Part shown: positions 1 to 64,000 of the stretch, one piece after another
How the letters are laid out: every line of letters begins with the position of its first letter
Numbering within the stretch: position 1 is the first letter of the stretch
Origin: Chloroflexota bacterium
GTDB taxonomy: Bacteria; Chloroflexota; Anaerolineae; SpSt-313
Direction of reading: 5' to 3'
Length of the DNA stretch: 64,000 bases
Assembly: GCA_029553955.1 (NCBI GenBank)
Contig: JAKPJZ010000113.1
Coordinates: 1-64,000 of the forward strand
Notes under the pieces: generated by a model
Seen by the model: the letters and a program-made list of their open reading frames with translations, nothing else
What the model was told of the DNA's origin: nothing
Databases searched by the model: none
Program-made: the position numbers and the translations under genes

Positions 1-74
1 GGGGTTTGTGGCGGGGTTGGCGTTGCCGGCCACCCCGCGGGGTGGCCGGCAACGCCAACCCCGCCACAAACCCC
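1..74. repeat. Perfect 74-bp palindrome (P1)
   Basis: The two 37-base halves are exact reverse complements with no spacer. The element ends 4 bases before the stop codon of the minus-strand regulator gene. Seen from that gene it opens GTAGGGGTTTGTGG, an outer sequence shared with other palindromes in this window (11550, 15652, 10626). It has no T tract, so it is not a typical intrinsic terminator. It may extend past the left window edge. Confidence 0.95.
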
Positions 75-78
75 TACT

Positions 79-387
79 CTAGAGCATGCTGTCAATGGCG
101 CGCTTCATCTGTGCTCGGTAGCCCTCAAAAGCCGCGCGCCCGGCCTTGGTCAGGCTACAGGTGGTCTGCGGCACTTTGCCACGAAAGCCCTTCTCGATCT
201 TGATATAGCCGGCCTCTTCGAGCCGTGCGAGGTGGGCCGAGAGGTTGCCTTTGGTCAGGCCCGTCTCGCGCAGCAGGTAGGTAAAGTCGGCGCTCTCCAC
301 GGCGTAGAGGATGGCCATGATCAGCGTGCGCGCCGGCTCGTGAATGATGCGGTCGATGCCGGCCAGATCGCGAAGGCTATTGGCCAC
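79..387 (-). CDS. Winged-helix transcriptional regulator (HTH_34-like)
   Basis: A 102-residue one-domain DNA-binding protein. Residues about 20-90 form a winged helix of the MarR/ArsR-like type used by small 'transcriptional regulator' proteins; the recognition region includes TGLTKGNLSAHLARLEEAGY, followed by the wing KIEKGFRGKVPQTTCSLT. No effector domain is present. The ATG lies inside the last codons of the upstream membrane-protein gene (11-base overlap), so the two are translationally coupled. In this family such regulators commonly sit beside a small membrane protein and repress their own operon. That fits the inverted repeat AGACTAGTCT over the start of transcription, although the binding itself is inferred. 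Confidence 0.85.
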   Translation of the reverse strand: MANSLRDLAGIDRIIHEPARTLIMAILYAVESADFTYLLRETGLTKGNLSAHLARLEEAGYIKIEKGFRGKVPQTTCSLTKAGRAAFEGYRAQMKRAIDSML

Positions 388-1009
388 AGCCTTCCTCCTC
401 GGCCAGCGGCTCAGTGGAGCGCAGGTACACGCCGAGGGTCACCGCCCCCGATACGACGATGGCCAACCCCAGGCCCGCAAAGTAGAGGGCGCCGGCTGTG
501 AGGTCGTCGAACCCGCCCAGCGAAACCAGGATGCCGAGCACGGCCGCTGCCGCGGCCAACATGTAAAAGCGCGGCAGGTCGAGCCTGTGCCCAAGGTAGA
601 CCCACACACTGCCCATGATCAAACCGCTGATCGCCGGCACCCATACCTTCAACGATGGCAGCGCAGCGATGGTGGCCACCAGAGCCCCAATCGCGCCGCC
701 CATGGCGGCCTTCTGCAGCCGGTGGCTAGCCGTCATCCGGCGATAGGCCACGTAGCCGGTGCGCGGGTAGGTGATGCGCGCTTTGGCGACCTTGAGCACC
801 CTGCTGCCGAGCAGGCCCACGCCCACCACGGCCGCCAGCGGCCCCAGCATGCCGCACAGCGCCTGCAAGGGACCCGGCGGCAGCGCCCTCTGGAGGAAGA
901 ACACGAGCCCGAGCGCCGCGAATATGCAGCCCATCGCCATCTCGGCCAGGCCGTCCTCGTACCAGTAGCGCGAGGTGCGCCGCATGGCGCGGTCGATTTG
1001 GGATTCCAT
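377..1009 (-). CDS. Multi-pass membrane protein of the regulator operon
   Basis: A 210-residue protein with a short polar N-terminus (MESQIDRAMRRTSRYWYEDG) followed by about five hydrophobic segments paired as helical hairpins. The N-terminal 'WYEDGL.EMAMGC' stretch is typical of uncharacterised membrane proteins encoded next to HTH_34 regulators. It is the first gene of a two-gene operon and overlaps the regulator gene by 11 bases. A promoter with TTGACA and TAGAAT boxes lies 51-79 bases upstream. No enzymatic motif is visible, so no biochemical role can be assigned. Confidence 0.75.
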   Translation of the reverse strand: MESQIDRAMRRTSRYWYEDGLAEMAMGCIFAALGLVFFLQRALPPGPLQALCGMLGPLAAVVGVGLLGSRVLKVAKARITYPRTGYVAYRRMTASHRLQKAAMGGAIGALVATIAALPSLKVWVPAISGLIMGSVWVYLGHRLDLPRFYMLAAAAAVLGILVSLGGFDDLTAGALYFAGLGLAIVVSGAVTLGVYLRSTEPLAEEEGCGQ

Positions 1010-1043
1010 CGGCCTTCTCCGCTCACAGACTGGTTTGCAGTAC

Positions 1044-1053
1044 AGACTAGTCT
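1044..1053. promoter_or_regulatory. Candidate operator AGACTAGTCT
   Basis: A perfect 10-base palindrome placed at about +1 to +10 of the minus-strand promoter. A related half-site (ACAGACTGGT versus ACAGACTAGT) occurs about 18 bases further downstream, giving two direct copies. It is a plausible site for the regulator at 79-387; this is inference from position and symmetry. Confidence 0.5.
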
Positions 1054-1059
1054 ATGTGT

Positions 1060-1088
1060 ATTCTACAGCGAATCGCCCTCTTTGTCAA
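1060..1088 (-). promoter_or_regulatory. Sigma-70-type promoter, TTGACA-17-TAGAAT
   Basis: On the minus strand the -35 box TTGACA (1088-1083) and -10 box TAGAAT (1065-1060) are exactly 17 bases apart. Transcription would begin near 1053, about 44 bases before the membrane-protein ATG at 1009. Confidence 0.8.
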
Positions 1089-1427
1089 TACCCCTGAGAG
1101 ACACCGTCTTGATGGTTTCTTGATGGTTCCTTCATGGCATCTTCACCAGAATGGGCTATAATAGGCCCAGGCACCGCCCTGCCTCTGGCCAACGCGTCGC
1201 TATCCAGTGACCAACCGGCTAGTTGGTGGCGATCCGGGTGGCTGCCGGCTGATCCGCTGCGCTTCCCCCCTAAAGGGTTCGGTTCCGGCTACATGCGAAG
1301 CGAGGAGCCCGGACAGCAGGCCGGCACGGACAAGTACGGTTATAGTACCAGAGCCACGACACGCTCGCGCTCAATGATCCATGGCGGTGAGCGGAGCAAG
1401 CAATTGCCTGATCAGGAGCACAATACT
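1089..1427 (+). other. Intergenic region upstream of htrA
   Basis: There is no convincing gene here. A TATAAT box lies at 1157-1162 but lacks a good -35 partner at 17 bases. The stretch about 1230-1340 resembles 19140-19440 (shared GGGTGGCTGCCGGCTGA and AAGTACGGTT words), so it is probably a remnant of a dispersed repeat. The frame is open upstream of the htrA GTG, but that segment is not protein-like. Confidence 0.5.
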
Positions 1428-2612
1428 GTGAGCAAAAAATACTGGGCCGTGACCGCTAGCCTGGGCTGTGTCACCTTGCTGCTGCTGGCAGCGGTGATTG
1501 CCATTCCCCTCTTTGTCGTCCCCCTCGAGGTCAAGATGATGCTCAGATCGGCCAGTGTGCCGGCCACGTCGCAGATCGTGTCGGCGCCGGAGAGCGCCCA
1601 GGAGCCCGCCCAGGCAGCGCAGCCGGGCCAGGCGGCAGCGCTGACCACGCTCTATCGCCAGGCAAACCCCGGCATCGTGAGCATCAACGTCGCCACGGTG
1701 CGCCGCGGCACGGTGAGCGGCGCGGGCTCGGGCTCGGGGTTTATCTATGACGACCAGGGGCACATCATCACCAACCACCACGTGGTCGAGGGTGCCACCG
1801 ATGTGACCGTGGTCTTTTACGACGGCCGTGAGACCGAGGCCACCGTGGCCGGCACCGACCCGAACAGCGACCTGGCCGTGGTCAAGGTCGCACAACTCCC
1901 CGAAGGCATCCATGCCCTACCGCTCGGCGATTCCGACCAGGTGGCCGTCGGCGAGTCGGTCATCGCCATCGGCAACCCCTTCGGCCTGGGCAACAGCATG
2001 TCGGCAGGCATTGTGAGCGCGGTAGGCCGCACCATCGACTCGGGCGCCACGCCGTTCTCTATCCCGCGCGCCATCCAGACCGATGCGGCCATCAACCCCG
2101 GCAACTCGGGCGGGCCGCTCTTGAACCTGCAGGGGCAGGTCATCGGCGTCAACGCGCAGATCGCCACCAGCGGCATCCAGGCGGCCAACGCCGGCGTCGG
2201 CTTTGCCATCCCGTCGAACACGGTGCGCCTGGTGGCGCCGGTGCTGATCGAGAAGAGCGCGTACGCCTGGCCCTGGCTGGGCATCACCGGGGGCTCGGTC
2301 AACCTGTCGATCATGAAGGCCAACGGGCTCAGCGTGCAGCAGGGCGCGTACGTCGACAAGGTCTCTGCCGACAGCCCGGCCGGCAAGGCCGGCCTGCGCG
2401 GCAGCTCGACCCAGCAGGCGGCCGACAGCCTCGACGCGCCGGTGGGCGGCGACGTCATCATCGCCATCGACGACAAGCCCGTCGTCACCTTTGACGACCT
2501 GCTCTTCGAGATCGCCAGCCGCAAGCCGGGCGACCAGGTGCGCCTGACCATCGTCCGCGGCCGCCAACGCATGGACGTCACCGCCACCCTGGCGCCGCGC
2601 CCAAGGCAGTAG
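1428..2612 (+). CDS. HtrA/DegP-type membrane-anchored serine protease with PDZ domain
   Basis: A 394-residue S1C protease for quality control outside the membrane. I chose the GTG at 1428 because AGGAG lies 9 bases before it and the product then opens with a signal anchor (residues about 4-31). A low-complexity Ala/Gln linker follows. The trypsin-like domain has the catalytic triad: His118 in TNHHVV, Asp148 in NSDLAVV and Ser227 in NPGNSGGP. One PDZ domain spans about 275-390 (GGDVIIAIDDKPV). Length and layout match single-PDZ HtrA proteins. It is monocistronic, followed by an inverted-repeat element at 2642. The ORF is open back to 1134, but the extra residues look non-coding. Confidence 0.93.
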   Translation: MSKKYWAVTASLGCVTLLLLAAVIAIPLFVVPLEVKMMLRSASVPATSQIVSAPESAQEPAQAAQPGQAAALTTLYRQANPGIVSINVATVRRGTVSGAGSGSGFIYDDQGHIITNHHVVEGATDVTVVFYDGRETEATVAGTDPNSDLAVVKVAQLPEGIHALPLGDSDQVAVGESVIAIGNPFGLGNSMSAGIVSAVGRTIDSGATPFSIPRAIQTDAAINPGNSGGPLLNLQGQVIGVNAQIATSGIQAANAGVGFAIPSNTVRLVAPVLIEKSAYAWPWLGITGGSVNLSIMKANGLSVQQGAYVDKVSADSPAGKAGLRGSSTQQAADSLDAPVGGDVIIAIDDKPVVTFDDLLFEIASRKPGDQVRLTIVRGRQRMDVTATLAPRPRQ

Positions 2613-2641
2613 AGAGGCGCCGGCATCGCCACATGCTTGCA

Positions 2642-2905
2642 AGGGGAGACACCTGACAGGTCTTCAAAGACCTGACACACCGATTTCCAAGAGGGCAAAA
2701 CGATTGGCGAAAAGTCCGGCAAAGGCCTGCCCGTGCCGCGGCTGAGGCCCCCCTACCGTTCCCCCGTCGCGGGGGAACGGTAGGGGGGCCCCACCCTGCA
2801 GCAGGAGAAACCGTCTGTCAGCAGCGGCGCGAGCTGGACCGAGTTCTTGCCAGAGAGCTGGCGCTGACCACCCGCCAGGGGAATTGGTGTGTCAGGTGTC
2901 TCCCC
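2642..2905. repeat. MITE-like element, copy A, with terminal inverted repeats
   Basis: A 264-base element whose ends are inverted copies (GGGGAGACACCTGACA at the left; TGTCAGGTGTCTCCCC at the right). At the left end a short GGTCTTCAAAGACC hairpin lies between the two halves of the terminal repeat. The centre is a perfect 20-bp hairpin (2746-2765 with 2771-2790, loop GTCGC). The two halves of the element are also loosely complementary to each other. Homologous copies lie at 20339-20655 and 49097-49427, with partial copies at 34555 and 16308. It encodes no protein. Confidence 0.85.
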
Positions 2906-2990
2906 CTGCGAACGAGAGACCGGACTCCCCAACTTGTTGAGGCACCGCCCGAACAAGCTCGCCCGAACAAGTTCGGGACTCCACGGCTAG

Positions 2991-3019
2991 TTGAAGTTTC
3001 CCCTCATACGTGGTATGAT
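2991..3019 (+). promoter_or_regulatory. Promoter TTGAAG-17-TATGAT
   Basis: The -35 box at 2991-2996 and -10 box at 3014-3019 are 17 bases apart. They lie about 210 bases before the OpgC-esterase start. Just upstream is the palindrome CCCGAACAAGTTCGGG (2962-2977). Confidence 0.6.
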
Positions 3020-3228
3020 GCCCGCCGAACCGAATCCCCTCGCGAGCGGCCAGTGTTCGTTCTCCCCCATACACTCGGCCCATCTGGCGCCGCGACCGGC
3101 GGGTGACTCCATTGTGCAGCCGGCAGGGAGCCCCTGCATGGGCGAGCACGGGTGGGTGCCCCAAGGAAGCAGGTCGCCGACGCAGCATGAGGCCCCTGCG
3201 CCGGATCGCCGAGACTGGGAGACGAGCT

Positions 3229-5457
3229 ATGATGGCTGACGACAGCCTCGCGCCGCCTTTCATCACGCCCAAGGGCCGCGACCTCCGCATCGACCTCTTG
3301 CGTGGCTACTTTGTGCTGGCCATGGTCATCGACCACGTCAGCGGCGCGTCGCCGCTGTGGCTGCTGACCGGCGGCAACCGCTTCTTTAGCGGCGCAGCCG
3401 AGGGGTTCATCCTCACCTCGGGCCTGGTCGCCGGGCTGGTCTACGGCCGCCTGGTGCGGCGCGATGGCATGGCGCGCTCTATCACCAAGATGCTCACGCG
3501 CGCCTTCAAGCTCTACCTGCTGACGCTGGCCCTGACCCTGGCCTTCCTGCCCCTCTCCGAGTTGCTGGGCCTGCCCTGGGCCCAGGGCGTGGACGTACGG
3601 AATCCGCTCGCCCTCATCGTCAGCATCCTGACGCTGCATCGCACCTACTACCTGGTCGACGTGATGCTGCTCTACACCATCCTGTTCCTGCTGGCGCCTC
3701 TGGCCATGGCGCTGATCGACCAGGGCAAGCGCTGGTGGGTGCTCGGCGCCTCCTGGCTGCTGTGGGGCGTGTTCCAGCTCTGGCCCGAGCACGCCGCGCT
3801 GCCCTGGCCCATCGCCGGCAACTATCTCTTTAGCTTTTCGGCCTGGCAGGTGGTCTTTTTCACGGCGTTGGCCTTTAGCTATGGACGCGCCGCCCTGCCC
3901 GTGCCGCGGCCGCGCACGGCGCGCCGGCTGCTGGCCCTGAGCGGCGCCGTGCTGCTCGGCATGATCGCGCTCTTTTTCGCCGTCGAGCAGCCCGCTGCCA
4001 CGCCGCTGCCTGTGAATGCCGGCGTGCGGGCGCTGGTCGAGGAGCTGTTCCTCGACAAGGTCGCCGTACGGCCGGGGCGACTGTTGGCGACGGGGGTCAC
4101 TTTCACCTTCCTGTTCCTGACGGCGACGGTATTCTGGCGGCCCGTGCGCCGGGCGTTGGGCTGGCTGCTGCTGCCGCTCGGCCAGGAGGCGCTCTATGCG
4201 TACACTGCGCACGTGGCGCTGGTGACCCTGGCCGCATTCGTGCCGGTGGCACTCGGGCTGAGCGGCCCATCGCCGTGGTGGCTCAATGCCCTGATCCAGA
4301 TGGCCAGCATGGTCCTGATCTGGGTGTTGGTGCGTTACAGGGTGTTGGCGCCGACGCCGCGCACGCAGCCGCTCTACAACCTGTCTCCGGCGCTCTTTGC
4401 TGGGTTGGCAGCGCTCATCCTCGTCCTCCTTCCTTCGCCCGCCTACCCCAGAGCGATCGCGGACACGTCGGCGGCTGCCGAGCGGCGCGCCAACCGCTTC
4501 GGTACGCCGCTGCCTCCTGATGCCGGCAAGCCCACGCCGGCCGTGCCCGAGGCGACAGCCGCCAGGCCCACTCCTGCGCCGTCCGAGTTGCAAGCCGTCG
4601 CAACCGCCATCCCCGCCCCCACGCCAACTCCGCGCGAGACGCAGCCGGCCGACCCCGCACAGGCCCTGGAACGGGTGGCCGAATGGATCGGCCCGCTTAG
4701 CGGCACCCTGGAGGAGCATTGGTTCGATAGCGGCGCGTTGGGCTTCAGCATGCCCTACTGGGCCTACCTGCCGCCCGACTATGGCTCGAGCGACAGGCGC
4801 TACCCGGTGCTCTACATGCTGCATGGCGCCGGCGCCCACCGCGACGAGTGGCTCAGCTTCGGCCTCGTCGATGTGGCCGACCGCGAGATCTCGGCCGGGG
4901 CGCTGCCGCCCATGATCATTATCCTGCCACAGGGCGACCAGAGCTTTTGGATCAACAACGTCGGCGGTCTGCGCTGGGGCGACTATGTGACGCAGGACCT
5001 GGTCGCACACATCGACGCCACCTGGAGCACCATGCCCGAGCCACAGGCGCGCGCCCTCGGCGGCCTGTCGATGGGCGGCTACGGCGCACTGGTCCTGGGG
5101 TTCACCCACCCCGAGGCCTTTGGCGTGATCGGCGCCCATACCCCCTGCCTGCACAGCGAAGGCCCGGGCGTGGCCCTTCTGGGCACCGGCGACGAATACG
5201 CCCAGCGCGACCCCATCACCCTGGCCAGCACGCTCGCCGGCCTCGACCAGTTGCGCATCTGGATCGACGTCGGCGAGCAGGATCCGTGGCTGGGCCGCGT
5301 GGAGCACCTGCACGACATCCTCGCCGACCGCGGCATCGGCCACGATTGGCAGGCCCTCCCCGGCACGCACATCGGGGAGTATTGGAGCACGCACGTCATC
5401 GACTATTTGCACTTTTACGGCAGCGCGCTGGCGCAGCCGCACCAGACACCTTCATAG
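3229..5457 (+). CDS. OpgC-like membrane acyltransferase fused to an extracytoplasmic esterase
   Basis: A 742-residue two-domain protein. Residues about 14-400 form a multi-pass membrane domain of the OpgC/acyltransferase type, opening with DLRIDLLRGYFVLAMVIDHVSG and the FFSGAEGF-like motif. A Pro/Thr/Ala-rich linker (about 430-478) leads to an alpha/beta-hydrolase of the putative-esterase (PF00756) family. The hydrolase shows LYMLHGAG, nucleophile elbow GLSMGGYG (Ser near 614), an acidic residue in DVGEQDPW and His in GTHIGEYW. The ATG at 3229 is preceded by GGGA at good spacing. By family, the first half could move acyl or succinyl groups across the membrane onto glycans, and the second could remove or transfer acyl groups. 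The true substrate is unknown. Confidence 0.82.
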   Translation: MMADDSLAPPFITPKGRDLRIDLLRGYFVLAMVIDHVSGASPLWLLTGGNRFFSGAAEGFILTSGLVAGLVYGRLVRRDGMARSITKMLTRAFKLYLLTLALTLAFLPLSELLGLPWAQGVDVRNPLALIVSILTLHRTYYLVDVMLLYTILFLLAPLAMALIDQGKRWWVLGASWLLWGVFQLWPEHAALPWPIAGNYLFSFSAWQVVFFTALAFSYGRAALPVPRPRTARRLLALSGAVLLGMIALFFAVEQPAATPLPVNAGVRALVEELFLDKVAVRPGRLLATGVTFTFLFLTATVFWRPVRRALGWLLLPLGQEALYAYTAHVALVTLAAFVPVALGLSGPSPWWLNALIQMASMVLIWVLVRYRVLAPTPRTQPLYNLSPALFAGLAALILVLLPSPAYPRAIADTSAAAERRANRFGTPLPPDAGKPTPAVPEATAARPTPAPSELQAVATAIPAPTPTPRETQPADPAQALERVAEWIGPLSGTLEEHWFDSGALGFSMPYWAYLPPDYGSSDRRYPVLYMLHGAGAHRDEWLSFGLVDVADREISAGALPPMIIILPQGDQSFWINNVGGLRWGDYVTQDLVAHIDATWSTMPEPQARALGGLSMGGYGALVLGFTHPEAFGVIGAHTPCLHSEGPGVALLGTGDEYAQRDPITLASTLAGLDQLRIWIDVGEQDPWLGRVEHLHDILADRGIGHDWQALPGTHIGEYWSTHVIDYLHFYGSALAQPHQTPS

Positions 5458-5461
5458 GTCG

Positions 5462-5580
5462 GATTCTCAACGATTGAGGCAAGATCTCACCGCAGAGGCG
5501 CAGAGAGCGCAGAGGTTTCTCTGATCCTCTCTGCGTCCTCTGCGCCTCCGCGGTGGCTATCCTCGTTGGTTTGAGGCGAA
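5462..5580. repeat. Imperfect inverted repeat, 'CAGAGGCGCAGAG' family
   Basis: It contains ACCGCAGAGGCGCAGAGAG and, after a short centre, the inverse TCTGCGCCTCCGCGGT. A close second copy including the same flanking words (CTCAACGATTGAGGCAAG, GGTTTGAGG) lies at 55102-55205, and related hairpins occur at 6265-6345 and 43110-43143. It is wholly intergenic. Confidence 0.75.
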
Positions 5581-5591
5581 GCTTCGCTGGG

Positions 5592-6101
5592 TTATGTATC
5601 CTCGCCCTCCTCCGGCTCGGCCAGGCAGGCGCCCATGAGAAAGCCGCGCGCCCGCTCGGCCCGCGGGTAGCGGTTCACCAAGGCCCAGAAGCGCGGCGAG
5701 TGGTTGGGCTCCACTAGGTGGGCCAGCTCGTGCACCAGCACATAGTCCCTCACCCAGCGCGGCATGGCGGCGATGCGGTGCGAGATGCGGATCACCGCCG
5801 TCTGCGGGGTGCAACTGCCGTAGCGCTGTTCTTGATTGGTGACGTAGAGCACCCGGCCGACTCGCAGCCGGCCGCCGAAATAGCGCTCGTTCAGCGCGGC
5901 GGCGCGCGCCGCCAACGCCTCGCTGTCGAGCGCTGCCTGCCGGCGGCAGGCGCGTTCGAGGCGCGGCTGCAGCGTGGCGATGACCCGGTCCAGCTCGTCC
6001 TGTGGCAGGTCGGCTGGCGCCCGCACCTGCATCGTGTCACCCACGATCCGGGCGGCCACCGTCTTCTTCCGCCGCTTGCTGCGATGAATCTCGATGCGCA
6101 C
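5592..6101 (-). CDS. YgjP-like (DUF45) zinc metallopeptidase
   Basis: A 169-residue protein of the WLM/DUF45 family, cytoplasmic, function poorly known. The zinc-site helix is [14 protein letters not shown], with His124, Glu125 and His128 and a third ligand at His134. The preceding YGSC motif ([16 protein letters not shown]) is also characteristic. The GTG start at 6101 follows AAGGAG with a 4-base gap; no ATG gives a better N-terminus. It is shorter than the usual 220-240-residue YgjP because the N-terminal beta-sheet region is brief. Confidence 0.85.
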
Positions 6102-6359
6102 GTGGCTCCTTTCTGCGATGCGTGCATCTGGGCCACCAGAGAGACGGGAGATACCACACTGGGTTGGGTCCGACCGGGGGTACAAGCAGGCGACCTTGGC
6201 GCCGTGGGGCATGGGGCATGCCAAGCCTGCCTGCACTGTGAAGGGCACCGACCAAGGGGGCGACATGCTCATCGCAGAGGCGCTGGGGGCGCAGAGGAGA
6301 AACGACCTCGCCTTCGAGCCTCCGCGACCTCTGTGCCTCTGCGGTGTTTCGGACCTGGT
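6102..6359. other. Gene-free stretch with degenerate hairpin
   Basis: No ORF here looks protein-like. A degenerate member of the CAGAGGCGC inverted-repeat family occupies about 6263-6345. Confidence 0.5.
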
Positions 6360-6437
6360 GGTTCGCCGCATTGGTTTTGATGGGCTCCGACGCCCACAAG
6401 GGGCTAGGCTACGCCCATCAGAACCAATGCGGCGAAC
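6360..6437. repeat. Long hairpin with a 24-base repeated motif in its loop
   Basis: Arms of about 25 bases (6360-6384 and 6412-6437) pair almost perfectly. The loop carries the motif GACGCCCACAAGGGG followed by CTAGGCTAC (6389-6412), which recurs at 12729, 31365, 59654 and, inverted, 59746. The hairpin begins 2 bases after the stop codon of the PH-domain gene. Confidence 0.85.
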
Positions 6438-6439
6438 CG

Positions 6440-7327
6440 CTAGCGCGCAAAGCGTATGGCCGCCAGCCACACCAGTGCTTGGACCAGCGGCGCGTTGCAC
6501 AGGGCGAGCAGCGCCAGCACCCGCTCGCGCCTGTGCAGCCAGGCGGCAAGCACGCCGTTGACGAGCAACACGGCCAGCCCGGCTGCGGGCAGGATGAACA
6601 GCTCCTCGCGCGCACCGATACGATCGCCCAGGCCCTGCAGGTCGTACGACAGCACCAGGCGCAGCGGCAGGGCCTGATAGCGGGCGGCAAGGTAGCCGAA
6701 CAGGCCCAGGTTGAGCAGCAGGCTGGGCAGGGCCACGGCGCCCGCCAACCGGTCGCGCCAGATGCCGAGGCCCAACAGCCCGGGCAGGCGCAGCCCCTGC
6801 GCCCACTTGGCGATGGGCTTGAGCTTGCGCCGGGCGCGGTAGTCGGCGAGAAAGCCCTCGACGTTGGCCGGCGAGATCACATAGCCGCGAGCCCGTGTGC
6901 GGATCACCAGGCACTGCTCGGGCGACCGCGTCATGTAGAGCCGCAGCGGCCCACTGCCGGCCTCCTGCACCTGGCCAAGGCGATAGCCCGGCCACCCGAC
7001 CCCCTGCACCAGTCGCTTGGTCACTGTCGCCAGGGGCACGATGTCGATGATCTCGTCCATCGGCACCAGGTCGGCACATGCCGCCCAACGGATCAGGATG
7101 CCGTTGCGCTCGATGCGGTAGGTCAGGTTGGCCAGGCCCCAGTACCCGTACACAAGAAAGGCCAGCAGCGGCAGGGTAGCCACGAGCAGCAGCGCCCGCA
7201 GGAAGAGCCAGGTGCCCACCGGCGCGCCCAGCATCCCGCGCACAATCGAGGCCTCGGCCAGCAGCAGCGCCAGCAGCAGCCCCAGCCCCCAGATGAGGCC
7301 CTCACGCTTGTTCGGGTACCAGTTCAT
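6440..7327 (-). CDS. Bacterial PH-domain-like integral membrane protein
   Basis: A 295-residue protein. Two hydrophobic segments near the N-terminus (about 8-28 and 38-62) are followed by a PH-like beta domain (about 65-150; [26 protein letters not shown]). At least three further membrane segments occupy the second half. This layout matches uncharacterised bPH-domain membrane proteins. The ATG at 7327 has GGGAGA five bases upstream. The ORF extends upstream to 7432 through a GC-rich hairpin, which is not protein-like. Function unknown. Confidence 0.75.
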
Positions 7328-7350
7328 TGTTCTCCCAATATTCCAGCTCT

Positions 7351-7414
7351 GTAGGGGCGGGGTCGCCCCGCCCCTTACCACGGATTGCGTTGGGCGGGGC
7401 AACCCTGCCCCTAC
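7351..7414. repeat. GTAGGGGCGGGG inverted repeat covering the ilvE stop codon
   Basis: Left arm GTAGGGGCGGGGTCGCCC and right arm GGGCAACCCTGCCCCTAC are separated by about 20 bases. The ilvE stop codon (7413-7411) is the TAG of the right-arm GTAGGGGC, so the element supplies the gene's end. Similar GTAGGGGC repeats are widespread in bacterial intergenic DNA. Confidence 0.8.
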
Positions 7415-8331
7415 GCGTAGACAGGCGTGCACCAGTGGCGGTACTTGGCGTTGCGTCCGCGCACAATATCGAAATACAGGTCGCGCAGCATGCGGCCGAC
7501 CGGACCCATCTGGCCGCTGCCGATGGGCCGATGATCGACCTCGGTCACGACAGCAATCTGCACGCCGGTGCCGCAGTAGAAAAGCTCGTCGGCCACGTAG
7601 AGCTCGGTGCGATCGATCGGGCGCACGACCGTCTCGATGCCAAGCTCCTCCCTGGCCAGTTGCATCACTGTCGCCCGGGTGATCCCTTCCAGGATGTTGG
7701 CCGTCTCGCCCGGGGTGACCAGAACGCCGCGGCGCACCATGAACAGGTTCTCGGCGCTGCCCTCCGAGACGTGCCCTTCCTCATCGAGGACGATCGCCTC
7801 GTCGTAGCCGTTCAGCGCGGCTTCGGTCTTGCACAGCGCCGAGTTGACGTACGAGCCGACGACCTTGGCCCGCGGCGGGATCATGTTGTCGTCGAGGCGC
7901 CGCCACGACGAGACGCAGGCCCGGCAGCCCTCCTCGCTGTCGACGTACTTGCCGTAGGGCAGGGCGAACAGGGCAAAAGCATCCTCCAAGTTGTGCAGGC
8001 GCACACCGATCCCCTCGGTCGCCTTGTAGACCAACGGGCGAATGTAGGTGTCTTGACGAAAGCCCTCGCGGCGCAGGAGCTCGATGGTAATGTCGCCCAA
8101 CTGCTGCACGGTGTAGGGCAACTGGCAGTGGAGGATGTGGCTGGATTGGTGCAGGCGTTCATAGTGCTCGGGCATGCGGAAGATGAAGAGCTGTTCTTCG
8201 TCGGGGTTCCAGTAGGCGCGGATGCCTTCGAAACAACCAGTCCCATAGTTGAGGGTGTGGGTCATGATGCTGACCCTGGCCTGCTCGATGGGAACGATCG
8301 CGCCGCCAAAGAATGCGTACCGGGTCGCCAT
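7411..8331 (-). CDS. ilvE: Branched-chain amino acid aminotransferase
   Basis: A 306-residue fold-type IV PLP enzyme that makes Leu, Ile and Val from their keto acids with glutamate, in the cytoplasm. Class motifs are FEGIRAY near the N-terminus, SSWRRLDDNMIPPRAK with the PLP lysine at Lys156, SYVNSALCK, and EGSAENLF. Length is normal. The ATG at 8331 has GGGAGG seven bases before it; the frame is open to a GTG at 8400 but with no ribosome site. It has its own TTGACA/TATAAT promoter. The stop codon lies inside a repeat arm. Confidence 0.95.
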   Translation of the reverse strand: MATRYAFFGGAIVPIEQARVSIMTHTLNYGTGCFEGIRAYWNPDEEQLFIFRMPEHYERLHQSSHILHCQLPYTVQQLGDITIELLRREGFRQDTYIRPLVYKATEGIGVRLHNLEDAFALFALPYGKYVDSEEGCRACVSSWRRLDDNMIPPRAKVVGSYVNSALCKTEAALNGYDEAIVLDEEGHVSEGSAENLFMVRRGVLVTPGETANILEGITRATVMQLAREELGIETVVRPIDRTELYVADELFYCGTGVQIAVVTEVDHRPIGSGQMGPVGRMLRDLYFDIVRGRNAKYRHWCTPVYA

Positions 8332-8414
8332 ATGGATTCCTCCCCCTCCCACCATTGGGAGCACGAACGAGGGCCGGCCCCATCGCCGGCTGATGAACAC
8401 CGGATACCCATTCG

Positions 8415-8444
8415 ATTATACCCCGCCTCTTGAGCGAGTGTCAA
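8415..8444 (-). promoter_or_regulatory. ilvE promoter, TTGACA-18-TATAAT
   Basis: Minus-strand -35 TTGACA (8444-8439) and -10 TATAAT (8420-8415), spacer 18. The -10 box contains the stop codon of the truncated acetyltransferase ORF, so ilvE can be transcribed independently of the arg genes. Confidence 0.85.
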
Positions 8445-8583
8445 AAGAAGCGCGACTTGCGGCACAGCGGATGTTCTGGCACACATAGTCCTGCGAGGGG
8501 GACAGGATCTCGCCCCGCGCCGCGCGCTCGTTGATGATGGCCAGCATCTGGGGCACGTCGTGAATGTGTGGCCGGCGGATCAT
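8416..8583 (-). pseudogene. Truncated duplicate of the argA acetyltransferase
   Basis: A 55-codon ORF whose ATG overlaps the argA stop (ATGA). Its residues 10-40 align with argA residues of the same region: NERAARGEILSPSQDYVCQNIR versus NGYAARGEMLPKSLNQVYQNIR. After that the sequence is unrelated (CAASRASFDTRSRGGV) and stops inside the ilvE -10 box. The acetyl-CoA-binding part of the GNAT fold is absent, so it cannot be an active enzyme. It is probably a tandem duplication truncated by a deletion. A retained small-peptide role is possible but unsupported. Confidence 0.8.
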
Positions 8584-9095
8584 TTTCGACCCACCTCCAG
8601 GTCGCGCAGCACGGCCACCTCGTCGCACTGCGGGAACTTGATGCAGTCGATGCAGTCGACCCAGATCTTGCGGGGCAGCGACTCGCGCTCGACCGTGCGA
8701 AAGCCCCAGCGGGCGAAAAAGCGCGGCTTGTAGGTCAGCGCAAACACCTGCGGCAGGCCCATCTGCCCGGCGTCGCGCAGCAGCGCCTGCAGGATCAGCC
8801 CACCGATCCCCTGGCGCCGCAGGCCCTCGGCCACCGCCAGCGAGCGCACCTCGCCCAGGTTGTTCCACAAGACGTGCAGGGCGCCGCAGCCGGCAATTTC
8901 GCCGTTGCGCTCGGCCACGCAAAAGTCGCGGATGTTCTGGTACACCTGGTTGAGCGACTTGGGCAGCATCTCGCCCCGCGCGGCATAGCCGTTGATCAGG
9001 CGCACCATCGCCTCCACGTCGCCCACCGTCGCCGGGCGTACCGCTATGCCCGGCAGCACGCCTGTGACGGGCAGCACATTGTCCTCAGCTTGCAT
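8580..9095 (-). CDS. argA: GNAT-type N-acetylglutamate synthase, single domain
   Basis: A 171-residue GNAT acetyltransferase that probably makes N-acetylglutamate, the first step of arginine synthesis. It is the short form, without the kinase-like domain of classical ArgA. Motif A reads LGEVRSLAVAEGLRRQGIGGLIL (the acetyl-CoA loop is RRQGIG), and the C-terminal WVDCIDCIKFPQCDE stretch is typical of this clade. No argJ is seen nearby, so a dedicated synthase would be needed. It follows argC-argB-argD in the same direction. The ATG at 9095 is preceded by GGTGG. Confidence 0.85.
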   Translation of the reverse strand: MQAEDNVLPVTGVLPGIAVRPATVGDVEAMVRLINGYAARGEMLPKSLNQVYQNIRDFCVAERNGEIAGCGALHVLWNNLGEVRSLAVAEGLRRQGIGGLILQALLRDAGQMGLPQVFALTYKPRFFARWGFRTVERESLPRKIWVDCIDCIKFPQCDEVAVLRDLEVGRK

Positions 9096-9170
9096 CCACA
9101 ACACCACCTACTCTTGAATCCAGGGAAACCGGCTTTCACGCTATGCACCCACCCGGTGCAGATCCCTTTG

Positions 9171-9250
9171 GGGGTGGTGGGTTGGTTGGCCCCGCCGGCT
9201 GCCCCTGGCGCGCCAGGGGCAGCCGGCGGGGCCAACCAACCCACCACCCC
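9171..9250. repeat. Perfect 80-bp palindrome (P2)
   Basis: The two 40-base halves are exact reverse complements with no loop. It lies between argD and argA: 112 bases after the argD stop and 76 bases before the argA ATG. Outer sequence GGGGTGGTGGGTTGG. There is no T tract. Confidence 0.97.
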
Positions 9251-9361
9251 TTCCTGGTCCATAGCCGGGCGGCAGCAACGCGGAATGCCCGGCTGTTGCC
9301 AGGATAGCGGAGGAGAGTTCGCTCTACGACAAGACGCACAAAGCTCGCTGCTATGGTCGTG

Positions 9362-10558
9362 TCACTCGGCCGTAGCCAGCACCTGGTCGATGATGGCCAC
9401 GGCCTCGTCGATGTGTTCCTTGCTGACCACCAGCGGCGGCAGCAGGCGCAGCACGCGATCGCCCGCGTTGGCCATGACAAGCCCGTGCTCATAGCCGCGG
9501 CCGATGAGCGGCGCCGCGTCGACGGCGAGTTCCAGGCCCCAGATCAGCCCGCAGCCGCGCACGTCACGGATGATGGGATGGCGCGCCTTGAGGCCGTTGA
9601 GCCCGGCCTCGAGCTCGCGGCCCCGCTCGCGCACGCCGGCGAGGAAGGCTGGGGCGCTCACGCGTTGCAGCACAACCCGCGCCACGGCGCAGATGATCGG
9701 GTTGGCGGCAAAGGTCGAGCCGTGGTCGCCCGGCACGATGGCGTCGGCCACACGCTGCGTGAGGAGCACGGCGCCGATGGGCAAGCCCCCGCCGAGGGGC
9801 TTGGCCAGGGTCATCAGGTCGGGCGCCACGCGAGCGGCCTCGTGCGCCCACAGCGTGCCGGTGCGCCCCAGGCCGCACTGCACCTCGTCAAAGATGAGCA
9901 GGGCGCCCTGCTCGTCGCAGGCGCGGCGCAGCTCACACAGGAACTCGGGCCTGGCCGGGTTCACGCCGCCCTCGCCCTGCAGCGGCTCCACGATCACCGC
10001 CCCCGTGTGCGGGCCGATCGCCGCACGGGCCGCCGCCACGTCGTTGAACGGCGCAAAGCTCACCCCCGGCACGAGCGGCTCGAAGGGCTGGCGATACTTT
10101 TCGCGGTGCGTCGCCGCCAGTGCGCCCATGGTGCGGCCGTGGAACGAGCCGGTGAAGGCCACGATCCCGGCGCGGTCCTCGCCGGGGTGGTTCACCCTCT
10201 GCCACTTGCGGGCGAACTTGAGCGCGGCCTCGCAGGCCTCGGTGCCCGAGTTGGAAAAGAAAGCCCGGTCGGCGAAAGAGCGCTGCACCAGGTCGCGCGC
10301 CAAGAGCGCCTGCGGCGCGCTGTGGTACAGGTTCGAGCAGTGCGCCAGCCGGCCGGCCTGCGCCGTCAGCGCCGCCAGCACCTCGGGGTCGCCATAGCCC
10401 AGCGCATTCACCGCGATGCCCGAGACACAGTCGAGGTAGCGCCGGCCCGCGGCGTCATACAGGTACACGCCCTCGCCGCGCTCCAGCACAAACGGTGCCC
10501 GTTTGTACGTCTGCAAGACGTACTGTTGCTCAAGCTGGACGATATCCTCAATATCCAT
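9362..10558 (-). CDS. argD: Acetylornithine aminotransferase
   Basis: A 398-residue class III PLP aminotransferase, fourth step of ornithine synthesis (N-acetylglutamate semialdehyde to N-acetylornithine). Visible features are SNSGTEACEAALK for PLP phosphate binding, FTGSFHGRTMGALAAT, Asp224 in IFDEVQCGLGRTG and the PLP lysine Lys253 in TLAKPLGGGLPIGA. Length is typical. The ATG at 10558 follows GAGGAG. It lies in the arg cluster, flanked on both sides by perfect palindromes. Confidence 0.93.
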   Translation of the reverse strand: MDIEDIVQLEQQYVLQTYKRAPFVLERGEGVYLYDAAGRRYLDCVSGIAVNALGYGDPEVLAALTAQAGRLAHCSNLYHSAPQALLARDLVQRSFADRAFFSNSGTEACEAALKFARKWQRVNHPGEDRAGIVAFTGSFHGRTMGALAATHREKYRQPFEPLVPGVSFAPFNDVAAARAAIGPHTGAVIVEPLQGEGGVNPARPEFLCELRRACDEQGALLIFDEVQCGLGRTGTLWAHEAARVAPDLMTLAKPLGGGLPIGAVLLTQRVADAIVPGDHGSTFAANPIICAVARVVLQRVSAPAFLAGVRERGRELEAGLNGLKARHPIIRDVRGCGLIWGLELAVDAAPLIGRGYEHGLVMANAGDRVLRLLPPLVVSKEHIDEAVAIIDQVLATAE

Positions 10559-10625
10559 CGCTCTGCTCCTCGGCCGCTCTGGGCCGGCTCTCATGCTCTG
10601 CGCTAACCCGGCACGGGACCTTGTG

Positions 10626-10713
10626 AGGGTAGGGGTCTGGAGATGTTTCCCTCGGCCTGTGGCCGCCCGCGGGCGGCCACAGGCCGAGGGAAACATCTCC
10701 AGACCCCTACCCT
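10626..10713. repeat. Perfect 88-bp palindrome (P3)
   Basis: The 44-base halves are exact reverse complements without a spacer. It sits in the gap between argB and argD. Outer bases AGGGTAGGGGTCTGG resemble the other palindromes, while the interior is unique. Confidence 0.97.
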
Positions 10714-10771
10714 GGGCTTGAGCCGGGCTCGAGCGAAGCGCTTCACCCGGCTGGCGCCCGGGCCGTCAGCC

Positions 10772-11533
10772 CTAGTTCCCTGATACGACGCAGGTGCCTC
10801 CCCTGCAGCCCAACCCGGCCAGATCCACGATCCTCGCCTCAGCCACGCCGGCGGCGACGACGTCGAGGGCGGCGCGCACCTTGGGCACCATGCCGCCCGA
10901 GATGATGCCGCGGCCGATCCAGTCGCCGGCCTCGGCGGCGCTGAGGCGGGCCACCACGCGGCCGTCGACGAGGACGCCAGGGACGTTGGTCACAAAGGCC
11001 AGGGCCTGGGCGCCGAGGGCACGCGCCAGGGCCATGGCGGCGTGGTCGGCGTTGACGTTGTAGCGCCGGCCCTCCGGCCCCAGTGAGATCGGCGAGACGA
11101 CCGGCACAATGCCCTGGCCCAGCAGGAGCTGCAGCGGCGCCAGGTCCACCGCCGTCACCTCGCCCACCAGGCCCAGGTCGCCCGCCGGGTGCCGCGCCGG
11201 CTCCACGCGCAAGAGCCCGCCGTCGACGCCGCTCAGGCCCATGGCCGCGATGCTGCAGTTCACCAGGCGGGCCACCAGGCGCTTGTTCACCGCCCCCGAG
11301 AGCACCATCTCGGTGACGGCCAGCGTCGCCTCGTCGGTCACGCGCAGGCCCTCGATAAAGCGCGGCTCCAGGCCCAGCGCCCCCTGCAGCCGGGCAATCT
11401 CCTTGCCGCCGCCGTGCACCAGCACCGGCGCCGCCTGCGCCCGCAGACCCCCAATAGCCTCCACCAGGCCGGCAAGAAAACGCTCGTCGTCAATCTCGTT
11501 GCCGCCGACCTTGAGCACGATGATGGGTAGCAT
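10772..11533 (-). CDS. argB: Acetylglutamate kinase
   Basis: A 253-residue amino-acid kinase that phosphorylates N-acetylglutamate, the second step of arginine synthesis. Features are KVGGNEID at the N-terminus, VLVHGGGKEI for the phosphate-binding glycine loop, YNVNADHAA for substrate and GGMVPKVRAA near the C-terminus. It is slightly shorter than most ArgB proteins and lacks the extra N-terminal helix of arginine-inhibited hexameric enzymes, so feedback inhibition is less likely. The ATG at 11533 has AGGAG six bases upstream. Confidence 0.94.
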   Translation of the reverse strand: MLPIIVLKVGGNEIDDERFLAGLVEAIGGLRAQAAPVLVHGGGKEIARLQGALGLEPRFIEGLRVTDEATLAVTEMVLSGAVNKRLVARLVNCSIAAMGLSGVDGGLLRVEPARHPAGDLGLVGEVTAVDLAPLQLLLGQGIVPVVSPISLGPEGRRYNVNADHAAMALARALGAQALAFVTNVPGVLVDGRVVARLSAAEAGDWIGRGIISGGMVPKVRAALDVVAAGVAEARIVDLAGLGCRGGTCVVSGN

Positions 11534-11549
11534 GGTTTTCTCCTGAACA

Positions 11550-11619
11550 GGGTTTTGGTGGAGTGGGGGCTGAGGCGCCGACCGCGGTCGGCACTTCAGC
11601 CCCCACTCCACCAAAACCC
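11550..11619. repeat. 70-bp palindrome with two mismatches (P4), abutting the argC stop
   Basis: Arms GGGTTTTGGTGGAGTGGGGG and its inverse meet at 11584/11585 without a loop; two interior positions are mismatched. Read from argC, the stop codon TAG (11622-11620) runs directly into GGGGTTTTGGTGG, so the element begins at the gene end. It fills the argC-argB gap. Confidence 0.95.
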
Positions 11620-12639
11620 CTACAATCTCAACCCCGCCGTCTCATCCAGCCCAAACATCACGTTCATATTCTGCAGCGCCTGCCCGGCCGCGCCTTTGCC
11701 CAGGTTGTCGATGGCGCTGACGACGATAGCCTCGCCGGGCACACCGGCGTCGTGCAGCGAGATGACGCAGCGCTCGGTGCCCGTGGCCCAGCTCATGGTG
11801 GCCATCGTGCCCTCCGGCAAGACGTGAACCAGCGGCTCGCCGGCATAGGTCTCCTGGTAGAGCCGGCGCAGGGCGGCGGCATCGTGCTGCGGCGGCACGC
11901 GCACGTACAGCGTGGAGAGCATGCCACGGGTCACCGGCACCAGGTGCGGCGCAAAGGTCACGCGCACCGGCTGCCCCGCCAGGCGGCTGAGCTCCTGCTC
12001 CATTTCGGGGATGTGGCGGTGCACATGGCCGACGTTGTAGGGCGCGAGGCTCTCGTTGACCTGGCAAAAGTGGGTGGTCGGGCTGGGGCTGCGCCCGGCA
12101 CCCGAGACGCCCGACTTGGAGTCGACAATGACGTGGCCGCCTTCGAGCAGCCCCTGCGCCGCCAGCGGATAGCAGCCCAGGATGACACTGGTGGGGTAGC
12201 AGCCGGGGTTCGCCACGAGCTGCGCCCCGCGGATGGCCTCGCGGTGCAGCTCGGGCAGGCCATAGACTGCCTCGGCCAGAAGCTGCGGCGCCTCGTGGGC
12301 CGTCTTGTACCAGCGCTCGTAGACTGCCGCGTCGGGCAGGCGGAAGTCGGCCGAGAGATCGACCACGCGCACGCCCGCCTCGCGCGCCCGGCGCACCGTG
12401 GCCATCGACGCCCCGTGGGGCAGCGAGCAGAAGGCGCACTCCACCTCGCCGAGCGGCGCCTCGTCGGCGCGCACCAGAGCCACATCGTCGAGGCAAGGGT
12501 AGCTATCGGAGAGCCAGCCGCCCGCGCTCTGCTCGGAGGTGGCAAACACCAGCTCGGCCGACGGATGCCGGCGCAGGAGTTGCACCAGCTCATAGCCCGC
12601 ATAACCCGTAGCGCCAAACACACCGGCGCGAATCTTCAT
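11620..12639 (-). CDS. argC: N-acetyl-gamma-glutamyl-phosphate reductase
   Basis: A 339-residue NADPH-dependent enzyme, third step of arginine synthesis. The nucleotide-binding loop is VFGATGYAGYELVQLL near the N-terminus and the catalytic cysteine is Cys147 in VANPGCYPTS. SGVSGAGRSP and HRHIPEMEQEL are further family motifs. It is the first gene of the argC-argB-argD-argA cluster. Its ATG at 12639 is preceded by GGAGG and by a roughly 290-base leader holding an arginine-rich peptide and a terminator hairpin. Confidence 0.95.
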   Translation of the reverse strand: MKIRAGVFGATGYAGYELVQLLRRHPSAELVFATSEQSAGGWLSDSYPCLDDVALVRADEAPLGEVECAFCSLPHGASMATVRRAREAGVRVVDLSADFRLPDAAVYERWYKTAHEAPQLLAEAVYGLPELHREAIRGAQLVANPGCYPTSVILGCYPLAAQGLLEGGHVIVDSKSGVSGAGRSPSPTTHFCQVNESLAPYNVGHVHRHIPEMEQELSRLAGQPVRVTFAPHLVPVTRGMLSTLYVRVPPQHDAAALRRLYQETYAGEPLVHVLPEGTMATMSWATGTERCVISLHDAGVPGEAIVVSAIDNLGKGAAGQALQNMNVMFGLDETAGLRL

Positions 12640-12764
12640 CCATCCTCCAACTCTAGATCGTGCGCACAAACCCGTAGCCTGGGGCCTTGTGCCCGTCTGC
12701 CTCACCACGGCACCGCATCCGCCGAGACGACGCCCACAAGGGGCTGCGGGTTGCGCTCACGACC

Positions 12765-12805
12765 AAGAAAAGAGCCAGCTCCCCGGAAGCCCGGAAAGCT
12801 GGCTC
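12765..12805 (-). terminator. Attenuator terminator hairpin upstream of argC
   Basis: As transcribed from the minus strand, the stem is GAGCCAGCT paired with AGCTGGCTC (12805-12797 with 12780-12772). Inside it a CCGG/CCGG pair forms, and TTTTCTT follows directly. It lies between the leader peptide and argC, 41 bases after the leader stop. The octamer GGATAGCT at 12840-12833, just after the leader stop, can pair with AGCTTTCC in the 5' arm (one U-U mismatch), giving a possible antiterminator. Confidence 0.82.
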
Positions 12806-12845
12806 AATCAGCACTGATCTTCGCCCATGCGGAGCTATCCAGACC

Positions 12846-12902
12846 TCACGTCCGGCGCCGGCCCCCTCGAGTTCGTCGCAAGCACTGTACAGGCGCGATC
12901 AT
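12846..12902 (-). CDS. Arginine-rich leader peptide of the arg operon attenuator
   Basis: An 18-residue ORF, MIAPVQCLRRTRGGRRRT, ending in TGA. Six of 18 residues are arginine, in codons CGA CGA, CGA, and CGG CGC CGG. GAGGGA lies 10 bases before the ATG. It starts about 27 bases after the predicted transcription start and ends 41 bases before a terminator hairpin that precedes argC. This is the classical layout for ribosome-stalling attenuation. With charged tRNA-Arg the ribosome would reach the stop and mask GGATAGCT, so the terminator forms. With arginine starvation it would stall, allowing the antiterminator. The mechanism is inferred from sequence. Confidence 0.8.
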   Translation of the reverse strand: MIAPVQCLRRTRGGRRRT

Positions 12903-12935
12903 CGAAATATGGTCCCTCGAATAGTATTGCGGGCG

Positions 12936-12964
12936 AGTGTAGCCCCGCTTGGCCATAGTGTCAA
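12936..12964 (-). promoter_or_regulatory. arg operon promoter, TTGACA-17-TACACT
   Basis: Minus-strand -35 TTGACA (12964-12959) and -10 TACACT (12941-12936), 17 bases apart. Predicted transcription start is near 12929, giving a leader of about 290 bases before the argC ATG. Confidence 0.85.
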
Positions 12965-13026
12965 ATCGGACATGATACCTAATGCGCGAGGGGCTCCACC
13001 ACGCGCTCGTGTACCGGGCGCGATTG

Positions 13027-13072
13027 CGTACGCATCACGCATTACGCATCACGCCTCACGCCTCACGCCTCC
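13027..13072. repeat. GCGTGAGGCGTGATGCG-type repeat overlapping the RNase J stop
   Basis: Tandem variants of GCGTGAGGCGTGATGCGTA on the minus strand. The RNase J stop codon TGA (13065-13063) lies within GAGGCGTGAGGCG. A matching copy overlaps the stop codon of the histidine kinase at 57098. Confidence 0.8.
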
Positions 13073-14700
13073 ATCACCACCGGCATCACAATCGGCCGGC
13101 GGCCGATTTCGCTGTACACATAGTCGATCAGGCTCTGGCGCAGGCGCGCGTTCAGCTCAGCGCGCGGCGTTTCGGCGACGACTTCACGCACCACGTCCCT
13201 GGCCCCCTCGATCAGCTCCGTGGCCTCGCGGTTGTAGACCAGGCCACGGGTGATGATCTCGGGCCCGGCGAGGATCTTGCCCGCCTCGCCGTCGAGGGTC
13301 ACCACCGCCACCAGGAAGCCGTTCTGCGAGAGCAGGCGCCGGTCTTCGAGCACGGCATCCCCCACGTCGCCCACGCCGCGGCCATCAACGAACACATAGC
13401 CCTCGGTCACCCGGTCGACCACGCGCGCCGAGGTGGGCGTGAGCTCGAGCACCTCGCCCGATTCCATGATCAGAATGTTCTGCGGCGCCAGGCCCACGCG
13501 TTCGGCCAGCCCGGCGTGCAGCACCAGGTGCCGGTACTCGCCGTGGATGGGCACAAAGTAGCGCGGCCGCAGCAGGCCGAGCAGCAGCTTTTGCTCCTCC
13601 TGGCCGGCGTGGCCCGAGACGTGCACGTCGAGCAGCTCGTCGTAAAAGACGTTGGCGCCCAGGCGGAAGAGGTTGTTGATGGTGCGGTTGACGAACTCTT
13701 CGTTGCCCGGGATCGGCCGGGCCGAGACGATCACGGTGTCGCCCGGCATCAGGCTGACCGAGCGGAACTCGTTGTAGGCCATGCGCACCAAGGCCGAGGT
13801 CGGCTCGCCCTGGCTGCCGGTGCAGACGATGGCCACCTGGCGCGGCGGCAGGCGGTTGGCCTCGTCGATGGGCACCAGGAGGCCGTCGGGCACGTGCAGG
13901 TAGCCCAGCTCGCGGGCTACGCGCACGTTGTTGACCATGGTGCGGCCCACCACGGCCACTTTGCGATTGTAGCGCCCGGCCGTGTCGATCACCTGCTGCA
14001 CGCGCGAGATATTGGAGGCAAAAGTGGCCACGAGCACCCGGCCGGGGGCCTTGGTGAAGAGCCGGTCGAAGGCCTGGCCCACCTCCTGCTCGGAGGGGGT
14101 ATAGCCGGGGGTCTCGGCATTGGTGCTGTCCGACAGCAGCAACTGCACCCCGGCGCGGCCCAGGTCGGCCAGCTTGGCAAAATCGGTGCGCTGGCCGTCG
14201 ACGGGGCTGTGGTCGAACTTGAAATCGCCCGAGTGCACGATGGTGCCCGCAGGCGTGCGGATGGCCATGCCCACGCCATCGGGGATGCTGTGGCTGACGT
14301 GGAAAAAGTCGACGTCGAAGGGCCCCAGCGACAGAGGGGTGTCGGTGTGGATGGGGCGAAAGCTGACGTCGCGCAGGCCGTGCTCGCGCAGCTTGACCTC
14401 GATCAGCCCCTGGGTCAGCGCCGTCGCATACACCGGCGCCCAGACGCGCTCCAGCAGGTAGGGCAGCGCGCCGATGTGGTCCTCGTGGCCGTGGGTGACG
14501 ATGATGGCCTTGAGCTGTTGGCGGCGCTCGACCACGTAGCTCATGTCGGGGATGACAATGTCCACGCCGAGCATCTCATTCTCGGGGAACATTAGGCCGG
14601 CATCGATCACTATCAGGGAGTCGTCGGACTCTACCACCATCATGTTGCGGCCGATCTCGCCCAGGCCGCCCAACGGAATGACGCGTACTGTATCGCCCAA
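13063..14700 (-). CDS. rnj: Ribonuclease J
   Basis: A 545-residue metallo-beta-lactamase/beta-CASP ribonuclease for mRNA decay and RNA 5'-end processing. The zinc motif HGHEDH is at residues 70-75, with SGDFKFDH and the beta-CASP signatures VATFASNISR and VCTGSQGE; the C-terminal motif is HVSGHAGQEE. The start is TTG at 14700, supported by GGAGG five bases upstream; no ATG fits. Length is normal for RNase J. The final codons (MEA, stop) fall in a dispersed repeat. Upstream (14701-14877) is only a TCAGCAGTCAGCGGTCAGC-type repeat. Confidence 0.93.
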   Translation of the reverse strand: MGDTVRVIPLGGLGEIGRNMMVVESDDSLIVIDAGLMFPENEMLGVDIVIPDMSYVVERRQQLKAIIVTHGHEDHIGALPYLLERVWAPVYATALTQGLIEVKLREHGLRDVSFRPIHTDTPLSLGPFDVDFFHVSHSIPDGVGMAIRTPAGTIVHSGDFKFDHSPVDGQRTDFAKLADLGRAGVQLLLSDSTNAETPGYTPSEQEVGQAFDRLFTKAPGRVLVATFASNISRVQQVIDTAGRYNRKVAVVGRTMVNNVRVARELGYLHVPDGLLVPIDEANRLPPRQVAIVCTGSQGEPTSALVRMAYNEFRSVSLMPGDTVIVSARPIPGNEEFVNRTINNLFRLGANVFYDELLDVHVSGHAGQEEQKLLLGLLRPRYFVPIHGEYRHLVLHAGLAERVGLAPQNILIMESGEVLELTPTSARVVDRVTEGYVFVDGRGVGDVGDAVLEDRRLLSQNGFLVAVVTLDGEAGKILAGPEIITRGLVYNREATELIEGARDVVREVVAETPRAELNARLRQSLIDYVYSEIGRRPIVMPVVMEA

Positions 14701-14877
14701 TAGGACCTCCGGGAAGCTATCAGCAGTCAGCGGTCAGCTTTCAGCGGCTAATCCTCACCTGGACCGCCGCCAATATGCTGCAACACCAGTTCACTCCTAC
14801 CTGCCGTCCAATTCCGACCGCCGGCCAATCCGCAGCCAGCCGGCAGCCTGTGCCGGCTGATCGCGGAAGGCTGCCCG

Positions 14878-15480
14878 CTAGAACAAGTTGAGCTGCTCGG
14901 CCTGCTCACCGGGGTGGTCTTCTTCGGCCGGCACGGCTTGCTTCAGCAGGTCGGGAATCTTGAGGAAATCCTGCTCGATCGCACTGCGGTAGCGCGGCTG
15001 ATGCAGGGCGGCGGCAGGATGGAAGAGGGGCAGGTAGAGGGTCTCGCCGATCTTCTTGGCGCGCCCATGGATATGCGAGATTGGGACATTGGGAAAGTAG
15101 CGGGCCATGGAGTAGCGGCCAAGGGTCACAATCATGCGCGGGCGCAAGAACTCGATCTGGCGGTCGAGGTACGAGCGGCAGGCCTCGAGCTCGCTGGGCA
15201 GGGGGTCGCGGTTGTTGGGCGGGCGGCACTTGACGACGTTGCAGATGAAGACCTGTTCGCGGCTCATGCCGATGGAGCGCAGTAACTCGTCGAGGAACTG
15301 GCCGTCTGGCCCGACAAAGGGTAGCCCCTGGCGGTCTTCGTGGAAGCCCGGCGCCTCACCGATGAACAGCAGCCGAGCATCGGCAGCGCCGTACCCCGGG
15401 ACGGTCTTGATCCGCCCCCGCGCCAGTTGGCATTTCTGACACTGGGCGATCTCGGCCGCCAGTCTCTCCAGTTCGGTCAT
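14878..15480 (-). CDS. Family 4 uracil-DNA glycosylase (Fe-S)
   Basis: A 200-residue base-excision repair enzyme that removes uracil from DNA. Family-4 marks are Cys14 and Cys17 (CQKC), two further Fe-S cysteines in VVKCRPPNN and EACRSYL, motif A GEAPGFHEDRQGLPFVG, and HPAA in the C-terminal half (LFHPAAAL). Length matches bacterial and archaeal UDGa. The ATG at 15480 has GGGAGG nine bases upstream, and a promoter lies 35-63 bases before it. Confidence 0.93.
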   Translation of the reverse strand: MTELERLAAEIAQCQKCQLARGRIKTVPGYGAADARLLFIGEAPGFHEDRQGLPFVGPDGQFLDELLRSIGMSREQVFICNVVKCRPPNNRDPLPSELEACRSYLDRQIEFLRPRMIVTLGRYSMARYFPNVPISHIHGRAKKIGETLYLPLFHPAAALHQPRYRSAIEQDFLKIPDLLKQAVPAEEDHPGEQAEQLNLF

Positions 15481-15514
15481 CCGTTGGAACCTCCCACCAC
15501 CCTGCGTTCTTGCG

Positions 15515-15543
15515 ATTCTACCCTATTCCCTGCGTTTTGTCCA
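15515..15543 (-). promoter_or_regulatory. UDG promoter, TGGACA-17-TAGAAT
   Basis: Minus-strand -35 TGGACA (15543-15538) and -10 TAGAAT (15520-15515), spacer 17, correctly placed for the glycosylase gene. Confidence 0.75.
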
Positions 15544-15651
15544 CCTCCGGTATGCGCTTGCTGCTTGCCGGACGGAAGCATGTCGTAAAGGCAGCAACTC
15601 CCGGCAAACGCCGGGCACATGCTCTGCTGCCACCCGGCACAAACCGGGAGA

Positions 15652-15729
15652 GGGGTTTTGGTGGGCCGGCGAGGTTTGGCCTTCGCCCCGCGGGGCGAAG
15701 GCCAAACCTCGCCGGCCCACCAAAACCCC
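15652..15729. repeat. Perfect 78-bp palindrome (P5)
   Basis: The 39-base halves are exact reverse complements with no loop. It lies in the divergent space between the UDG and fur genes. Outer bases GGGGTTTTGGTGGG match P4; the interior is unique. Confidence 0.97.
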
Positions 15730-15891
15730 CAAAACAGGGTGCGTACCGGTCTTGCGCGGAGCGCGGGGCCCGGTCACCGCCGGACCTGAGACTGCCTCCA
15801 TACGGAGGCGTTTTCCCTTTTACGACAAGCTATGGTAGACTCCCTGTCGGGCATCCCAGGCATGGGGCACCGCATGGAAAGGCGACGAGTG

Positions 15892-16347
15892 ATGAGCCAT
15901 CACATGGAGACGGCGGAGGAGCTGCGCGCCCGGGGCTACCGGCTGACGCCGCAGCGGCTGCTGGTGCTGGAAGCGATCAAAGGGGCGGGGCACTTGACGG
16001 CGGAGCAGGTGCTCGAGCGCGTGCAGCCCGAGTACGCCATGATCAACGCCGCCACCATCTATCGCACCCTCGAATGGCTCAAACAGACGGGCCTGGTGGC
16101 CGAGACCGACCTGGGCGACGGCTGCCGCGTCTACGAGTTCATCGCCGGCCACCCGCACCACCACCTCACCTGCCTCACCTGTGGCCGCCAGATCGAGCTG
16201 CCCGACGAGCTGCTCGACGCCCTGCGCGCCCGCATCGAGCGCGAGTATGGCTTTGCCCTGCGCGCCGACCACATGGGCCTCTTTGGCTATTGCCCCGAGT
16301 GCCGCGAGCGAGAGACCCCCTACCGTTCCCCCCGCGAGGGGGAATAG
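15892..16347 (+). CDS. Fur-family metalloregulator
   Basis: A 151-residue repressor. Winged-helix DNA-binding half: YRLTPQRLLVLEAIKGAGHLTAEQVLERV and AATIYRTLEWLKQTGLV. Metal-sensing half: GHPHHHLTCLTCGRQIELP with the first structural-zinc CxxC, and CPEC as the second. It could be Fur, Zur or PerR; the sequence does not decide. Candidate starts are ATG 15874 and 15892; AAAGG suits 15892. The C-terminal residues after the second CxxC (TPYRSPREGE) are encoded by the invading repeat at 16308, which also supplies the stop codon, so the native tail has been replaced. Confidence 0.87.
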   Translation: MSHHMETAEELRARGYRLTPQRLLVLEAIKGAGHLTAEQVLERVQPEYAMINAATIYRTLEWLKQTGLVAETDLGDGCRVYEFIAGHPHHHLTCLTCGRQIELPDELLDALRARIEREYGFALRADHMGLFGYCPECRERETPYRSPREGE

Positions 16348-16446
16348 GCTGGTGTTGCAGCGGGCGCTGCGCTGCGCATTTGGGGCGGTGAGCGTGGTTA
16401 GCGCGGGCAGCCTATTCCCCCCCGCGAGGGGAACGGTAGGGGGTCT
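16308..16446. repeat. Core of the MITE-like hairpin family, overlapping the end of fur
   Basis: Left arm AGAGACCCCCTACCGTTCCC and right arm GGGAACGGTAGGGGGTCTCT with inner CCTATTCCCCC inverses. It corresponds to the central hairpin of the elements at 2642, 20339 and 49097 but lacks their outer ends. Confidence 0.85.
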
Positions 16447-16469
16447 CTCCCCCGTCACAGCACAGGCTC

Positions 16470-17537
16470 TTACTGCCCCTGCTGCTCCAGGCTCCCTTTC
16501 CCCTTGTTGTTGGCCCTCTGGCTCCTCCTCTGCCACGCCCAGTTGAAAGCGCGATAGACCAGGGGTGAGTAGGCATAGTCAAAGGCGCCGGCGCTGGTGG
16601 CCTGCGCGCCCCCAAAGCCCGCCTTGAAATGCGTCACCCCCTTGAGGTCCGCGCCCGGCGCCGACGGCTCCCCGTCGGAGATGCCCCACAGGTCATAGCC
16701 GGCGCACCCCCGCGCCTTGGCCCAGCGCATCGCCTCCCACTGCAGGAGGTGGTTGGGGTTGCGCGCGCGCTCGCGCTCGCTCGAGGCGCCGAACATATAG
16801 ATCGCCTGCGGGCCAAAGGCGAGCGCCATCAGGCCGGCCAGGGGCTCGTCCTGGTAATAGGCCAAGAGCAGCGCCACGCGGCCCGCCGGCTCGAAGAGCC
16901 GGTAGGCCGCCTCATAGTATTCGGGGGTGTGCACCTGAAAGCCCTGGCGGCGGCTGGTCTCGCGCAGCAGGTCGATGAACACCGGCACGTCGGCCGTCCC
17001 GCCCCGCCGCACCGTGACCTCCCTGCGCAGCGCCGTGCGGATGGCGTAGCGGCTCTTGGGGTTCATCTGCGCCAGGATGGCCTCCTCGCTCGGCCGCAGA
17101 TCGACGACAATCGTGCTGCGTGGCTGGATGGCGCGCGCCCCGCCGGCAAAGCCCTGCGCCTGCCACCAGCGCGCGGCCTCCGGGTCGTGGGGCGTGGCAG
17201 GCTCCACTTTCAGGGCCAGGGCGCGGTGGCTGCGGGCGGCATCGTGCAGCGCCGCCAGCAGCAGGCGGTTGGCGTGCTCATCCTCGGGGTGCAGCACCGG
17301 CCCGCGGGGCACGTAGGCCAGGCAGCGGTAGGGCAGGCGCCGCAGCAACACCTGCGCCCCAGCCAGCAGCCGGCCGCCGTCGCTCACCGCCAGCCGCACC
17401 GGCTGCCAGCCGAAACGCCCCTTGAGCTCGCCCCAGGCCCAGCTCTGCAGCAGGTGGCCGTGGGGGCTGGCGGCGACAAGGTCATCCCAGGCCTCGGGGG
17501 ATGGGAAGCCGTTCTCTTCAGACGACAGCACCCGCAT
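16470..17537 (-). CDS. FemABX-type peptidoglycan aminoacyltransferase
   Basis: A 355-residue protein with two tandem GNAT-like folds, characteristic of FemX/FemA enzymes that add amino acids to lipid II with aminoacyl-tRNA. Features include SPHGHLLQSWAWGELKGRFGW at the N-terminus, MNPKSRYAIRTALRREV in the middle and the terminal GGAQATSAGAFDYAYSPLVY. HLLQWEAMRWAKARGCAGYDLWGI is a strong family match. It acts at the cytoplasmic membrane face. The ATG at 17537 follows AGAGG. Which amino acid it adds is unknown. The flanking tRNA-Gly(CCC) gene is suggestive but probably coincidental. Confidence 0.85.
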   Translation of the reverse strand: MRVLSSEENGFPSPEAWDDLVAASPHGHLLQSWAWGELKGRFGWQPVRLAVSDGGRLLAGAQVLLRRLPYRCLAYVPRGPVLHPEDEHANRLLLAALHDAARSHRALALKVEPATPHDPEAARWWQAQGFAGGARAIQPRSTIVVDLRPSEEAILAQMNPKSRYAIRTALRREVTVRRGGTADVPVFIDLLRETSRRQGFQVHTPEYYEAAYRLFEPAGRVALLLAYYQDEPLAGLMALAFGPQAIYMFGASSERERARNPNHLLQWEAMRWAKARGCAGYDLWGISDGEPSAPGADLKGVTHFKAGFGGAQATSAGAFDYAYSPLVYRAFNWAWQRRSQRANNKGKGSLEQQGQ

Positions 17538-17653
17538 GGGCGCACCTCTTGGCAATGGTCACGTGGACATGCGCAGAGGATCGACCGCCGCGGGCAAAGA
17601 AGAGCAACAATCATGCCAAGATGCGCAGCCAACCGGCGTGGGTCGGCCACGTC

Positions 17654-18481
17654 CTATGGAATCACGCCGCCAATGCGTGTGACCTCGATGCCGCGCGCCT
17701 CCAGGGCATCCAGAAATGGGTTGATGCCCACTGAGTCGCTGGCGATATGCCCCAGCACCAGCACCTGACCCCGGGGCTCGGCCCGCAGGCGCATCAGGTC
17801 CGCCTCGCCCAGATGGATGTAGATGACCGTATCCACGCCATGGGCGAAATAGGCCTGGGCCACGGCATAGCCGCCGTTGGTCAGGGCCGCGTGCGACAGC
17901 ACCGCGCGGCCCGCCGGCGCCTCGGGCCTGCCCAGGGCCACGTCCGGCTCGGTCGCCGCCGCCCGGAACTCGGGCATCTGCTTCAGGTGCTCGGCCAACG
18001 CCGACAGGCTGGCTGAGGGATCGCCGGCTAGGAAGCGGTCGATCTCTTTCTGGATGCGCCGGCGCCCGATCTCATCCAGCGGACAATGGATATTCATGTA
18101 GGGCAGGCCCAGCAGGCGGGCCAGCGAGGGCTCGCGATCATAGTTCTGCGCCACGGCCGCGCGCCTCAGGCGCTCAGCGCCCTCCTCGGCCACCCGGCGC
18201 GCCACCTCGAGGGGCACGCCCCGGGCCGCCATCTGCTCAGCGTGTCGCAGATAGACGCGCCAACCGCCGGGCGCACACCCTGTTGGATGGTGGGCCACCG
18301 CGGCATCATAGCCCGACTGGCGGGCCAACATCAGTTCCGCCGGCCCCAGGTCAATGCCGAACAGGATGCGGCTGATCCCTCGGCCCGGCACATAGATCGC
18401 CGAGTCGGCAGGCACCTCGTCGAAGCCCGCCATCTCTAGGGCCAAGGCCATGATCTCCTCCGTCGTCATGCCGTCGCTCAT
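17654..18481 (-). CDS. Nif3-like (DUF34) dinuclear metal-centre protein
   Basis: A 275-residue protein with family metal-site patterns: AAVAHHPTG near the middle and LGHIASDSVGINPFLDALEARG at the C-terminus. The family fold binds two metals; a GTP cyclohydrolase I type 2-like role has been proposed for some members, but function is unsettled. This copy is divergent, so NIF3 membership is likely rather than certain. The ATG at 18481 has GGAGGGG upstream. Its C-terminal VTRIGGVIP is encoded 117 bases before the FemX-like gene start. Confidence 0.7.
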   Translation of the reverse strand: MSDGMTTEEIMALALEMAGFDEVPADSAIYVPGRGISRILFGIDLGPAELMLARQSGYDAAVAHHPTGCAPGGWRVYLRHAEQMAARGVPLEVARRVAEEGAERLRRAAVAQNYDREPSLARLLGLPYMNIHCPLDEIGRRRIQKEIDRFLAGDPSASLSALAEHLKQMPEFRAAATEPDVALGRPEAPAGRAVLSHAALTNGGYAVAQAYFAHGVDTVIYIHLGEADLMRLRAEPRGQVLVLGHIASDSVGINPFLDALEARGIEVTRIGGVIP

Positions 18482-18802
18482 GTTCCCCCCTCCAGCACGC
18501 CGGGCGGCAATGCTTGATGACCGTGCCAGGGTCAAAAGGCAGCAGGCATGCAGATAGTACACTGATCCCGTAATGGGGGCAAACGGCCAGATCCTGCTCG
18601 ATGGGTACCTGTTCACACTCAAATGCAGAGAGGGCCTACGCTGCCATGCATCCTTGCCTGCAGTTTTCCCCTCGAACGTGGGGGCCATGGACAGGGATAG
18701 ACAGGATACACAGGATGATAGTCCCTTATCCTGCCTGTGCATCTCTGTGCGGCGCTCTCCCAAGGGCTCTCAGCGCGAGTGTGAACAGCTCGATTGGTGT
18801 GC
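18482..18802. other. Gene-free region between Nif3-like gene and tRNA
   Basis: No convincing ORF. It contains a short inverted stretch (GGACAGGGATAGACAGGATA and similar) but nothing assignable. Confidence 0.4.
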
Positions 18803-18831
18803 TTGACAGACTGCCCTTGCCCCACTATAAT
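18803..18831 (+). promoter_or_regulatory. Consensus promoter of tRNA-Gly, TTGACA-17-TATAAT
   Basis: Both hexamers match the sigma-70 consensus exactly and are separated by 17 bases. Transcription would start near 18838, just before the tRNA. Confidence 0.95.
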
Positions 18832-18851
18832 ACGGCCACAAACCAAGATGC

Positions 18852-18924
18852 GCGGGTGTAGCTCAGTTGGCAGAGCGTCTGCTTCCCAAGCAGAATGTCA
18901 TGGGTTCGAATCCCACCACCCGCT
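18852..18924 (+). tRNA. tRNA-Gly (anticodon CCC)
   Basis: A 73-base cloverleaf: acceptor GCGGGTG with CACCCGC, D-loop AGCTCAGTTGGCAGAGC, anticodon arm TCTGC-TTCCCAA-GCAGA (anticodon CCC), T-loop GGGTTCGAATCCC, discriminator T. The CCA end is not encoded. It has a perfect promoter upstream and an intrinsic terminator downstream, so it is transcribed alone. Confidence 0.97.
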
Positions 18925-18966
18925 CCTGATCCAAGGGCCCGGAAACGGACCCGTGGCTCAATGACA

Positions 18967-18999
18967 CGCCCCGAGGCAATACTCGGGGCGTTTTTCTTT
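18967..18999 (+). terminator. Intrinsic terminator of tRNA-Gly
   Basis: Stem CGCCCCGAG with CTCGGGGCG, 6-base loop, followed by TTTTTCTTT. Confidence 0.93.
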
Positions 19000-19240
19000 G
19001 CCCCGCTGTGAGCGCAACCCTGGGGCTGTTCTTGCGTAGAATCGGCTGTGATCATCGACAGCGCTGCATCTCGAGCAGCCTAGACGGCGGCCGTGGCGCC
19101 GCTCAGTACTACAACCGTGCTTGACGCTGCCACTGCTGGCCATCCGGGTGGCTGCCGGCTGACACGCTCCGCAGCCTCCCCTTGGGCGCGGGCAAACCTA
19201 CGCAGGCACATGCCCTCGTGCGCCCGGCCCTGGCCCGGAA

Positions 19241-19365
19241 GGGGTCTTATTGGCGGGTTGGCCAGAGCCGTGGCCGCCCGCGGGCGCACAGGCACCTGTG
19301 CTTGCGGAGGTTGCGCTGCGCCCATGGGGCGGCCACGGCTCTGGCCAACCCGCCAATAAGACCCC
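19241..19365. repeat. Inverted repeat with 39-bp perfect arms (P6)
   Basis: Arms 19241-19279 and 19327-19365 are exact reverse complements. The 47-base loop carries a smaller GCACAG/CTGTGC hairpin. Outer bases GGGGTCTTATTGGCGGG are similar to P1-P5. The surrounding 19140-19440 sequence matches part of 1230-1340, suggesting a larger mobile unit. Confidence 0.93.
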
Positions 19366-19464
19366 CCAAAAGGCCCCGTTCCGGTCATACGTGAAGCGCT
19401 GCACCCGGATCGCGCGCCTTCCCAGATAAGTACGGTTGTAGCATTAGCCAGTGAGGGGAAAACC

Positions 19465-20202
19465 ATGCGCACGCTCATCGTCTCGCTCGCGCTCGTCTCT
19501 GTGCTGCTGCTCGCCGGCTGCACCGCCGGCCTCAAGCCGGCGGACGGATCTGCCATCCGCGGGTCGGGCGTCAAGGCCACGCGCGAGTATGCCGAGGCCG
19601 GCTTTACGGCGCTGGATATCGACAGCGCCTTTGTCGTCACCGTGACCCAGGGCGATGGCTTCAAGCTGACGGTGACGGCCGACGACAACCTGCTCGACTA
19701 TGTCAGGGTGACGCAGTCGCAGGGCACGCTGCGCATCACTATCGATAGCAGCGGCTTCCAGTCGTTCTCATCCACCGGGCAGGAGGCCGCCATCACCATG
19801 CCGCGCCTCACGGCGGTGCGCCTCGGCAGGGCCTGCCGCGCCACGCTGGCCGGCTTTGCGGGCGGCGCATCGTTTGCGGCCGACCTCGGCGGCGCAAGCC
19901 GCCTCAGCGGCGACGTACAGGCCAACGACATCCGCCTCGACGCGCACAGCGCCAGCCAGCTCGACCTGACCGGCCGCGCCACCAGCCTGACCCTCAGCGC
20001 CGACGGCGCCAGCAGCGCCAAGCTGGGCGACCTCGCGGTCGAAAAGGCCGGCGTGACGCTGCGGGGCGCCTCGCAGGCCACCGTCGCCGCAACGAGCAGC
20101 TTGAGCTATGACCTGAACGACGCCTCGCAGCTCACCTACAGCGGCAACCCCACCATCGGCACCGCCAGGTCCGAGAGGGCGTCCAAGGTGACGAGGCAGT
20201 AG
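19465..20202 (+). CDS. GIN-domain (DUF2807) lipoprotein
   Basis: A 245-residue exported lipoprotein. The signal peptide ends in the lipobox LLAGC (Cys near residue 19). The rest is a right-handed beta-type GIN/DUF2807 domain: FTALDIDSAFVVTVTQGDGFKLTVTADDNLLDYV, then repeating strands rich in Ser, Ala, Asp and Leu. The family is common at cell surfaces of Bacteroidota and Chloroflexota; the biochemical role is unknown. AGGGG lies before the ATG at 19465. It is monocistronic and followed by a MITE-like element. Confidence 0.88.
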   Translation: MRTLIVSLALVSVLLLAGCTAGLKPADGSAIRGSGVKATREYAEAGFTALDIDSAFVVTVTQGDGFKLTVTADDNLLDYVRVTQSQGTLRITIDSSGFQSFSSTGQEAAITMPRLTAVRLGRACRATLAGFAGGASFAADLGGASRLSGDVQANDIRLDAHSASQLDLTGRATSLTLSADGASSAKLGDLAVEKAGVTLRGASQATVAATSSLSYDLNDASQLTYSGNPTIGTARSERASKVTRQ

Positions 20203-20338
20203 CCGCAGGCAGATGTCGAGCGAGCCCGGCTCCAGGTGGCCTCCGAGCGAGCGCAACGACAGCCGGCCGTCCAGAACACAAACGAGCCCGGACGGGCCCC
20301 GTGTGGGGTCGCGCTCGAGCTCGTTTGCTTGGGTGCCT

Positions 20339-20655
20339 TGACACACCTATCTCCAAGAGGGCAAAACGATTGGCAAAAAGCCCGGCAAAGGCCTGCCCGT
20401 GCCGCGGCCAGGCCCCCCCCTACCGTTCCCCCGTCGCGGGGGAATTGGGCTGTCTTCCGCGGCACTAGATCGCTCGCTCGCCGTTTCTTGGCCGCACAGG
20501 ATGCGGTCGGGCGACCCAATTCCCCCGCGACGGGGGACGGGTAGGGGGGCCCCACCCTGTAGCAGGAGAAATCGTCCGTCAGCAGCGGCGCGAGCTGGAC
20601 CGAGTTTTCGCCAGAGAGCTGGCGCTGACCACCCGCCAGGGGAATTGGTGTGACA
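20339..20655. repeat. MITE-like element, copy B
   Basis: Homologous to 2642-2905 at both flanks. It holds an extra roughly 115-base segment between the arms of the central hairpin, itself bounded by inverted GGGGGAATTGGG / CCCAATTCCCCC. Ends are TTGACACACCTATCTCC and GGAATTGGTGTGACAG. Confidence 0.85.
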
Positions 20656-20702
20656 GCTCCGCCGCCCTGCCGCCCGAAGGTCCGCGGCCGGGCGCGTTGG
20701 CC

Positions 20703-21563
20703 CTACGCCCCCGGCGCCCTGCCCTGCCGGTAGTGCCGCATATAACCGCGCAGGCGCCGGTCGTGGCCGAGGAAGACATCGGCCAGGAGCAGCGCGGCCC
20801 GCACCTGGGCAGCGGTCGGATCGGTGATGGGCGCGTTCATGCCCAGCACGGCCGCGGTGGTCAAAAAGCCGGCATTGACCGCCTGCCGGTCGGGCATGCC
20901 GTAGCTGACGTTCGAGGCGCCGCCGGTGATGCTGTTGGCCGGGAACTCGGCGCGCAGGCGGCGCACGGTCTCGAGCGCGACGCGCGCGGCCTGGTCGTCG
21001 GCGCCCACGGTCATCACCAGCGGGTCGAAGATGATATCCTGCTGCTTGATGCCCGCGCGCAAAGCGGCCTCGAACACCTGGCGCGCCACACAGAGGCGGC
21101 CCTCGACATCGGCCGGGATGCCCCCCTGCCCCATGCACAGCACAACCACCGGCACGCCACGCTCGGCCACGATGGGCAGGTTCTCCTCGAGCACCTTGCG
21201 CTCGCCGCCGATCGAGTTCACCAGCGGCCGCCCCGGGCACACCGCGAGCGCCCGCTCAAGCGCCCGTGGGTCGCGCGTGTCGATGGAGAGCGGCACGTCG
21301 ACCGCCGCGGCCACCGCGCGCACCGCCTCGGGCAAGAGCGCCGCCTCATCGATCCCCTTGCCGCCCACGTTGACGTCGACCAGGGCGGCGCCGGCCGCCA
21401 CCTGGCGCTGCGCTTCGGCGGCCAGGTAGGCCCAATCACGCTCGAGCAGCGCCCGGCGCAGGGCACTCCGGCCGCTGGGGTTGATGCGCTCGCCGATGAT
21501 GCGCGCCGCGCCGTTGGGGTCGAGCGCCAGCGGGCTGCCGGTCCCCTGTACGAGGGTTGTCAT
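20703..21563 (-). CDS. Pterin-binding methyltransferase (corrinoid to tetrahydrofolate)
   Basis: A 286-residue TIM-barrel protein of the dihydropteroate-synthase/MeTr family (AcsE, MtvA, MtrH relatives). Motifs include IIGERINPSGR, ALVDVNVGGKG, SIDTRDPRALERAL and NSIGGERKV, which line the pterin pocket. It is the last gene of the corrinoid operon and most likely moves the methyl group between the corrinoid protein and tetrahydrofolate. I prefer the ATG at 21563; a GTG at 21575 overlapping the upstream stop is an alternative. Length matches AcsE-type enzymes. Confidence 0.87.
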   Translation of the reverse strand: MTTLVQGTGSPLALDPNGAARIIGERINPSGRSALRRALLERDWAYLAAEAQRQVAAGAALVDVNVGGKGIDEAALLPEAVRAVAAAVDVPLSIDTRDPRALERALAVCPGRPLVNSIGGERKVLEENLPIVAERGVPVVVLCMGQGGIPADVEGRLCVARQVFEAALRAGIKQQDIIFDPLVMTVGADDQAARVALETVRRLRAEFPANSITGGASNVSYGMPDRQAVNAGFLTTAAVLGMNAPITDPTAAQVRAALLLADVFLGHDRRLRGYMRHYRQGRAPGA

Positions 21564-21571
21564 GGATGCGC

Positions 21572-22858
21572 TCACCTCGACGTGCGCGCCCTCAGGATCG
21601 TGTCCTCTTCCGGCTGGCCCTTGAGCCACTCGTCGAACGGCTGGAAGGCAGGTGGGTCGACCCGCACTGACGCCAGGTCGGCGGCGATGGGATAGCGGCC
21701 CAGCGTGTGCGTAGCGTGGACGGCCGTGTGGACATTCACCGATGGTGCATCGGCGGGGATGTTGCCGATGAACATGATCAGCCGGCCGTCGCGCCCCAGG
21801 ATGTCGATCCATTCGCGGACCTTGGCCGCAATCTCGGCCGGCGCGCTATCGCGGATGAAGCGGCCGTTCAGCGAGGCCATGATCGGGATCTTGTGCCCAC
21901 CCTTGCCGCGCGATACGGCGTATTCCCGCAGCCAGCGCATATCCAGATCCTGCGTGCGGCCCATGGCCGTGGTCGCCATGTTCATCCCGGCGATCTTGGG
22001 CGCGCTGTCGAGGCACTTGAAGAGCACGGCCTTGTCGAACTTGGCCGGGTCCTCCTCGCAATAGTCGCAGGCGGCTGCCCCGCCGTTCGCCGTCAGGCCG
22101 AGCTCCTTCTTGGCGCGCTCGGCCAGGCGCCTGACCGATGGCAGCACCCACTCCACCACCAGCTCGGGCGTGAGGTTCGGGAAGCAGGCCCAGGCATCAG
22201 GACCTGTGCACGATTTGATGCCGGCCTTGGCGTAGGCCTGCAGGAAGGGCCAGATGGCCTGGTTCTCGGCCCAGTCGAACAGCGCCTGGGCGTAGCCCCG
22301 GTCGCGCTTGAGCGCGCGCACGGCTTTGGGGTAGCCCATCGCCTGGCAGAGCAGACTCCAGGGCGAGCAGAAAAAGCCGGCCGCCAGGGGGCTGGGCGCT
22401 CTCTTGATCGTCAGGCGGGCGCTCTCGACGGCCATCGCGATGCGGCCCTTTGTGGGATCGAGCGGGCCGATGCGGTCCAGGTCGGCCGGCGTTTTGATCA
22501 GCGGGTCGCTGACATCCACGGTGGGCATGGCATTGTCGGAGTAGATCATTTCGGCGCCCAGCGCCTCGACCTCAAAGTTGTAGGCGTCGGGGATGATCGT
22601 GTACGAGTCAAAGCCGTACCAGCGCTGCACGGCGATGTGCACATCGACCAGCAGCTCGGCGTCCCAGTAGTATCTGCGCGCCGGCACCTTGGCGACGGTC
22701 ATGCAGTGATCGTGGCTCTGTGGCCCCATGAAGGGCACTACGTCGGCGTGGTCGCCGGTCATCGCGGCGATGATGCGCGCCGTGCCGCTGGGCTTGCCGA
22801 TGCGGATGCCCTTGCCATAGAGCAACCCATGCACCATCTCGAGAGTAGGATTGGCCAT
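21572..22858 (-). CDS. Uroporphyrinogen-decarboxylase-family methyltransferase
   Basis: A 428-residue UroD-superfamily barrel, the fold of MtaA, MtbA, CmuA and many demethylases. It is not a haem enzyme here: it sits directly between a corrinoid protein (3 bases) and a pterin methyltransferase (8 bases). Cysteines in GGAAACDYCEEDP near the expected C-terminal metal site and HDHCMTVAKV could provide zinc ligands, but the canonical HxC...C pattern is not clear. The probable role is substrate methyltransferase (MT1), since no MttB- or MtaB-type gene is present. The donor is unknown. The ATG at 22858 follows GGAGGG. Confidence 0.82.
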   Translation of the reverse strand: MANPTLEMVHGLLYGKGIRIGKPSGTARIIAAMTGDHADVVPFMGPQSHDHCMTVAKVPARRYYWDAELLVDVHIAVQRWYGFDSYTIIPDAYNFEVEALGAEMIYSDNAMPTVDVSDPLIKTPADLDRIGPLDPTKGRIAMAVESARLTIKRAPSPLAAGFFCSPWSLLCQAMGYPKAVRALKRDRGYAQALFDWAENQAIWPFLQAYAKAGIKSCTGPDAWACFPNLTPELVVEWVLPSVRRLAERAKKELGLTANGGAAACDYCEEDPAKFDKAVLFKCLDSAPKIAGMNMATTAMGRTQDLDMRWLREYAVSRGKGGHKIPIMASLNGRFIRDSAPAEIAAKVREWIDILGRDGRLIMFIGNIPADAPSVNVHTAVHATHTLGRYPIAADLASVRVDPPAFQPFDEWLKGQPEEDTILRARTSR

Positions 22859-22861
22859 CAC

Positions 22862-23503
22862 TCACCCTCCTATCAGCGCGCCGGCCTTCTGCATGGCATC
22901 CAGCGCATCCCTGCCCCAGGCGTCAGCCCCCACCTCGTCGGCGAACTCTTGGCTGGTGGGCACGCCGCCAACCATGACCTTGACCTGCTTCCGCAGCCCC
23001 TGCGCCTCGAGCTCCGCGATAATCGCCTTCATCTCGAGCATCGTTGTCGACATGTAGGCGCCCAGGCCCACAATCACCGGCCGGTGCCCCTTGATCGCCG
23101 CGATGAACCGCTCCGCCGGCACGTCGATGCCGAGGTCGATCACCTCGAACCCCACCGAGGTCAACATGGCCACCACCAGGCTCTTGCCGAGGTCGTGCAT
23201 GTCGCCCTGCACGACGCCGATGACGAATTTGCCGAGGCGCGGCGCCCCACCCTTGCTCAGGTGCGGCTGCAACGGCACCATGCCCGCCTTGAAGGCATCG
23301 GCGGCAAGGATGACGTCGGGCAAAAAGATCTCGTTGGCCCGCCACAGGTCCCCGGCCTTGGTAATGCCGGCCACGACCCCGCGCTGCAGGATCTCGAGCG
23401 GCGGCAGCCCGGCCGCCAGGGCCTGCGTCACCAGCCGGCCGGCCTCCGCGTCCTCTCCTTCGGTCACGGCTGTGCTGATGGCCCGATACGTTTCATCTGA
23501 CAT
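22862..23503 (-). CDS. Corrinoid-binding methyl carrier protein
   Basis: A 213-residue MtaC/MtvC-type protein. Residues 1-85 form the four-helix cap (Met-synthase B12-binding N-domain). The Rossmann B12 domain follows, with the cobalt-ligand motif Asp101-x-His103-x2-Gly106 (QGDMHDLGK) and VIDLGIDVPAERF. It shuttles a methyl group between the UroD-type and pterin-type methyltransferases of the operon. It closely resembles the C-terminal half of the Crp fusion encoded upstream, so the two probably arose by duplication. Confidence 0.93.
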   Translation of the reverse strand: MSDETYRAISTAVTEGEDAEAGRLVTQALAAGLPPLEILQRGVVAGITKAGDLWRANEIFLPDVILAADAFKAGMVPLQPHLSKGGAPRLGKFVIGVVQGDMHDLGKSLVVAMLTSVGFEVIDLGIDVPAERFIAAIKGHRPVIVGLGAYMSTTMLEMKAIIAELEAQGLRKQVKVMVGGVPTSQEFADEVGADAWGRDALDAMQKAGALIGG

Positions 23504-23587
23504 CGCTGGCTTACCTCCTTGAAGAGAACCTGATCTCGCCCGATACGTTCACACTCCGTGCTGCGGCGCCGGCCGCGAGCCTGCCGG

Positions 23588-25405
23588 CTATGAACCAGCG
23601 GGCAGGCGGGCGCCCTGTGAGAAATAGCGGTTGAACCCAGGGACGACGGTCACCTCGAGATACTCGATGCGCCCGGCCAGCGCCTCGGCCTCACGCCGGC
23701 ACGCGCTCGAGGCCAGCATCATGCGCGCGCCGGCACTGGCGGCGTTGCCCGCGGCCCACACCCGCTCCAGCGGCACGCTGGGCAAGAGCCCAATGCCCAT
23801 GGCGTGGCGCGGGTCGAGATAGCTGCCGAACGCGCCTGCGATCACCACCTCCTCGATGCGCGCCGGCTCGACGCCCAGGTGGTCCATGAGGATATCGATC
23901 CCCGCGCGGATGGCCCCCTTGGCCAACAGCACCTGGTCGATGTCGTGCTGGGTGATGCAGACGGCGCGGCGGCCCTCGCCACCCGGCGCCAGCGTGAAAG
24001 CCGGCATGTCGTCGTCCTCGCGCATGACGCCGGGCATGCCGGCGACCATGCGCCCGCGCGCGTTGATGATGCCGGCGCTGCGCATCTCGGCCAGTGCGGC
24101 GATGACGCCCGAGCCGCAAATGCCGGCCGCCGAGCCGCCGCCGATCACGTCGCAACGCACCTCGCCGCCGGCAATCGCCACCCGCTCGATGGCCCCCGGC
24201 GCCGCACGCATGCCGTGCCGGATGTGCGCGCCCTCAAAGGCGGGGCCCGACGCGGTGGAGCACGACACGATGCGCGCACCCGTCTGGAGCGCGATTTCGG
24301 TGTTGGTGCCGATGTCGATGCCCAGCCGCACCGGTTCGCTGCGGCCGAAACCGGCGGCGAGGAGGAAGGCCAGGTGATCCGAGCCGACAAAGCCGGCGAT
24401 GGGCGGCGGCAGGTAGGCCTGGGCCCCCGGGGCAGCCCGCAGGCCCAACTGCCCGGCGCCGACCGAGAGGGATGAGTTGAGCGCGGCCACAAAGGGCGAC
24501 ACGGCCAGCGGTTGCACCGGCAGCCCGGCCAACAAGTGGTGCATGGCCGTGTTGCCTACCAGGCAAATGTCGAGCAGATGCTCGGGCATGAGGCCCAGGG
24601 TGGCCGTCAGCTCGGCAGCAGCGCCGTTGATGGCCTGCGCCACTTCCTGCTGCAGCCGGGTGGCCTTGGCCGGCTCGACCAGCGCCGCTTCCAGCCGCGA
24701 CATGACATCTTCGCCATAGGCAATCTGCGGGTTCATCACGCCCGTGGCGGCCAGCGTCTGGCCCGATTGCAGATCGACCAGGTAACAGGCAAGCTTGGTG
24801 GTGCCGACATCGACGGCCAGCCCAAGGGGAGGCGGGGCCGCGCCGGGGTAAGCGCCGATAATCTCGTCGCCGCGGAGGGCAATGGCGACGCGCCAGCCCG
24901 ACGATCGCAGCGCCGTGCGCAGCGCGCCCAGCGTGGCCAGGCCCGCTCGCGCCTCGCCGATCCCCTGCTCGCGGCGCAGGGCGGCGCGCACTCGCTCCAG
25001 GTCGGCCACTTGGTCGGCCAGAGTCGGCGGCGCGACGGCGAGCGGCACGATGCGCACCTCTCCCGTGGGAGCCACGCTGACCTCGGCGCCCTCGGTCTGC
25101 GCCACCTGGACCTCGAGCGCCGAGACCGGCGGGATGTAGACCGACGCATTGGCCGAGACCATGACACGGCACGCCAGCCGCCAGCCGCCGGCGAGTTGCT
25201 CGGCGCTGAGGTGGTGTCGCTCCGCGGCGCTGGGCGGCAGCGGGTCTCCCCGCTCGATGCGCACCAGGCACTTGCCGCAGACCCCTTTGCCGCCACACAC
25301 CGAGCGCAGGCCGGCGCCCGCCCGGCGCGCCGCCTCGGCGATGGCCAGCGGCCCATCGCACAGCAGGCGAATGCCGCTTGGCTGAAAGTCGATGGTGAAG
25401 GACAT
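23588..25405 (-). CDS. RACo-like reductive activator of corrinoid proteins ([2Fe-2S] plus ASKHA ATPase)
   Basis: A 605-residue protein. The N-terminal ferredoxin-type [2Fe-2S] site is Cys37-x5-Cys43-x2-Cys46 with Cys79. A linker follows, then an ASKHA/DUF4445 ATPase: LGLAVDVGTTKLACYLVDL for phosphate binding, RLGIDIGTNTEIAL and ICGSGVIAALAEM. This is RACo architecture rather than RamA, which carries C-terminal 4Fe-4S clusters. It should use ATP and a low-potential electron to rescue Co(II) to Co(I) when the corrinoid protein is oxidised. It lies between the regulator and its presumed partner corrinoid gene. Confidence 0.9.
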   Translation of the reverse strand: MSFTIDFQPSGIRLLCDGPLAIAEAARRAGAGLRSVCGGKGVCGKCLVRIERGDPLPPSAAERHHLSAEQLAGGWRLACRVMVSANASVYIPPVSALEVQVAQTEGAEVSVAPTGEVRIVPLAVAPPTLADQVADLERVRAALRREQGIGEARAGLATLGALRTALRSSGWRVAIALRGDEIIGAYPGAAPPPLGLAVDVGTTKLACYLVDLQSGQTLAATGVMNPQIAYGEDVMSRLEAALVEPAKATRLQQEVAQAINGAAAELTATLGLMPEHLLDICLVGNTAMHHLLAGLPVQPLAVSPFVAALNSSLSVGAGQLGLRAAPGAQAYLPPPIAGFVGSDHLAFLLAAGFGRSEPVRLGIDIGTNTEIALQTGARIVSCSTASGPAFEGAHIRHGMRAAPGAIERVAIAGGEVRCDVIGGGSAAGICGSGVIAALAEMRSAGIINARGRMVAGMPGVMREDDDMPAFTLAPGGEGRRAVCITQHDIDQVLLAKGAIRAGIDILMDHLGVEPARIEEVVIAGAFGSYLDPRHAMGIGLLPSVPLERVWAAGNAASAGARMMLASSACRREAEALAGRIEYLEVTVVPGFNRYFSQGARLPAGS

Positions 25406-25515
25406 CTGGCTTCGTGGCCTTTCTGTACTTGTACAAGAGAGGCTATGGTCATTGTAGCACATTGTCGGCGGCGTAGGTGTCGTCTGGGCGACACTTGAGA
25501 GGTGGAGAGAGCGGT

Positions 25516-26820
25516 CTAGTGCTTCGGATTCATCAGCCGCCAGGCCAGCTCGGCAGCGCCGTGCGCGGAAGGCTCGTAGCCGTCGGCCCCCATCTGGGTG
25601 CCCATGCGGCGCGTGACCGCGCTGCCGCCCACCATGACCTTGACCCCGCCCCTCAGGCCTTCCCGCGCCAGGGTGTCGATGACCTTGGAGAGCTCCTGGG
25701 TCGTGGTGGTCATGAGCGACGACATGGCCAGGATGCCGGGCCTGTGCCTAGCCACCGCAGCGGCAAAGCGCTCTGCGGGCACGTTGGCCCCCAGGTCGAT
25801 CACCGCAAAGCCGCGCGCCCTGAGCAGCATGGCGACCATGGTCTGCCCGATGTCGTGGATATCGCCATAGACCGTGCCGATGACAACGGTGCCCAGGTAG
25901 CCGACCACCTGGCCCGTGCGCTCGATCTCGGCATCTATGATGGGCATGGCGCTCTTCATGGCAAAGGCCGCCAGGATCACGTCGGAGACTTGCAGCTCGT
26001 CGCGGCTGAACAGCCCGTCGACCCGCCGCATGCCGCTCGAGAGCGCCTCCAGCGCCTTGATGGCGTCCACGCCGTGAGCGACCGCCGCGCCGGCCCAGCG
26101 CCGGGCGGCCACTTCATCGCCATCCAGCACGGCCTGGCTCAGGCTGTCGAGGATTTCCACATGCTGCGGCGGCACCATGACCAGGTGCCGTCCCTCGCTC
26201 CAGAGGTAGCCTTGTTTCTTGAGCTCGCTGATGCAGGCGGTGATGGTGGTGCGGTTGGCAGCCACCAATGCGCCCATCTCTTCATGAGTGATATCAAGGT
26301 CGATGCGAACGCCGTCGGGGGTAGCGATGCCGTGCCGCCGAGCCAGCTCGAGCAGGCGATGCTTGAGGCGCTGCTGCACATCGAGAAAGCCGAGCTCGCG
26401 CACCTTGCCGGCAAGCGAAGCGGTGCCCTGGGCGAGGTATCTCATCACGAGCAGAGAAAAGCGGGGGTTGCCGGCCAGCAGGCGATCGAACTCGTCGGGG
26501 AGGAGCGTGATGACCTCCGTATCCTCCAAGGCGACGGCCTGTGTTTCGTGATGCTTGCCGAGCAGATAAGTGGCTGCGCCGTCCAGCCCGCCCGCGCCGA
26601 GGATGTCGTAGGTGTAGGTCCTGCCTTGCGGCGAGGTCGTGCACACCTTGACCGCGCCGCTGCGCACGATGTAGATGGCTTCGACCGGGTCGCCCTGCCA
26701 GTGAAGGATGCTCCCCTTGGCGAACCGCGCCAGCCGGCCGGCGCGCAAGGTGCCCGCCAGGTGCAGCAAGTCTGCATCAGGATCGTGAGGTTGCCAGCCA
26801 TCGTGCCCGCCATCGTTCAT
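25516..26820 (-). CDS. Crp/Fnr-type regulator fused to a corrinoid-binding module
   Basis: A 434-residue fusion. Residues about 25-125 are a cyclic-nucleotide-binding-like domain (FAKGSILHWQGDPVEAIYIVRSGAVKV); 150-215 a Crp winged helix (THEEMGALVAANRTTITACI). After a short hinge, 225-300 is the corrinoid cap and 308-432 a B12 domain with Asp320-x-His322-x2-Gly325 (YGDIHDIGQ), followed by VIDLGANVPAERF. The cobalt-ligating His is present, so cofactor binding is expected. The ATG overlaps the previous stop (ATGA). A reasonable hypothesis is that methylation or oxidation of its corrinoid controls DNA binding at this operon; no experiment is implied. The fold differs from MerR-type CarH. Confidence 0.9.
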   Translation of the reverse strand: MNDGGHDGWQPHDPDADLLHLAGTLRAGRLARFAKGSILHWQGDPVEAIYIVRSGAVKVCTTSPQGRTYTYDILGAGGLDGAATYLLGKHHETQAVALEDTEVITLLPDEFDRLLAGNPRFSLLVMRYLAQGTASLAGKVRELGFLDVQQRLKHRLLELARRHGIATPDGVRIDLDITHEEMGALVAANRTTITACISELKKQGYLWSEGRHLVMVPPQHVEILDSLSQAVLDGDEVAARRWAGAAVAHGVDAIKALEALSSGMRRVDGLFSRDELQVSDVILAAFAMKSAMPIIDAEIERTGQVVGYLGTVVIGTVYGDIHDIGQTMVAMLLRARGFAVIDLGANVPAERFAAAVARHRPGILAMSSLMTTTTQELSKVIDTLAREGLRGGVKVMVGGSAVTRRMGTQMGADGYEPSAHGAAELAWRLMNPKH

Positions 26821-27515
26821 TGCTCACCCTGTCCCTCTGACGCAGAACGCCGGTCGCAGGCGCCGTTCCACACGCAGCGGCTGCAACTCCCCAGGCACTG
26901 GCGGCCCGCTGGGCTGCTGCCCACCAACAGCACGAATGAGAGCGACTTGGCCGGGAACATGACGTTGTGCTCCGACAGGCGCACGCCGATGGCATCGGCG
27001 GGCAGCAGGGCGAAGAGCATGCGCTGCGACTCCATGGCCCAGTCGCCCTCGCCGTCGCCGGGGGCCCAGCGCGCCGCGTTGCGCCCGGCGCGCACCAGGC
27101 GCTCGACGTGCTGCGCCAGCCCGGCCACCGCCAGCGCGCCGGCCTGGTCGAGCAGATAGCCGCGCGTGTACTCCTGCGCGGCAAAGTGACGCTGCGCCTG
27201 CGCCTCGAGCGCTTCGCCGATGGTGCAGACCACGCCGATCAGCGTGCTGACGCCGGCGAGGTGCGCGGCGGGTATGCCGGGCAACAGCGCCTCCGCCAGG
27301 CCGGCGGCCTCGACCTCCGCCCACACCGCCGCCGGCTGCAGCAGCGCCCGCGCCTCGGCGATGGTCAGCTCGGCGCTCTTGACGATGGCCTCCGGCGGAC
27401 GCCGCCGCCGGCCCAATGAACGGCATAACGTATCGAGATCGGGCAAAACATCGCCGGCATCGGGCCGCAGCACGCCAAGCGCCGGCCCGGTGCTCAGATT
27501 CGGCTCCAAAGCCAC
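26817..27515 (-). CDS. Methionine-synthase activation-domain-like protein
   Basis: A 232-residue protein resembling the MetH reactivation domain (PF02965): WAMESQRMLFALLPADAIGVRLSEHNVMFPAKSLSFVLLVG corresponds to the region that contacts corrinoid and S-adenosylmethionine. The C-terminus has a cysteine cluster, CLGSCSRCVWNGACDRR, found in stand-alone versions within corrinoid methyltransferase operons. It is the first gene, so it is probably an accessory for corrinoid handling or reactivation. The GTG at 27515 is the best-supported start, with GAAGGA upstream. The identification rests on motif resemblance. Confidence 0.75.
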   Translation of the reverse strand: MALEPNLSTGPALGVLRPDAGDVLPDLDTLCRSLGRRRRPPEAIVKSAELTIAEARALLQPAAVWAEVEAAGLAEALLPGIPAAHLAGVSTLIGVVCTIGEALEAQAQRHFAAQEYTRGYLLDQAGALAVAGLAQHVERLVRAGRNAARWAPGDGEGDWAMESQRMLFALLPADAIGVRLSEHNVMFPAKSLSFVLLVGSSPAGRQCLGSCSRCVWNGACDRRSASEGQGEQ

Positions 27516-27555
27516 GGTTCGCTCATCCTTCCCCAAGCCCACCCTACGCCCCCAG

Positions 27556-27564
27556 ATTATACCA
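27556..27564 (-). promoter_or_regulatory. Extended -10 promoter of the corrinoid operon
   Basis: TGGTATAAT on the minus strand (TGn plus TATAAT, 27564-27556). No good -35 box lies 17 bases upstream, which is compatible with activator dependence. Transcription would start near 27549, about 34 bases before the GTG at 27515. Confidence 0.65.
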
Positions 27565-27645
27565 CAGTGTCCATGATCGCGGCGCTCACTACCGCGCACC
27601 AACACCCCCTCCTGGCCCGGCTATCACCAGCACGCTGTGTGGGGA

Positions 27646-27674
27646 TTGACAAATCTGCGGCAATCGGGTATAAT
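27646..27674 (+). promoter_or_regulatory. Consensus promoter TTGACA-17-TATAAT for lacI-sugar operon
   Basis: Both hexamers are perfect and spaced 17 bases, ending 51 bases before the lacI ATG. Confidence 0.93.
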
Positions 27675-27684
27675 GCATGAGGAA

Positions 27685-27698
27685 CGTAAGCGTTTGCG
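27685..27698. promoter_or_regulatory. LacI-type operator CGTAAGCGTTTGCG
   Basis: A near-palindrome with the CG centre typical of LacI-family sites (compare TGTAAGCGCTTACA). It covers the predicted start of transcription, where bound repressor would block the promoter. Autoregulation by the adjacent LacI protein is inferred. Confidence 0.7.
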
Positions 27699-27725
27699 TG
27701 GTTGTTGCGTAGATAAGGACATGAG

Positions 27726-28739
27726 ATGCCTGCCCGGATCGATGACATTGCCCGCCACCTCGGAGTCTCCGCCGCGTCGGTCTCGCGCGCCCTCAATGAC
27801 CGCCCAGGCGTGAGTGAGGAGCTGCGCCGGCGCATCCTCGCCGCCGCCCACGAGCTGGACTTTGCCCCCAATATGGCCGCCCGCGGCCTGGCGACGCAGC
27901 GCACGCAGATGATGGGCCTGGTGCTGGGCAAGAAAGAGACGCCCCTCGACGCGGACCCGTTCTACCCCCTGATCACCCACGGCGCCGAGGCCTGCCTGGC
28001 CGAGCAGGGCTATCACCTCATCCTGACCACCGTCGACGGCACCCAGGCAGCCAGCGACCTGGCGTTCAAGCTCGTCAGAGAGCAGCGGGTCGACGGCCTG
28101 ATCCTGGCCGGGCCCGATATCAGCCCCGCCTTCATCCTCGCCATGCGGCAGAGCGGCGTGCCCTGCGTATTGGTCGACAACTGCCTGCAGGAGACGCGCA
28201 TCGACTGCGTCGTCTCCGACGACCAGGCCGGCGCAGCCGCGGCGGTGCAACACCTGCTGCAGCACGGGCACCAGGATGTGCTCTGCCTCAGCGGCCCGCA
28301 AGAATGGGCCTCGAGCCGCGAGCGCAGCCAGGGCTACCACACGGCGATGCGAGAGGCCGGCCTGGCCGAGCGGGCGCGGGTGATGCCCGCCGCCAAGACC
28401 ACCATCGACACCGGCCAGGACTTGCTGCAACAGGCCTTCGCCGAGGGCCTGCGCCCGAGCGCCGTCTTTGCCATCAACGACTCTATGGCCATCGGCGCCA
28501 TGCGCGCCGCCCAGGCCATGGGGCTGCGCCTGCCCGAGGACCTGGCCGTGATCGGCTTTGACGATATCTCGTGGGCCGAGCTGGCCACGCCGCCCCTGAC
28601 GACCGTGCGCATCTACAAAGAGGAACTCGGCGCGCTGGCCGCCCGGCGGCTGCTGGACCTGTTGGCGCACGCCGAGAGCCCGCCGGTGCGCAGCGTCGTG
28701 GGCACACAACTGGTGCTGCGTCGCTCCTGCGGCTGCTGA
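27726..28739 (+). CDS. LacI-family transcriptional repressor
   Basis: A 337-residue repressor. N-terminal helix-turn-helix and hinge: [36 protein letters not shown] periplasmic-binding-protein-like sensor domain (about 60-330) carries VDGLILAG and [13 protein letters not shown]-type signatures. AAGGA precedes the ATG at 27726. It heads a sugar-uptake operon with a binding protein, two permeases and a GH130 enzyme, so the effector is probably a sugar imported or released by that system. Confidence 0.92.
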
Positions 28740-28833
28740 GAAGGGAGGTGAGGCCCGGCACGCAATCCACGCGAATACCCTCACGGCGTCGGCGTATGGA
28801 TCAGCCGTCTACTGCTCAAGGAGGAGATCGCGT

Positions 28834-30147
28834 ATGCGCCCCAAGCTTTTGCTCATCTTTGTCGCCATCGCATTGCTCCTGACAGCCTGCAACGCCCCCG
28901 CGCCAACATCGGCCCCCAAGGCTGAGCCGGCCCAGACCCAGACTGCGCCCACATCCGTTCCGCCGCCGGCGGCGCCCCAGAAGGTGAAGGTGCGCCTGAC
29001 CACCTGGGCGGGGGTCGACGAGTCGAAGGAGCTCCAGGCGGTCATCGACAAGGTCAACGCCGCCGCGCAGACCTTCGAGCTCGTACACGAGCCCGCGCCC
29101 GCCGACTATGGCACCAAGCTGCAGACCGCCATGGCCGGTGGCACGGCTGCCGACCTGATGTGGCTCTCGCACGAAGACATCATCGGCTACGCCTCGCGCG
29201 GCGCCCTGCTCGACGTCACTGACATGCTCAAGGCCGACACGACCAACCCGGCCGCCAAACTTGACGACTATTTCGAGCCGGTGTTGGCCAGTTGCCAGTA
29301 CCAGGGCAAGTACTACGGCCTGCCCTGGATCGCCCAACCCGTGGTGATGTACTACAACCCCGAGCTCTTTGCCAAGGCGGGCATCGCCGAGCCCGACGAA
29401 AGCTGGGACTGGGCTACCTTCCAAGACGCCGCCAAGCGCCTGACCGTCCCAGGCCAGCAGTGGGGCACCAGCTTTAACGGCTGGCCGCCGCCGCACATGT
29501 GGGTGTGGCAGGCGGGCGGCGAGGTCATCAGCACCGACCTCAAGACCTGCCCGGTGGACTCGGCCGAGGCCGTCCAGGGCCTCCAGTTCTATGCCGACAT
29601 CATCTACAACGAAGAGCACGCCGTGCCCGAGGCCGTGATCGCCGAGCAGGGCTTTGGCGAGATGGCCAAGACCGGCAAGGTGGCCATGTTCTTTGGCGGC
29701 GCCGCCGACGACCTGGACTATGCCTATACCAAGGACCCCAAGAACGCCAGGCTCAAGGTAGCCACGGTGCCCAAGGGACCCAAGAGCCGTGCCACCTTTG
29801 CCTGGTCGGCGGCCACCAGCATCTGGTCGGGCACCAAGAACAAACAGGCCGCCTACGACGCCATGGTGGCCCTGACCGAGGGCATCCACCACTGGAAGAT
29901 CGTGGCCCCGCGCAAGTCGCTGGCCAACGTCGAGACCATCGCGGCCTCGGTGCCCGGCAAGGCCGAATCCGCGGCGACCATCCTCAAGGCCCTGCCCGAC
30001 ATGCGGCCATTCCGCGTCATCCCCAAGTACGGCGACTGGAACGACGTCTTCTGGAACCAGTTCATGGATCCGCTCTTCCACAAGAAGGGCACCGCGGCCG
30101 ACCTGGCCAAGACCGCGCGGCCCAAGCTGGAGGCCACGCTGCCCTAG
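28834..30147 (+). CDS. Sugar ABC transporter substrate-binding lipoprotein (CUT1)
   Basis: A 437-residue extracytoplasmic solute-binding protein, family 1. The signal peptide ends in LLTAC (lipobox). A Pro/Thr/Ala linker is followed by the bilobal domain ([45 protein letters not shown]). It captures an oligosaccharide for the two downstream permeases. No ATPase gene lies in the operon, so a shared MsmK/MalK-type ATPase elsewhere is expected. AAGGAGG lies before the start. Confidence 0.92.
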
Positions 30148-30239
30148 CAGATCGTTCTCCTCTCTTGGTGGCGGGCGACCTGGCGAGGGTTCGGCCCCCC
30201 GCCAGGGCGCCCGCCCAAGCCCTCCGGGAGGTGTGAGGC

Positions 30240-31232
30240 ATGATCGAAAGCTATGGCTACACGCTCTCCCACTACTGCCTTGTGGGTGCGGGCCTGGGGC
30301 TCGCCATGCTGGTCGCCTATCGCGTGCTGCGCCTGTTCGGCGTCAAGGGCGAGGCGGCCACCGGCGTGGCGCTCGTCCTGCCCTGGGTCCTTGGCTTTCT
30401 CATCTGGACGCTGGGGCCGATCCTGGCATCGCTCTACTTCAGCTTTACCGACTATGACGTGCTGCAGGCGCCCACGTGGGTCGGCACTGCGAACTATGCG
30501 ACCATGTTCACGGCCGACCCCGATTTCTGGCCGTCGATGCGCCTCACCTTCCTGTACGGCCTCCTGAGCGTGCCGCTGGGCATGGCCGGGGCGCTCGGCA
30601 CCGCGCTGCTCCTGGCGCAGGATATCAAAGGCATCGGCATCTGGCGCACTATCTACTACCTGCCGGCCGTGCTGCCCGCCGCGGCCACGGCCGTGCTCTG
30701 GCGCTGGATGTTCAGCCCCAGCGCCGGCCTGATCAACACCGTGCTCAGCCCTCTGCTCAACCTCTTCAGCCTGGCCCGGCCGGCATGGTTCACCGATGTG
30801 CGGCTGGTGCTGCCGTCGTTCGTCATCATGAGCCTGTGGGGCGTCTTTGGCGCCAACACGGTCATCCTGCTCGCGGGCATCAAGAACATCCCACGCCACC
30901 TCTACGAGGCCGCCGAGATCGACGGCGCCGGCCGGTGGGCGCAGTTCCTGCATGTAACGCTGCCCATGCTCTCGCCTACCCTGTTCTACACCCTGGTCGT
31001 GGGCATCATTGCGGCCATGCAGGTCTTTACCCAGCCCATGTTCATCAACGCCCCACGGCAGGCCGGCCTCTTCATGAACGTCTACATCTACCAGCAGGCG
31101 TTCGGCCGCTATCGCATGGGCTACGCCGCGGCCCTGGGCTGGTGGCTGCTGGTCGTGATCCTCGTGCTGACGCTGCTCGTATTCCGCTCATCGGCGGCGT
31201 GGGTGTATTATGAGGGAGAGCGCAAACGCTAG
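30240..31232 (+). CDS. Sugar ABC transporter permease, MalF-like
   Basis: A 330-residue inner-membrane permease with about seven membrane segments (one extra at the N-terminus). The EAA loop that contacts the ATPase is [21 protein letters not shown] near residue 222. TSFTDYDV-like and [19 protein letters not shown] stretches are typical of CUT1 permeases. GGAGG precedes the ATG. It forms a heterodimer with the next permease. Confidence 0.92.
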
Positions 31233-31305
31233 GTTGGGTGCGCAAGCGTGACCGGCGGCCCATTCGCTGCGCTCAGGGCAGGCTATGGGAGTCGCCTCTG
31301 CTCGC

Positions 31306-31421
31306 CTAGAACATCGGTCGAGTGTTCCTGCGCATGGCCCCAGGCGGCCGAATCGTCGCCCTCCGACGCCCACAAGGGGCTAGGCTACGTCGTCTGTGAG
31401 AATACTTGACCGATGTTCTAG
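31306..31421. repeat. Inverted repeat with the GACGCCCACAAGGGG motif in its loop
   Basis: Arms CTAGAACATCGGTCGAGTG and the inverse of it (31306-31327, 31400-31421) pair with a few mismatches. The loop contains the 24-base motif at 31365-31388. It lies between the two permease genes of one operon. Confidence 0.8.
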
Positions 31422-31470
31422 CCTTGAAAGCACAAACCGGAGCAGCGCTGTGCAGAAGGAGGGAAGGCCC

Positions 31471-32382
31471 ATGCAGGCAACGCGCTCCACATCTGGTGCA
31501 ACCGGAATGGCGCCGTGGCCGGCGCGCACGAGCGTGCGCCATGCACTCGGGCGCCTGGTCAGCTATGCTCTGGTGACGCTGGGCGCGCTCATCGTCCTCG
31601 TGCCTTTTGCCTGGATGCTCGGCACCTCGCTCAAGGCGCGCGAGCGGCTGTTTCTCTTCCCGCCGCAGTGGATCCCGAACCCGGTCGTCTGGCACAACTA
31701 TGTCGCCGCCTGGAACGCCCTACCGGTCAGCTTTACGCGCTTCCTGGCCAACACCCTCTTCATCACCGTGCTGGCCATGGCGGCCGAACTGCTGACCGTG
31801 TCGCTGGTGGCCTATGGCTTTGCCCGCTTCCGCTTCCGCGGGCGCGACGCCCTGTTCATCATCCTGCTGGCGACGATGATGCTGCCGAGCGTCATCACCA
31901 TGATCCCGGTCTTTGTCATCTGGAAGCACCTGCACGGGCTCGACACCTACGACCCGCTCACCATCGGCGCCTGGTTCGCCTGGGGCCCGGCCTACGTCTT
32001 TATGCTGCGCCAGTTCTTCATGACCATCCCTTACGAGATGGAGGAGGCGGCCCGGCTCGACGGCGCCAACACCCTGCAGATCTTTGCCTTGGTCATGCTG
32101 CCGCTCATCAAGCCGGCGCTGCTGGCCATCGGCGTGCTCAGCTTTCAGGGCAACTGGAACAACTTTAACGGGCCGCTCATCTACCTCAATACCCTCGACA
32201 GGTTCCCCATGGTGCTGGCGCTGCAATTCTTCCAGAAGACCCTGGCCACCGGCGCCGAGGCTCCGCCCTGGAACTATATGATGGCCCTGGCCACCATCAT
32301 CGCCATTCCCATCCTGGCCCTCTTCTTCATGGCCCAACGCTACTTTATCGAAGGCATCACCATGACCGGCATGAAGGGATAG
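31471..32382 (+). CDS. Sugar ABC transporter permease, MalG-like
   Basis: A 303-residue permease with six membrane segments. The EAA loop is [22 protein letters not shown]. The C-terminal [19 protein letters not shown] ending is a hallmark of MalG-type subunits. The ATG at 31471 has AAGGAGGG upstream; the open frame before it is repeat DNA. It partners the upstream MalF-like permease. Confidence 0.93.
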
Positions 32383-32386
32383 CCCC

Positions 32387-33259
32387 ATGCAACTGCAGCG
32401 TCACCCCGCCAACCCCATCCTGACCACCGTCGCCGGCCACGAGTGGGAGAACCGCACCTGCTTCAACGCCGCCGTGGTCTACGAGGAGGGCCTGTTCCAC
32501 CTCCTCTATCGCGCCCAGGGCACGGCCGACAACATCTCGCGCATCGGCTATGCCGTCAGCCGCGACGGCATCCACTTTGCCAGGCTCGACAGGCCCGTGC
32601 TCGCGCCGGAAACAGAGTCCGAGCGCTGGGGCGTGGAGGATCCGCGCATCACGCGCCTCGGCGACCGCCTCTACATGCTCTATACCGCCTACTCGGCCCA
32701 CGGCACGCGCGTCTCGCTCGCCTCGGCCAGGAACCCGCTGGCCTGGCAACGCGCCGGCATCGTGCTGCCCGACGAGAACAACAAAGACGCCGCGCTCTTC
32801 CCCGCCCAGGTCGGCGGCCGCTATGCCATGCTGCACCGCCGCCCGCCCGACATCTGGCTGGCCTGGTCCGACGACCTGCTGCACTGGTCGGGCCACCAGG
32901 CCATCATGCGCCCACGCCCCGGCCTGTGGGATGAGACCTGCGTGGGCGCCGGCGGCCCGCCGCTCCGCACCGAGCGCGGCTGGCTGCTGATCTACCACGG
33001 CTACAACCGCGAGCGCGTCTATTGCCTGGGGCTGGCATTGCTCGACCTCGAAAACCCCAGCATCGTCCTCAGCCGGCCGGCCGAGCCCATCCTCGTGCCC
33101 AGCGAACCCTGGGAGCGCAGCGGCGAGGTGCCCAACGTCGTCTTTACCTGCGGCTCGGCGGTGGTGGGCGATGAGGTCTATGTCTACTATGGCGCCGCCG
33201 ATATGCGCATGGCCCTGGCCACGGCCAGGCTGCAGGATGTGATGCAGGCCTTCCGCTAG
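32387..33259 (+). CDS. GH130-family glycoside phosphorylase/hydrolase
   Basis: A 290-residue five-bladed beta-propeller enzyme. Motifs include NPILTTVAGHEWENRTCFNAAVVYEEGLFHLLYRA, GVEDPRITRLGDRLYMLYTAY (the Asp in this strand is the usual proton donor) and WDETCVGAGGPPLRTERGWLLIYHG. GH130 enzymes act on beta-mannosides, usually by phosphorolysis. Starting 4 bases after the permease stop, it is co-transcribed and probably processes the imported sugar in the cytoplasm. The manA gene at 51700 could continue mannose metabolism. Confidence 0.88.
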   Translation: MQLQRHPANPILTTVAGHEWENRTCFNAAVVYEEGLFHLLYRAQGTADNISRIGYAVSRDGIHFARLDRPVLAPETESERWGVEDPRITRLGDRLYMLYTAYSAHGTRVSLASARNPLAWQRAGIVLPDENNKDAALFPAQVGGRYAMLHRRPPDIWLAWSDDLLHWSGHQAIMRPRPGLWDETCVGAGGPPLRTERGWLLIYHGYNRERVYCLGLALLDLENPSIVLSRPAEPILVPSEPWERSGEVPNVVFTCGSAVVGDEVYVYYGAADMRMALATARLQDVMQAFR

Positions 33260-33385
33260 CAGCCTGACAACCGCCCGACCCCGGCCCGGAAGGGGTATTT
33301 TCGGCAGGTTGGCCTGGGCCTTGCACCGTCGCGAGGGCAGTCCCTGTGCCATCTCAAGGCCGCGGCCGCTGGCGCAACATCACGG

Positions 33386-33415
33386 TTGCCTCAGTCAAGT
33401 AATTGGATGTAGACT
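33386..33415 (+). promoter_or_regulatory. Possible promoter TTGCCT-18-TAGACT
   Basis: Moderate match placed about 30 bases before the DUF2721-type gene. The preceding 33285-33345 stretch resembles a decayed palindrome (GGAAGGGGTATTTTCGGCAGG). Confidence 0.45.
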
Positions 33416-33445
33416 GCGGTGAACTCAACAGTAGGAGCGTGTGGG

Positions 33446-33946
33446 ATGCCCATCGAGGAGGCCTCGCGCATCCTGCAATTGATACTGGCGCCAGTGGTGA
33501 TGGTGACCGCATCCGCCATTATCGGAACCGCCCTGCTCACCCACTATTCGGGCATCGGCGATCGCATGCGGGCGCTGGCCCGCGAGCGCCTTGAGTTGCT
33601 CGATACCGGCCGCGGCGATCCCGCTAGCGGGCCCCTCGCGCATGAGCGGCTGGAGCAGATCGAGCAGCAGATTCCCAACTTGATTCTGCGCCACAGGCAA
33701 GTCCACAATGCGGTGCTTCTGGACTATGTGAGCCTCTTTCTGTTCATAGCCGACATGTTCGTCATCGGCGCCACAGTCGTCAGCGGCTACCAGCCTGGGG
33801 CGACGGTCGTCGTGGTCGTGTTCCTGGCAGCCATCGCTGTGCTGTCGGCCGCTGTGTTGATGACGGTCATCGAGGTTCGCATATCTCACCTGGCGGCCGA
33901 AAGGGAAGCGATGCGGGTGATGGGCCTGCATCGCGATATCAAGTAG
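33446..33946 (+). CDS. DUF2721-type membrane protein
   Basis: A 166-residue protein: one N-terminal membrane helix (about 8-32), a charged cytoplasmic helical segment (RMRALARERLELLD ... LILRHRQVHNAVLL) and two C-terminal helices (about 95-150). This matches DUF2721 in length and layout. The ATG at 33446 follows AGGAG eight bases upstream. Function unknown. Confidence 0.8.
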   Translation: MPIEEASRILQLILAPVVMVTASAIIGTALLTHYSGIGDRMRALARERLELLDTGRGDPASGPLAHERLEQIEQQIPNLILRHRQVHNAVLLDYVSLFLFIADMFVIGATVVSGYQPGATVVVVVFLAAIAVLSAAVLMTVIEVRISHLAAEREAMRVMGLHRDIK

Positions 33947-33949
33947 TGG

Positions 33950-34551
33950 GGAGGAACCGGCCTGGCGGGATCTGGCGCGGGCCAGTAGCGCGCGGTCTGC
34001 AGCACGGCCAACAGCGGCGCGAAGTTCGGAACGCCGCTGTTGGCCAGGACGAGCTTATCCACCTACTGCGGATGGCGGTGGACAAACACGGGCGCCACCA
34101 TGCCGCCGAAGGAGGTGCCGCAGACGGCCACCTGCGACACGCCCTCGGCCTACAAGATGCCCGCGACCCCATCGGCCAGCTCGGCCATGGTGCTGACGGG
34201 CGGGTAGGAGGGCACAATGAGGCGGTAGCGGCTTTCGAGCAGGCCGATGAGCACGAACGTCGCCTCGGCCTGCCGCGAGGCCCCAGGGAGCAGCACCAGC
34301 GTCTGCGCGCCGCTGCCGCAGGCGATGTAGCGCCACTCGGCCCCGGCGGCGGTGCGCGCCGTGTAGAGGTGCGTGGCGCGAAAGTCGGCCAGGCGCTGCA
34401 CCTGCTCGCGGGGCACCCCGGCGTAGTAGCGCTCCAGCGCCGCCGCGCCGGTGAGGGACGGCGGTGGCGCCGCGCAGCCGGCGAGGAGCACCGCGATGGC
34501 CAGCGCGGCGAGCAGATGGGCGATGCGCGTGGCGTGATGGGCTGGGGGCAT
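33950..34551 (-). pseudogene. Decayed alpha/beta-hydrolase lipoprotein with two in-frame amber codons
   Basis: The start is intact: GGAGG, ATG at 34551, signal peptide and lipobox LLAGC. The frame then reads through QTLVLLPGASRQAEATFVLIGLL and MAELADGVAGIL, stops at TAG, and continues without a shift as AEGVSQVAVCGTSFGGMVAPVFVHRHPQ (nucleophile elbow GTSFGG). It stops again at TAG, then reads VDKLVLANSGVPNF before running into the antisense of the DUF2721 gene. Both ambers sit where CAG (Gln) would fit. The C-terminal third of the hydrolase is missing, so this is a dead gene. Confidence 0.85.
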
Positions 34552-34554
34552 GGT

Positions 34555-34700
34555 GTCACCTCCGATTTCCCCGGCAGGAAGGCGATTGGCAAGAACTCAA
34601 CCAGACATCTACTCATGCCGGCGGGTGAGGCCCCCATACTGTTCCCCCGTCGCGGGGGAATTGGGTCGCAAGACCGTGGCCTGCCTGGCCAAGTGGCGGC
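34555..34700. repeat. MITE-like element, partial copy D
   Basis: It shares the left part of the element at 49097 (GATTTCC, GGCGATTGGCAAGAACTC) and the central TGTTCCCCCGTCGCGGGGG. The right half is missing. It lies just upstream of the dead hydrolase and the restriction gene. Confidence 0.7.
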
Positions 34701-34799
34701 AAACGAGCGGTGCGGGGTGGCTCAAGCGCTGCCTGATGTACTATGGCGCAATCTATGCGGGTTCAAAGGAAGCAAGACCTGGCCCCCCGGCCCCTCTCC

Positions 34800-34828
34800 T
34801 TGACCAATCATCACGGCGATGCTATATT
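34800..34828 (+). promoter_or_regulatory. Promoter of the type III RM locus, TTGACC-17-TATATT
   Basis: -35 at 34800-34805, -10 at 34823-34828, spacer 17, followed 28 bases later by the res ATG. Confidence 0.8.
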
Positions 34829-34855
34829 CTGGGCACAGTGCGAAGGAGCCGCAAT

Positions 34856-37522
34856 ATGCATCTCTACCAGGTGCTGGCCCAGCGCGTCGCTGCCTGGCGC
34901 CAGCAAGGCTACCATCACGCCGACTATCCTGCCATCGCCGAAATCCTGGCATGGGCCGCCAACCCCGAGGGCGCGGGCTTCCGCCTGCGCCCGCCGCAGG
35001 TGCGCGCGCTGGAGACCTACTGGTACCTGCGCCTCGTCGAGAGCACGCCGCACATCACCGACCTCTATCGCCGGCTCTTTCCAAAGCCATCGGAGCTGCT
35101 CGCCGCCCTGGGCCTGGCCGGCGAGGAGGTCATCAAGCACTTCATGGACTATGGCCTCGACGGCCTCTTTGAGCGGCTCAAGAGCGACGACGCTTTCGTG
35201 CGCCGCCTGCGCCTGGAAGCACTGCGCGAATCCCTCACGCTCAGCTACCCCAGCTACATCCTGGCCCTGGCCATGGGCGCCGGCAAGACCATCCTCATCG
35301 GCGCCATCTTTGCCAGCGAGTTCGCCATGGCGCTGGAATACCCGGAGGGCCCGTTCGTGCAGAACGCGCTCGTCTTTGCGCCGGGCAAGACGATCATCGA
35401 ATCATTGCGCGAGCTGGCCGCAGCGCGCTATGACCGCATCCTGCCGCCGCGCCTCTACAAGCCTTTTGCGGCCTCGGTCAAGCTGACCTTCACCCGCGAC
35501 GGCGACCCCGACATCCCGGTCATCCGCGGCAGCTTCTTCAACGTCGTGGTTACCAATACGGAAAAGGTGCGCATCCGCAAGGAGAGCATCCGCCGCGCCG
35601 ACCTGGGGCCGCTCTTCAGCCGGGCCAAGGAGGATGAGGCGCGCGCCGAGGTCGCCAACCGCCGCCTGCAGGCTATCGCCTCGCTGCCGCACCTGGCCAT
35701 CTTTTCCGACGAGGCGCATCACACCTACGGCCAATCGCTGGATGCAGGCCTGAAGAAGGTGCGCCGCACGGTCGACTATCTCGCCGCCAACACCAGCCTC
35801 ATCGCCGTGGTCAACACCACCGGCACCCCCTACTACCAGCGCCAGCCGCTGCGCGATGTGGTTATCTGGTACGGCCTCTCCGAGGGCATCGGCGACGGCA
35901 TCCTCAAAGAGGTGGCCGGCAACATCCAGGCCTTCTCCTTCGACGGGAAGGTGGAGGCCTACCTGGCCCACGTCGTGCGCGATTTCTTCCAGGATTATGG
36001 CGGCGTGGCCCTGCCCGACGGCAACCCGGCCAGGCTGGCCATCTACTTCCCGCAGACGGATGACGTGGAGGCGCTGCGCCCGGTGATCGAGGCGACGCTG
36101 GCCGAGCTGGGCCTGCCGCCCACGCTGATCCTCGAGCACCACACGCGACGCGAGAACAAGGCCGATTTCGACCGCTTCCGCTTCAAGGATTCGCCGCACC
36201 GCATCGCGCTGCTGGTGGACCGCGGCGTCGAGGGTTGGGACGTGCCGGCGCTCTTCGCCTGCGCCCTGGCCCGCAAGCTCAAAGCGAGCAACAACTTTGT
36301 CCTCCAGGCGGCCTCGCGCTGCCTGCGCCAGGTGCCGGGCAACACCACCCCGGCGCGCATTTACCTCTCGCTGGATAACCGCGAGATCCTCGACCGCCAG
36401 CTGCAGGAAACCTACGGCGAGACCATCAGCGACCTGAACCGCAGCCAGGCGCAGAGCCGCACCGTGCCCATCCGCCTGCGCCGCCTCGACATCCCGCCAC
36501 TCGTGGTGCGCCGGCTCGTGCGCACGGTGGTGCCCAGAGAGGCCGCGCCGGGCGCGCTGCAGCTCAGCAAGCCGGAGGTCGAAGCCGGCGCGGCCCTGGA
36601 GAGGCGTACCTACACGGTCGCCGAGCAGAAAGCGACCTGCCGGCTGCTGCAGCAGGTTGGCGAGACGGTCGAGATCGACTCTGTGCCGGACATGGTGGAC
36701 GCCTATGCCGCCGCGCTCGAGCTGGCCACGGTCTACCGCCTGCGCCTGGACGCTGTGCTCGCCGAGCTGCGGCGCCTCTATGGCGGCGCGGCCGAGCTGC
36801 CGGCGGCCCACCTCGCGGCGCTGGCCAGGCAAGTCGAGGCACAAACGCGCCGCTACGAGGTGCGCGAGGAGACGGTGGAGGAGGCCCTGGCGCTCGTCAA
36901 GCCAGAGGGCTTTACGCGCACGCTCGCCGAGGATGGCAGCGAGGTCTACACCGCCGAGATCGCCTACCCCGTGGACCGCCAGCGCCTGCTCCTCTCGTGG
37001 GAGGAGCTGCGCGCCGCCAACCCGCACGGCCTGGGCTTTCACTACACGCCCTACAATTTCGATTCCAACCCGGAAAAGAGCCTCTTCGAACAGCTCCTGC
37101 GCCAGTTCAACCTGCATCCCGACGACGTGGAGGATATCTACTTTACCGGCGCGCTGACCACGCCCGACAAGACCGATTTCTTTGTCGAGTACAGGGGAGA
37201 CGACGGCCGGTGGCACCGCTACACGCCCGATTTCGTCATCCGCTGCAAGGACGGCCGCGCGCTCATCGTCGAGATCAAGAACGCCCAATTCGAGGCCGCC
37301 ACGCGCGAAGACCTGCGCCGCGCCCAGCAGGGCCAGGCGGCCATTACCGTCGAAGGGCGCAAGGCGCTGGCGCTCAAGCAGTGGGAGGCGCTCAACGCGG
37401 ACCGCCTCAGGTACGAGCTCGTCTTTGCCCGCGAGGACACCGTCGGCTACGATCAGTTGCGCCCCATCCGGCGCTTTGTGGAATGGAGGGCAGACGATGA
37501 AGCCGGACCGGTTCACGAATGA
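34856..37522 (+). CDS. Type III restriction enzyme, Res subunit
   Basis: An 888-residue SF2 helicase/translocase with a C-terminal nuclease. Walker A is AMGAGKT (residues 139-145), the DEAHH box is near 285, and the later helicase motif reads ALLVDRGVEGWDVPALFACALAR...QAASRCLRQVPG. The PD-(D/E)xK nuclease is PDFVIRCKDGRALIVEIKNAQ (about 790-810). It would cut foreign DNA together with Mod. The ATG at 34856 has AAGGA eight bases upstream. The order is res, fic remnant, mod. Its last 26 bases overlap the start of the fic remnant. Confidence 0.93.
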   Translation: MHLYQVLAQRVAAWRQQGYHHADYPAIAEILAWAANPEGAGFRLRPPQVRALETYWYLRLVESTPHITDLYRRLFPKPSELLAALGLAGEEVIKHFMDYGLDGLFERLKSDDAFVRRLRLEALRESLTLSYPSYILALAMGAGKTILIGAIFASEFAMALEYPEGPFVQNALVFAPGKTIIESLRELAAARYDRILPPRLYKPFAASVKLTFTRDGDPDIPVIRGSFFNVVVTNTEKVRIRKESIRRADLGPLFSRAKEDEARAEVANRRLQAIASLPHLAIFSDEAHHTYGQSLDAGLKKVRRTVDYLAANTSLIAVVNTTGTPYYQRQPLRDVVIWYGLSEGIGDGILKEVAGNIQAFSFDGKVEAYLAHVVRDFFQDYGGVALPDGNPARLAIYFPQTDDVEALRPVIEATLAELGLPPTLILEHHTRRENKADFDRFRFKDSPHRIALLVDRGVEGWDVPALFACALARKLKASNNFVLQAASRCLRQVPGNTTPARIYLSLDNREILDRQLQETYGETISDLNRSQAQSRTVPIRLRRLDIPPLVVRRLVRTVVPREAAPGALQLSKPEVEAGAALERRTYTVAEQKATCRLLQQVGETVEIDSVPDMVDAYAAALELATVYRLRLDAVLAELRRLYGGAAELPAAHLAALARQVEAQTRRYEVREETVEEALALVKPEGFTRTLAEDGSEVYTAEIAYPVDRQRLLLSWEELRAANPHGLGFHYTPYNFDSNPEKSLFEQLLRQFNLHPDDVEDIYFTGALTTPDKTDFFVEYRGDDGRWHRYTPDFVIRCKDGRALIVEIKNAQFEAATREDLRRAQQGQAAITVEGRKALALKQWEALNADRLRYELVFAREDTVGYDQLRPIRRFVEWRADDEAGPVHE

Positions 37523-37790
37523 TGCCCCAGGGCGACTGGTGCCACTGCAGCGTGAGGATGGCCCCTAGTGGGCCTCTATCGTGACGAGATCAACGCTTGC
37601 ACTCGAGCTCGTGGAGAGCCTTTTTGACGTGCCTCTACTGACGATGCCACAGGCGCAGCGCATTCTTCAGGCGAGCTATCCCGGTGCACAAGGAAATGTG
37701 GAGAAGCTTGTGGAAGCAGGCATCTTGCGCCAGTGGGCAGAGGCTTCATCTTGCACAACGTCAGGCCAACGTCGCTGAGGCCACATAGCG
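37497..37790 (+). pseudogene. Fic-family gene with its catalytic core deleted
   Basis: The intact ribosome site GGAGG and ATG start MKPDRFTNDAPGRLVPLQ, the usual N-terminus of Fic proteins. After a TAG stop, the same frame continues as LALELVESLFDVPLLTMPQAQ and NVEKLVEAGILRQ, the C-terminal winged-helix region of the same family. Everything between, including the HPFxxGNGR catalytic motif, is gone, and the extreme C-terminus is frameshifted (a +1 frame reads SGQRLHLAQ). This is an internal deletion in a gene that once lay between res and mod. Confidence 0.8.
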
Positions 37791-37802
37791 GAGGCCCACC
37801 TC

Positions 37803-39887
37803 ATGCCCCAAGACACCACCGTCGAGATCAAGCCCGCCAAGGGCCGCCCCATGCTCACCTGGGTCGGCAAGCGCCCACTGCGCCACGTCACCGCCTTCCC
37901 GGCGCAGCACGTCGAGAGCTATGCCCCAAGCGCCGCCTCCCCTCTCCCCCCCAGCGCGAGAGCGGCCGGGGATGGAGCCTCCCCTCTCCCCCGCAGTGGG
38001 AGAGGGGCCTGGGGTGAGGGCCCCTGGCCTGCCGCCTACCCGCAAGGCGGCCTGCTCTTCCACGGCGATAACAAGGAGGTGCTGGCGCACCTGCTGGCCA
38101 ACGGCTACCGCGGCAAGGTCAAGCTCGTCTACATCGACCCGCCCTTCGACTCCGGCGCCGATTACGTGCGCACGGTGAACCTGCGCGGCGCCAAGGGCAC
38201 GGCCCGGGTGGCCGGCGAGGGCTACACCCTGGGCGAACAGATACAGTACACCGACATCTGGGCCAACGACAACTACCTCCAGTTCATGTACGAACGGCTG
38301 CTGCTACTGAGGGAGTTGCTGACCGAAGATGGCAGCTTCTACCTGCATTGTGACTGGAAACGGAGCTACCTGCTGCGGTGCCTGCTGGATGAAGTGTTTG
38401 GTCCTGCCAACTGCCGCAACGAAATCGTCTGGCAGCGCAACTATGCAAGAAGCGATAGCCACACCTACAACCACATCCATGATACGCTCTACTTCTACAC
38501 CAAGGGCGAAGCGTTCGACTGGAACAAACAGTACACGGGTTATGGTCCGGAGTACATCGATCGTTTCTACCGCTTTGTGGAAGACGGGACGGGTCGGCGG
38601 TACGCGTCGGATAACCTGACCGCAGCCGGCCTGCGAAATGGCTCCTCGGGAAGGCCATGGCGTGGGTTTGATCCATCCAGGGACGGTAATCACTGGAAGT
38701 ACACGACGGAGAAGTTGGATGACCTTGACGCAGAAGGGCGCATCCATTGGCCAGAGTCAGGTGGCATGCCGCGTTACAAGAGGTATTTGGATGAGATGGA
38801 GGGCCGGCCTCTGCAGTCTATCTGGACCGATATCAGCTTCCTGAGCAGTTGGTCCGGAGAGCGCGAGGACTACCCAACTCAGAAGCCCGAAGCGCTTCTC
38901 GAACGCATCATCCGTGCCTCGACCAATCCCGGCGACCTCGTGCTCGACTGCTTCATCGGCTCGGGCACCACCGCCGCCGTCGCCCAGAAACTGGGGCGGC
39001 GCTGGATCGGCTGCGACATCAACAAGGGCGCCATCCAGACGACGAGCAAGCGCCTGCAGGCCATCATGCAGGCGCAGGCGGCCGCCGCCCATGATCAGGC
39101 CCAGCAGATGGCCATGCCGCTATCCGCCGGTCAAGCGGAGGGTGAGAGTGAGCCGCCGCCGGCGCAGCTCTCCTTCGCCGTCTATCGCGTCAACGACTAT
39201 GACCTGCAGCTGCAGCACAATGAGGCGGTCAACCTGGCCTGCGAGCACGTCGGCATCACCCGCACGCACAGCGACCCCTTCTTCGACGGCACGCTGGGCC
39301 GCAGCCTGGCCAAGATCGTACCCTTCACCCACCCACTGAGCGTGCTCGACCTGGAGGAGGTGCAGCGCGAGCTGGCCGCCCGGCCCGAAGAGGAGCGCGA
39401 CGTCACCGTCGTCTGCCTGGGCAAGGAGCTCGCCGCCGACGCCTGGCTCGCCGAATGGAACCAGCTGCGCACCCGCACCAAGCTGCCCAACCAGATCGCC
39501 GTCATCGAGCTGCGCAGCGACCCGCGCTACGGCAGGTTCCTGGAGCACCACCCGGCCTGGGCCAAGGTCACCATCGAGCGGCGCGGCGCCACGATCCGGG
39601 TCACCATCGACGAGTTCATCTCGCCCTCGATCATCGAGCGCCTCAAAGAGCAGGCCGGCGTCCTGGCGCCGCAGATCGACGACTGGCGCGCCATGGTCGA
39701 CAGCGTGATGATCGACCCGGCCTATGACGGCCAGGTCTTCAATGTGACCCTGGCGGATGTGCCCGAGAAGAAGAGCGACCTGGTGGCCGGCGCCTACGAG
39801 CTCGCCGCGCCGCCGACAGAGACGACGGTGGCCGTCAAGATCACCGACATGCTGGGCGAGGAGGTCATCGTCACCGAGCGGGTGTGA
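37803..39887 (+). CDS. Type III DNA methyltransferase, Mod subunit
   Basis: A 694-residue beta-class N6-adenine or N4-cytosine methyltransferase. Catalytic motif IV is LVYIDPPFDSGADY (near residue 112) and the AdoMet motif I follows as DCFIGSGTTAAVA (near 386). The central region would hold target recognition. It confers sequence specificity and self-protection for the adjacent Res. The ATG at 37803 has GGAGG eight bases upstream. Residues about 45-75 (rich in Pro, Ser and Gly) come from an in-frame repeat insertion and are not part of the family. Confidence 0.93.
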   Translation: MPQDTTVEIKPAKGRPMLTWVGKRPLRHVTAFPAQHVESYAPSAASPLPPSARAAGDGASPLPRSGRGAWGEGPWPAAYPQGGLLFHGDNKEVLAHLLANGYRGKVKLVYIDPPFDSGADYVRTVNLRGAKGTARVAGEGYTLGEQIQYTDIWANDNYLQFMYERLLLLRELLTEDGSFYLHCDWKRSYLLRCLLDEVFGPANCRNEIVWQRNYARSDSHTYNHIHDTLYFYTKGEAFDWNKQYTGYGPEYIDRFYRFVEDGTGRRYASDNLTAAGLRNGSSGRPWRGFDPSRDGNHWKYTTEKLDDLDAEGRIHWPESGGMPRYKRYLDEMEGRPLQSIWTDISFLSSWSGEREDYPTQKPEALLERIIRASTNPGDLVLDCFIGSGTTAAVAQKLGRRWIGCDINKGAIQTTSKRLQAIMQAQAAAAHDQAQQMAMPLSAGQAEGESEPPPAQLSFAVYRVNDYDLQLQHNEAVNLACEHVGITRTHSDPFFDGTLGRSLAKIVPFTHPLSVLDLEEVQRELAARPEEERDVTVVCLGKELAADAWLAEWNQLRTRTKLPNQIAVIELRSDPRYGRFLEHHPAWAKVTIERRGATIRVTIDEFISPSIIERLKEQAGVLAPQIDDWRAMVDSVMIDPAYDGQVFNVTLADVPEKKSDLVAGAYELAAPPTETTVAVKITDMLGEEVIVTERV
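37936..38022. repeat. CCTCTCCC...GGGAGAGGGG repeat inserted in frame in mod
   Basis: It contains CCCCTCTCCCCC words facing GTGGGAGAGGGGCCTGGGG, a hairpin family widespread between bacterial genes. Here it lies inside an open reading frame, before the conserved domain. A larger cluster of the same family sits in the gene at 61275. Confidence 0.8.
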
Positions 39888-39891
39888 GAGT

Positions 39892-40881
39892 TCACGCCCG
39901 CCGATGGCACGCTGCCAGGTGCCCACCGCCCACGTCCACGAGTGGCGGCTCTTCGACCGCGCACTGCTCCATCGCCTGCGGGCAGCGGGTGTGGAAGCGA
40001 CAGCCCGTCGGCGGGCGCAGCGGGCTGGGCACGTCGCCCTTGAGCAGCATGCGCTCGCGTTTGAGGTCGGGGTCGGGGATGGGGATGGCCGAGAGCAGCG
40101 CCTTGGTGTAGGGGTGCCGCGGGTCCTGGAAGAGCGAGACGCGGTCGGTCAGCTCGACGATCTTGCCCAGGTACATCACGGCGATGCGGTCGGAGATGTG
40201 CTCCACGACGCTGAGGTTGTGCGCCACGAACAGGTACGTCAGGTGGAACTCGCGCTGCAACTGGCGCAGCAGGTTGAGCACCTGCGATTGGATGGAGACG
40301 TCGAGCGCGCTGACCGGCTCGTCGCAGACGATGAACTTGGGCCGCAGCACCAGGGCGCGGGCGATGCCGATGCGCTGCCGCTGGCCGCCCGAGAACTCGT
40401 GCGGATAGCGGCGGGCGTGATAGTCCTCGAGGCCCACGGTGCGCATGATCTCGAGCACCCGCTGGAAGCGCTGGCGCGAGTCCCGCACACCATGCACGCG
40501 CAGGCCCTCGCCGATCGAATCGCCGATGGGCGTGCGCGGGTCGAGCGACGAGAACGGGTCCTGGAAGATGATCTGCATCTCGCGGCGGTACGCCTTGAGC
40601 TCACGCTCGTGGAGCGTCGTCAGGTCCTGGCCCTCAAAGAGCACCTGGCCCGAGGTCGGCTCGAGCAGCCGCAGCATCATGCGCCCCACGGTCGTCTTGC
40701 CGCAGCCCGATTCGCCCACCAGGCCGAGCGTCTCGCCGCGCCGGATGGTGAGCGACACGCCCTCCACCGCCTTGACCCAGGCCTGCGTGCGCTGCAGGAT
40801 GCCGCCCTTGACGGGGAAATGCTTGGTGAGCGCGCGGGCTTCGATCAGGGTATCCTGTTGCAGGGTCTCTTGTTCAGCCAT
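39892..40881 (-). CDS. oppF: Oligopeptide-type ABC transporter ATPase OppF
   Basis: A 329-residue ATP-binding subunit. Walker [11 protein letters not shown]-loop [13 protein letters not shown], signature [16 protein letters not shown], Walker [15 protein letters not shown], and the C-terminal oligopeptide/dipeptide extension with a four-cysteine-type cluster ([16 protein letters not shown]). Last gene of oppABCDF, downstream of oppD. The ATG at 40881 is five bases after the oppD stop. Confidence 0.94.
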
Positions 40882-40886
40882 AGGTA

Positions 40887-41864
40887 TCACCCGCCCAGCC
40901 AGCAGCGCACGGTGTGTTGCGAGGCCACCGGCCTGAGTTGCGGCTCTTCACGCGTGCAGATATCCAGCTTGTGCTCCACGCGCGCCCGGCAGCGCGGCGC
41001 AAAGCGGCAGCCCGGCGGCATGTCGATCAGGTTGGGCACGTTGCCCGGGATCACGTCCAGATCGTCTTTGAGCCGGCCCAGGACGGGGATGGAGCCGATG
41101 AGCCCGATGGTGTAGGGGTGGCGCGGGTCCTTGAACAGCGTGCGCACGTCGGTCTCTTCGACGATCTGCCCGGCATACATCACGGCCACGCGCTGGCACA
41201 TCTCGGCCACCACGCCCAAGTCGTGGGTGATGAGGATGATCGAGGTGCCGGTATCGCGGTGCAGGCTGCGCATCAGGTCGAGGATCTGCGCCTGGATGGT
41301 CACATCGAGCGCCGTCGTCGGCTCGTCGGCGATGAGCAGGTCCGGCTTGCAGGCCAGCGCCATGGCGATCATCACGCGCTGCGCCATGCCGCCCGAGAGC
41401 TCGTGCGGATACGAGGCGATGCGGCGCTCGGGGTCGGGGATGCCAACCATCTTGAGCGCCTCGACGGCGTTGGCGCGGCCCACCTTGCGCGTCGCCGCCT
41501 GGTGGATTTCCCAGACCTCGCTGAGCTGAAAGCCGGCGTCGAAGACGGGGTTGAGGCACGACGTCGGCTGCTGAAAGATCATCGAGATGCGGTTGCCGCG
41601 CAGCGCGGTCACCTCGTCGCGCGAGAGCTTCAAAATATCGCGGCCGTCAAAGATGATCTCGCCGGAGATGATTTTGCCCGGGTAGCCCACCAGGCGCAGC
41701 ACCGAGAACGAGGTCACGCTCTTGCCGCAGCCCGACTCGCCCACCAGCCCCAACACGTCGCCGCGGTCGACGTGCAGGCTCACGCCGTCGACGGCCTTGA
41801 CGATGCCGTCCTTGGTGTCGAAATAGGTCCGCAGGTCGCGGATGTCCAGTAACGCGTCGTTCAT
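40887..41864 (-). CDS. oppD: Oligopeptide-type ABC transporter ATPase OppD
   Basis: A 325-residue ATPase. Walker [11 protein letters not shown]-loop [12 protein letters not shown], signature [16 protein letters not shown], Walker [16 protein letters not shown]-terminal cysteine cluster [21 protein letters not shown]. It pairs with OppF to energise the OppBC pore. The ATG at 41864 follows AGGAG closely. Confidence 0.94.
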
Positions 41865-41910
41865 GATCTCCTCTGGCGGCAGTACTCTTCTAGTCAGCAT
41901 GGTCGCAGGG

Positions 41911-42092
41911 CTCGTGGGAACTCGTGGGAGCTCGTAGGAGCCCACAACAGATGCACAGAGTTCAGGTCCTCAGTGCAAGGATGCCGGTCAGTCCGGTGCA
42001 AATGGGACAGCTCTCATACCGCTCCCACGAGCTCCTACGAGCTCCTACCAGTTCCTACGAGCTCCTACGAGCTCCCACGAGCTCCCACGAGG
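41911..42092. repeat. 10-bp phased tandem repeat array with inverted partner
   Basis: From 42021 to 42092 the unit GAGCTCCYAC repeats about seven times with an exact 10-base period. Upstream, 41911-41940 holds three units of the inverse (CTCGTGGGAG, CTCGTAGGAG), so the two arrays could fold together. It lies in the oppC-oppD gap. Confidence 0.9.
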
Positions 42093-42115
42093 CGCTCATG
42101 TGAAACGTATCCCGC

Positions 42116-43036
42116 CTAGCGGTTGAGCCGCGGATCCAGGGCGTCGCGCAGGCCGTCGCCCAGCAGGTTGAACCCCAACACGGTGAGGGTGATGGCAAAG
42201 CCCGGAATGAAGAGCAGGTGCGGCGCGTTAAAGATGTTGTTGCGCTCCTCGCCCAGCATGATGCCCCACTCGGGCGTGGGCGGCTGCGCGCCCAGGCCCA
42301 GGAAGGAGAGCGCCGCGGCCTCGACGATGGCCGTGCCGATGCCGAGCGTGCCCTGCACGATGAGCGGCGTCATGGCGTTGGGCAGGATGCGGCGGAACAG
42401 GATGCGCACCGGCGAGACGCCCAAAGCCCGGTCGGCCGTCACATAGTCCATCTCTTTGACGGCGAGCACGCTGGCGCGCGCGATGCGCGCATAGCCGGGG
42501 ATCGACACGATGCTGATCGCCAGCAGCGCATTCATCAGCCCCGGGCCCAGCACCGCCACGATCGCAATCGCCAGCAGCAGGTACGGGAACGCCAGCAGCA
42601 CGTCCATGATGCGCATGATGGTATTATCGAGCCAGCCGCCCAGGTAGCCAGAGACGGCGCCCAAGAGCGTGCCAAAGATGATGGCAAACCCTACGCTCAC
42701 AAAGCCGATCACGAGCGAAAAGCGGGCGCCATAGAGCACGCGGCTGAAAAAGTCGCGGCTGTTGCCGTCGATGCCGAAGAGGTGCTGCGGCTGCTCGCGC
42801 GGGCAGCCCAGCAGGTGGATGCAGGGCGGCGTGTTGCGCTTGACACCGTCGAGAATCTCGGTCGGGTTGTGCGTGGCCAGCACCGGCGCCAAGATGGCGA
42901 CAGCGACCAGAAAGCCGAGCAGGATCGACCCCACGACCGCCGAGCGCTTTTCCATCAAGTGGCGAAGCGCATCGAGCCACAGGTTGCTTGGCGCCTGGGC
43001 CGAGCTCCGACCCCCAAGTTTGCCCTCAGTGCTCAT
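42116..43036 (-). CDS. oppC: Oligopeptide-type ABC transporter permease OppC
   Basis: A 306-residue permease with six membrane segments. N-terminal LMEKRSAVVGSILLGFLVAVAILAPVLA is typical of OppC/DppC; the EAA-like loop is DYVTADRALGVSPVRILFRRILPNAM. The C-terminus FNLLGDGLRDALDPRLNR is a family hallmark. Between oppB and oppD in the same operon. Confidence 0.94.
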   Translation of the reverse strand: MSTEGKLGGRSSAQAPSNLWLDALRHLMEKRSAVVGSILLGFLVAVAILAPVLATHNPTEILDGVKRNTPPCIHLLGCPREQPQHLFGIDGNSRDFFSRVLYGARFSLVIGFVSVGFAIIFGTLLGAVSGYLGGWLDNTIMRIMDVLLAFPYLLLAIAIVAVLGPGLMNALLAISIVSIPGYARIARASVLAVKEMDYVTADRALGVSPVRILFRRILPNAMTPLIVQGTLGIGTAIVEAAALSFLGLGAQPPTPEWGIMLGEERNNIFNAPHLLFIPGFAITLTVLGFNLLGDGLRDALDPRLNR

Positions 43037-43070
43037 GCGATGCTCCGGCTACTGTTCACTTCTCACGCTG

Positions 43071-43206
43071 TCATTGCGAGTACCCCAGGCCGCGGTGCAG
43101 CCTGTGCAGGCACAGAAACCTCTGTGTTCTCTGTGGCCTCTGTGGTCAATTAGCCGTAGGCGCGGCATGTTGCTGCGGAACTCCCACGCGGCACGATGCC
43201 GCGCCT
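43071..43206. repeat. Clustered hairpins in the oppB-oppC gap
   Basis: It includes TCATTGCGAGTACCCCAGGC, related to the palindrome at 55013; a CTCTGTG...CTCTGTGG member; and a hairpin GTAGGCGCGGCAT / ATGCCGCGCCTAC (43154-43206). Confidence 0.7.
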
Positions 43207-43225
43207 ACAACTGTTGCGATTCCAG

Positions 43226-44302
43226 CTACTGCAGGCGAATGCGCGGGTCGAGATAGGCGTACGACAGATCGACCAGCAGGTTGACGCCGACAAAGATCAC
43301 GGCCACGATCACCACGAATGCCTGCACCACGGTATAGTCGCGGGCAAAGATCGAGGTCATGATGCCGGTGCCCACGCCCGGCAGGTTGAACACCGTCTCG
43401 GTCAAGATGGCGCCGCCAAGCAGGCCGCCAAGCTGCAGGCCGACGATGGTGATGATCGGCAGCATGGCGTTGCGCAGGGCATGGCGGAAGATGACCATCT
43501 GCTCTCTGAGGCCCTTGGCCCGCGCGGTGCGGATATAGTCGAGCCCCACCACATCGAGCAGGCTGGAGCGGGTCATGCGGGCGATGATTGCCATGGGGAT
43601 CGTGCCGACCGTCACCGCGGGCAAGATCAGGTGGCGCAGCGCGTCTCCCAGCAGCTTCCAGTTGCCGGTGATGAGTGCGTTCACAGTCGCCATGTTTGAG
43701 ACAAAGGTGACCAGTGTGAGCGGCAGGCCCGTGAGGCCCTGCAGGTGGAACGCCTCGACGAGCGGCGTGGGCGTGAGGCCGGGCGTGAGCCGGGCGGAGG
43801 GCGGCAGCCAGAACGGCGTGCCCTTGAGCATGATGGCGAAAAAGTAGGCCAGCATCAGGCCCAGGAAAAAGACCGGCAGCGAGACGCCCAGGTTGGCGCC
43901 GATCATCGTCACGACGTCGACCCACGAGTTGGCCCAGTAGGCCGAAATGATGCCCAGGATGACGCCCACGACCGTCGCCAGGACCATCGCGACCACCGCC
44001 AGCTCCACCGTCACCGGCAGGCGCAGCAGCACGATCTCGCCCACCGGCTGGTTGGTGCGCAGCGAGGTGCCCAGGTCACCCCGTGCCAGGCCAGCCATGT
44101 AGCGCGCGAACTGGACCGCGATGGAGTCGTTGAGGCCCATGCGCTCGCGGTAGTGGAAGCATTGCTCCTCGGTGGCACGCTCGCCCAGCGCAACATAGCA
44201 GGGATCGCCCGGGATGAGCCGGGCCAGGGCAAAGGTGACAAAGAGAATGCCAAAGAGGACCGGGATAAGCAGCAACAGCCTGCGGACCAGGAAGCTCGCC
44301 AT
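43226..44302 (-). CDS. oppB: Oligopeptide-type ABC transporter permease OppB
   Basis: A 358-residue permease. The N-terminus (SFLVRRLLLLIPVLFGILFVTFALARLIPGDP) is the conserved OppB/DppB first helix. The EAA loop is LDYIRTARAKGLREQMVIFRHALRNAMLP, and the last residues (LVDLSYAYLDPRIRLQ) are diagnostic. The ATG at 44302 has only a weak ribosome site. The in-frame upstream extension is a hairpin repeat, not protein. Confidence 0.93.
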   Translation of the reverse strand: MASFLVRRLLLLIPVLFGILFVTFALARLIPGDPCYVALGERATEEQCFHYRERMGLNDSIAVQFARYMAGLARGDLGTSLRTNQPVGEIVLLRLPVTVELAVVAMVLATVVGVILGIISAYWANSWVDVVTMIGANLGVSLPVFFLGLMLAYFFAIMLKGTPFWLPPSARLTPGLTPTPLVEAFHLQGLTGLPLTLVTFVSNMATVNALITGNWKLLGDALRHLILPAVTVGTIPMAIIARMTRSSLLDVVGLDYIRTARAKGLREQMVIFRHALRNAMLPIITIVGLQLGGLLGGAILTETVFNLPGVGTGIMTSIFARDYTVVQAFVVIVAVIFVGVNLLVDLSYAYLDPRIRLQ

Positions 44303-44331
44303 TGGCACGCCCCATTCAAGTACAACGAACT

Positions 44332-44372
44332 GGGGAACCTTGCGAAGGTTCCGAACCTCCGCAAGGTTCCCC
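44332..44372. repeat. Hairpin between oppA and oppB
   Basis: GGGGAACCTTGCGAAGGTTC with an almost exact inverse (one mismatch), single-base loop. A related hairpin lies at 62394-62433. Its position after the binding-protein gene suits an mRNA stabiliser or partial processing site that would leave more oppA than permease transcript; this is inference. Confidence 0.85.
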
Positions 44373-44391
44373 ATCCAATCTGCTCTCGGGC

Positions 44392-46089
44392 TTACTGTGC
44401 GGGCGCGTTCAGGAAACCGCCAAAGAAGCCACCAAAGTACTCAAAGACGCCGGTGTTGCCCTTGTGCATCGAGCTCTTGGCATCCCACATCGCGACGAAC
44501 GTCGCCACCACGTCATTCGCGTCAAACGGCGTGCCGTCCGAGAACTTGACGTCCTTGCGCAGCTTGAACGTCCACTCGGTCAGCGTGTCGTTGACCTCGT
44601 ACGACTCGGCGAGCGAAGGCACGAGCTCGGTCGTGCCGACCTTGTACCAGTACAGGGTGTCGAAGATCTGGTTCGTGGCACGGAAGGTCTCGCCGTCGGT
44701 CTCGTCGTTGCCGAAGAGGGTGATCGGCTCGGCGTTCTGCAGCCACACGATCTGGTCCTTGCCGGCGATCGACATGACGCGGAACTCTTCGTTGTTCAGC
44801 GCGCTGGCGTGCGCGCCCTCGACCTTGGCGCTGTAGACGATGGCGTTGGCGCCGTGTGCCACGGGCACCATCGGCACGTGCTTCTTGATCAGTTCGTTGA
44901 CCGTCACGTACAGCTCTGCGCGCTTGGCCGGGTTGGCCTCCTGCGCGGCCGCGTGGATGGCGTCCACCAGATCGGGGTAGGGCACGCCAAAGTCGTCGGA
45001 AGCGCCGGTAAAGTGGTAGTCGACCCAGTCGGTGGCATCGGTATAGTCCTGCATCCAACCGAGGATGAACATCGGCTCCTGGCCGGCCGACACCGCTGCC
45101 AGGAAGGCGCCCGACTCCATCACCTTGAGCTGGACCCTGATGCCGATCTGAGCGAGCTGCGACTGGAACTCTTGCGCCAGCTTGGACACCAGCGGCTGGT
45201 AGGCGCGCACGACGTCGCGATAGGACACCGTGACGTCAAAGCCATTGGGGTAGCCGGCTTCGGCCAGGAGCGCCTTGGCGGCCTCCACATCACGGCCGTA
45301 CCACTTGAGCCCTTCGGTATAGCCGGGCTGCACGGCCGGCGGCATGAACTGCTCGGCCGTCGTCGAGCCCTCGGGGAAATAGTTGTCGACAAAGCGCTGC
45401 TTGTCGAGCGCCATGGCCACGGCCTGGCGCACCTTCTCGTTGTCAAACGGCTTGTGGGTGTTGTTCATGCCCAGATAGAGGATGTTCGTCGGCGGGCGCG
45501 GAATCAGCTTGAGGGCGGGATCCGCCTGGATCGCCGCAAAGTCGTCAGGGCTGGCGTTGTCCATGGCATCGGCCGTGCCGGCCTGCAACTCCAGCAGGCG
45601 CGCTGCCGCCTCGGCGTTCCAGCGCATGACCACTTCTTTGTTCTTGGGCGCCTCGCCCCAGTAATTGGGGTTGGGCACCAGCGTCAGGTGATCACCGCGC
45701 ACCCATTCCTTCACCATGTAGGGGCCGGTGCCAAGCGGAGTGTCCAGGATGGCCCCGCCGCCACCGGTCGCCTCGAGCTGCTTGGCGCTGTGGATCTCGA
45801 ACGGGCCGAACGCGATCTTGGGCAGGAAGGCCGGGTCGGGCACGTTCAGGGTGAACTTGACGGTGTACTGGTCCACCGCTTCGATGGACTTGAACGCGCC
45901 GCCGTACGCGGGGTCGGGTGCCGTCGTGTTGTACTTGGCCTTCCAGGCCTCGGGCTGCGGCGCCGTCGTGGGCGCCGCGGGCTGGGGTGCGCTGGTGGGC
46001 GCCACTGGGGCCGGCGGCGTCGTGCATCCCGACAGCACCATCGCCACCACCATCAGCAGCGAGACGAGCACGAATAGCTTGCGAGGCAT
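44392..46089 (-). CDS. oppA: ABC transporter substrate-binding lipoprotein, family 5
   Basis: A 565-residue extracytoplasmic binding protein (SBP_bac_5). Lipobox LSGC after a signal peptide (MPRKLFVLVSLLMVVAMVLSGC), then a Pro/Ala linker. The fold reads LNVPDPAFLPKIAFGPFEIHSAKQLEATGG, GTGPYMVKEWVRGDHLTLVPNPNYWGEAP and IVWLQNAEPITLFGN. The ligand may be peptides or, given the divergent GH3 glucosidase, cello-oligosaccharides; the sequence does not decide. GGAGGA lies five bases before the ATG. It heads the opp operon. Confidence 0.92.
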   Translation of the reverse strand: MPRKLFVLVSLLMVVAMVLSGCTTPPAPVAPTSAPQPAAPTTAPQPEAWKAKYNTTAPDPAYGGAFKSIEAVDQYTVKFTLNVPDPAFLPKIAFGPFEIHSAKQLEATGGGGAILDTPLGTGPYMVKEWVRGDHLTLVPNPNYWGEAPKNKEVVMRWNAEAAARLLELQAGTADAMDNASPDDFAAIQADPALKLIPRPPTNILYLGMNNTHKPFDNEKVRQAVAMALDKQRFVDNYFPEGSTTAEQFMPPAVQPGYTEGLKWYGRDVEAAKALLAEAGYPNGFDVTVSYRDVVRAYQPLVSKLAQEFQSQLAQIGIRVQLKVMESGAFLAAVSAGQEPMFILGWMQDYTDATDWVDYHFTGASDDFGVPYPDLVDAIHAAAQEANPAKRAELYVTVNELIKKHVPMVPVAHGANAIVYSAKVEGAHASALNNEEFRVMSIAGKDQIVWLQNAEPITLFGNDETDGETFRATNQIFDTLYWYKVGTTELVPSLAESYEVNDTLTEWTFKLRKDVKFSDGTPFDANDVVATFVAMWDAKSSMHKGNTGVFEYFGGFFGGFLNAPAQ

Positions 46090-46490
46090 GGCTCTCCTCC
46101 CTATATGGAACACACACGATCGATCTGCATGGGTGATACACCAATCTCCTGCGGCTGGGCCCCACCTCCTTTGCGGGCAGGCCCGGCTGCGCATGGAGCG
46201 CAGTGAGCCCTGCCGATTCGCCAGCGCGCTTGCCAACACGGCCTGGCCCGGCAAAACGCCGCCGGCGGCACGAAGCGCCAGGACAAGTCCTGGGTCAGGC
46301 TGACGCCTCTGCAGAATCTCTTCAGGCCTTCAGGGGCCTCTCCCGGGGGGCTGGTCTGCGACGACTTGCAAGAGCGAGCGGTGCTCTTGTATGCCAGGAA
46401 ACTGACGTGAGACGTCGGGCGTGGGAGCCTGGGCGCTCGGCGCCCAGACGGCAGCACAACAACATCGTCGCTTGATCTGGAGTATCCGCT
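46090..46490 (-). other. Long 5' leader of the opp operon
   Basis: About 395 transcribed bases between the promoter and oppA with no convincing gene. They include several GC-rich inverted stretches (CTGGGCGCTCGGCGCCCAG, GGGGCCTCTCCCGGGG). I recognise no known riboswitch class. Confidence 0.5.
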
Positions 46491-46519
46491 ATTGTACCAC
46501 GGAACGCGCACTGCGTCAA
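46491..46519 (-). promoter_or_regulatory. opp operon promoter, TTGACG-17-TACAAT
   Basis: Minus-strand -35 TTGACG (46519-46514) and -10 TACAAT (46496-46491), spacer 17. Transcription would start near 46484. Confidence 0.85.
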
Positions 46520-46540
46520 TGTCTGCTTTTGGGTGAATCC

Positions 46541-46576
46541 AGGCTGCCTGGGCCGGCCTCCTGGCCCAGGCAGCCT
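46541..46576. repeat. Hairpin AGGCTGCCTGGGCC / inverse
   Basis: Perfect 14-bp arms with an 8-base loop in the oppA-bglX divergent region. The remaining 46577-46843 stretch shows nothing I can assign. Confidence 0.85.
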
Positions 46577-46843
46577 GTTGGAGAGCGAACCTGTCATCCT
46601 GAGCATCCTGGCGATGGCCGGGCTATGCGTTGCCCGCGCCCGGCGATGCGCCAGGAGGGGTCCGGACGGGGCTCGCGCCTCGTGCAGGACACGGGGCGTG
46701 CAAACCGGTTGCCGGCCCAAGGCATCACACTCCGAAACGCTGCTGGAGCCCACCTGTCGTCATCAACGTCTGGGCCGGGGCGGCGGCGGAGCCCGAGAGC
46801 CGGTCACCAACGCTGACGGAGCACACACGCGGTCAGCGTTCTT

Positions 46844-46872
46844 TTGGCAATACGCTCGCCTCAGCGTAGAAT
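46844..46872 (+). promoter_or_regulatory. bglX promoter, TTGGCA-17-TAGAAT
   Basis: -35 at 46844-46849 and -10 at 46867-46872, spacer 17; 68 bases before the beta-glucosidase ATG. Confidence 0.75.
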
Positions 46873-46940
46873 CAGGCGCCCCGTGCCTTATTCCGGGGCG
46901 TTGTGGCCATGTGGCCGGTCTTGAAAGGGAGTGTTCCGGA

Positions 46941-49082
46941 ATGGGCATCGAGGAGCGCATCGACCAACTGCTGGCGCGCATGACGCCGGCCGAGAAGGTC
47001 GGCCAGATGCGGCAGATTGCCGGCAGCGGCGACGACGACACTGAGGCGCTGATCCGCCAGGGGGGCGCTGGCTCTTTCCTCAACGTGCTGGGCGAGCAGG
47101 CGGCCGCGTACCAGCGCTTGGCGGTCGAGGAGAGCCGGCTGGGCATCCCGCTGCTTTTTGGCCGCGACGTCATCCACGGCTTCCGCACCATCTTCCCCAT
47201 CCCCCTGGGGCAGGCAGCCTCCTTCGACCCAGGCCTGGTGCGCGAGGCCGCGCGCATCGCCGCCCGCGAGGCCGCCGCCGCCGGCGTGCACTGGACCTTT
47301 GCGCCGATGGTCGATATCGCCCGCGACCCGCGCTGGGGCCGCATCGCCGAGGGCTGCGGCGAGGACCCCTACCTGGCCGCCTGCCTGGGCGCGGCCATGG
47401 TGCAGGGCTTCCAAGGTTCGGACCTGCGCGACCCGGAGCGCATCGCCGCCTGCGCCAAGCACTATGTGGGCTATGGCGCCGCCGAGGGCGGCCGCGACTA
47501 TAACACCACCTACATCCCCGAGGGGCTGCTGCGCGACGTGTACCTGCCGCCGTTCGAGGCCTGCGTGCGCGCCGGGGCGGCGACGCTGATGAGCGCCTTC
47601 AACAACCTCAACGGCGTGCCGGCGACCGGCAACGCCTTTACCCTGCGCAAGGTGCTCAAGGGCGAGTGGGCGTTCGACGGCTTGGTGGTCAGCGATTGGA
47701 ACTCGGTCATCGAGATGATCGCCCACGGCTGTGCCGCCGACGAGCGCGAGGCAGCGCTGTGCGCGGTGGCGGCCGGGGTCGACATGGAAATGACCAGCGC
47801 CGCCTTTGCGGGGCACCTGGAGTCGTTGCTGGCCGAGGGCCGGCTGCCGCTCGAGCTGATCGATGAGGCGGTGCGCCGCATCCTGCGCATCAAGCTGCGG
47901 CTGGGGCTGTTCGACGACCCCTACCGGCGCAACACGGCGGTACCGCTCGCGCCCGAGCACCTCGAGGCGGCGCGGCAGGCGGCGCGCGAGAGCTGCGTGC
48001 TGCTCAAGAACGACGGCCTGCTGCCGCTGGCCTCCACAGTGGGCAGGGTGGCCGTGGTGGGCCCGCTGGCCAACGACGGCGGCGAGCAACTGGGCTGCTG
48101 GGCCTTTGACGGCCGCGCCGAAGACAGCGTGACTCCGCTGGCAGCACTGAGCGCGGCGCTGGGCGAAGAGCGCGTGCGCTATGCGCCAGGGCTGGATGAC
48201 TGCCGCTCGTGCGGCGAGCGCCTCATCCCCGCGGCGGTGGCCGCGGCGCGCGAGGCCGACGTGGTGCTCGCCTTCCTGGGCGAGGATGCGGGGCTGAGCG
48301 GCGAGGCGCACTCGCGCGCCTTCCTCGACCTGCCCGGCACGCAGCAGCAACTGCTCGACGCCCTCGCCGCGACCGGCCGGCCGGTGGCTGTGGTGGTCAT
48401 GGCCGGGCGGCCGCTCACGCTCGAGCCGGTGGCCGAAAAGGCGAACGCCGTGCTCCTGGCCTGGCACCCGGGCACCATGGGCGGCCCGGCCATCGCCGAC
48501 CTGCTCCTGGGCGTCGCCTCGCCCTCGGGCCGGCTGCCGGCCACCATGCCGCGCACCGTGGGCCAGGTGCCGCTCTACTACAACCGCATGAACACCGGCC
48601 GCCCGCCGCGCGGCGACGCGCCCTGCGTCACCACCGGCACGCCGCTCGACCCCGTGCGCCACTATGCCACCTACCTCGACGTGGACCACCGGCCGCTCTT
48701 CCCCTTCGGCTACGGTCTGACCTACTCGACCTTTACCTACAGCGACCTCGAGCTCTCGACGCGCGAGCTCAAGCTGGGCGAGGCGCTGACGGTGGCGGCG
48801 ACCGTCACCAACACCGGCCGCGCGCGGGCGACCGAGGTGGCCCAGCTCTACGTGCGCGACCTGGTGGCCTCGCTGGCGCGCCCGGTGCGCGAGCTGAAGG
48901 GCTTTCAGCGGGTGGAACTGGCGCCGGGAGAAGCGGCCCGCGTGCGCTTTGCCCTGCACACGGATGACCTCAGCTTCCACAACGCCGAGATGCGCCGTGT
49001 GACCGAGCCGGGCCGCTTCCAGCTGTGGGTCGGCCCCGACGCGCGCGGCGGCCTGCAGGGCCAGTTCGAAGTGGTAGAGTAG
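46941..49082 (+). CDS. bglX: GH3-family beta-glucosidase
   Basis: A 713-residue glycoside hydrolase family 3 enzyme. N-terminal barrel: GIPLLFGRDVIHGFRTIFPIPLG, DPRWGRIAEGCGEDPYL, KHYVGYGAAEGGRDYN; the nucleophile Asp is in GLVVSDWNS near residue 252. A second alpha/beta domain follows, then a fibronectin type III-like C-terminus (GYGLTYSTFTYSDLEL). No signal peptide is seen, so it probably acts in the cytoplasm on imported beta-glucosides. The ATG at 46941 is 68 bases after the promoter; the open frame upstream is non-coding. Divergent from the opp operon. Confidence 0.94.
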   Translation: MGIEERIDQLLARMTPAEKVGQMRQIAGSGDDDTEALIRQGGAGSFLNVLGEQAAAYQRLAVEESRLGIPLLFGRDVIHGFRTIFPIPLGQAASFDPGLVREAARIAAREAAAAGVHWTFAPMVDIARDPRWGRIAEGCGEDPYLAACLGAAMVQGFQGSDLRDPERIAACAKHYVGYGAAEGGRDYNTTYIPEGLLRDVYLPPFEACVRAGAATLMSAFNNLNGVPATGNAFTLRKVLKGEWAFDGLVVSDWNSVIEMIAHGCAADEREAALCAVAAGVDMEMTSAAFAGHLESLLAEGRLPLELIDEAVRRILRIKLRLGLFDDPYRRNTAVPLAPEHLEAARQAARESCVLLKNDGLLPLASTVGRVAVVGPLANDGGEQLGCWAFDGRAEDSVTPLAALSAALGEERVRYAPGLDDCRSCGERLIPAAVAAAREADVVLAFLGEDAGLSGEAHSRAFLDLPGTQQQLLDALAATGRPVAVVVMAGRPLTLEPVAEKANAVLLAWHPGTMGGPAIADLLLGVASPSGRLPATMPRTVGQVPLYYNRMNTGRPPRGDAPCVTTGTPLDPVRHYATYLDVDHRPLFPFGYGLTYSTFTYSDLELSTRELKLGEALTVAATVTNTGRARATEVAQLYVRDLVASLARPVRELKGFQRVELAPGEAARVRFALHTDDLSFHNAEMRRVTEPGRFQLWVGPDARGGLQGQFEVVE

Positions 49083-49096
49083 AGGCTTGAAGTGCG

Positions 49097-49427
49097 CCCA
49101 CACCTGACACACCAATTTCCATAGCGGGCAGGCGATTGGCAAGAACTCCGGCAGAGGCCTGCCCATGCCGCGGCTGGCCCCCCCTACCGTTCCCCCGTCG
49201 CGGGGGAATAGGGCTGTCTTCGCCCAGACTGCATCGCTCGCTTGCCGTTTCTTGGCCGCACAGGATGCGGTCGGGCGACCCAATTCCCCTGTCGCGGGGG
49301 AACGGTAGGGGGGGCCACCCTGCAGCAGGAGGGACCCTCTGTCAGCCGCGGCGTGAGCTGGACAGAGTCTTTGCCAGAAAGCAGGCACTGGCCACCCGCC
49401 AGGGAAACCGCTGTGTCAGGTGTGGCG
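49097..49427. repeat. MITE-like element, copy C
   Basis: The longest copy, about 331 bases. Terminal inverted repeats CACACCTGACACACCAATTTCC and GGGAAACCGCTGTGTCAGG. It carries the same roughly 115-base inner segment as copy B within the split central hairpin. It lies between two convergent genes. Confidence 0.88.
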
Positions 49428-49445
49428 CAGACGTGGGCGCGCCGG

Positions 49446-49736
49446 CTAGCGAACGGGCGTCTTCTCCTCCTCCTGGGCGGCCGCCTCCATGGCGCGCTCG
49501 TCCTCGGAGGTAATCTGCTGCTCCTGCACGCCGGCCTTCTTCATGGCGGCCTGCAGCTCCTGCTCGTTCATCTGCTCCACGGGCTTGCCGGCCTGCTGCT
49601 CGACCTTTTGCACGTCCTTCTGGCTCATCTTGTGGGCAACGCCGCCCACCAGGAACAGCGCGGCCCCGCCCACGAGCAGCCGCCGCCGGAACACGCGCCG
49701 CGCCGTGCGGCGCATCATGCCTCTGCGCATGAACAT
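49446..49736 (-). CDS. Small single-pass membrane protein of unknown function
   Basis: A 96-residue protein. A very basic N-terminus (MFMRRGMMRRTARRVFRRR) precedes one hydrophobic helix (LLVGGAALFLVGGVAH) and an acidic, Gln-rich helical tail (SQKDVQKVEQQAGKPVEQMNEQ). The tail could form a coiled coil. GGAGG lies upstream of the ATG. I recognise no family. Confidence 0.7.
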   Translation of the reverse strand: MFMRRGMMRRTARRVFRRRLLVGGAALFLVGGVAHKMSQKDVQKVEQQAGKPVEQMNEQELQAAMKKAGVQEQQITSEDERAMEAAAQEEEKTPVR

Positions 49737-49793
49737 GGGCGCACCTCCAACACCAGGCTCGTCTTCCAGGCCAGCAATAGGCATGCCAGGCAA

Positions 49794-49847
49794 GGGGGGT
49801 ATTGGGTTGGCCGCGGGCGTCGCCGGCGGTCAACCCAACACCCCCTC
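49794..49847. repeat. Imperfect palindrome (P7)
   Basis: Arms AGGGGGGTATTGGGTTGG and CCAACCCAATAC-like inverse with three mismatches. Outer bases match the GGGGT-GGGTTGG palindrome class. It separates the small-protein and HEAT-repeat genes. Confidence 0.8.
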
Positions 49848-49889
49848 TCAAGGGCCCCGCACTGGGATGGTGCGGAGCGCCTGGGCCAG

Positions 49890-50633
49890 TCAGGCGAGCT
49901 GCGCCTGGCAGCGCGCCACCCAGGCCGCATCCATGCGCGCCAGGCGGTTCTTCTTGAGGTTTTCCCTCATGATGCGGCGCACGTCGGGGTCGGTGCAGGC
50001 CAGCCAGACCTCGAAGCGCCCTTTGCCCACCTCCGGCAGCGCACACACCGCCACGCTCCAGCAATAGCTCAGCCCTTTGGCCAGCGCGCAGAACTCGGGG
50101 CTCTTGCGGCCGGTGAAGGTGGGGATGGCGGCGGTGATGCGGTGGAGAATGCCGAGCACCCGCTCCACGTGCGCCGGCTTGCCCAACAGGCGCGGCTCGC
50201 AGAGCGCCGCTGCGGCTGCCCGCCGTTCGAGAAGCGTTCCCGCGCTCCAGTGTTCCATCTCGGCCAGGAGCGCCTCCATGTCGGCATCGCCCAGGCGCTG
50301 TAAGGCCATGGCCACCGCCTCACGCAGGCGCCAGCGCGGGTCGTTGGCCAGGCGGCGCAGCGTGGGCAGCACCGTGGCGTCGCCCTCCGCGGCCAGCCGG
50401 CCCAGGCCCACGGCGCCGCAGCAGGCGAGAAAGCCCTGGGGCGAGTCGCCGGGCGCCTCTTCAGGCGTCAGGGCCGCCCAACGGTGGAATTGCGCCGCAG
50501 CGCCCTCGTCGGCCACCGCCTGCATGAGCTCCAGGTTGCCGCGCGGCCCCGGCAGGCCCGATTCCTGCAACAGGTACGGCTCCCAGTCGGCAAGGCCGCG
50601 CAGGGTCGCGCGGCATTCCTCAATCTTGCTCAT
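49890..50633 (-). CDS. HEAT-repeat protein
   Basis: A 247-residue all-helical protein. Segments such as LPTLRRLANDPRWRLREAVAMALQRLGDADMEALLAEME and LLERRAAAAALCEPRLL follow the HEAT/armadillo pattern, suggesting a protein-protein interaction scaffold. No catalytic motif or signal peptide. The ATG at 50633 follows GAGG. Confidence 0.75.
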   Translation of the reverse strand: MSKIEECRATLRGLADWEPYLLQESGLPGPRGNLELMQAVADEGAAAQFHRWAALTPEEAPGDSPQGFLACCGAVGLGRLAAEGDATVLPTLRRLANDPRWRLREAVAMALQRLGDADMEALLAEMEHWSAGTLLERRAAAAALCEPRLLGKPAHVERVLGILHRITAAIPTFTGRKSPEFCALAKGLSYCWSVAVCALPEVGKGRFEVWLACTDPDVRRIMRENLKKNRLARMDAAWVARCQAQLA

Positions 50634-50684
50634 CCTTTTCCACCTCGATAGGGCAGATGGCAGACGTTTGTGGCCTACATGCGT

Positions 50685-50720
50685 GTAGTGAGGGAGAAGG
50701 TGCGCCTTCTCCCTCACTAC
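50685..50720. repeat. Perfect 16-bp hairpin
   Basis: GTAGTGAGGGAGAAGG with its exact inverse and loop TGCG, between the HEAT-repeat gene and the CPBP gene. Confidence 0.92.
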
Positions 50721-50730
50721 GAGCTCAACG

Positions 50731-51502
50731 CTACCCCTGCCCCACAGCCAGCGGCCCCGGCAGCTCACCGCGGCGCAGCCAGAAGAAGACGGCCAGGGCA
50801 GCAGTCACGATCGCCAGCGCGGCGCCGAACTCGCCCGTCCAATAGGCCGCGGCCGTGCCGGCCACGACCATCGGGTCGAGCACAGCCTGGATGAAAAAGT
50901 TGTGGCCCCCGTGCAGGAGCATGGCCGTCCACACGCTGCCCGACTTGAGCACGATCCAGTTGAACACAAAGGTCATGGCCATCGCCATCACGGCAAAGCA
51001 GAGCCACTGGTACACACGCAGGGTGACGGCGTTGTTATAGTCGGCGAGGAAGATGCCCGGCGTATGATACAGCACCCAGATCGCGCCGCCGATGAGCGAG
51101 GCACGGGTATAGCCCGAGTTGGTTCAGCCGAGGCGCCAGAAAGCCGCGCCAACCGATCTCCTCGCCCAGGGCCGTGATCGAGCCGATCAGCGGCCCGGCC
51201 AGCCCCAGCAGCCATACCCCACCGTAGGCCAGCAGAGCATACGCCGCGGGCAGCACGTAGGCCAGCGCCAGGTAGCGGGCCTTGCCCAGGCCCCAGCCCA
51301 GCCCACGCAGGTTGCGGTGATAGAAGAGACACGTCGCGAGGGCAGCAATGCCCGGTGCCCACATGAGCGCGACGACGCCTAGGCCCCCGCCGGTCTCAAT
51401 GCGCCCCGTGACGATGATGGGCACGTAGACCGCCACGCACAGAACGAGTGCGAGAGCGAGGAAAGTAAAGATCTCTTGGCGTACCTGCTTGGCTGACTCC
51501 AC
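50731..51502 (-). pseudogene. CPBP-family intramembrane protease with a single-base frameshift
   Basis: The first part (GTG at 51502) reads QEIFTFLALALVLCVAVYVPII ... TALGEEIGWRGFLAPRLNQLG, containing the EExxWR active-site motif. One frame over, it continues as YTRASLIGGAIWVLYHTPGIFLADYNN and FVFNWIVLKSGSVWTAMLLHGGHNFF, with the second (HxxP-like) and third (HxxxN/H) motifs. Removing one G from the GGG run near 51114 restores a full-length gene. This is either a recent frameshift, a phase-variable run or a sequencing error. Confidence 0.85.
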
Positions 51503-51547
51503 GGCTGACTTTTCCCCTAGAGATTGAGATGATGAACATGCGGCCCC

Positions 51548-51576
51548 ATTATAGGGCCGGTTCGCCGCTTGGCCAA
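51548..51576 (-). promoter_or_regulatory. Promoter of the CPBP gene, TTGGCC-17-TATAAT
   Basis: Minus-strand -35 (51576-51571) and perfect -10 (51553-51548), spacer 17. Divergent from the manA promoter. Confidence 0.78.
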
Positions 51577-51632
51577 CAGCCGGAAGCGCAGTGGACGAGC
51601 CAAGCACCGGCACACCGTTACCTCCCTCTTGC

Positions 51633-51661
51633 TTGACTCCAGCGGCCTGACGGTGTACAAA
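51633..51661 (+). promoter_or_regulatory. manA promoter, TTGACT-17-TACAAA
   Basis: -35 at 51633-51638 and -10 at 51656-51661, spacer 17; 38 bases before the manA ATG. Confidence 0.75.
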
Positions 51662-51699
51662 AGGGCGCACGCGCTATCGCTGGAATGGAGCCTGACACC

Positions 51700-52923
51700 A
51701 TGCCCGATGGACCACTCACACCGCGCCCCTACCTGCTGCACAACCGCATCCAGCCCTACGAGTGGGGCGGCCGCGGCAAGGGTGCGTACATCCCGCGCCT
51801 GCTGGGCTTCGAGCCCGAGCCCGGCCGGGCCTACGCCGAGCTGTGGATCGGCGCGCACCCTTCGGCCCCCTCCGATATGGAGCTGGCCGGCGCCCGCCTG
51901 CCGCTGCCCGCGCTGGTCGCGCGGCAGCCGGAGGCGGTGCTGGGGCCGGAGGTAGCGCGCGCGTTCGGCGCGCTGCCCTTCCTGCTCAAGGTGCTCTCGG
52001 CGGCGCAGCCGCTCTCCATCCAGGTGCACCCCAACCGGGCGCAGGCCGAGCGGCTGCACGCACGCGACCCCGAGCACTATCCAGATGCGAACCACAAGCC
52101 CGAGGTGGCCATCGCGCTCGACGGGCTGACCGCCCTGGTCGGGTTCAAGCCCTTTGACGGCATCGTACAGGCGCTCGATGCCTACCCCGAGCTGGCGGGC
52201 CTCGCCGGGCCGGAGCTCTGCCGCGCCTTGGGCATGGCGCGGCAGGCCCCGTACGCTACGCAGCAGGCGCTGGTGCGGCGGCTCTGCGGAGCGCCCCTGG
52301 CGGGAGACGGGCTGGACGCGGCGCTCGACGGCCTGGAGCGACGGCTCACTGCGCTGACCCGCCCGCTGCTGCAAGAAGAGGCGCTGTTCCTCGACCTGCG
52401 CCGCGCCTACCCCGGGCCCGATATGGGCCTGTTCCTGCTCTTCCTGCTCAACCTGGTGCACCTGCGCGCGGGGCAGGCGATCTACATCGCGGCGGGCGTG
52501 CCCCACGCCTACGTCCACGGCAACATCGTCGAGTGCATGGCCGCATCCGACAACGTGGTGCGCGTGGGGCTGACCGGCAAGTTCAGAGACGTGCCGGCGC
52601 TCGCAGAGGTCCTCGCCTGCGACCTGGGCGCGCCGGCGCTGCTCGACGGGCCGCCCGGCGCCGCGGAGGTGGTCTACCGCACCCCCGCCGCCGAGTTCGA
52701 AATCACCCGCTGGGAGCTGGTCGCCGGTGCGGAGCGGCGCGAGGCGACCCATGGCCGGCTGCAGGTGCTGCTTGTGACGGCGGGCGAGATCCGCCTGGGC
52801 TGGGCCGAGCAGGGCTCGCTGCCGCTGCGGCAGGGCCAGGCGGCGCTGATCCCGGCCTGCCTAGCGGCGTATCGCCTGACGGCCGTCGAGGCGGCGCAGA
52901 TGTTTCGGGTGGCGGTGCCCTAG
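51700..52923 (+). CDS. manA: Mannose-6-phosphate isomerase, class I
   Basis: A 407-residue zinc-dependent cupin enzyme interconverting mannose-6-phosphate and fructose-6-phosphate. N-terminal NRIQPYEWGGRGKGAYIPRLLG, zinc-binding QPLSIQVHPNR and DANHKPEVAIAL, and GQAIYIAAGVPHAYVHGNIVECMAASDNVVR. Length fits bacterial class I. The ATG at 51700 is preferred over 51685 because of TGGAG spacing. It could take up mannose-phosphate derived from the GH130 pathway at 32387. Confidence 0.93.
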   Translation: MPDGPLTPRPYLLHNRIQPYEWGGRGKGAYIPRLLGFEPEPGRAYAELWIGAHPSAPSDMELAGARLPLPALVARQPEAVLGPEVARAFGALPFLLKVLSAAQPLSIQVHPNRAQAERLHARDPEHYPDANHKPEVAIALDGLTALVGFKPFDGIVQALDAYPELAGLAGPELCRALGMARQAPYATQQALVRRLCGAPLAGDGLDAALDGLERRLTALTRPLLQEEALFLDLRRAYPGPDMGLFLLFLLNLVHLRAGQAIYIAAGVPHAYVHGNIVECMAASDNVVRVGLTGKFRDVPALAEVLACDLGAPALLDGPPGAAEVVYRTPAAEFEITRWELVAGAERREATHGRLQVLLVTAGEIRLGWAEQGSLPLRQGQAALIPACLAAYRLTAVEAAQMFRVAVP

Positions 52924-53051
52924 CAGCCTGTCGGAACGCTCCCCCGGCATGCCTCTTGCTGACTCTCCCGTCAGCCCTTTTCAACCCCTGATGGAGGCGC
53001 GGATGGCGAGCAACTCGCAGACAAGTGGACCCGAGAGGCAGGAGGCCAGAC

Positions 53052-54920
53052 GTGGGCCAGGCACAGCGGCCTAGGCCACTCCTGTCTTTCTTTGGCACAG
53101 TGGAGGGGACGCTGGTGCTCCTGCTGCTCGCCGTCCTGCTGCCGGTCATCCTGGCGCAGGTCGGCCTCAGCCTGGTCAACTTTGAGGTCCGCGCCGCAGA
53201 ACAGGCCCAATCGCAGCTCAATGTGGCCCGGGTGGCGGCGGTGACCGCCAACAACTATGTCCGCGACGTCGAGCGCACCGAGCTGGCCATCGGCACCGCG
53301 CTGACGGCCTCGCCGCCCCCACCACCCCAAGAAGAGACGCGCCTGCTGGCCGCCTCGACGGCGGCGTACATCGCAGTGCTGCGCTTTAGCTGGTTCGACC
53401 CGGCCGGCCGGGCCATCGCCTCCAGCGAGCCACGGGTCGTCGGGCTGGACTTTGGCGACCGGCTCTACGTCCAGCAAGTTCAGGCCGGGCAGGAGATGGT
53501 CGTGAGCGACCTCTTCCCGGCGCGCATCGGCGACGGGCAGATTTTCGTCATCGCGCGGGGGATACGCGACGCCCAGGGCAACCTGCAGGGGATGGTGGTG
53601 GCGGCGATCGACCCGGACGTGGTTAGCAGGGTGTTGCTGCCCACAGAGCTCACGAACGGCACCACCGTCGCCGTCTTTGACGCCAACGGCCAACTGGTCT
53701 ACCAGAACCCGCCGGCAGCTCCAGGCGTGACCCGGCAAGATTGGGCGCGCGCCCTGCCCCAGCTCGCGCAGGCGCAGGCCGGGCAAGAGGCGATGGGCGC
53801 TTTTGTCTCGCCGGCCAATGGGCAGCGCCAAGTGTTCGGCCTGACCCCGGCCGGGACTACTGGCTGGGTGGCCCTCGCCTACCGGCCGCAAGCCCAGGTG
53901 ACGGCGCCACTCGTGCAGAACCTCCTGGTGCAACTGGGCCTGCTCCTGGGCATCGGCGCCCTCGGGCTGGCCATCGCCCTGCGCGGCAGCCGCAGCATCA
54001 CCGTCCCCCTCGAGCATGTGCGCCGCCATGCCTTGGCAGTGGGCCGCGGCGAACAGCCGCCGCCGCTGCAGCCGAGGGGCCCGATCGAACTGCGGGACCT
54101 CGCCGTGGCCTCGAACCACATGGCCGCCGAGATCCAGGCGCGGGAGGAGCGCATCAGGGCACTCTACGGCGCAGAGCGCCAGGCGCGCGCCGAGGCCGAG
54201 GCGGCGGTACGGGCACGAGAGCAGTTCCTCGCCGGGTCGGCCCACGAGCTCAAGACGCCGGTCACCAACCTGCGCGGCTTTGCCGAGCTGGCGCTGCGCC
54301 GCCTCACGAAGCGAGGCGTGCTCAGCCCCGAGGAGCTGCGGCGCACCCTCGAGACCATCGACCGACAGGCCGACAGGCTGGCGCGGCTGGTGGCCCAGCT
54401 CTTGGACGTTGCCAGCATTGAGGCCGGCGAGATGGAGCTGCGGCGACAGGAGACGGACCTGACAGCACTGGCGCAGGGAGTCGCATCGAGGCTGCACGCC
54501 GCCACGCAGCGGCGCGTCGACGTGGCGGCGCCAGGGCCCCTGCCGGCCTTGGTCGACGCCGCGCGCATCGAGCAGGTGCTGGCCAACCTGGTGGATAACG
54601 CCGCCAAGTTCAGCCCCAAAGACAGGCCCGTGGAGGTGGCACTGGCGGCGCCTGATCCGGAGTCGGTGCGCATCGCGGTGCGCGATCACGGCCCAGGCAT
54701 CCCCCCAGAGCGGCGCGAGCTCATCTTTACCCGCTTCTACCAGGCGCAGGCCGGCCGGCCCTTCAGCGGCCTGGGCCTGGGCCTCTACTATGCCCGCCGC
54801 ATCGTCGAGCTGCACGGCGGCACCATCGCGGCCGAAGCCCCGCCCGGTGGCGGCACGCGCCTGGTGCTCACTCTGCCGGTGAGGCCGCCCGAGGGGCAGG
54901 GCCTTGAGCAGGCCCGCTAG
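53052..54920 (+). CDS. Membrane sensor histidine kinase with extracytoplasmic sensor and HAMP domains
   Basis: A 622-residue kinase. First membrane helix about 12-38, an extracytoplasmic dCache-like sensor domain (about 40-290), second helix (about 291-320), HAMP (SRSITVPLEHVRRHALAVGRGE), then HisKA with the phospho-acceptor His398 in GSAHELKTP. The HATPase has N-box LANLVDNAAKF, G1 VRDHGPGIP and G2 GLGLGLYYARRIV. The GTG at 53052 with AGGAGG six bases upstream is a better start than the GTG at 53025. No response regulator is adjacent; the nearest is at 58910. Confidence 0.9.
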   Translation: MGQAQRPRPLLSFFGTVEGTLVLLLLAVLLPVILAQVGLSLVNFEVRAAEQAQSQLNVARVAAVTANNYVRDVERTELAIGTALTASPPPPPQEETRLLAASTAAYIAVLRFSWFDPAGRAIASSEPRVVGLDFGDRLYVQQVQAGQEMVVSDLFPARIGDGQIFVIARGIRDAQGNLQGMVVAAIDPDVVSRVLLPTELTNGTTVAVFDANGQLVYQNPPAAPGVTRQDWARALPQLAQAQAGQEAMGAFVSPANGQRQVFGLTPAGTTGWVALAYRPQAQVTAPLVQNLLVQLGLLLGIGALGLAIALRGSRSITVPLEHVRRHALAVGRGEQPPPLQPRGPIELRDLAVASNHMAAEIQAREERIRALYGAERQARAEAEAAVRAREQFLAGSAHELKTPVTNLRGFAELALRRLTKRGVLSPEELRRTLETIDRQADRLARLVAQLLDVASIEAGEMELRRQETDLTALAQGVASRLHAATQRRVDVAAPGPLPALVDAARIEQVLANLVDNAAKFSPKDRPVEVALAAPDPESVRIAVRDHGPGIPPERRELIFTRFYQAQAGRPFSGLGLGLYYARRIVELHGGTIAAEAPPGGGTRLVLTLPVRPPEGQGLEQAR

Positions 54921-55012
54921 CAGCAATGCCTTTCGAACAAGGCAGCAGCCGCAGTAACGACTCTAGTCGTCGTCAGAATGGCGGCCAAGCCGGCATTGCA
55001 GCGCTGTCCGCA

Positions 55013-55095
55013 ACTGCTCAGCCTGTCTGTCATTGCGAGTATCCCATGCCGCGCGGCGGCATGGGATACTCGCAATGACAGACAGGCTGAGCAGT
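55013..55095. repeat. Inverted repeat with 40-bp perfect arms, 3-base loop
   Basis: Arms 55013-55052 and 55056-55095 are exact reverse complements. The arm word TGTCATTGCGAGTATCCCAT recurs in altered form at 43071. No T tract follows. Confidence 0.97.
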
Positions 55096-55101
55096 GACGA
55101 T

Positions 55102-55205
55102 TCTCAATGACTGAGGCAAGATCTCACCGCAGAGGACGCAGAGGTTCTTCTGATCCTCTTTGCGTCCTCTACCGGTGGATATCCTCGTCGGTTTGAGACC
55201 AAGCT
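55102..55205. repeat. Second copy of the CAGAGGCGC inverted repeat
   Basis: It matches 5462-5580 including flanks (TGAGGCAAGATCTCACCGCA ... GGTTTGAGACCAAGC) with small deletions. Confidence 0.85.
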
Positions 55206-55226
55206 CTGCTGGAATAGCGGCGAGTA

Positions 55227-55256
55227 TTGACCACACTCCCCGCTTTGGGGTATAAT
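55227..55256 (+). promoter_or_regulatory. Promoter TTGACC-18-TATAAT
   Basis: -35 at 55227-55232, perfect -10 at 55251-55256, spacer 18, 70 bases before the lipoprotein gene. Confidence 0.85.
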
Positions 55257-55325
55257 GCTGCACACTCTGAAACCCCATCACTCATCACCAAGGCCTGCAT
55301 CTTTGTATCCTAGGAGGACCTCGCA

Positions 55326-55985
55326 ATGAAGAATCGGCGCACGATCGCTGTTCTCGCCCTGTGCTTGCTCGTTGTGGCCGCCGCCGGCTGTGCCCCGGCG
55401 CAGCAGAGCGCCGCCCCGACCGCGTCGCGCACGCCCCGGCCTACCTTCACTGCCCTGCCGCCGGCCACCGCCACCCCCACCGTGCTGCCGACGCTGCCGC
55501 CGACCGCCACCCCCGAGCCGCCGACAGCGACGCCAGTGCCGCCTACCGATACACCCGCGCCGCCGCCCACCAAGGCGCCGCCGCCGCCCACAGCCGTGCC
55601 GCCGACGGCGGTGCCCGCGCCGCAGCCCGGCGCCCACGGCGTCATTGGCCGGCTGCGCACCCGCGACGGCCGCAACGACTTTGCCGTGAACGAGGAGGTC
55701 TTTTTTACCTTTGAGGTCGAGAACCCCGGCGACGGCGATGTCCGCTTTGGCATCCTGGGCCTCAAGGCCAATAACGACGTGCCGTTCCAGACCAGTTGGA
55801 CCTCCGACGTCTACGACCACAAGTTCATCGCCCACCAGACCTTCCGCAACGACGACCGCATCATTTTTGCTGCGCCCGGCACCTACACCGTGCGCCTGGC
55901 CGTGTGCTTTGCGACGTACAATGACTGCCGCGGCGGCGCCGACGCCTGGGAAGAGTTTGGCTCTGTCGTGGTCAACATCCGCTGA
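55326..55985 (+). CDS. Surface lipoprotein with Pro/Thr-rich stalk
   Basis: A 219-residue lipoprotein: signal peptide and lipobox AAAGC (Cys near 22), then about 75 residues of PT/PPTAT repeats forming an extended stalk. A small beta-type domain follows (VFFTFEVENPGDGDVRFGILGL), resembling an immunoglobulin-like or DUF-type fold. AGGAGG lies upstream. It is six bases before the kinase gene, so it may serve as an extracytoplasmic partner of that kinase; this is inference. Confidence 0.78.
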   Translation: MKNRRTIAVLALCLLVVAAAGCAPAQQSAAPTASRTPRPTFTALPPATATPTVLPTLPPTATPEPPTATPVPPTDTPAPPPTKAPPPPTAVPPTAVPAPQPGAHGVIGRLRTRDGRNDFAVNEEVFFTFEVENPGDGDVRFGILGLKANNDVPFQTSWTSDVYDHKFIAHQTFRNDDRIIFAAPGTYTVRLAVCFATYNDCRGGADAWEEFGSVVVNIR

Positions 55986-55991
55986 GGTCCG

Positions 55992-57098
55992 ATGCTCGTC
56001 TTTGACCTGCGCTGGCTCCTCTTTGCCCTACTGCTGGCGCTGATGGCGGCCCTCTGGGTGGCGGGCCGGCTCGGGCGGTCTACGCGCGCCCAGGCCGGCC
56101 GGCCCAGTTGGGCCGGCCTGGCGCCCGAGCTTGAGCAGGCCCCGTTCGGTCTGCTGTTGGTTGAGGGGGCACGTGGCTGCCGCTACGCCAATCCCTACGC
56201 ACAGCGCCTCCTGGGCCTGCCGCCCGGCGGCGGGCTGCCCGAGGCGACCTGGGTCACCTTGTTGCAGGAGGACCGTGAGGCGGTGCGGAAGGAGGGCGGG
56301 GCCACCGGCCGCTACCGCAGTGTGCCTCTCGCGGCCGGCCGCTTCATCCACTGGTGGCTCACCCCGCTCGGCCCGCTGGACGCCGTCTTCCTGCTCGACG
56401 TCACCTTGCAGCGCCAGGCCGAAGAGGCCTCGCGCTCGCTGGTCAACGACCTCTCGCATGAGCTGCGCACGCCGCTGGCCACCATGCTGACCCACCTCGA
56501 AGTGCTCGCCCTGCCCACCATCTCGCAGGAGACGGGCCGCCAGTCGATCGCCCTGCTCAGGGCCGAGGCGCGCCGCATGGCACGCCTGGTGCACCAGATG
56601 CTCGAGCTCGGCCGGCTTGAGACGACCGCGGAGCTCGAGCGCCGCCCGCTGCAGCTCCTGCCCCTGGCCGAGGAAGCCGTCGCCCAGCTTGCGCCGTTGG
56701 CCGCCGAGCGCAGCATCGCCGTCTCCATCGAGGCCGACACGCCCCTGCCGCTGTGCCCGGGCGACGAAGACCGGCTGCGCCAGGTGCTGCTCAACCTGCT
56801 CGACAACGCCTGTAAGTACGCGCGGCCGGGCGACCGTGTATGGGTGTCGCTGCGGCGCGAAGGCCAGGGGGTGCGCTGCGCCGTGGGCGACAGCGGCCCC
56901 GGCATCGCCGCCGCGCACCTCCCCAACCTCACCCGGCGCTTTTACCGCGCCGCGCCCCAGGAGGTCGAGGGCTCCGGCCTGGGCCTGGCCCTCGCCGAAG
57001 AGATCCTGCGCCGCCACGGCAGCCGCCTCGAAATCGAGAGCCGTACGGAGGGAGCGGAAACGGGGACGGTGGCGGGGTTTGTGATACGTGAGGCGTGA
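55992..57098 (+). CDS. Sensor histidine kinase with PAS-like domain
   Basis: A 368-residue kinase. One N-terminal membrane helix (LLFALLLALMAALWVAG), a PAS-like region (about 45-140; APFGLLLVEGARGCRYANPYAQRLLG), HisKA with His156 in DLSHELRTPLATM and HATPase motifs LLNLLDNACKYA, VGDSGPGIA and GSGLGLALAEEIL. Layout resembles PhoR. The last codons (VIREA) and stop codon fall within a GAGGCGTGAGGCG repeat, the same word that ends the RNase J gene. Confidence 0.9.
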   Translation: MLVFDLRWLLFALLLALMAALWVAGRLGRSTRAQAGRPSWAGLAPELEQAPFGLLLVEGARGCRYANPYAQRLLGLPPGGGLPEATWVTLLQEDREAVRKEGGATGRYRSVPLAAGRFIHWWLTPLGPLDAVFLLDVTLQRQAEEASRSLVNDLSHELRTPLATMLTHLEVLALPTISQETGRQSIALLRAEARRMARLVHQMLELGRLETTAELERRPLQLLPLAEEAVAQLAPLAAERSIAVSIEADTPLPLCPGDEDRLRQVLLNLLDNACKYARPGDRVWVSLRREGQGVRCAVGDSGPGIAAAHLPNLTRRFYRAAPQEVEGSGLGLALAEEILRRHGSRLEIESRTEGAETGTVAGFVIREA

Positions 57099-57282
57099 GG
57101 CGTGATGCGTACTGCGTGATACGTGAGCACTTGCGTGTTCCGTTGGCGCTCGCGCTGGTGCCAGGGGCAGCAGGGGCGGCTCCCACGCCGCCGGCGATGC
57201 GGCTGATCATGGCCCATCGCGGCCGAGAGGCGCTGCCGCTATCGGCATGCAGGCTGGGCAGTGCAGAGAACGGAACACGCAA
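57083..57282. repeat. Repeat cluster after the histidine kinase
   Basis: 57083-57121 carries ACGTGAGGCGTGAGGCGTGA, and 57131-57144 (TTGCGTGTTCCGTT) pairs with 57269-57282 (AACGGAACACGCAA). The kinase stop codon is inside the first block. Confidence 0.8.
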
Positions 57283-57315
57283 TACGCAATACGCGCAACA
57301 TGGAGCCGACTGCTG

Positions 57316-58752
57316 ATGCTTGCCAGGCTTCTCCGTGGGGTCAAATACCATTGGCCCGTCCTGCTCGGCCTTGCCGTGCTGGCCGGCTATTGGCTGCTGC
57401 CGATCTCGGGCCAGGTGGTGGTGACGCTGGGGTCCGAACGGCCGGCGCCGGCCTGGCCACAGATGCGCCTGGAGGGGGCGACGCTGCAGGTGAGCGACGA
57501 TGTGCCCTGGGCCCACGTGCTGGTGACGGTGAACGGCGCAGCGGTCTACCCCGAGAAGTGGTGGCAGAACCCCGATGGCAGTTGGACCTGGCAATGGACG
57601 CTCTCGACGCAGGCCGCCGGTGGCGCCGCCATCACCTTTTACCATGATTGCCACACCGGCTGCGTGGAGCGCGGGCGCCTGGCCATTGGCCCCTTGCCGA
57701 CGCCGCAGCCCGCCGCACCTCTGCCCACCAAGCTCGGCGTGGCCTTTGCCGATCCGCTGCGCGATTGGCATGGCCGCGCCGGCTGGGACGTGGAGCTGGC
57801 CTACTGCCGGCCCGACGAGCAGCCCTATTGGAGTATTGACGAGCTGGCGGCGCGCGTCTACGCCGCCCTGGCCAAGGGCCTGCGCGTGTTGGTGCGCGTC
57901 GACTATGCGCCGGGCCAGAGCCTGCCCCCGGGGGGCGACTATGCCGGCCTGAGCGAGTATGTGGCCTACGCTGAGCGCCTGGCACGCGATGCGCGGCTGC
58001 AGGGCGTCTACGGCTATGTCATCGGCAGCGGCTACAACGCCCACGACGCCAATGCGCTGGCCCCCGAGCAGCCGGTGACCCCCGCCTGGTATGCCCGCGT
58101 CTTTAGCGGCTATGGCGAGGCGGCCACGCGCACCGACAACGTGGTGCAGGCGCTACGCGCCGCCAACCCTGTGGTGCGCGTGCTGGTGGGGCCGGTGCGG
58201 CCCTGGGTGGCCGACCAGGGCGACCCGCCTGCCCCCTGGCTCGGCTACATGAATAGCCTCGTGGCCGCCCTCGACGAGGCCGCACGCACCAAGGCCGCCG
58301 CCGGCATCCCCCTGGCCGCGCCCGACGGCTTTGCATTGCAGGCGCCGGGCCGCCCCGCGGCCGCCGAGCTTACTGGCCGCAGCGGCGCCGAAGAGCCACG
58401 GCTCGATCTCAAGCGCGCCTCGTGGCAGGGCGCGCAGGCCGGCTTTCGCGTCTACCGCGACTGGCTGGCCATCATCAACGCCTACCCGGCCACCCGCGGG
58501 CTGCCGGCCTACATCACGTCGAGCAACACCTACGCCCCCGACGACGGCGCGCCCCCGGCGCAGAACTATCCGCGCGGCTGGCTCAGTGCGGCCCTCGCCG
58601 AGGCCGATGCCGAGCCGCAGGTGCAGGCGCTCGTCTGGTTCCTCGACGGCCCCCTCGGCGATGCCCAGTGGGACGGTTTCAGCCTCGCCCGCCGCCAGGG
58701 CCACGCGGCCGAGGCAGCCGACGAGTTTGACGCGTTGCTCAAGTTGGAATAG
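57316..58752 (+). CDS. Uncharacterised membrane-anchored protein, possible glycosidase-like barrel
   Basis: A 478-residue protein. One N-terminal membrane helix (about 10-30), a beta-rich region to about 130 (VLVTVNGAAVYPEKWWQNPDGSWTW) and a larger alpha/beta region. The latter contains VRVDYAPGQSLPPGGDY, GVYGYVIGSGYNAHDAN, PVVRVLVGPVRPW and VQALVWFLDGPLGDAQW, which look like successive strands of a TIM barrel. Acidic residues after strands suggest, but do not prove, a hydrolase. It lies between the kinase and a response regulator. Confidence 0.55.
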   Translation: MLARLLRGVKYHWPVLLGLAVLAGYWLLPISGQVVVTLGSERPAPAWPQMRLEGATLQVSDDVPWAHVLVTVNGAAVYPEKWWQNPDGSWTWQWTLSTQAAGGAAITFYHDCHTGCVERGRLAIGPLPTPQPAAPLPTKLGVAFADPLRDWHGRAGWDVELAYCRPDEQPYWSIDELAARVYAALAKGLRVLVRVDYAPGQSLPPGGDYAGLSEYVAYAERLARDARLQGVYGYVIGSGYNAHDANALAPEQPVTPAWYARVFSGYGEAATRTDNVVQALRAANPVVRVLVGPVRPWVADQGDPPAPWLGYMNSLVAALDEAARTKAAAGIPLAAPDGFALQAPGRPAAAELTGRSGAEEPRLDLKRASWQGAQAGFRVYRDWLAIINAYPATRGLPAYITSSNTYAPDDGAPPAQNYPRGWLSAALAEADAEPQVQALVWFLDGPLGDAQWDGFSLARRQGHAAEAADEFDALLKLE

Positions 58753-58771
58753 ATGTGCGCGTCGTGTCCTG

Positions 58772-58890
58772 CGTGTTGCGTATTGCGTGTTCCGTATGCC
58801 CGGCGTCGAGTCGTGTCGCCGGCCATGGGCGCGCCTGCGGTACGAGGCCCACGAACGTGCGGACAAACGGAACACGCAATACGCAACACG
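58772..58890. repeat. Inverted repeat with 24-bp perfect arms
   Basis: Arms 58772-58795 and 58867-58890 are exact inverses built from GCGTGTTGCGTATTGCGTG words; 71-base loop. Same word family as 57131-57282. Confidence 0.93.
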
Positions 58891-58909
58891 AATCTAGAGA
58901 GGCCATGCG

Positions 58910-59557
58910 ATGAGCGACCTCAATTCGAGCGCGAGCACAATCCGCGTGCTCCTGGCCGACGATCATCCGGCGCTGCGGGTGGGGCTGCGCGTGTTGCTCG
59001 AGCAGGCCCCCGGGGTCGAGGTGGTGGCTGAAACGGGCGACGGCGTGCAGGCGCTCGAGCAGATCGTCGCGCTCGAGCCCGACGTCGCCGTGCTCGATTG
59101 CCGCCTGCCCGGCCTGCCCGGCACCGAGGTCGCCGCCCAGGTGCGCCGCCGCGGCCTGGCCACGCGCATCCTCGCCCTCAGCGCCTACAGCGACGAGCAG
59201 TACGTCCGCGGCATGCTCGCCGCCGGCGCCGTCGGCTACTTGCTCAAAGAGGATGCGCCCGGCGTCATCGTCGCCGCCGTCCAGGCCGCCGCGCAGGGCC
59301 GCGCCTGGCTCAGCCCCGCCGTTGCTGCCGTCGTCGCCGCCCTCGCCCGCAGCGACCACCCCTCGCCGCAGGACCTCACCGAGCGCGAGCGCGAGGTCTT
59401 GCGCCTCGTCGCCCAGGGCCGCACCAACAAAGAGATCGCCCTCAGCCTCGGCATCGCCGAACGCACCGTCGAGTTCCACATCACCAACCTCCTCGCCAAG
59501 CTCCGCCTCGCCTCCCGCGTCGAAGCCGCCGTCTGGGCCACCGAACACGGCCTCTAG
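58910..59557 (+). CDS. NarL/FixJ-type response regulator
   Basis: A 215-residue regulator. Receiver domain (1-125) with acidic pocket LLADDHP, phospho-acceptor Asp63 in VLDCRLPG and LLKED for the conserved Lys. The LuxR-type helix-turn-helix is LTEREREVLRLVAQGRTNKEIALSLGIAERTVEFHITNLLAKL (about 150-205). Its kinase is probably one of the two upstream; the 55992 kinase is nearer but is of a PhoR-like type. Confidence 0.93.
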   Translation: MSDLNSSASTIRVLLADDHPALRVGLRVLLEQAPGVEVVAETGDGVQALEQIVALEPDVAVLDCRLPGLPGTEVAAQVRRRGLATRILALSAYSDEQYVRGMLAAGAVGYLLKEDAPGVIVAAVQAAAQGRAWLSPAVAAVVAALARSDHPSPQDLTEREREVLRLVAQGRTNKEIALSLGIAERTVEFHITNLLAKLRLASRVEAAVWATEHGL

Positions 59558-59653
59558 GCACCTTCATAGATCAGTTGCCCATGCCCGAGCCGTCACCAAG
59601 ACGACATGGCCTGGCCCTGGCGCGTAGCACGTCGCCTGCCCGCAGGGAGGAAC

Positions 59654-59769
59654 GACGCCCACAAGGGGCTAGGCTACGGTCTGCACGTGGGAGGATTCTG
59701 GCGCCCATGGCCTCGGGTGTGAAGACTCTGCATCACAAAGACAGCGTAGCCTAGCCCCTTGTGGGCGTC
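59654..59769. repeat. Inverted pair of the GACGCCCACAAGGGG motif
   Basis: The 24-base motif at 59654-59677 faces its exact inverse at 59746-59769, with AACGACGCCC/GGGCGTCGTT extending the arms. It lies after the response regulator, in a 400-base gene-free gap (59558-59964). Confidence 0.95.
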
Positions 59770-59813
59770 GTTCCTTACTTGTGGTTAGCCAAAGGGCAGG
59801 CGAGGACGCCCGC

Positions 59814-59857
59814 CCCACGGTCTTGACCTGTGGATTTCCACAGGTCAAGACCGTGGG
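59814..59857. repeat. Perfect 21-bp hairpin, 2-base loop
   Basis: CCCACGGTCTTGACCTGTGG pairs exactly with its inverse. Confidence 0.95.
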
Positions 59858-59964
59858 TTTCCACAGGCCGCAGTGGCGCTGATCTGTGATATAGTAGAGA
59901 TGCCAATTGACTGCCGGGTGGCATTGCCGCGTGTGCGCGGCGATATGTAGGTGAAGGGGGCAGT

Positions 59965-60486
59965 ATGGGACGCAGACCTGTACAGATACTCGCATTCGCC
60001 GGCGGCCTGCTGCTGCTGGCCGTCACCTGGTATGCCCTGTTCTGGTGCCTGGCCGGCGCGACTGAGCTGCTGCTGGTACCCTGGGACACGACGCCCCAGC
60101 GGCCGCCGGTCGGCACCCTGGCGCGCGAGGTGAACGACTTTTTCGAGGGCCCGCCGGGCGCCTACCTGCCCGCGGCGACCATTGTCGGCGCGGGGATGGT
60201 CTCGCTCGTGGTCGGCGCCGTGCGCCGGCGGTGTGGGGCGTGGCTGCCGGTGATCCTCGCGGCGGCCAACTCTATCTTTATGGTGCTCGCCTCCATCGCC
60301 TATGTCGCCAACCAGTCGCTCTTCGCATTGCGCCTGCCCCCGCCGCAGACGGGCTACGACCTGGGCTACCAGCGCACCTGGCCGGCCATCCTGGTCGCGG
60401 GCCTACTGCTCGGGCTGCTGCTGTGCGGCCAGTGGTGGCTGGCCCTGGGCGGCCGCCGGGAGGAACGTGGCGATGCCCCTTCGTAG
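59965..60486 (+). CDS. Membrane protein of unknown function
   Basis: A 173-residue protein with four hydrophobic segments (about 8-30, 62-82, 90-110, 130-152) and short loops. The extracytoplasmic loop LAREVNDFFEGPPGAYLP is notable. No family recognised. First in a run of co-oriented membrane-protein genes. Confidence 0.65.
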   Translation: MGRRPVQILAFAGGLLLLAVTWYALFWCLAGATELLLVPWDTTPQRPPVGTLAREVNDFFEGPPGAYLPAATIVGAGMVSLVVGAVRRRCGAWLPVILAAANSIFMVLASIAYVANQSLFALRLPPPQTGYDLGYQRTWPAILVAGLLLGLLLCGQWWLALGGRREERGDAPS

Positions 60487-60541
60487 TAACGACTCTAGTC
60501 GTTCGTCCGCTGAAGCAGGCCGCCATCCCAAGGAGGGAACC

Positions 60542-61270
60542 GTGACAGATTCAACCACAGATGGGCTCCGCCGGCGTGCACAGCGCGACGGCGGAGCAGG
60601 CCTGACCATCGTCGAGACCATCCTGCGCGACCGGCAGCGTGTCTTTGCCGAGATCCGTGCCGGCCAGGGCCTGGGCGAAAAGGTGCGTGCCCTGCTCATC
60701 GCCAGCGTCGCCTTCCTGGCCCTCTATGGCGCGGTGATGGGCTCATCGCACAGCGCCCTGCAGGCGCTCAGCTCGGCGGTCAAACTGCCGCTGCTCTTCC
60801 TGGCGACTATGGCCATCTGCGCGCCTACGCTCTACTTTTTCAACCTGATATTCGGCTCCGGCCAGAGCCTCAGCCAGAACGTCGCCCTGATGCTCACGGC
60901 CATCACCGTCACCGCGGTCGTGCTGGTGAGCTGCGCGCCCATTGTGCTCTTTTTTCTCTTGACCTCCAGCCACTACCAGTTCTTCAAGCTGCTGAATGTG
61001 GGCGTGTTCGCCGTGGCCGGCATCGTGGGGGTGCTGTTCCTGGCGCAGGGCATGCGCGCCGTCTCCGGCGGTGCCCGCGCCCCGCAGAACGTCGTGCGGC
61101 TGTGGGTCCTGATCTACGCCTTTGTGGGCAGCCAGGCCGCGTGGACGCTGCGTCCCTTCGTCGGTGCGCCCAGCATGCCTTTCGAGCTGGTGCGCCGGCT
61201 GGGCGGCAACTTTTACGCCAATATCCTGGCCAGCATCGGCGAGTTCCTCGGCTTCATGGTGGTGAGGTGA
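60542..61270 (+). CDS. Multi-pass membrane protein
   Basis: A 242-residue protein with about five membrane segments. AAGGAGGG precedes the GTG at 60542. The N-terminal cytoplasmic region IVETILRDRQRVFAEIRAGQGLGEKVRALL leads into the first helix; the conserved-looking SSAVKLPLLFLATMAICAPTLYFFNLIFG is typical of proteins sometimes labelled 'actin-binding WH2 domain-containing' in Chloroflexota genomes, a name not supported by any motif here. Function unknown. Confidence 0.7.
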   Translation: MTDSTTDGLRRRAQRDGGAGLTIVETILRDRQRVFAEIRAGQGLGEKVRALLIASVAFLALYGAVMGSSHSALQALSSAVKLPLLFLATMAICAPTLYFFNLIFGSGQSLSQNVALMLTAITVTAVVLVSCAPIVLFFLLTSSHYQFFKLLNVGVFAVAGIVGVLFLAQGMRAVSGGARAPQNVVRLWVLIYAFVGSQAAWTLRPFVGAPSMPFELVRRLGGNFYANILASIGEFLGFMVVR

Positions 61271-61274
61271 GGCC

Positions 61275-62375
61275 ATGAGCACGAACGCAAACGCCCGCCT
61301 GGAAGAGTTGCTCGATTGGCTGGCCGATGAAGTCGCGCGGCGGCTGGGGGCACGCCAAGGCGCCGGCGCCGGCGAGCCGCCTCCCCCCTCTCCCCTCGCG
61401 CGTTCAGGGGCCGAGACGCAGGGCCATTCCCTCTCCCCCGGCGCCGCCGCAGCGGCAAGGGGGGAGAGGGCTGGGGTGAGGGGGGATGCCGCGGCAGGGC
61501 GGGTTGCTGGACAGTCAGAAAGCGTTCCGCCGGCGTCCGGAGTTGGCCGCTCACACAACGTTTCACCCTCACCCCTGCCCTCTCCCTCCGAGGGAGAGGG
61601 GGAAGCTGGCCGCTCACAGGGCATTTCACCCTCACCCCTGCGGGCCAAGCCCCTTGCGGGCCAGGCGCTCGGAGCGCAGGCCTCGGGGCGCAGGCCCCTG
61701 CCCTCTCCCCCCGAGGGAGAGGGAAGAGTCGCTGCCCTGCCGGCCCCTGAACCCCGCGCGCGTGGCGGAGGCGAAGGGGGTGAGGGCCACCCCGTCCCCG
61801 CTGCGGCCGTCGAGGAGCCGCCCTCGCTGGCGGACTCGGAGAGTGCTACCGGCGGTGTCACCATGCCTGCCCACGCCGCCCGCTTGCTCGGCCGGCTGGC
61901 GCTGGGGCTGCTCGTCGCCGTGCTGCTGGTCAACATTCCCCTCGGCGCGCATGGCGCCGCGCTGGCGCGCCTCGTCCCACCCGCGGCCTCGCTGATCGTC
62001 CGTGACGGCCTGCTGGTCAAAGAGACTGACAAGCCCGAGATCTATGTCTACCGGGGCGGTCAGTTCCACTGGGTTACCGACCCCGGCGTTTTTGAGCACT
62101 ATGGCTACCGCTGGCAGCATGTGCAGGATGTGGCGCCGGGCTTTCTCTCCGGCTTTGAGATCGGCCGGCCGCTCTACCTGCTGGCCAGGTGCCAGGGCAG
62201 CCCACACATCTACCGGCTGGAGAACGGCAGCAGGCGCTGGATCGTCGACATCGCCGCCTTCGAGGCCGAGGGCTACCAGTGGGCCGATGTGACGACCATC
62301 AACTGCGCCAGGCTGCGCGCCATGCCCGAGGGCGAGACCATCCCGCCCGGCCGCGGCCCCGCGCCCGAGCCATAG
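61275..62375 (+). CDS. Membrane-anchored protein with repeated HWV/RWIV motifs, invaded by repeats
   Basis: A 366-residue protein starting 4 bases after the previous stop. Residues 1-30 form a charged helix (ARLEELLDWLADEVARRLG). Residues about 35-190 are Pro/Ser/Gly-rich and encoded largely by in-frame intergenic-type repeats (61380-61790). A membrane helix lies at about 205-228. The outer domain carries two similar units, PEIYVYRGGQFHWVTDPGVF and PHIYRLENGSRRWIVDIAAF, spaced about 50 residues apart. These resemble sugar- or surface-binding repeats, but no function is assigned. Confidence 0.65.
   Translation: MSTNANARLEELLDWLADEVARRLGARQGAGAGEPPPPSPLARSGAETQGHSLSPGAAAAARGERAGVRGDAAAGRVAGQSESVPPASGVGRSHNVSPSPLPSPSEGEGEAGRSQGISPSPLRAKPLAGQALGAQASGRRPLPSPPEGEGRVAALPAPEPRARGGGEGGEGHPVPAAAVEEPPSLADSESATGGVTMPAHAARLLGRLALGLLVAVLLVNIPLGAHGAALARLVPPAASLIVRDGLLVKETDKPEIYVYRGGQFHWVTDPGVFEHYGYRWQHVQDVAPGFLSGFEIGRPLYLLARCQGSPHIYRLENGSRRWIVDIAAFEAEGYQWADVTTINCARLRAMPEGETIPPGRGPAPEP
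61380..61790. repeat. Cluster of CTCTCCC/GGGAGAGGG repeats inside a coding sequence
   Basis: At least four CCCTCTCCC or GAGGGAGAGGG blocks, with GGGCTGGGGTGAGGG, all without breaking the frame. This word family is usually intergenic. Confidence 0.8.
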
Positions 62376-62393
62376 GCCGGCATAGACGGAGCG

Positions 62394-62433
62394 GGGGATC
62401 TTGCCAAGGCTCCGAACCTTCGCAAGATTCCCC
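62394..62433. repeat. Hairpin related to 44332
   Basis: GGGGATCTTGCCAAGGCTC with an imperfect inverse. Same layout as the oppA-oppB hairpin. Confidence 0.75.
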
Positions 62434-62475
62434 GTCGCAGTATCGTGACGTTGTCGTGCTGCAATGGGAGACGAG

Positions 62476-63438
62476 ATGGCCAATTCTCAGTCAGAAGCCA
62501 GGCACGCCCGCTGGGCCACCCTCAAAGCGTGGCGCATGGAACTGCTCTTCGCCGTGCCCATCGTGACCCTCGCGTTCTACCTCTTCTACACCTGGTTCGC
62601 CGTGCGCAACCGCTACCTGATCTTCCTCTACTTCCACGATATGGGGCCGGGGTTCGACACCACGCCCTTTGGCTGGGTCACCGCCGGCCGCTATTGGATG
62701 TCGGGCCTGGTGGCCGGCGGCGCCGTGCTTGTGCCCTACATCGCCGCCAACCTGGCGCTGGGGCGGCTGCGGGCCTATCGTGCGCCGGTGTGGTGGCGTC
62801 TGTGGCTGCTCTGCGCCATCCCCCTGCTCGTCGTTATCCCCGCCATTGTGATGACGGCCAACGACCCGGTCCTGCCCCCGGCCAACGCCGCGCAGGTCAC
62901 TGGCGCAGCGCTGCTGGGGCTGGCATTGGCCGTGATGCTGGGCCGGTTCGCTGCAGAGCGTCCGCTGGGGCTCGCTCTGCTGCTGATCGACGGGCTCGCG
63001 TTGGCCTGCCTGCTCACCTCCCTGATCCGCATCGAAAGCCTGTCGCGCTGGCTGGCGCAGGGCAGCGCCGGGTTCATCTACGGGCTCCTTTTCGTTGCTG
63101 CGGCCGGCGTCGTGCTGCTGGCCGTCACCACGGCGCTCTACGGCCTGTGGCGCCGTATCAGGGTGCCGCACGCCGCAGCGCTGTTCGTCGCCGGCCTCGA
63201 CGTCGCCTACCTGCTCCTGCCCCTCTGTCACTACCTCTTCTGGTGTAGCGACGATGGCACCTGGACCGACCCGGGCTATTTTCACTACATCTCCGACGCC
63301 GGCAACTATTTCGCCCGCAGCCCCGCGCTCCAGACTGCCGTCTGGGTGGCCGTGGCGCTCGTGGCGTGGGGGGTGTCGCGGCTGCGCCGGTGGGTTCGGC
63401 GACGGCAGATGCTGGCGCATAGGGGGGATGCCTCATGA
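62476..63438 (+). CDS. Multi-pass membrane protein
   Basis: A 320-residue protein with seven or eight hydrophobic segments and a C-terminal basic tail (RLRRWVRRRQML). GGGAGACGAG precedes the ATG at 62476. Extracytoplasmic loops contain NRYLIFLYFHDMGPGFDTTPFGW and CSDDGTWTDPGYFHYISDAGNYF. No family recognised. Its stop overlaps the next start (ATGA). Confidence 0.7.
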   Translation: MANSQSEARHARWATLKAWRMELLFAVPIVTLAFYLFYTWFAVRNRYLIFLYFHDMGPGFDTTPFGWVTAGRYWMSGLVAGGAVLVPYIAANLALGRLRAYRAPVWWRLWLLCAIPLLVVIPAIVMTANDPVLPPANAAQVTGAALLGLALAVMLGRFAAERPLGLALLLIDGLALACLLTSLIRIESLSRWLAQGSAGFIYGLLFVAAAGVVLLAVTTALYGLWRRIRVPHAAALFVAGLDVAYLLLPLCHYLFWCSDDGTWTDPGYFHYISDAGNYFARSPALQTAVWVAVALVAWGVSRLRRWVRRRQMLAHRGDAS

Positions 63439-64000
63439 AGAGCGCAACGCGTGGGTTGGAGGACTTGGCCTGCTGGGGCACCGCAGCGAGTGCTGTAGCC
63501 TACACGCTGCTGCACCTCTTGCTTGTGGTGGCGCTCGTCACCTTTGGCCGCATCGCGCGCGGCTATCCGCTGCAGGCGCTGGCCATCGCCGTCTATGGCG
63601 TGCTCGCCGTGGCCGGCACAGGCGTGGCCGTCTGGCTCGGCCGGCGCGGTGGGGACGCGGCGCAGCACCTGCTGCCGGGCCTCGCGCTGGCCGTCTTCCT
63701 GGCCGTGGCCCTTGCCGGCGCCTTTTACGCCACCCCCATCCTGGGCGGGCTGGGCCTGCGCACCGAGTATGCTCCCTACCTCGACGATGACGGCCTGTTT
63801 GCCATCGCGAACGTAGCGCTGGCGACGTGGGTCGTGGCCCTGGCCCTTGTGGCGCGCTGGCGGGGGCTCCTCGTGGCCGGGATGGCCGCCCAGGGTCTGG
63901 CGCTGCTGCTCAACCCCGGCCTCATCGCCGCCGCCGTGCGCCACGGCCTGCCACCCGATGCCCACGGCCTGCTGGCGCTGCCGTTGCTCTACCTGGTCGC
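63435..64000 (+). CDS. Membrane protein, cut by the window end
   Basis: The ATG overlaps the previous stop codon by 4 bases and the frame is open to the last base (188 codons). It encodes five or more hydrophobic segments separated by short charged loops (AIARGYPLQALAIAVYG, LGLRTEYAPYLDDDGLFA). It is translationally coupled to the preceding membrane-protein gene. The C-terminus is outside the window. Function unknown. Confidence 0.75.
   Translation, partial: MKSATRGLEDLACWGTAASAVAYTLLHLLLVVALVTFGRIARGYPLQALAIAVYGVLAVAGTGVAVWLGRRGGDAAQHLLPGLALAVFLAVALAGAFYATPILGGLGLRTEYAPYLDDDGLFAIANVALATWVVALALVARWRGLLVAGMAAQGLALLLNPGLIAAAVRHGLPPDAHGLLALPLLYLV

Follow-up and report, generated by a model that had tools for sequence, protein, structure and literature searches.

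The DNA analysed here, referred to as the window, is a stretch of 64,000 nucleotides from a genome of the phylum Chloroflexota, class Anaerolineae. Four genes follow one another on its minus strand in the order argC, argB, argD and a short argA-like gene:

11620..12639, minus strand: argC, N-acetyl-gamma-glutamyl-phosphate reductase (TIGR01850, E 5.6e-121)
10772..11533, minus strand: argB, acetylglutamate kinase (TIGR00761, E 9e-65)
9362..10561, minus strand: argD, acetylornithine transaminase (PRK01278, E 1e-143; TIGR00707)
8580..9107, minus strand: short ArgA-like N-acetyltransferase (PRK07757, E 4e-58; related to PRK07922)

The last of these is probably an N-acetylglutamate synthase, as predicted from sequence. 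Among named records, the closest argC was that of the metagenome-assembled genome Anaerolinea sp. Tomsk_2_67_199, with 75% identity. The assembly from which the window derives contains argJ and gave no match to argininosuccinate synthase (PF00764) or carA (PF00988), absences that are probably attributable to assembly gaps.

Between rnjA (RNase J family, end at 13063) and the start of argC at 12639 lies a leader element (folding z = -3.4), comprised of the following parts:

12936..12964, minus strand: promoter TTGACA-17-TACACT, with -35 TTGACA (12964-12959), a 17-nt spacer and -10 TACACT (12941-12936)
12913..12918, minus strand: possible ribosome binding site GAGGGA, weak, 10 nt from the ATG (sequence)
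12846..12902, minus strand: leader peptide ORF MIAPVQCLRRTRGGRRRT, 18 codons, ATG at 12902 to TGA at 12846
12850..12855, minus strand: segment 1, CCGGAC
12839..12855, minus strand: protector hairpin 1:2, CCGGAC-GUGAG-GUCUGG (folding; RNAalifold consensus of 28 relatives)
12833..12844, minus strand: segment 2, antiterminator strand GUCUGGAUAGCU (pairing analysis, masked folding)
12789..12800, minus strand: segment 3, AGCUUUCCGGGC, common to the antiterminator and to the 5' arm and loop of the terminator
12772..12805, minus strand: intrinsic terminator hairpin 3:4, 15 bp with 10 G-C, -29.1 kcal/mol, its 3' arm being segment 4
12764..12771, minus strand: U-rich terminator tail, TTTTCTT (sequence)

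Most of these parts had been named in the initial annotation, and its promoter, its 18-codon ORF with six Arg codons and its hairpin with a T-rich tail ahead of argC were all recovered. The promoter is also kept in two genomes of the same family. The Arg codons occupy positions 9, 10 and 12 (all CGA), 15 (CGG), 16 (CGC) and 17 (CGG) of the leader. The ribosome site that it listed does exist but is mediocre. The protector hairpin, which overlaps the final Arg codons and the stop of the leader ORF, had been overlooked.

Segment 1 can pair with 2, segment 2 with 3 and segment 3 with 4, and both the parts and their exclusivity are demonstrated by sequence and computation. The word GGATAGCT (12840-12833) begins five bases past the leader stop, as had been described, and its complementarity to the 5' arm of the terminator, interrupted by one U-U, proved to be longer than claimed, with 11 of 12 positions paired between segment 2 (12844-12833) and segment 3 (12800-12789). 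In order to place a ribosome on the leader, masked folding was performed with the RNA ending at segment 3 and with a ribosome footprint that extended 12 nt beyond the A-site codon. The predicted probability of the antiterminator pairs was approximately 0.9-1.0 with the ribosome at Arg12 or Arg15, and most of the antiterminator was kept upon a stall at Arg16. The value was 0 with the ribosome at Arg17 or at the stop codon and approximately 0.2 with the ribosome at the first Arg cluster, where hairpin 1:2 survives. The earlier proposal that a ribosome at the leader stop favours termination is consistent with this model. Its counterpart, that a ribosome stalled at the Arg codons frees segment 2, held for Arg12-Arg15 and partly for Arg16 but not for Arg17 or the first cluster; stalls at the former codons should permit read-through and a stall at Arg17 should not. 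The uncoupled state is not clearly predicted to be super-attenuated, because the ribosome-free RNA ending at segment 3 still favoured the antiterminator (0.69). Under equilibrium folding the complete terminator was the more stable final fold in every case, and the choice of termination must therefore be kinetic. The decision between terminator and antiterminator is likewise kinetic in the trp and his attenuators.

This arrangement is interpreted as a ribosome-mediated transcription attenuator of the classical type, which would sense charged tRNA-Arg and control the argC-argB-argD(-argA-like) operon; no RNA, expression or ribosome data are available, and the probability of this reading is put at roughly 93%. 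RNA polymerase would start near 12929, an inferred position, and a ribosome would follow on the leader ORF, with coupling of transcription and translation in Chloroflexota being assumed. Given ample Arg-tRNA, the ribosome would reach the stop codon and cover segment 2, the terminator (12805-12772) would form and the RNA would end near 12765, in vivo termination at this point being inferred. The response to arginine is likewise inferred: with scarce Arg-tRNA, the ribosome would stall at approximately Arg12-Arg15 and block the 5' arm of the protector hairpin, leaving segment 2 free to pair with segment 3 before segment 4 has been transcribed, such that the terminator would be pre-empted and argC transcribed. 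Were no ribosome loaded, or were it to stall early at codons 9-10, the protector hairpin would compete for segment 2.

In order to locate further copies of the element, a covariance model built from 28 argC leaders was run on 60 genomes. Matches at E <=0.01 were obtained in 40 of the 60, and 64 matches were listed as compared with fewer than one expected by chance, an expectation that depends on E-values that are themselves rough. The argC leader was the single match in the genome of the window, which was searched by model and family only. Matches before argG carry Arg-rich leaders (e.g. MSERIGRIRRRANEVPGRRSG); this argG element was found in several genomes and was absent from the two closest relatives of the window. 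Lys-rich leaders (e.g. MRTLLLLVKQIKRGKKPDLWSG, MQNVVMTYTPKKQSESKKPDPQSG) occupy the scaffold at ten loci where the downstream gene encodes homocitrate synthase or LysX from the LysW pathway of lysine synthesis. Pro-rich leaders (e.g. MGRLSSTTRFVSPNSPNPTPDCRSG, MPAIRPPSLPAPEHRT) occupy it at six loci, and also at three others, before prolyl-tRNA synthetases of both families (I and II), either directly or one gene ahead, or before one of the other genes named below. No leader element was seen for argJ, and no Arg leader-terminator pair lay directly upstream of carA at the loci read; one genome had a model match with a mixed Arg/Lys leader approximately 450 nt before carA.

Two further arrangements were observed among these loci. 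Some Pro-rich leaders precede a metallophosphoesterase-like or TIGR00730-like gene, and at two loci such a gene precedes proS. Tandem double attenuators, in which both members have hairpins and a Lys-containing leader of their own, lie before homocitrate synthase at G059:C13:13029-13313 (L348) and G004:C56:29292-29547 (L345).

When R, K and P were counted, the residue expected for the class of downstream gene was the most frequent in 29 of 33 model-found loci (permutation p 1e-5). Leaders in this test were hand-picked from the ORF list, and a frame-free count without ORF choice returned the same p of 1e-5. Gene identity was confirmed with NCBIfam for eight representatives, and the others were assigned because their sequences visibly resembled these. 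The agreement between regulatory codon and downstream gene, demonstrated computationally, is the strongest argument that the codons themselves may be the elements that are read.

Codon choice within the leaders was compared with that of the genes. The 354 Arg codons of 73 leaders comprised 34% CGU, 30% CGC, 21% AGG, 9% CGA and 5% CGG, as compared with 8% CGU, 55% CGC, 3% AGG, 8% CGA and 23% CGG in argC genes of the same clade, a shift to CGU and AGG and away from CGC and CGG. CGA, which supplies all three Arg codons of the first cluster of MIAPVQCLRRTRGGRRRT, accounted for 2% of the Arg codons in those window genes that were sampled. RNA stems may force part of this bias; other frames of the same leaders contained 16% CGU and 9% AGG. 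According to theory, attenuators favour codons of tRNAs that lose their charge first (PMC1183508). The shift is a possible test of selective tRNA charging, and the charging behaviour of CGU and AGG in these organisms is not established.

These results bear on a rival in which the leader is a nascent-peptide sensor that arrests the ribosome by binding free arginine (or ornithine) inside the tunnel, with no codon awaiting charged tRNA. The fungal arginine attenuator peptide and SpeFL are precedents for such a sensor, an Arg-rich peptide does precede an arginine gene here and 11 of 97 leaders share an RSPR-like motif. Only a slight chance is left to it, however, since no arrest peptide is conserved: the Arg clusters are the sole sequence that the leaders share, and length and order differ. 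Lys- and Pro-rich leaders on the same scaffold fit codon reading rather than one ligand pocket, and Arg codon usage so unlike that of the genes fits tRNA charging.

Conservation of the proposed attenuator was examined by locating argC orthologues in the class and phylum and reading 184 upstream regions. A hairpin resembling an intrinsic terminator was found within 330 nt of argC in 114 of 129 Anaerolineae regions; reverse complements gave 11 of 129 and dinucleotide-shuffled sequences 54 of 387. To count as an Arg-rich leader, a short ORF had to contain 3 or more Arg within 8 codons and to end before the terminator. The presence of such ORFs before argC in relatives was a check proposed in the initial annotation, and it was passed: terminator and Arg-rich ORF occurred jointly in 91 of the 129 regions (71%), as compared with 9 of 645 shuffles (1.4%) and 2 of 129 reverse complements; examples include MTTPIVIRRPTPATRHPSG, MKHFPTQLFRRYRRRQTIGLGFSVV, MSTLADALFIRRRRPDSFHGLAWCVA and MQRPVRDRRRRAPACVPGAIEPTRAKVA. 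When all twenty amino acids were tested in the 129 Anaerolineae regions, arginine was the only residue strongly enriched in the short ORFs (z 11.2, the next being 2.7), and under a stricter threshold of 4 in 8 codons it was found in 59 regions, with the next amino acid in 6. Fifteen of the 129 regions had no terminator, and further regions had no clear Arg ORF. The joint arrangement was rarer in other classes of Chloroflexota (10 of 42 regions, as compared with 4 of 210 shuffles). In one family outside the Anaerolineae, argC is preceded at four loci by an Arg leader, MLTNLFSPALRLRRPRTNEVRWACAVCAG, that is well conserved, together with a terminator of -30 kcal/mol; the arrangement is therefore not confined to one class.

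The competing stems were also found to vary together among relatives, and a second check proposed in the initial annotation was thereby passed. Across 73 dissimilar representatives, the mean energy of the segment 2:3 duplex was -17.35 kcal/mol for native pairs, as compared with -12.57 kcal/mol when segment 2 was shuffled (Wilcoxon p 3e-12) and -14.12 kcal/mol when segment 2 was swapped in from other loci (p 2e-7). The surveyed loci share kinship, so these p-values overstate independence and are indicative only. GGTCTGG/CCAGACC was the commonest 2:3 stem, and many loci have quite different complementary words, e.g. GTTGGTCTGGC/GCCAGACCAAC, GCCGTGTGTC/GACACACGGC, GTGAGGTCA/TGACCTCAC and GCTCTGTTC/GGACAGAGC. 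Applied to a clade of 28 sequences, RNAalifold recovered both the terminator and hairpin 1:2 without prompting; 6 of the 13 pairs carried two-sided compensations, some of them in the terminator. Within this clade (A2), no 2:3 covariation beyond that of shuffles was detected, and the proper 2:3 register paired in 86% of cells, as compared with at most 48% for slid registers. Segment 2 is almost fixed in A2; that alignment is therefore uninformative for 2:3, and the case for coevolution rests on the wider set, in which conservation and coevolution are both demonstrated.

An ordinary terminator, whether of rnjA or constitutive, combined with a chance Arg-rich ORF in a GC-rich genome could produce a superficially similar locus. 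Arg codons are common in GC-rich sequence, and in 22% of regions shuffling yields 4 or more Arg within 10 codons. This explanation is nonetheless barely credible in view of the frequency of the joint arrangement, the coevolving antiterminator, the promoter conserved between rnjA and the leader and regulatory codons that track the downstream gene. Chance origin as such was ruled out by the shuffles, reverse complements, cross-locus pairing and other-class controls.

The initial annotation had contrasted attenuation with the usual control of arginine synthesis by ArgR. No match to the ArgR-family repressor (Pfam Arg_repressor, PF01316) was detected in the genome of the window, which is about 92% complete, or in any of 60 Anaerolineae genomes, and the same search was positive in 9 of 14 reference (control) genomes. 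The class thus appears, on present sequence, to have no usual arginine repressor, and ArgR control was rejected as a candidate for this locus. The leader itself matched no Rfam family, T-box included, at the gathering threshold, and nothing credible was returned at a relaxed threshold. A translation-independent tRNA-sensing T-box or arginine riboswitch, suggested by the highly structured leader and by T-boxes reported for arginine genes in other bacteria (PMC1262725), is accordingly considered negligible, since no such RNA was recognised and an Arg-rich ORF is conserved instead.

The comparisons thus leave attenuation, as originally proposed for argC, well supported as a putative mechanism. 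The evidence leans, with room for doubt, towards a wider hypothesis in which a single homologous scaffold of Anaerolineae (a hairpin encoded ...PDxxSG, antiterminator GUCUGGAU and terminator) would act as a switch for amino acids in general, having passed from operon to operon and been adapted by exchange of its regulatory codons: Arg codons at argC and argG, Lys codons at the LysW-type lysine operon and Pro codons at prolyl-tRNA synthetase. The scaffold would stand in for ArgR, and its preference among Arg codons for CGU, AGG and CGA, where the genes prefer CGC and CGG, would follow selective tRNA charging.

Descriptions of classical attenuation usually concern a few amino acids, in Proteobacteria and Actinobacteria. 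The enteric trp, his, leu, ilv, thr and pheA attenuators share with the present element a short ORF rich in codons for the product, a protector hairpin and an exclusive antiterminator and terminator; the differences are arginine as the regulatory residue, argCBD as the genes and Chloroflexota as the host. A comparative study of attenuators in many phyla has reportedly been made by Lopatovskaya, Seliverstov and Lyubetsky (2010, Mol Biol), and it could extend to the cases described here. The open literature searched, which excluded subscription literature, yielded neither a biosynthetic attenuator for Arg, Lys or Pro in Chloroflexota nor a leader peptide that controls lysine synthesis. The putative mechanism is therefore already known as classical attenuation, and its Arg, Lys and Pro targets in Chloroflexota are apparently unreported within that literature. 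In a 2013 multi-phylum survey that included five Chloroflexi genomes, attenuators for His, Leu, Thr and Trp were the only ones listed besides those for Ile/Val and Phe, and a gammaproteobacterial origin was suggested (PMC3766115). Attenuators of trp, cys and branched-chain genes in Actinobacteria are also leader-peptide controls outside Proteobacteria, but no conserved RNA element was found there before arginine operons (Seliverstov et al. 2005, PMC1262725). Repression by ArgR/AhrC serves the same genes and physiological purpose but through a protein repressor of the family that was undetected here. The speF leader (orf34/SpeFL) and the fungal arginine attenuator peptide resemble the element in their Arg codons or Arg-related leader-peptide control (PMC6386406) but work by other routes and on genes for polyamines or carbamoyl phosphate, whereas a four-segment terminator switch precedes arginine synthesis genes here.

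If correct, attenuation would be the chief control visible for arginine synthesis in this deep class, which seemingly lacks ArgR. The Arg, Lys and Pro versions of the scaffold would represent a natural codon-swap experiment on how ribosome stalling sets operon specificity, and with approximately 100 Arg leaders the theory that attenuators rely on the codons of tRNAs first to lose charge could be tested across six codons. Furthermore, the leader residue could aid annotation of ambiguous pathways, e.g. LysW-type Lys/Arg clusters.

Other features of the window were recorded in passing. Short direct repeats of the GCGTGAGGCGTGATGCGT type lie right behind rnjA, upstream of the arg promoter (13020-13065, minus strand). 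Directly after the ArgA-like gene, the start of a second N-acetyltransferase-like frame (MIRRPHIHDVPQMLAIINERAARGEILSPSQDYVCQNIR; 8417-8582, minus strand) is apparently a truncated tandem copy running into the ilvE promoter, a full-consensus sigma-70 sequence (TTGACA-18-TATAAT, 8415-8444, minus strand). A second full-consensus sigma-70 promoter (TTGACA-17-TATAAT, 18803-18831, plus strand) precedes tRNA-Gly CCC (18852-18926), which is followed by a terminator at 18966.

Follow-up and report, generated by a model that had tools for sequence, protein, structure and literature searches.

To our knowledge, the transcription regulators known to contain a B12-binding domain are light sensors of the MerR type, and how particular corrinoid methyltransferase systems are switched on in anaerobes is little understood. 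CarH, CarA and LitR are one-component proteins in which an N-terminal DNA-binding domain is followed by a C-terminal helical cap and a MetH-type Rossmann B12 domain, with the His of an E/DxHxxG motif as the putative lower ligand. Crp proteins are the best understood type of bacterial activator; members of the Crp/Fnr superfamily such as CRP, NtcA, GlxR and CooA combine a sensor β-barrel, a long helix and a winged helix with operators placed in class II fashion. One Crp/Fnr regulator, CprK of Desulfitobacterium, controls genes for a corrinoid-dependent enzyme (reductive dehalogenase); it has no B12 domain, binds TTAAT-N4-ATTAA and senses o-chlorophenols in its β-barrel (PMC2610375). SignatureFinder reports B12 domains fused to HTH, DGC, GAF, MEDS and other domains, with 'Crp' appearing only in a reference (PMC11796333). 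B12-dependent regulators and Crp regulators are each known, but the open-access papers searched contained no example of a Crp regulator combined with a methyl-carrier-type corrinoid domain and the operator described below. That search, in which absence is no proof, also returned no Crp-type corrinoid regulator, in agreement with the original prediction, whose author knew of none that had been characterised.

The protein described here is encoded in a 64-kb window (the whole stretch of DNA analysed), and the features of its locus are collected in Table 1. We consider it probable that this protein is a one-component, corrinoid-responsive class II activator of the Crp type that acts on the adjoining methyltransferase operon, usually with one such regulator per operon. 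Four Pfam models match it above cut-off, namely cNMP_binding (residues 32-116, 6e-18), HTH_Crp_2 (residues 150-212, 7e-12), the corrinoid cap B12-binding_2 (residues 224-294, 3e-12) and B12-binding (residues 311-416, 2e-22). Together with the residues D320, H322 and G325, these matches bear out the original prediction of an uninterrupted 434-residue reading frame, here on the minus strand, that joins a Crp protein to a corrinoid module. An AlphaFold2 model (mean pLDDT 81.8; pTM 0.63, so that domain orientation is uncertain) resembles in Foldseek searches both the carriers MttC (7xcn) and MtmC (3ezx) and the Crp-type proteins NtcA, GlxR and CRP, in line with both halves of the predicted fusion. 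The protein shares the sensor β-barrel, long helix and winged helix with Crp/Fnr proteins, to which it adds a C-terminal corrinoid module of 210 residues. It shares the order of its DNA-binding and B12 parts with CarH, but has a Crp sensor and winged helix (HTH_Crp) in place of MerR, the distinction that had been drawn from the first. The corrinoid half has the cap, B12 fold and DxHxxG motif of the MttC, MtmC and MtaC carriers (7xcn, 3ezx, 2i2x).

Table 1. Features of the fusion regulator locus (window positions).
Feature	Position	Strand	Remarks
Fusion regulator, 434 aa	25516..26820	-	ATG at 26820, stop 25516-25518; single uninterrupted ORF
Codons D320-I-H322-D-I-G325, putative lower cobalt-ligand motif DxHxxG	25846..25863	-	From ORF coordinates; invariant in 11 aligned fusions
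-10-like hexamer TACAAT	25451..25456	-	21 nt after operator; no -35 hexamer
Candidate operator TGTCGCCCAGACGACA, palindrome TGTYG-N6-CRACA	25478..25493	-	23 bp beyond fusion stop
RACo-like corrinoid reductive activator (2Fe-2S + ASKHA)	23588..25405	-	Likely start ATG 25405 (MSFTIDFQ)
Operon's own corrinoid methyl carrier, MtaC/MtgC-like	22862..23503	-	Profile searches
URO-D family methyltransferase, MtaA/CmuA-like	21572..22861	-	Profile searches
Methyltetrahydrofolate:corrinoid methyltransferase (Pterin_bind, MeTr type)	20703..21563	-	Start predicted from L072 homologue
Weakly MetH-activation-domain-like protein, C-terminal Cys cluster	26817..27605	-	Upstream of fusion, overlapping it by 4 bp

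Thirteen fusion proteins are known, that of the window and 12 further ones from its own and other genomes. In the window's own genome (G000) a paralogue, also intact, lies on a different contig (G000:C59:2486-3754; 46% over residues 10-433). Copies are present in G054 (52%), G024 (41%) and G271, two are held by G474, a genome from another class of the phylum, and a scan of GTDB contigs gave the fusions at loci L068-L074, of which L074 is the G024 copy. At the thresholds used, the full fusion was found in 4 of the 396 sampled genomes of the class and in one further genome among 400 sampled from the phylum; the family is rare and restricted to a few anaerobes, almost all of them Chloroflexota. 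The taxa named with a fusion are Anaerolineales, Anaerolinea, Anaerolineae and Thermoflexia. Nearly all the sequences are MAG contigs, and the assembly to which the window belongs has a completeness of 92% and a contamination of 8%. The fusion at L073 (JAAZIN010000062.1), from a MAG labelled Bacillota, is very close to the Anaerolinea copies, and this MAG may be misbinned or the gene recently transferred. Because an intact paralogue lies on a second contig and fusions occur in other genomes, we rejected the reading in which a sequencing error had joined two separate genes. All 13 fusions, which come from several genomes and separate contigs, have the same domain order and the same junction; no point in favour of such an artefact was found, and we give it practically no chance.

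Scored with an HMM built from their Crp halves, the fusions reached 297-349 bits, against 144 bits for the best stand-alone Crp. In trees of the B12 domains the fusions group together and with a few carriers, some of them adjoining MTTB genes. A quick tree built without constraint placed the long-branch fusion L074 among the carriers and needed two label changes; when all 13 fusions were constrained to one clade the fit was better, the likelihood rising by 6.85 (AU p 0.68), and a single origin of the fusions is compatible with these data. Stand-alone MttC-type carriers are the closest relatives of the B12 halves. At seven loci the B12 half is only 31-39% identical to the carrier encoded in its operon, rising to 54% at L171, where the carrier is MttC-like. 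For the window itself the figure is 38%, and MttC-type carriers are nearer; the resemblance to the operon's methyl carrier stated in the original prediction is not supported. Capture of this half from the local carrier was rejected for the window on the same-operon identities and the clustering of the fusions. The low same-operon identity and the tree grouping suggest that the sensor domain was probably derived from an MttC-like carrier.

Read along the minus strand, the window has the gene at 26817-27605, the fusion, RACo, carrier, URO-D methyltransferase and MeTr in succession, which agrees with the predicted placement of the fusion in a corrinoid methyltransferase operon. The same linkage holds in 10/10 loci with enough sequence, each having methyltransferase or carrier genes (URO-D, MTTB or carrier type) downstream on the same strand; the contigs of L068, L071 and L073 stop inside the fusion or just past it. 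L072 contains the same gene set as the window in the order fusion, carrier, URO-D, MeTr, DUF1638, RACo, and L074 has fusion, carrier, URO-D, RACo. The fusion is followed by a methyltransferase and then a carrier at L069, L070, L148 and L149 (the L149 methyltransferase, without a Pfam match, being named by resemblance only), by MTTB at L151, by a carrier and a DUF1638-like protein at L171, and at L172 by TctC genes and, farther on, a URO-D-like ORF named by eye from resemblance only. Divergence of the regulators is correlated with that of the carriers (Mantel r 0.86), as expected if each regulator keeps to its operon type, although this co-divergence may reflect merely the shared ancestry of whole clusters. 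Linkage to methyltransferase genes and grouping with methyl carriers both set the fusions apart from CarH.

The gene overlapping the start of the fusion gene may have its true start at a GTG at about 27515. Its product has no model match in Pfam or NCBIfam, matches the MetH activation domain 1J6R weakly (E 0.056) and has the C-terminal Cys cluster CSRCVWNGAC. A homologue lies directly upstream of the L068 fusion (L068:4095-4778), giving linkage to fusions in two genomes, and we speculate that this translationally coupled protein could reset the sensor. On its far side, at window positions 27620-27726, lie a consensus promoter (TTGACA-17-TATAAT) and a repeat resembling a LacI-type operator; they belong to a divergent gene of the LacI family, after which come sugar ABC transporter genes.

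A palindrome with the consensus TGTYGYCYAGVCRACA lies just past the stop codon of the fusion gene and ahead of the next genes, which are nearly always corrinoid-methyltransferase genes. The form TGTTG-N6-CAACA was present in 5/24 intergenic stretches, whereas 50 shuffles gave 3 at most (4-base half-sites). The more general TGTYG-N6-CRACA is placed between 4 bp before and 295 bp after the fusion stop at 10 loci. The window copy is the sole match to the pattern in 64 kb, where 0.18 are expected. A scoring matrix was built from the five discovery loci only, the window, L148, L151, L171, L068 and L072 being held out; with this matrix the fusion-adjacent site outscored every other 16-mer of its whole locus in 6/6 held-out loci. 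The L072 copy departs from the pattern at one position and is followed by a poor -10; at L071, where the contig runs on for just 119 bp past the gene, there is a half-site but no full one. Across the 5.4-Mb genome of the window the pattern TGTYGYCYNRRCRACA occurs in exactly two places, one adjoining each fusion gene. A related pattern is present in 29/396 genomes of the class, and none of the 12 background sites fetched from non-fusion genomes had corrinoid genes nearby. The DNA target originally proposed, at 27516-27645, is not supported: the best 16-mer in that intergenic region, between the MetH-activation-like and LacI genes, scored 5.8, compared with 20.9 for 25478-25493. Nor was a common palindrome found upstream of the fusion genes themselves in the intergenic stretches scanned.

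The recognition helix seems compatible with the candidate operator. The fusions have in common R190, T192 (with minor exchanges) and T194. R190 aligns with the Arg by which CRP recognises the first G in TGTGA; this G is kept in both operators, whereas the Glu and second Arg of CRP, and the second G of its site, are changed. The candidate operator TGTYG-N6-CRACA thus differs from the Crp/Fnr site TGTGA-N6-TCACA in a pattern that seems consistent with its belonging to the fusion protein.

The placement of the site resembles that of a class II activator. A TAnnnT hexamer begins 20-22 nt past the palindrome in 10/11 fusion loci, with the highest score at 21 nt (shuffle p 4e-8, combined from 12 sites), and this spacing puts the operator centre at about -41.5. 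Matches to a -35 hexamer at the fusion operators are just 1-4 of 6. CRP is bound at -41.5, the class II position, at gal (PMC7192510), and a poor -35 with this -10 spacing is as expected for CRP bound there. The first ATG of the RACo ORF (25462) falls inside this promoter, so the true start is probably ATG 25405. By its arrangement, the palindrome with its N6 spacer would be an operator placed as for class II activation; that of CarH consists of direct repeats. A site at -41.5 could also serve repression, the dimer blocking the promoter until its corrinoid state changes; the candidate operator overlaps the -35 region, where repressors can act too, and CarA and CarH act as repressors at an operator that covers the -35 element (PMC8156234). 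The poor -35 hexamers and the class II -10 spacing speak against corrinoid-controlled repression, which we think unlikely, and would favour activation.

Turning to the sensor, the Glu and Arg of the cyclic-nucleotide cassette (GE...RS/TA) are lost in 13/13 fusions, whereas the stand-alone Crp loci L077, L078 and L080 keep both. With the phosphate-binding cassette absent, cAMP sensing was rejected. Cassette and recognition helix were compared in all 13 fusions, and the other residue tallies come from an alignment of 11. D320, H322 and G325 are invariant in the 11/11 tallied, and S367 and G398-G399 are conserved in all fusion rows covering them; with DxHxxG, the downstream Ser and GG, the fusions have the sequence features of MetH-type (base-off/His-on) corrinoid-binding proteins. 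The cap is less conservative. G268, an aromatic residue at 277 and P279 (window numbering) are all three kept in 58/58 carriers, but the fusions are largely changed there, having D/E268 in 11/11, an aromatic 277 in 1/11 (mostly acidic or polar) and P279 in 4/11. Aromatic or hydrophobic residues are mostly retained at 271, 278 and 281 of the cap; on our own count these positions are those of F708, L715 and V718 in MetH, which lie over the upper face.

Close to where the cassette Arg would be, His91 (window 26548-26550, minus strand) is kept in 12/13 fusions and is a possible second ligand or structural site. This residue and the altered cap would suit a protein whose B12 half is vestigial or structural, serving dimerisation or methyltransferase docking with no corrinoid bound, and whose Crp half senses another ligand, for instance near His91. 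Such a protein seems improbable to us, since invariant D320, H322 and G325 in 11 fusions and the conserved S367 and G398-G399 are hard to explain without corrinoid binding.

Sharing with CarH the general pair of a cap and an E/DxHxxG Rossmann domain, the fusions might also be AdoCbl-dependent green-light photoreceptors. At the positions of CarH W131, E141 and H142, however, they have mostly F/Y, then V/I and M/I/V, and their ligand motif is DxHxxG, not ExHxxG; nine CarH-like proteins of Chloroflexota keep the W and EH of the cap and have E-x-H as ligand motif. The CarH model gave the window protein just 33 bits (cut-off 400), over the B12 half. The W..EH signature is absent from all fusions examined, and light sensing of the CarH kind, raised with the original prediction, is very unlikely.

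The class II activator that we favour would work as follows. A Crp/Fnr-superfamily regulator no longer able to sense cyclic nucleotides would use its fused methyltransferase-type corrinoid domain as the sensor, the corrinoid being held base-off/His-on by H322. Its dimer would bind TGTYG-N6-CRACA, centred at about -41.5, at the promoter that lies immediately past the regulator gene, and corrinoid loading or the cobalt/methyl state would decide the DNA-binding or activating form of the dimer. Class II activation of the downstream operon, in the window RACo, carrier, URO-D methyltransferase and MeTr, would result. The signal is probably specific to each operon, and a methylation or redox state that depends on the cognate methyltransferase would fit this better than a global signal of corrinoid supply. 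The original prediction also had the RACo-like protein possibly acting on the regulator. A particular version, which we put forward tentatively, is a substrate sensor: the cognate methyltransferase would pass the methyl group of the substrate to the regulator's cobalt, or a reactivator reset it, and methyl-Co(III) as against Co(I)/Co(II) would switch the activator, one per operon. Sensing of corrinoid supply, a sub-case differing in the signal, is nearly as likely as an operon-specific signal and also only a possibility; the regulator would distinguish holo from apo forms only, and the operon would be made when cofactor is available. The strictly kept lower-ligand motif and the changed carrier cap residues would accord with it, as if docking for methyl transfer were unneeded, but G000 and G474 each have two paralogues, each with its own cluster, which would be redundant for a global signal. 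Because there is mostly one regulator per operon, two copies occur in each of these genomes and regulators co-diverge with carriers, we favour the operon-specific signal.

Direct sensing by cells of a corrinoid, or of its methylation state, becomes a testable question because a predicted operator and promoter are at hand. The operator offers a route to operons controlled by such regulators in uncultured Chloroflexota, and the fusion regulator with its operator is a possible part for corrinoid biosensors.

Several further operator-like sites were noted. The window's own genome has two more with one mismatch (G000:C112:48736-48751 and G000:C187:31890-31905), and at L172 a second, weaker one (L172:7715-7730) lies in the fusion's cluster, upstream of another TctC-like gene. 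A good site at L152:9620-9635 (G015:C3), with no -10 in place, is near an MttC-type carrier and an MTTB-like gene in an assembly with no fusion gene. At L176 (G385:C7), one of the 12 background sites, the perfect palindrome TGTTGTCTAGACAACA has a stand-alone Crp some 460 bp away; the recognition helix of this Crp, NRTTV, is similar, and the protein may be a relative that lacks the B12 domain.
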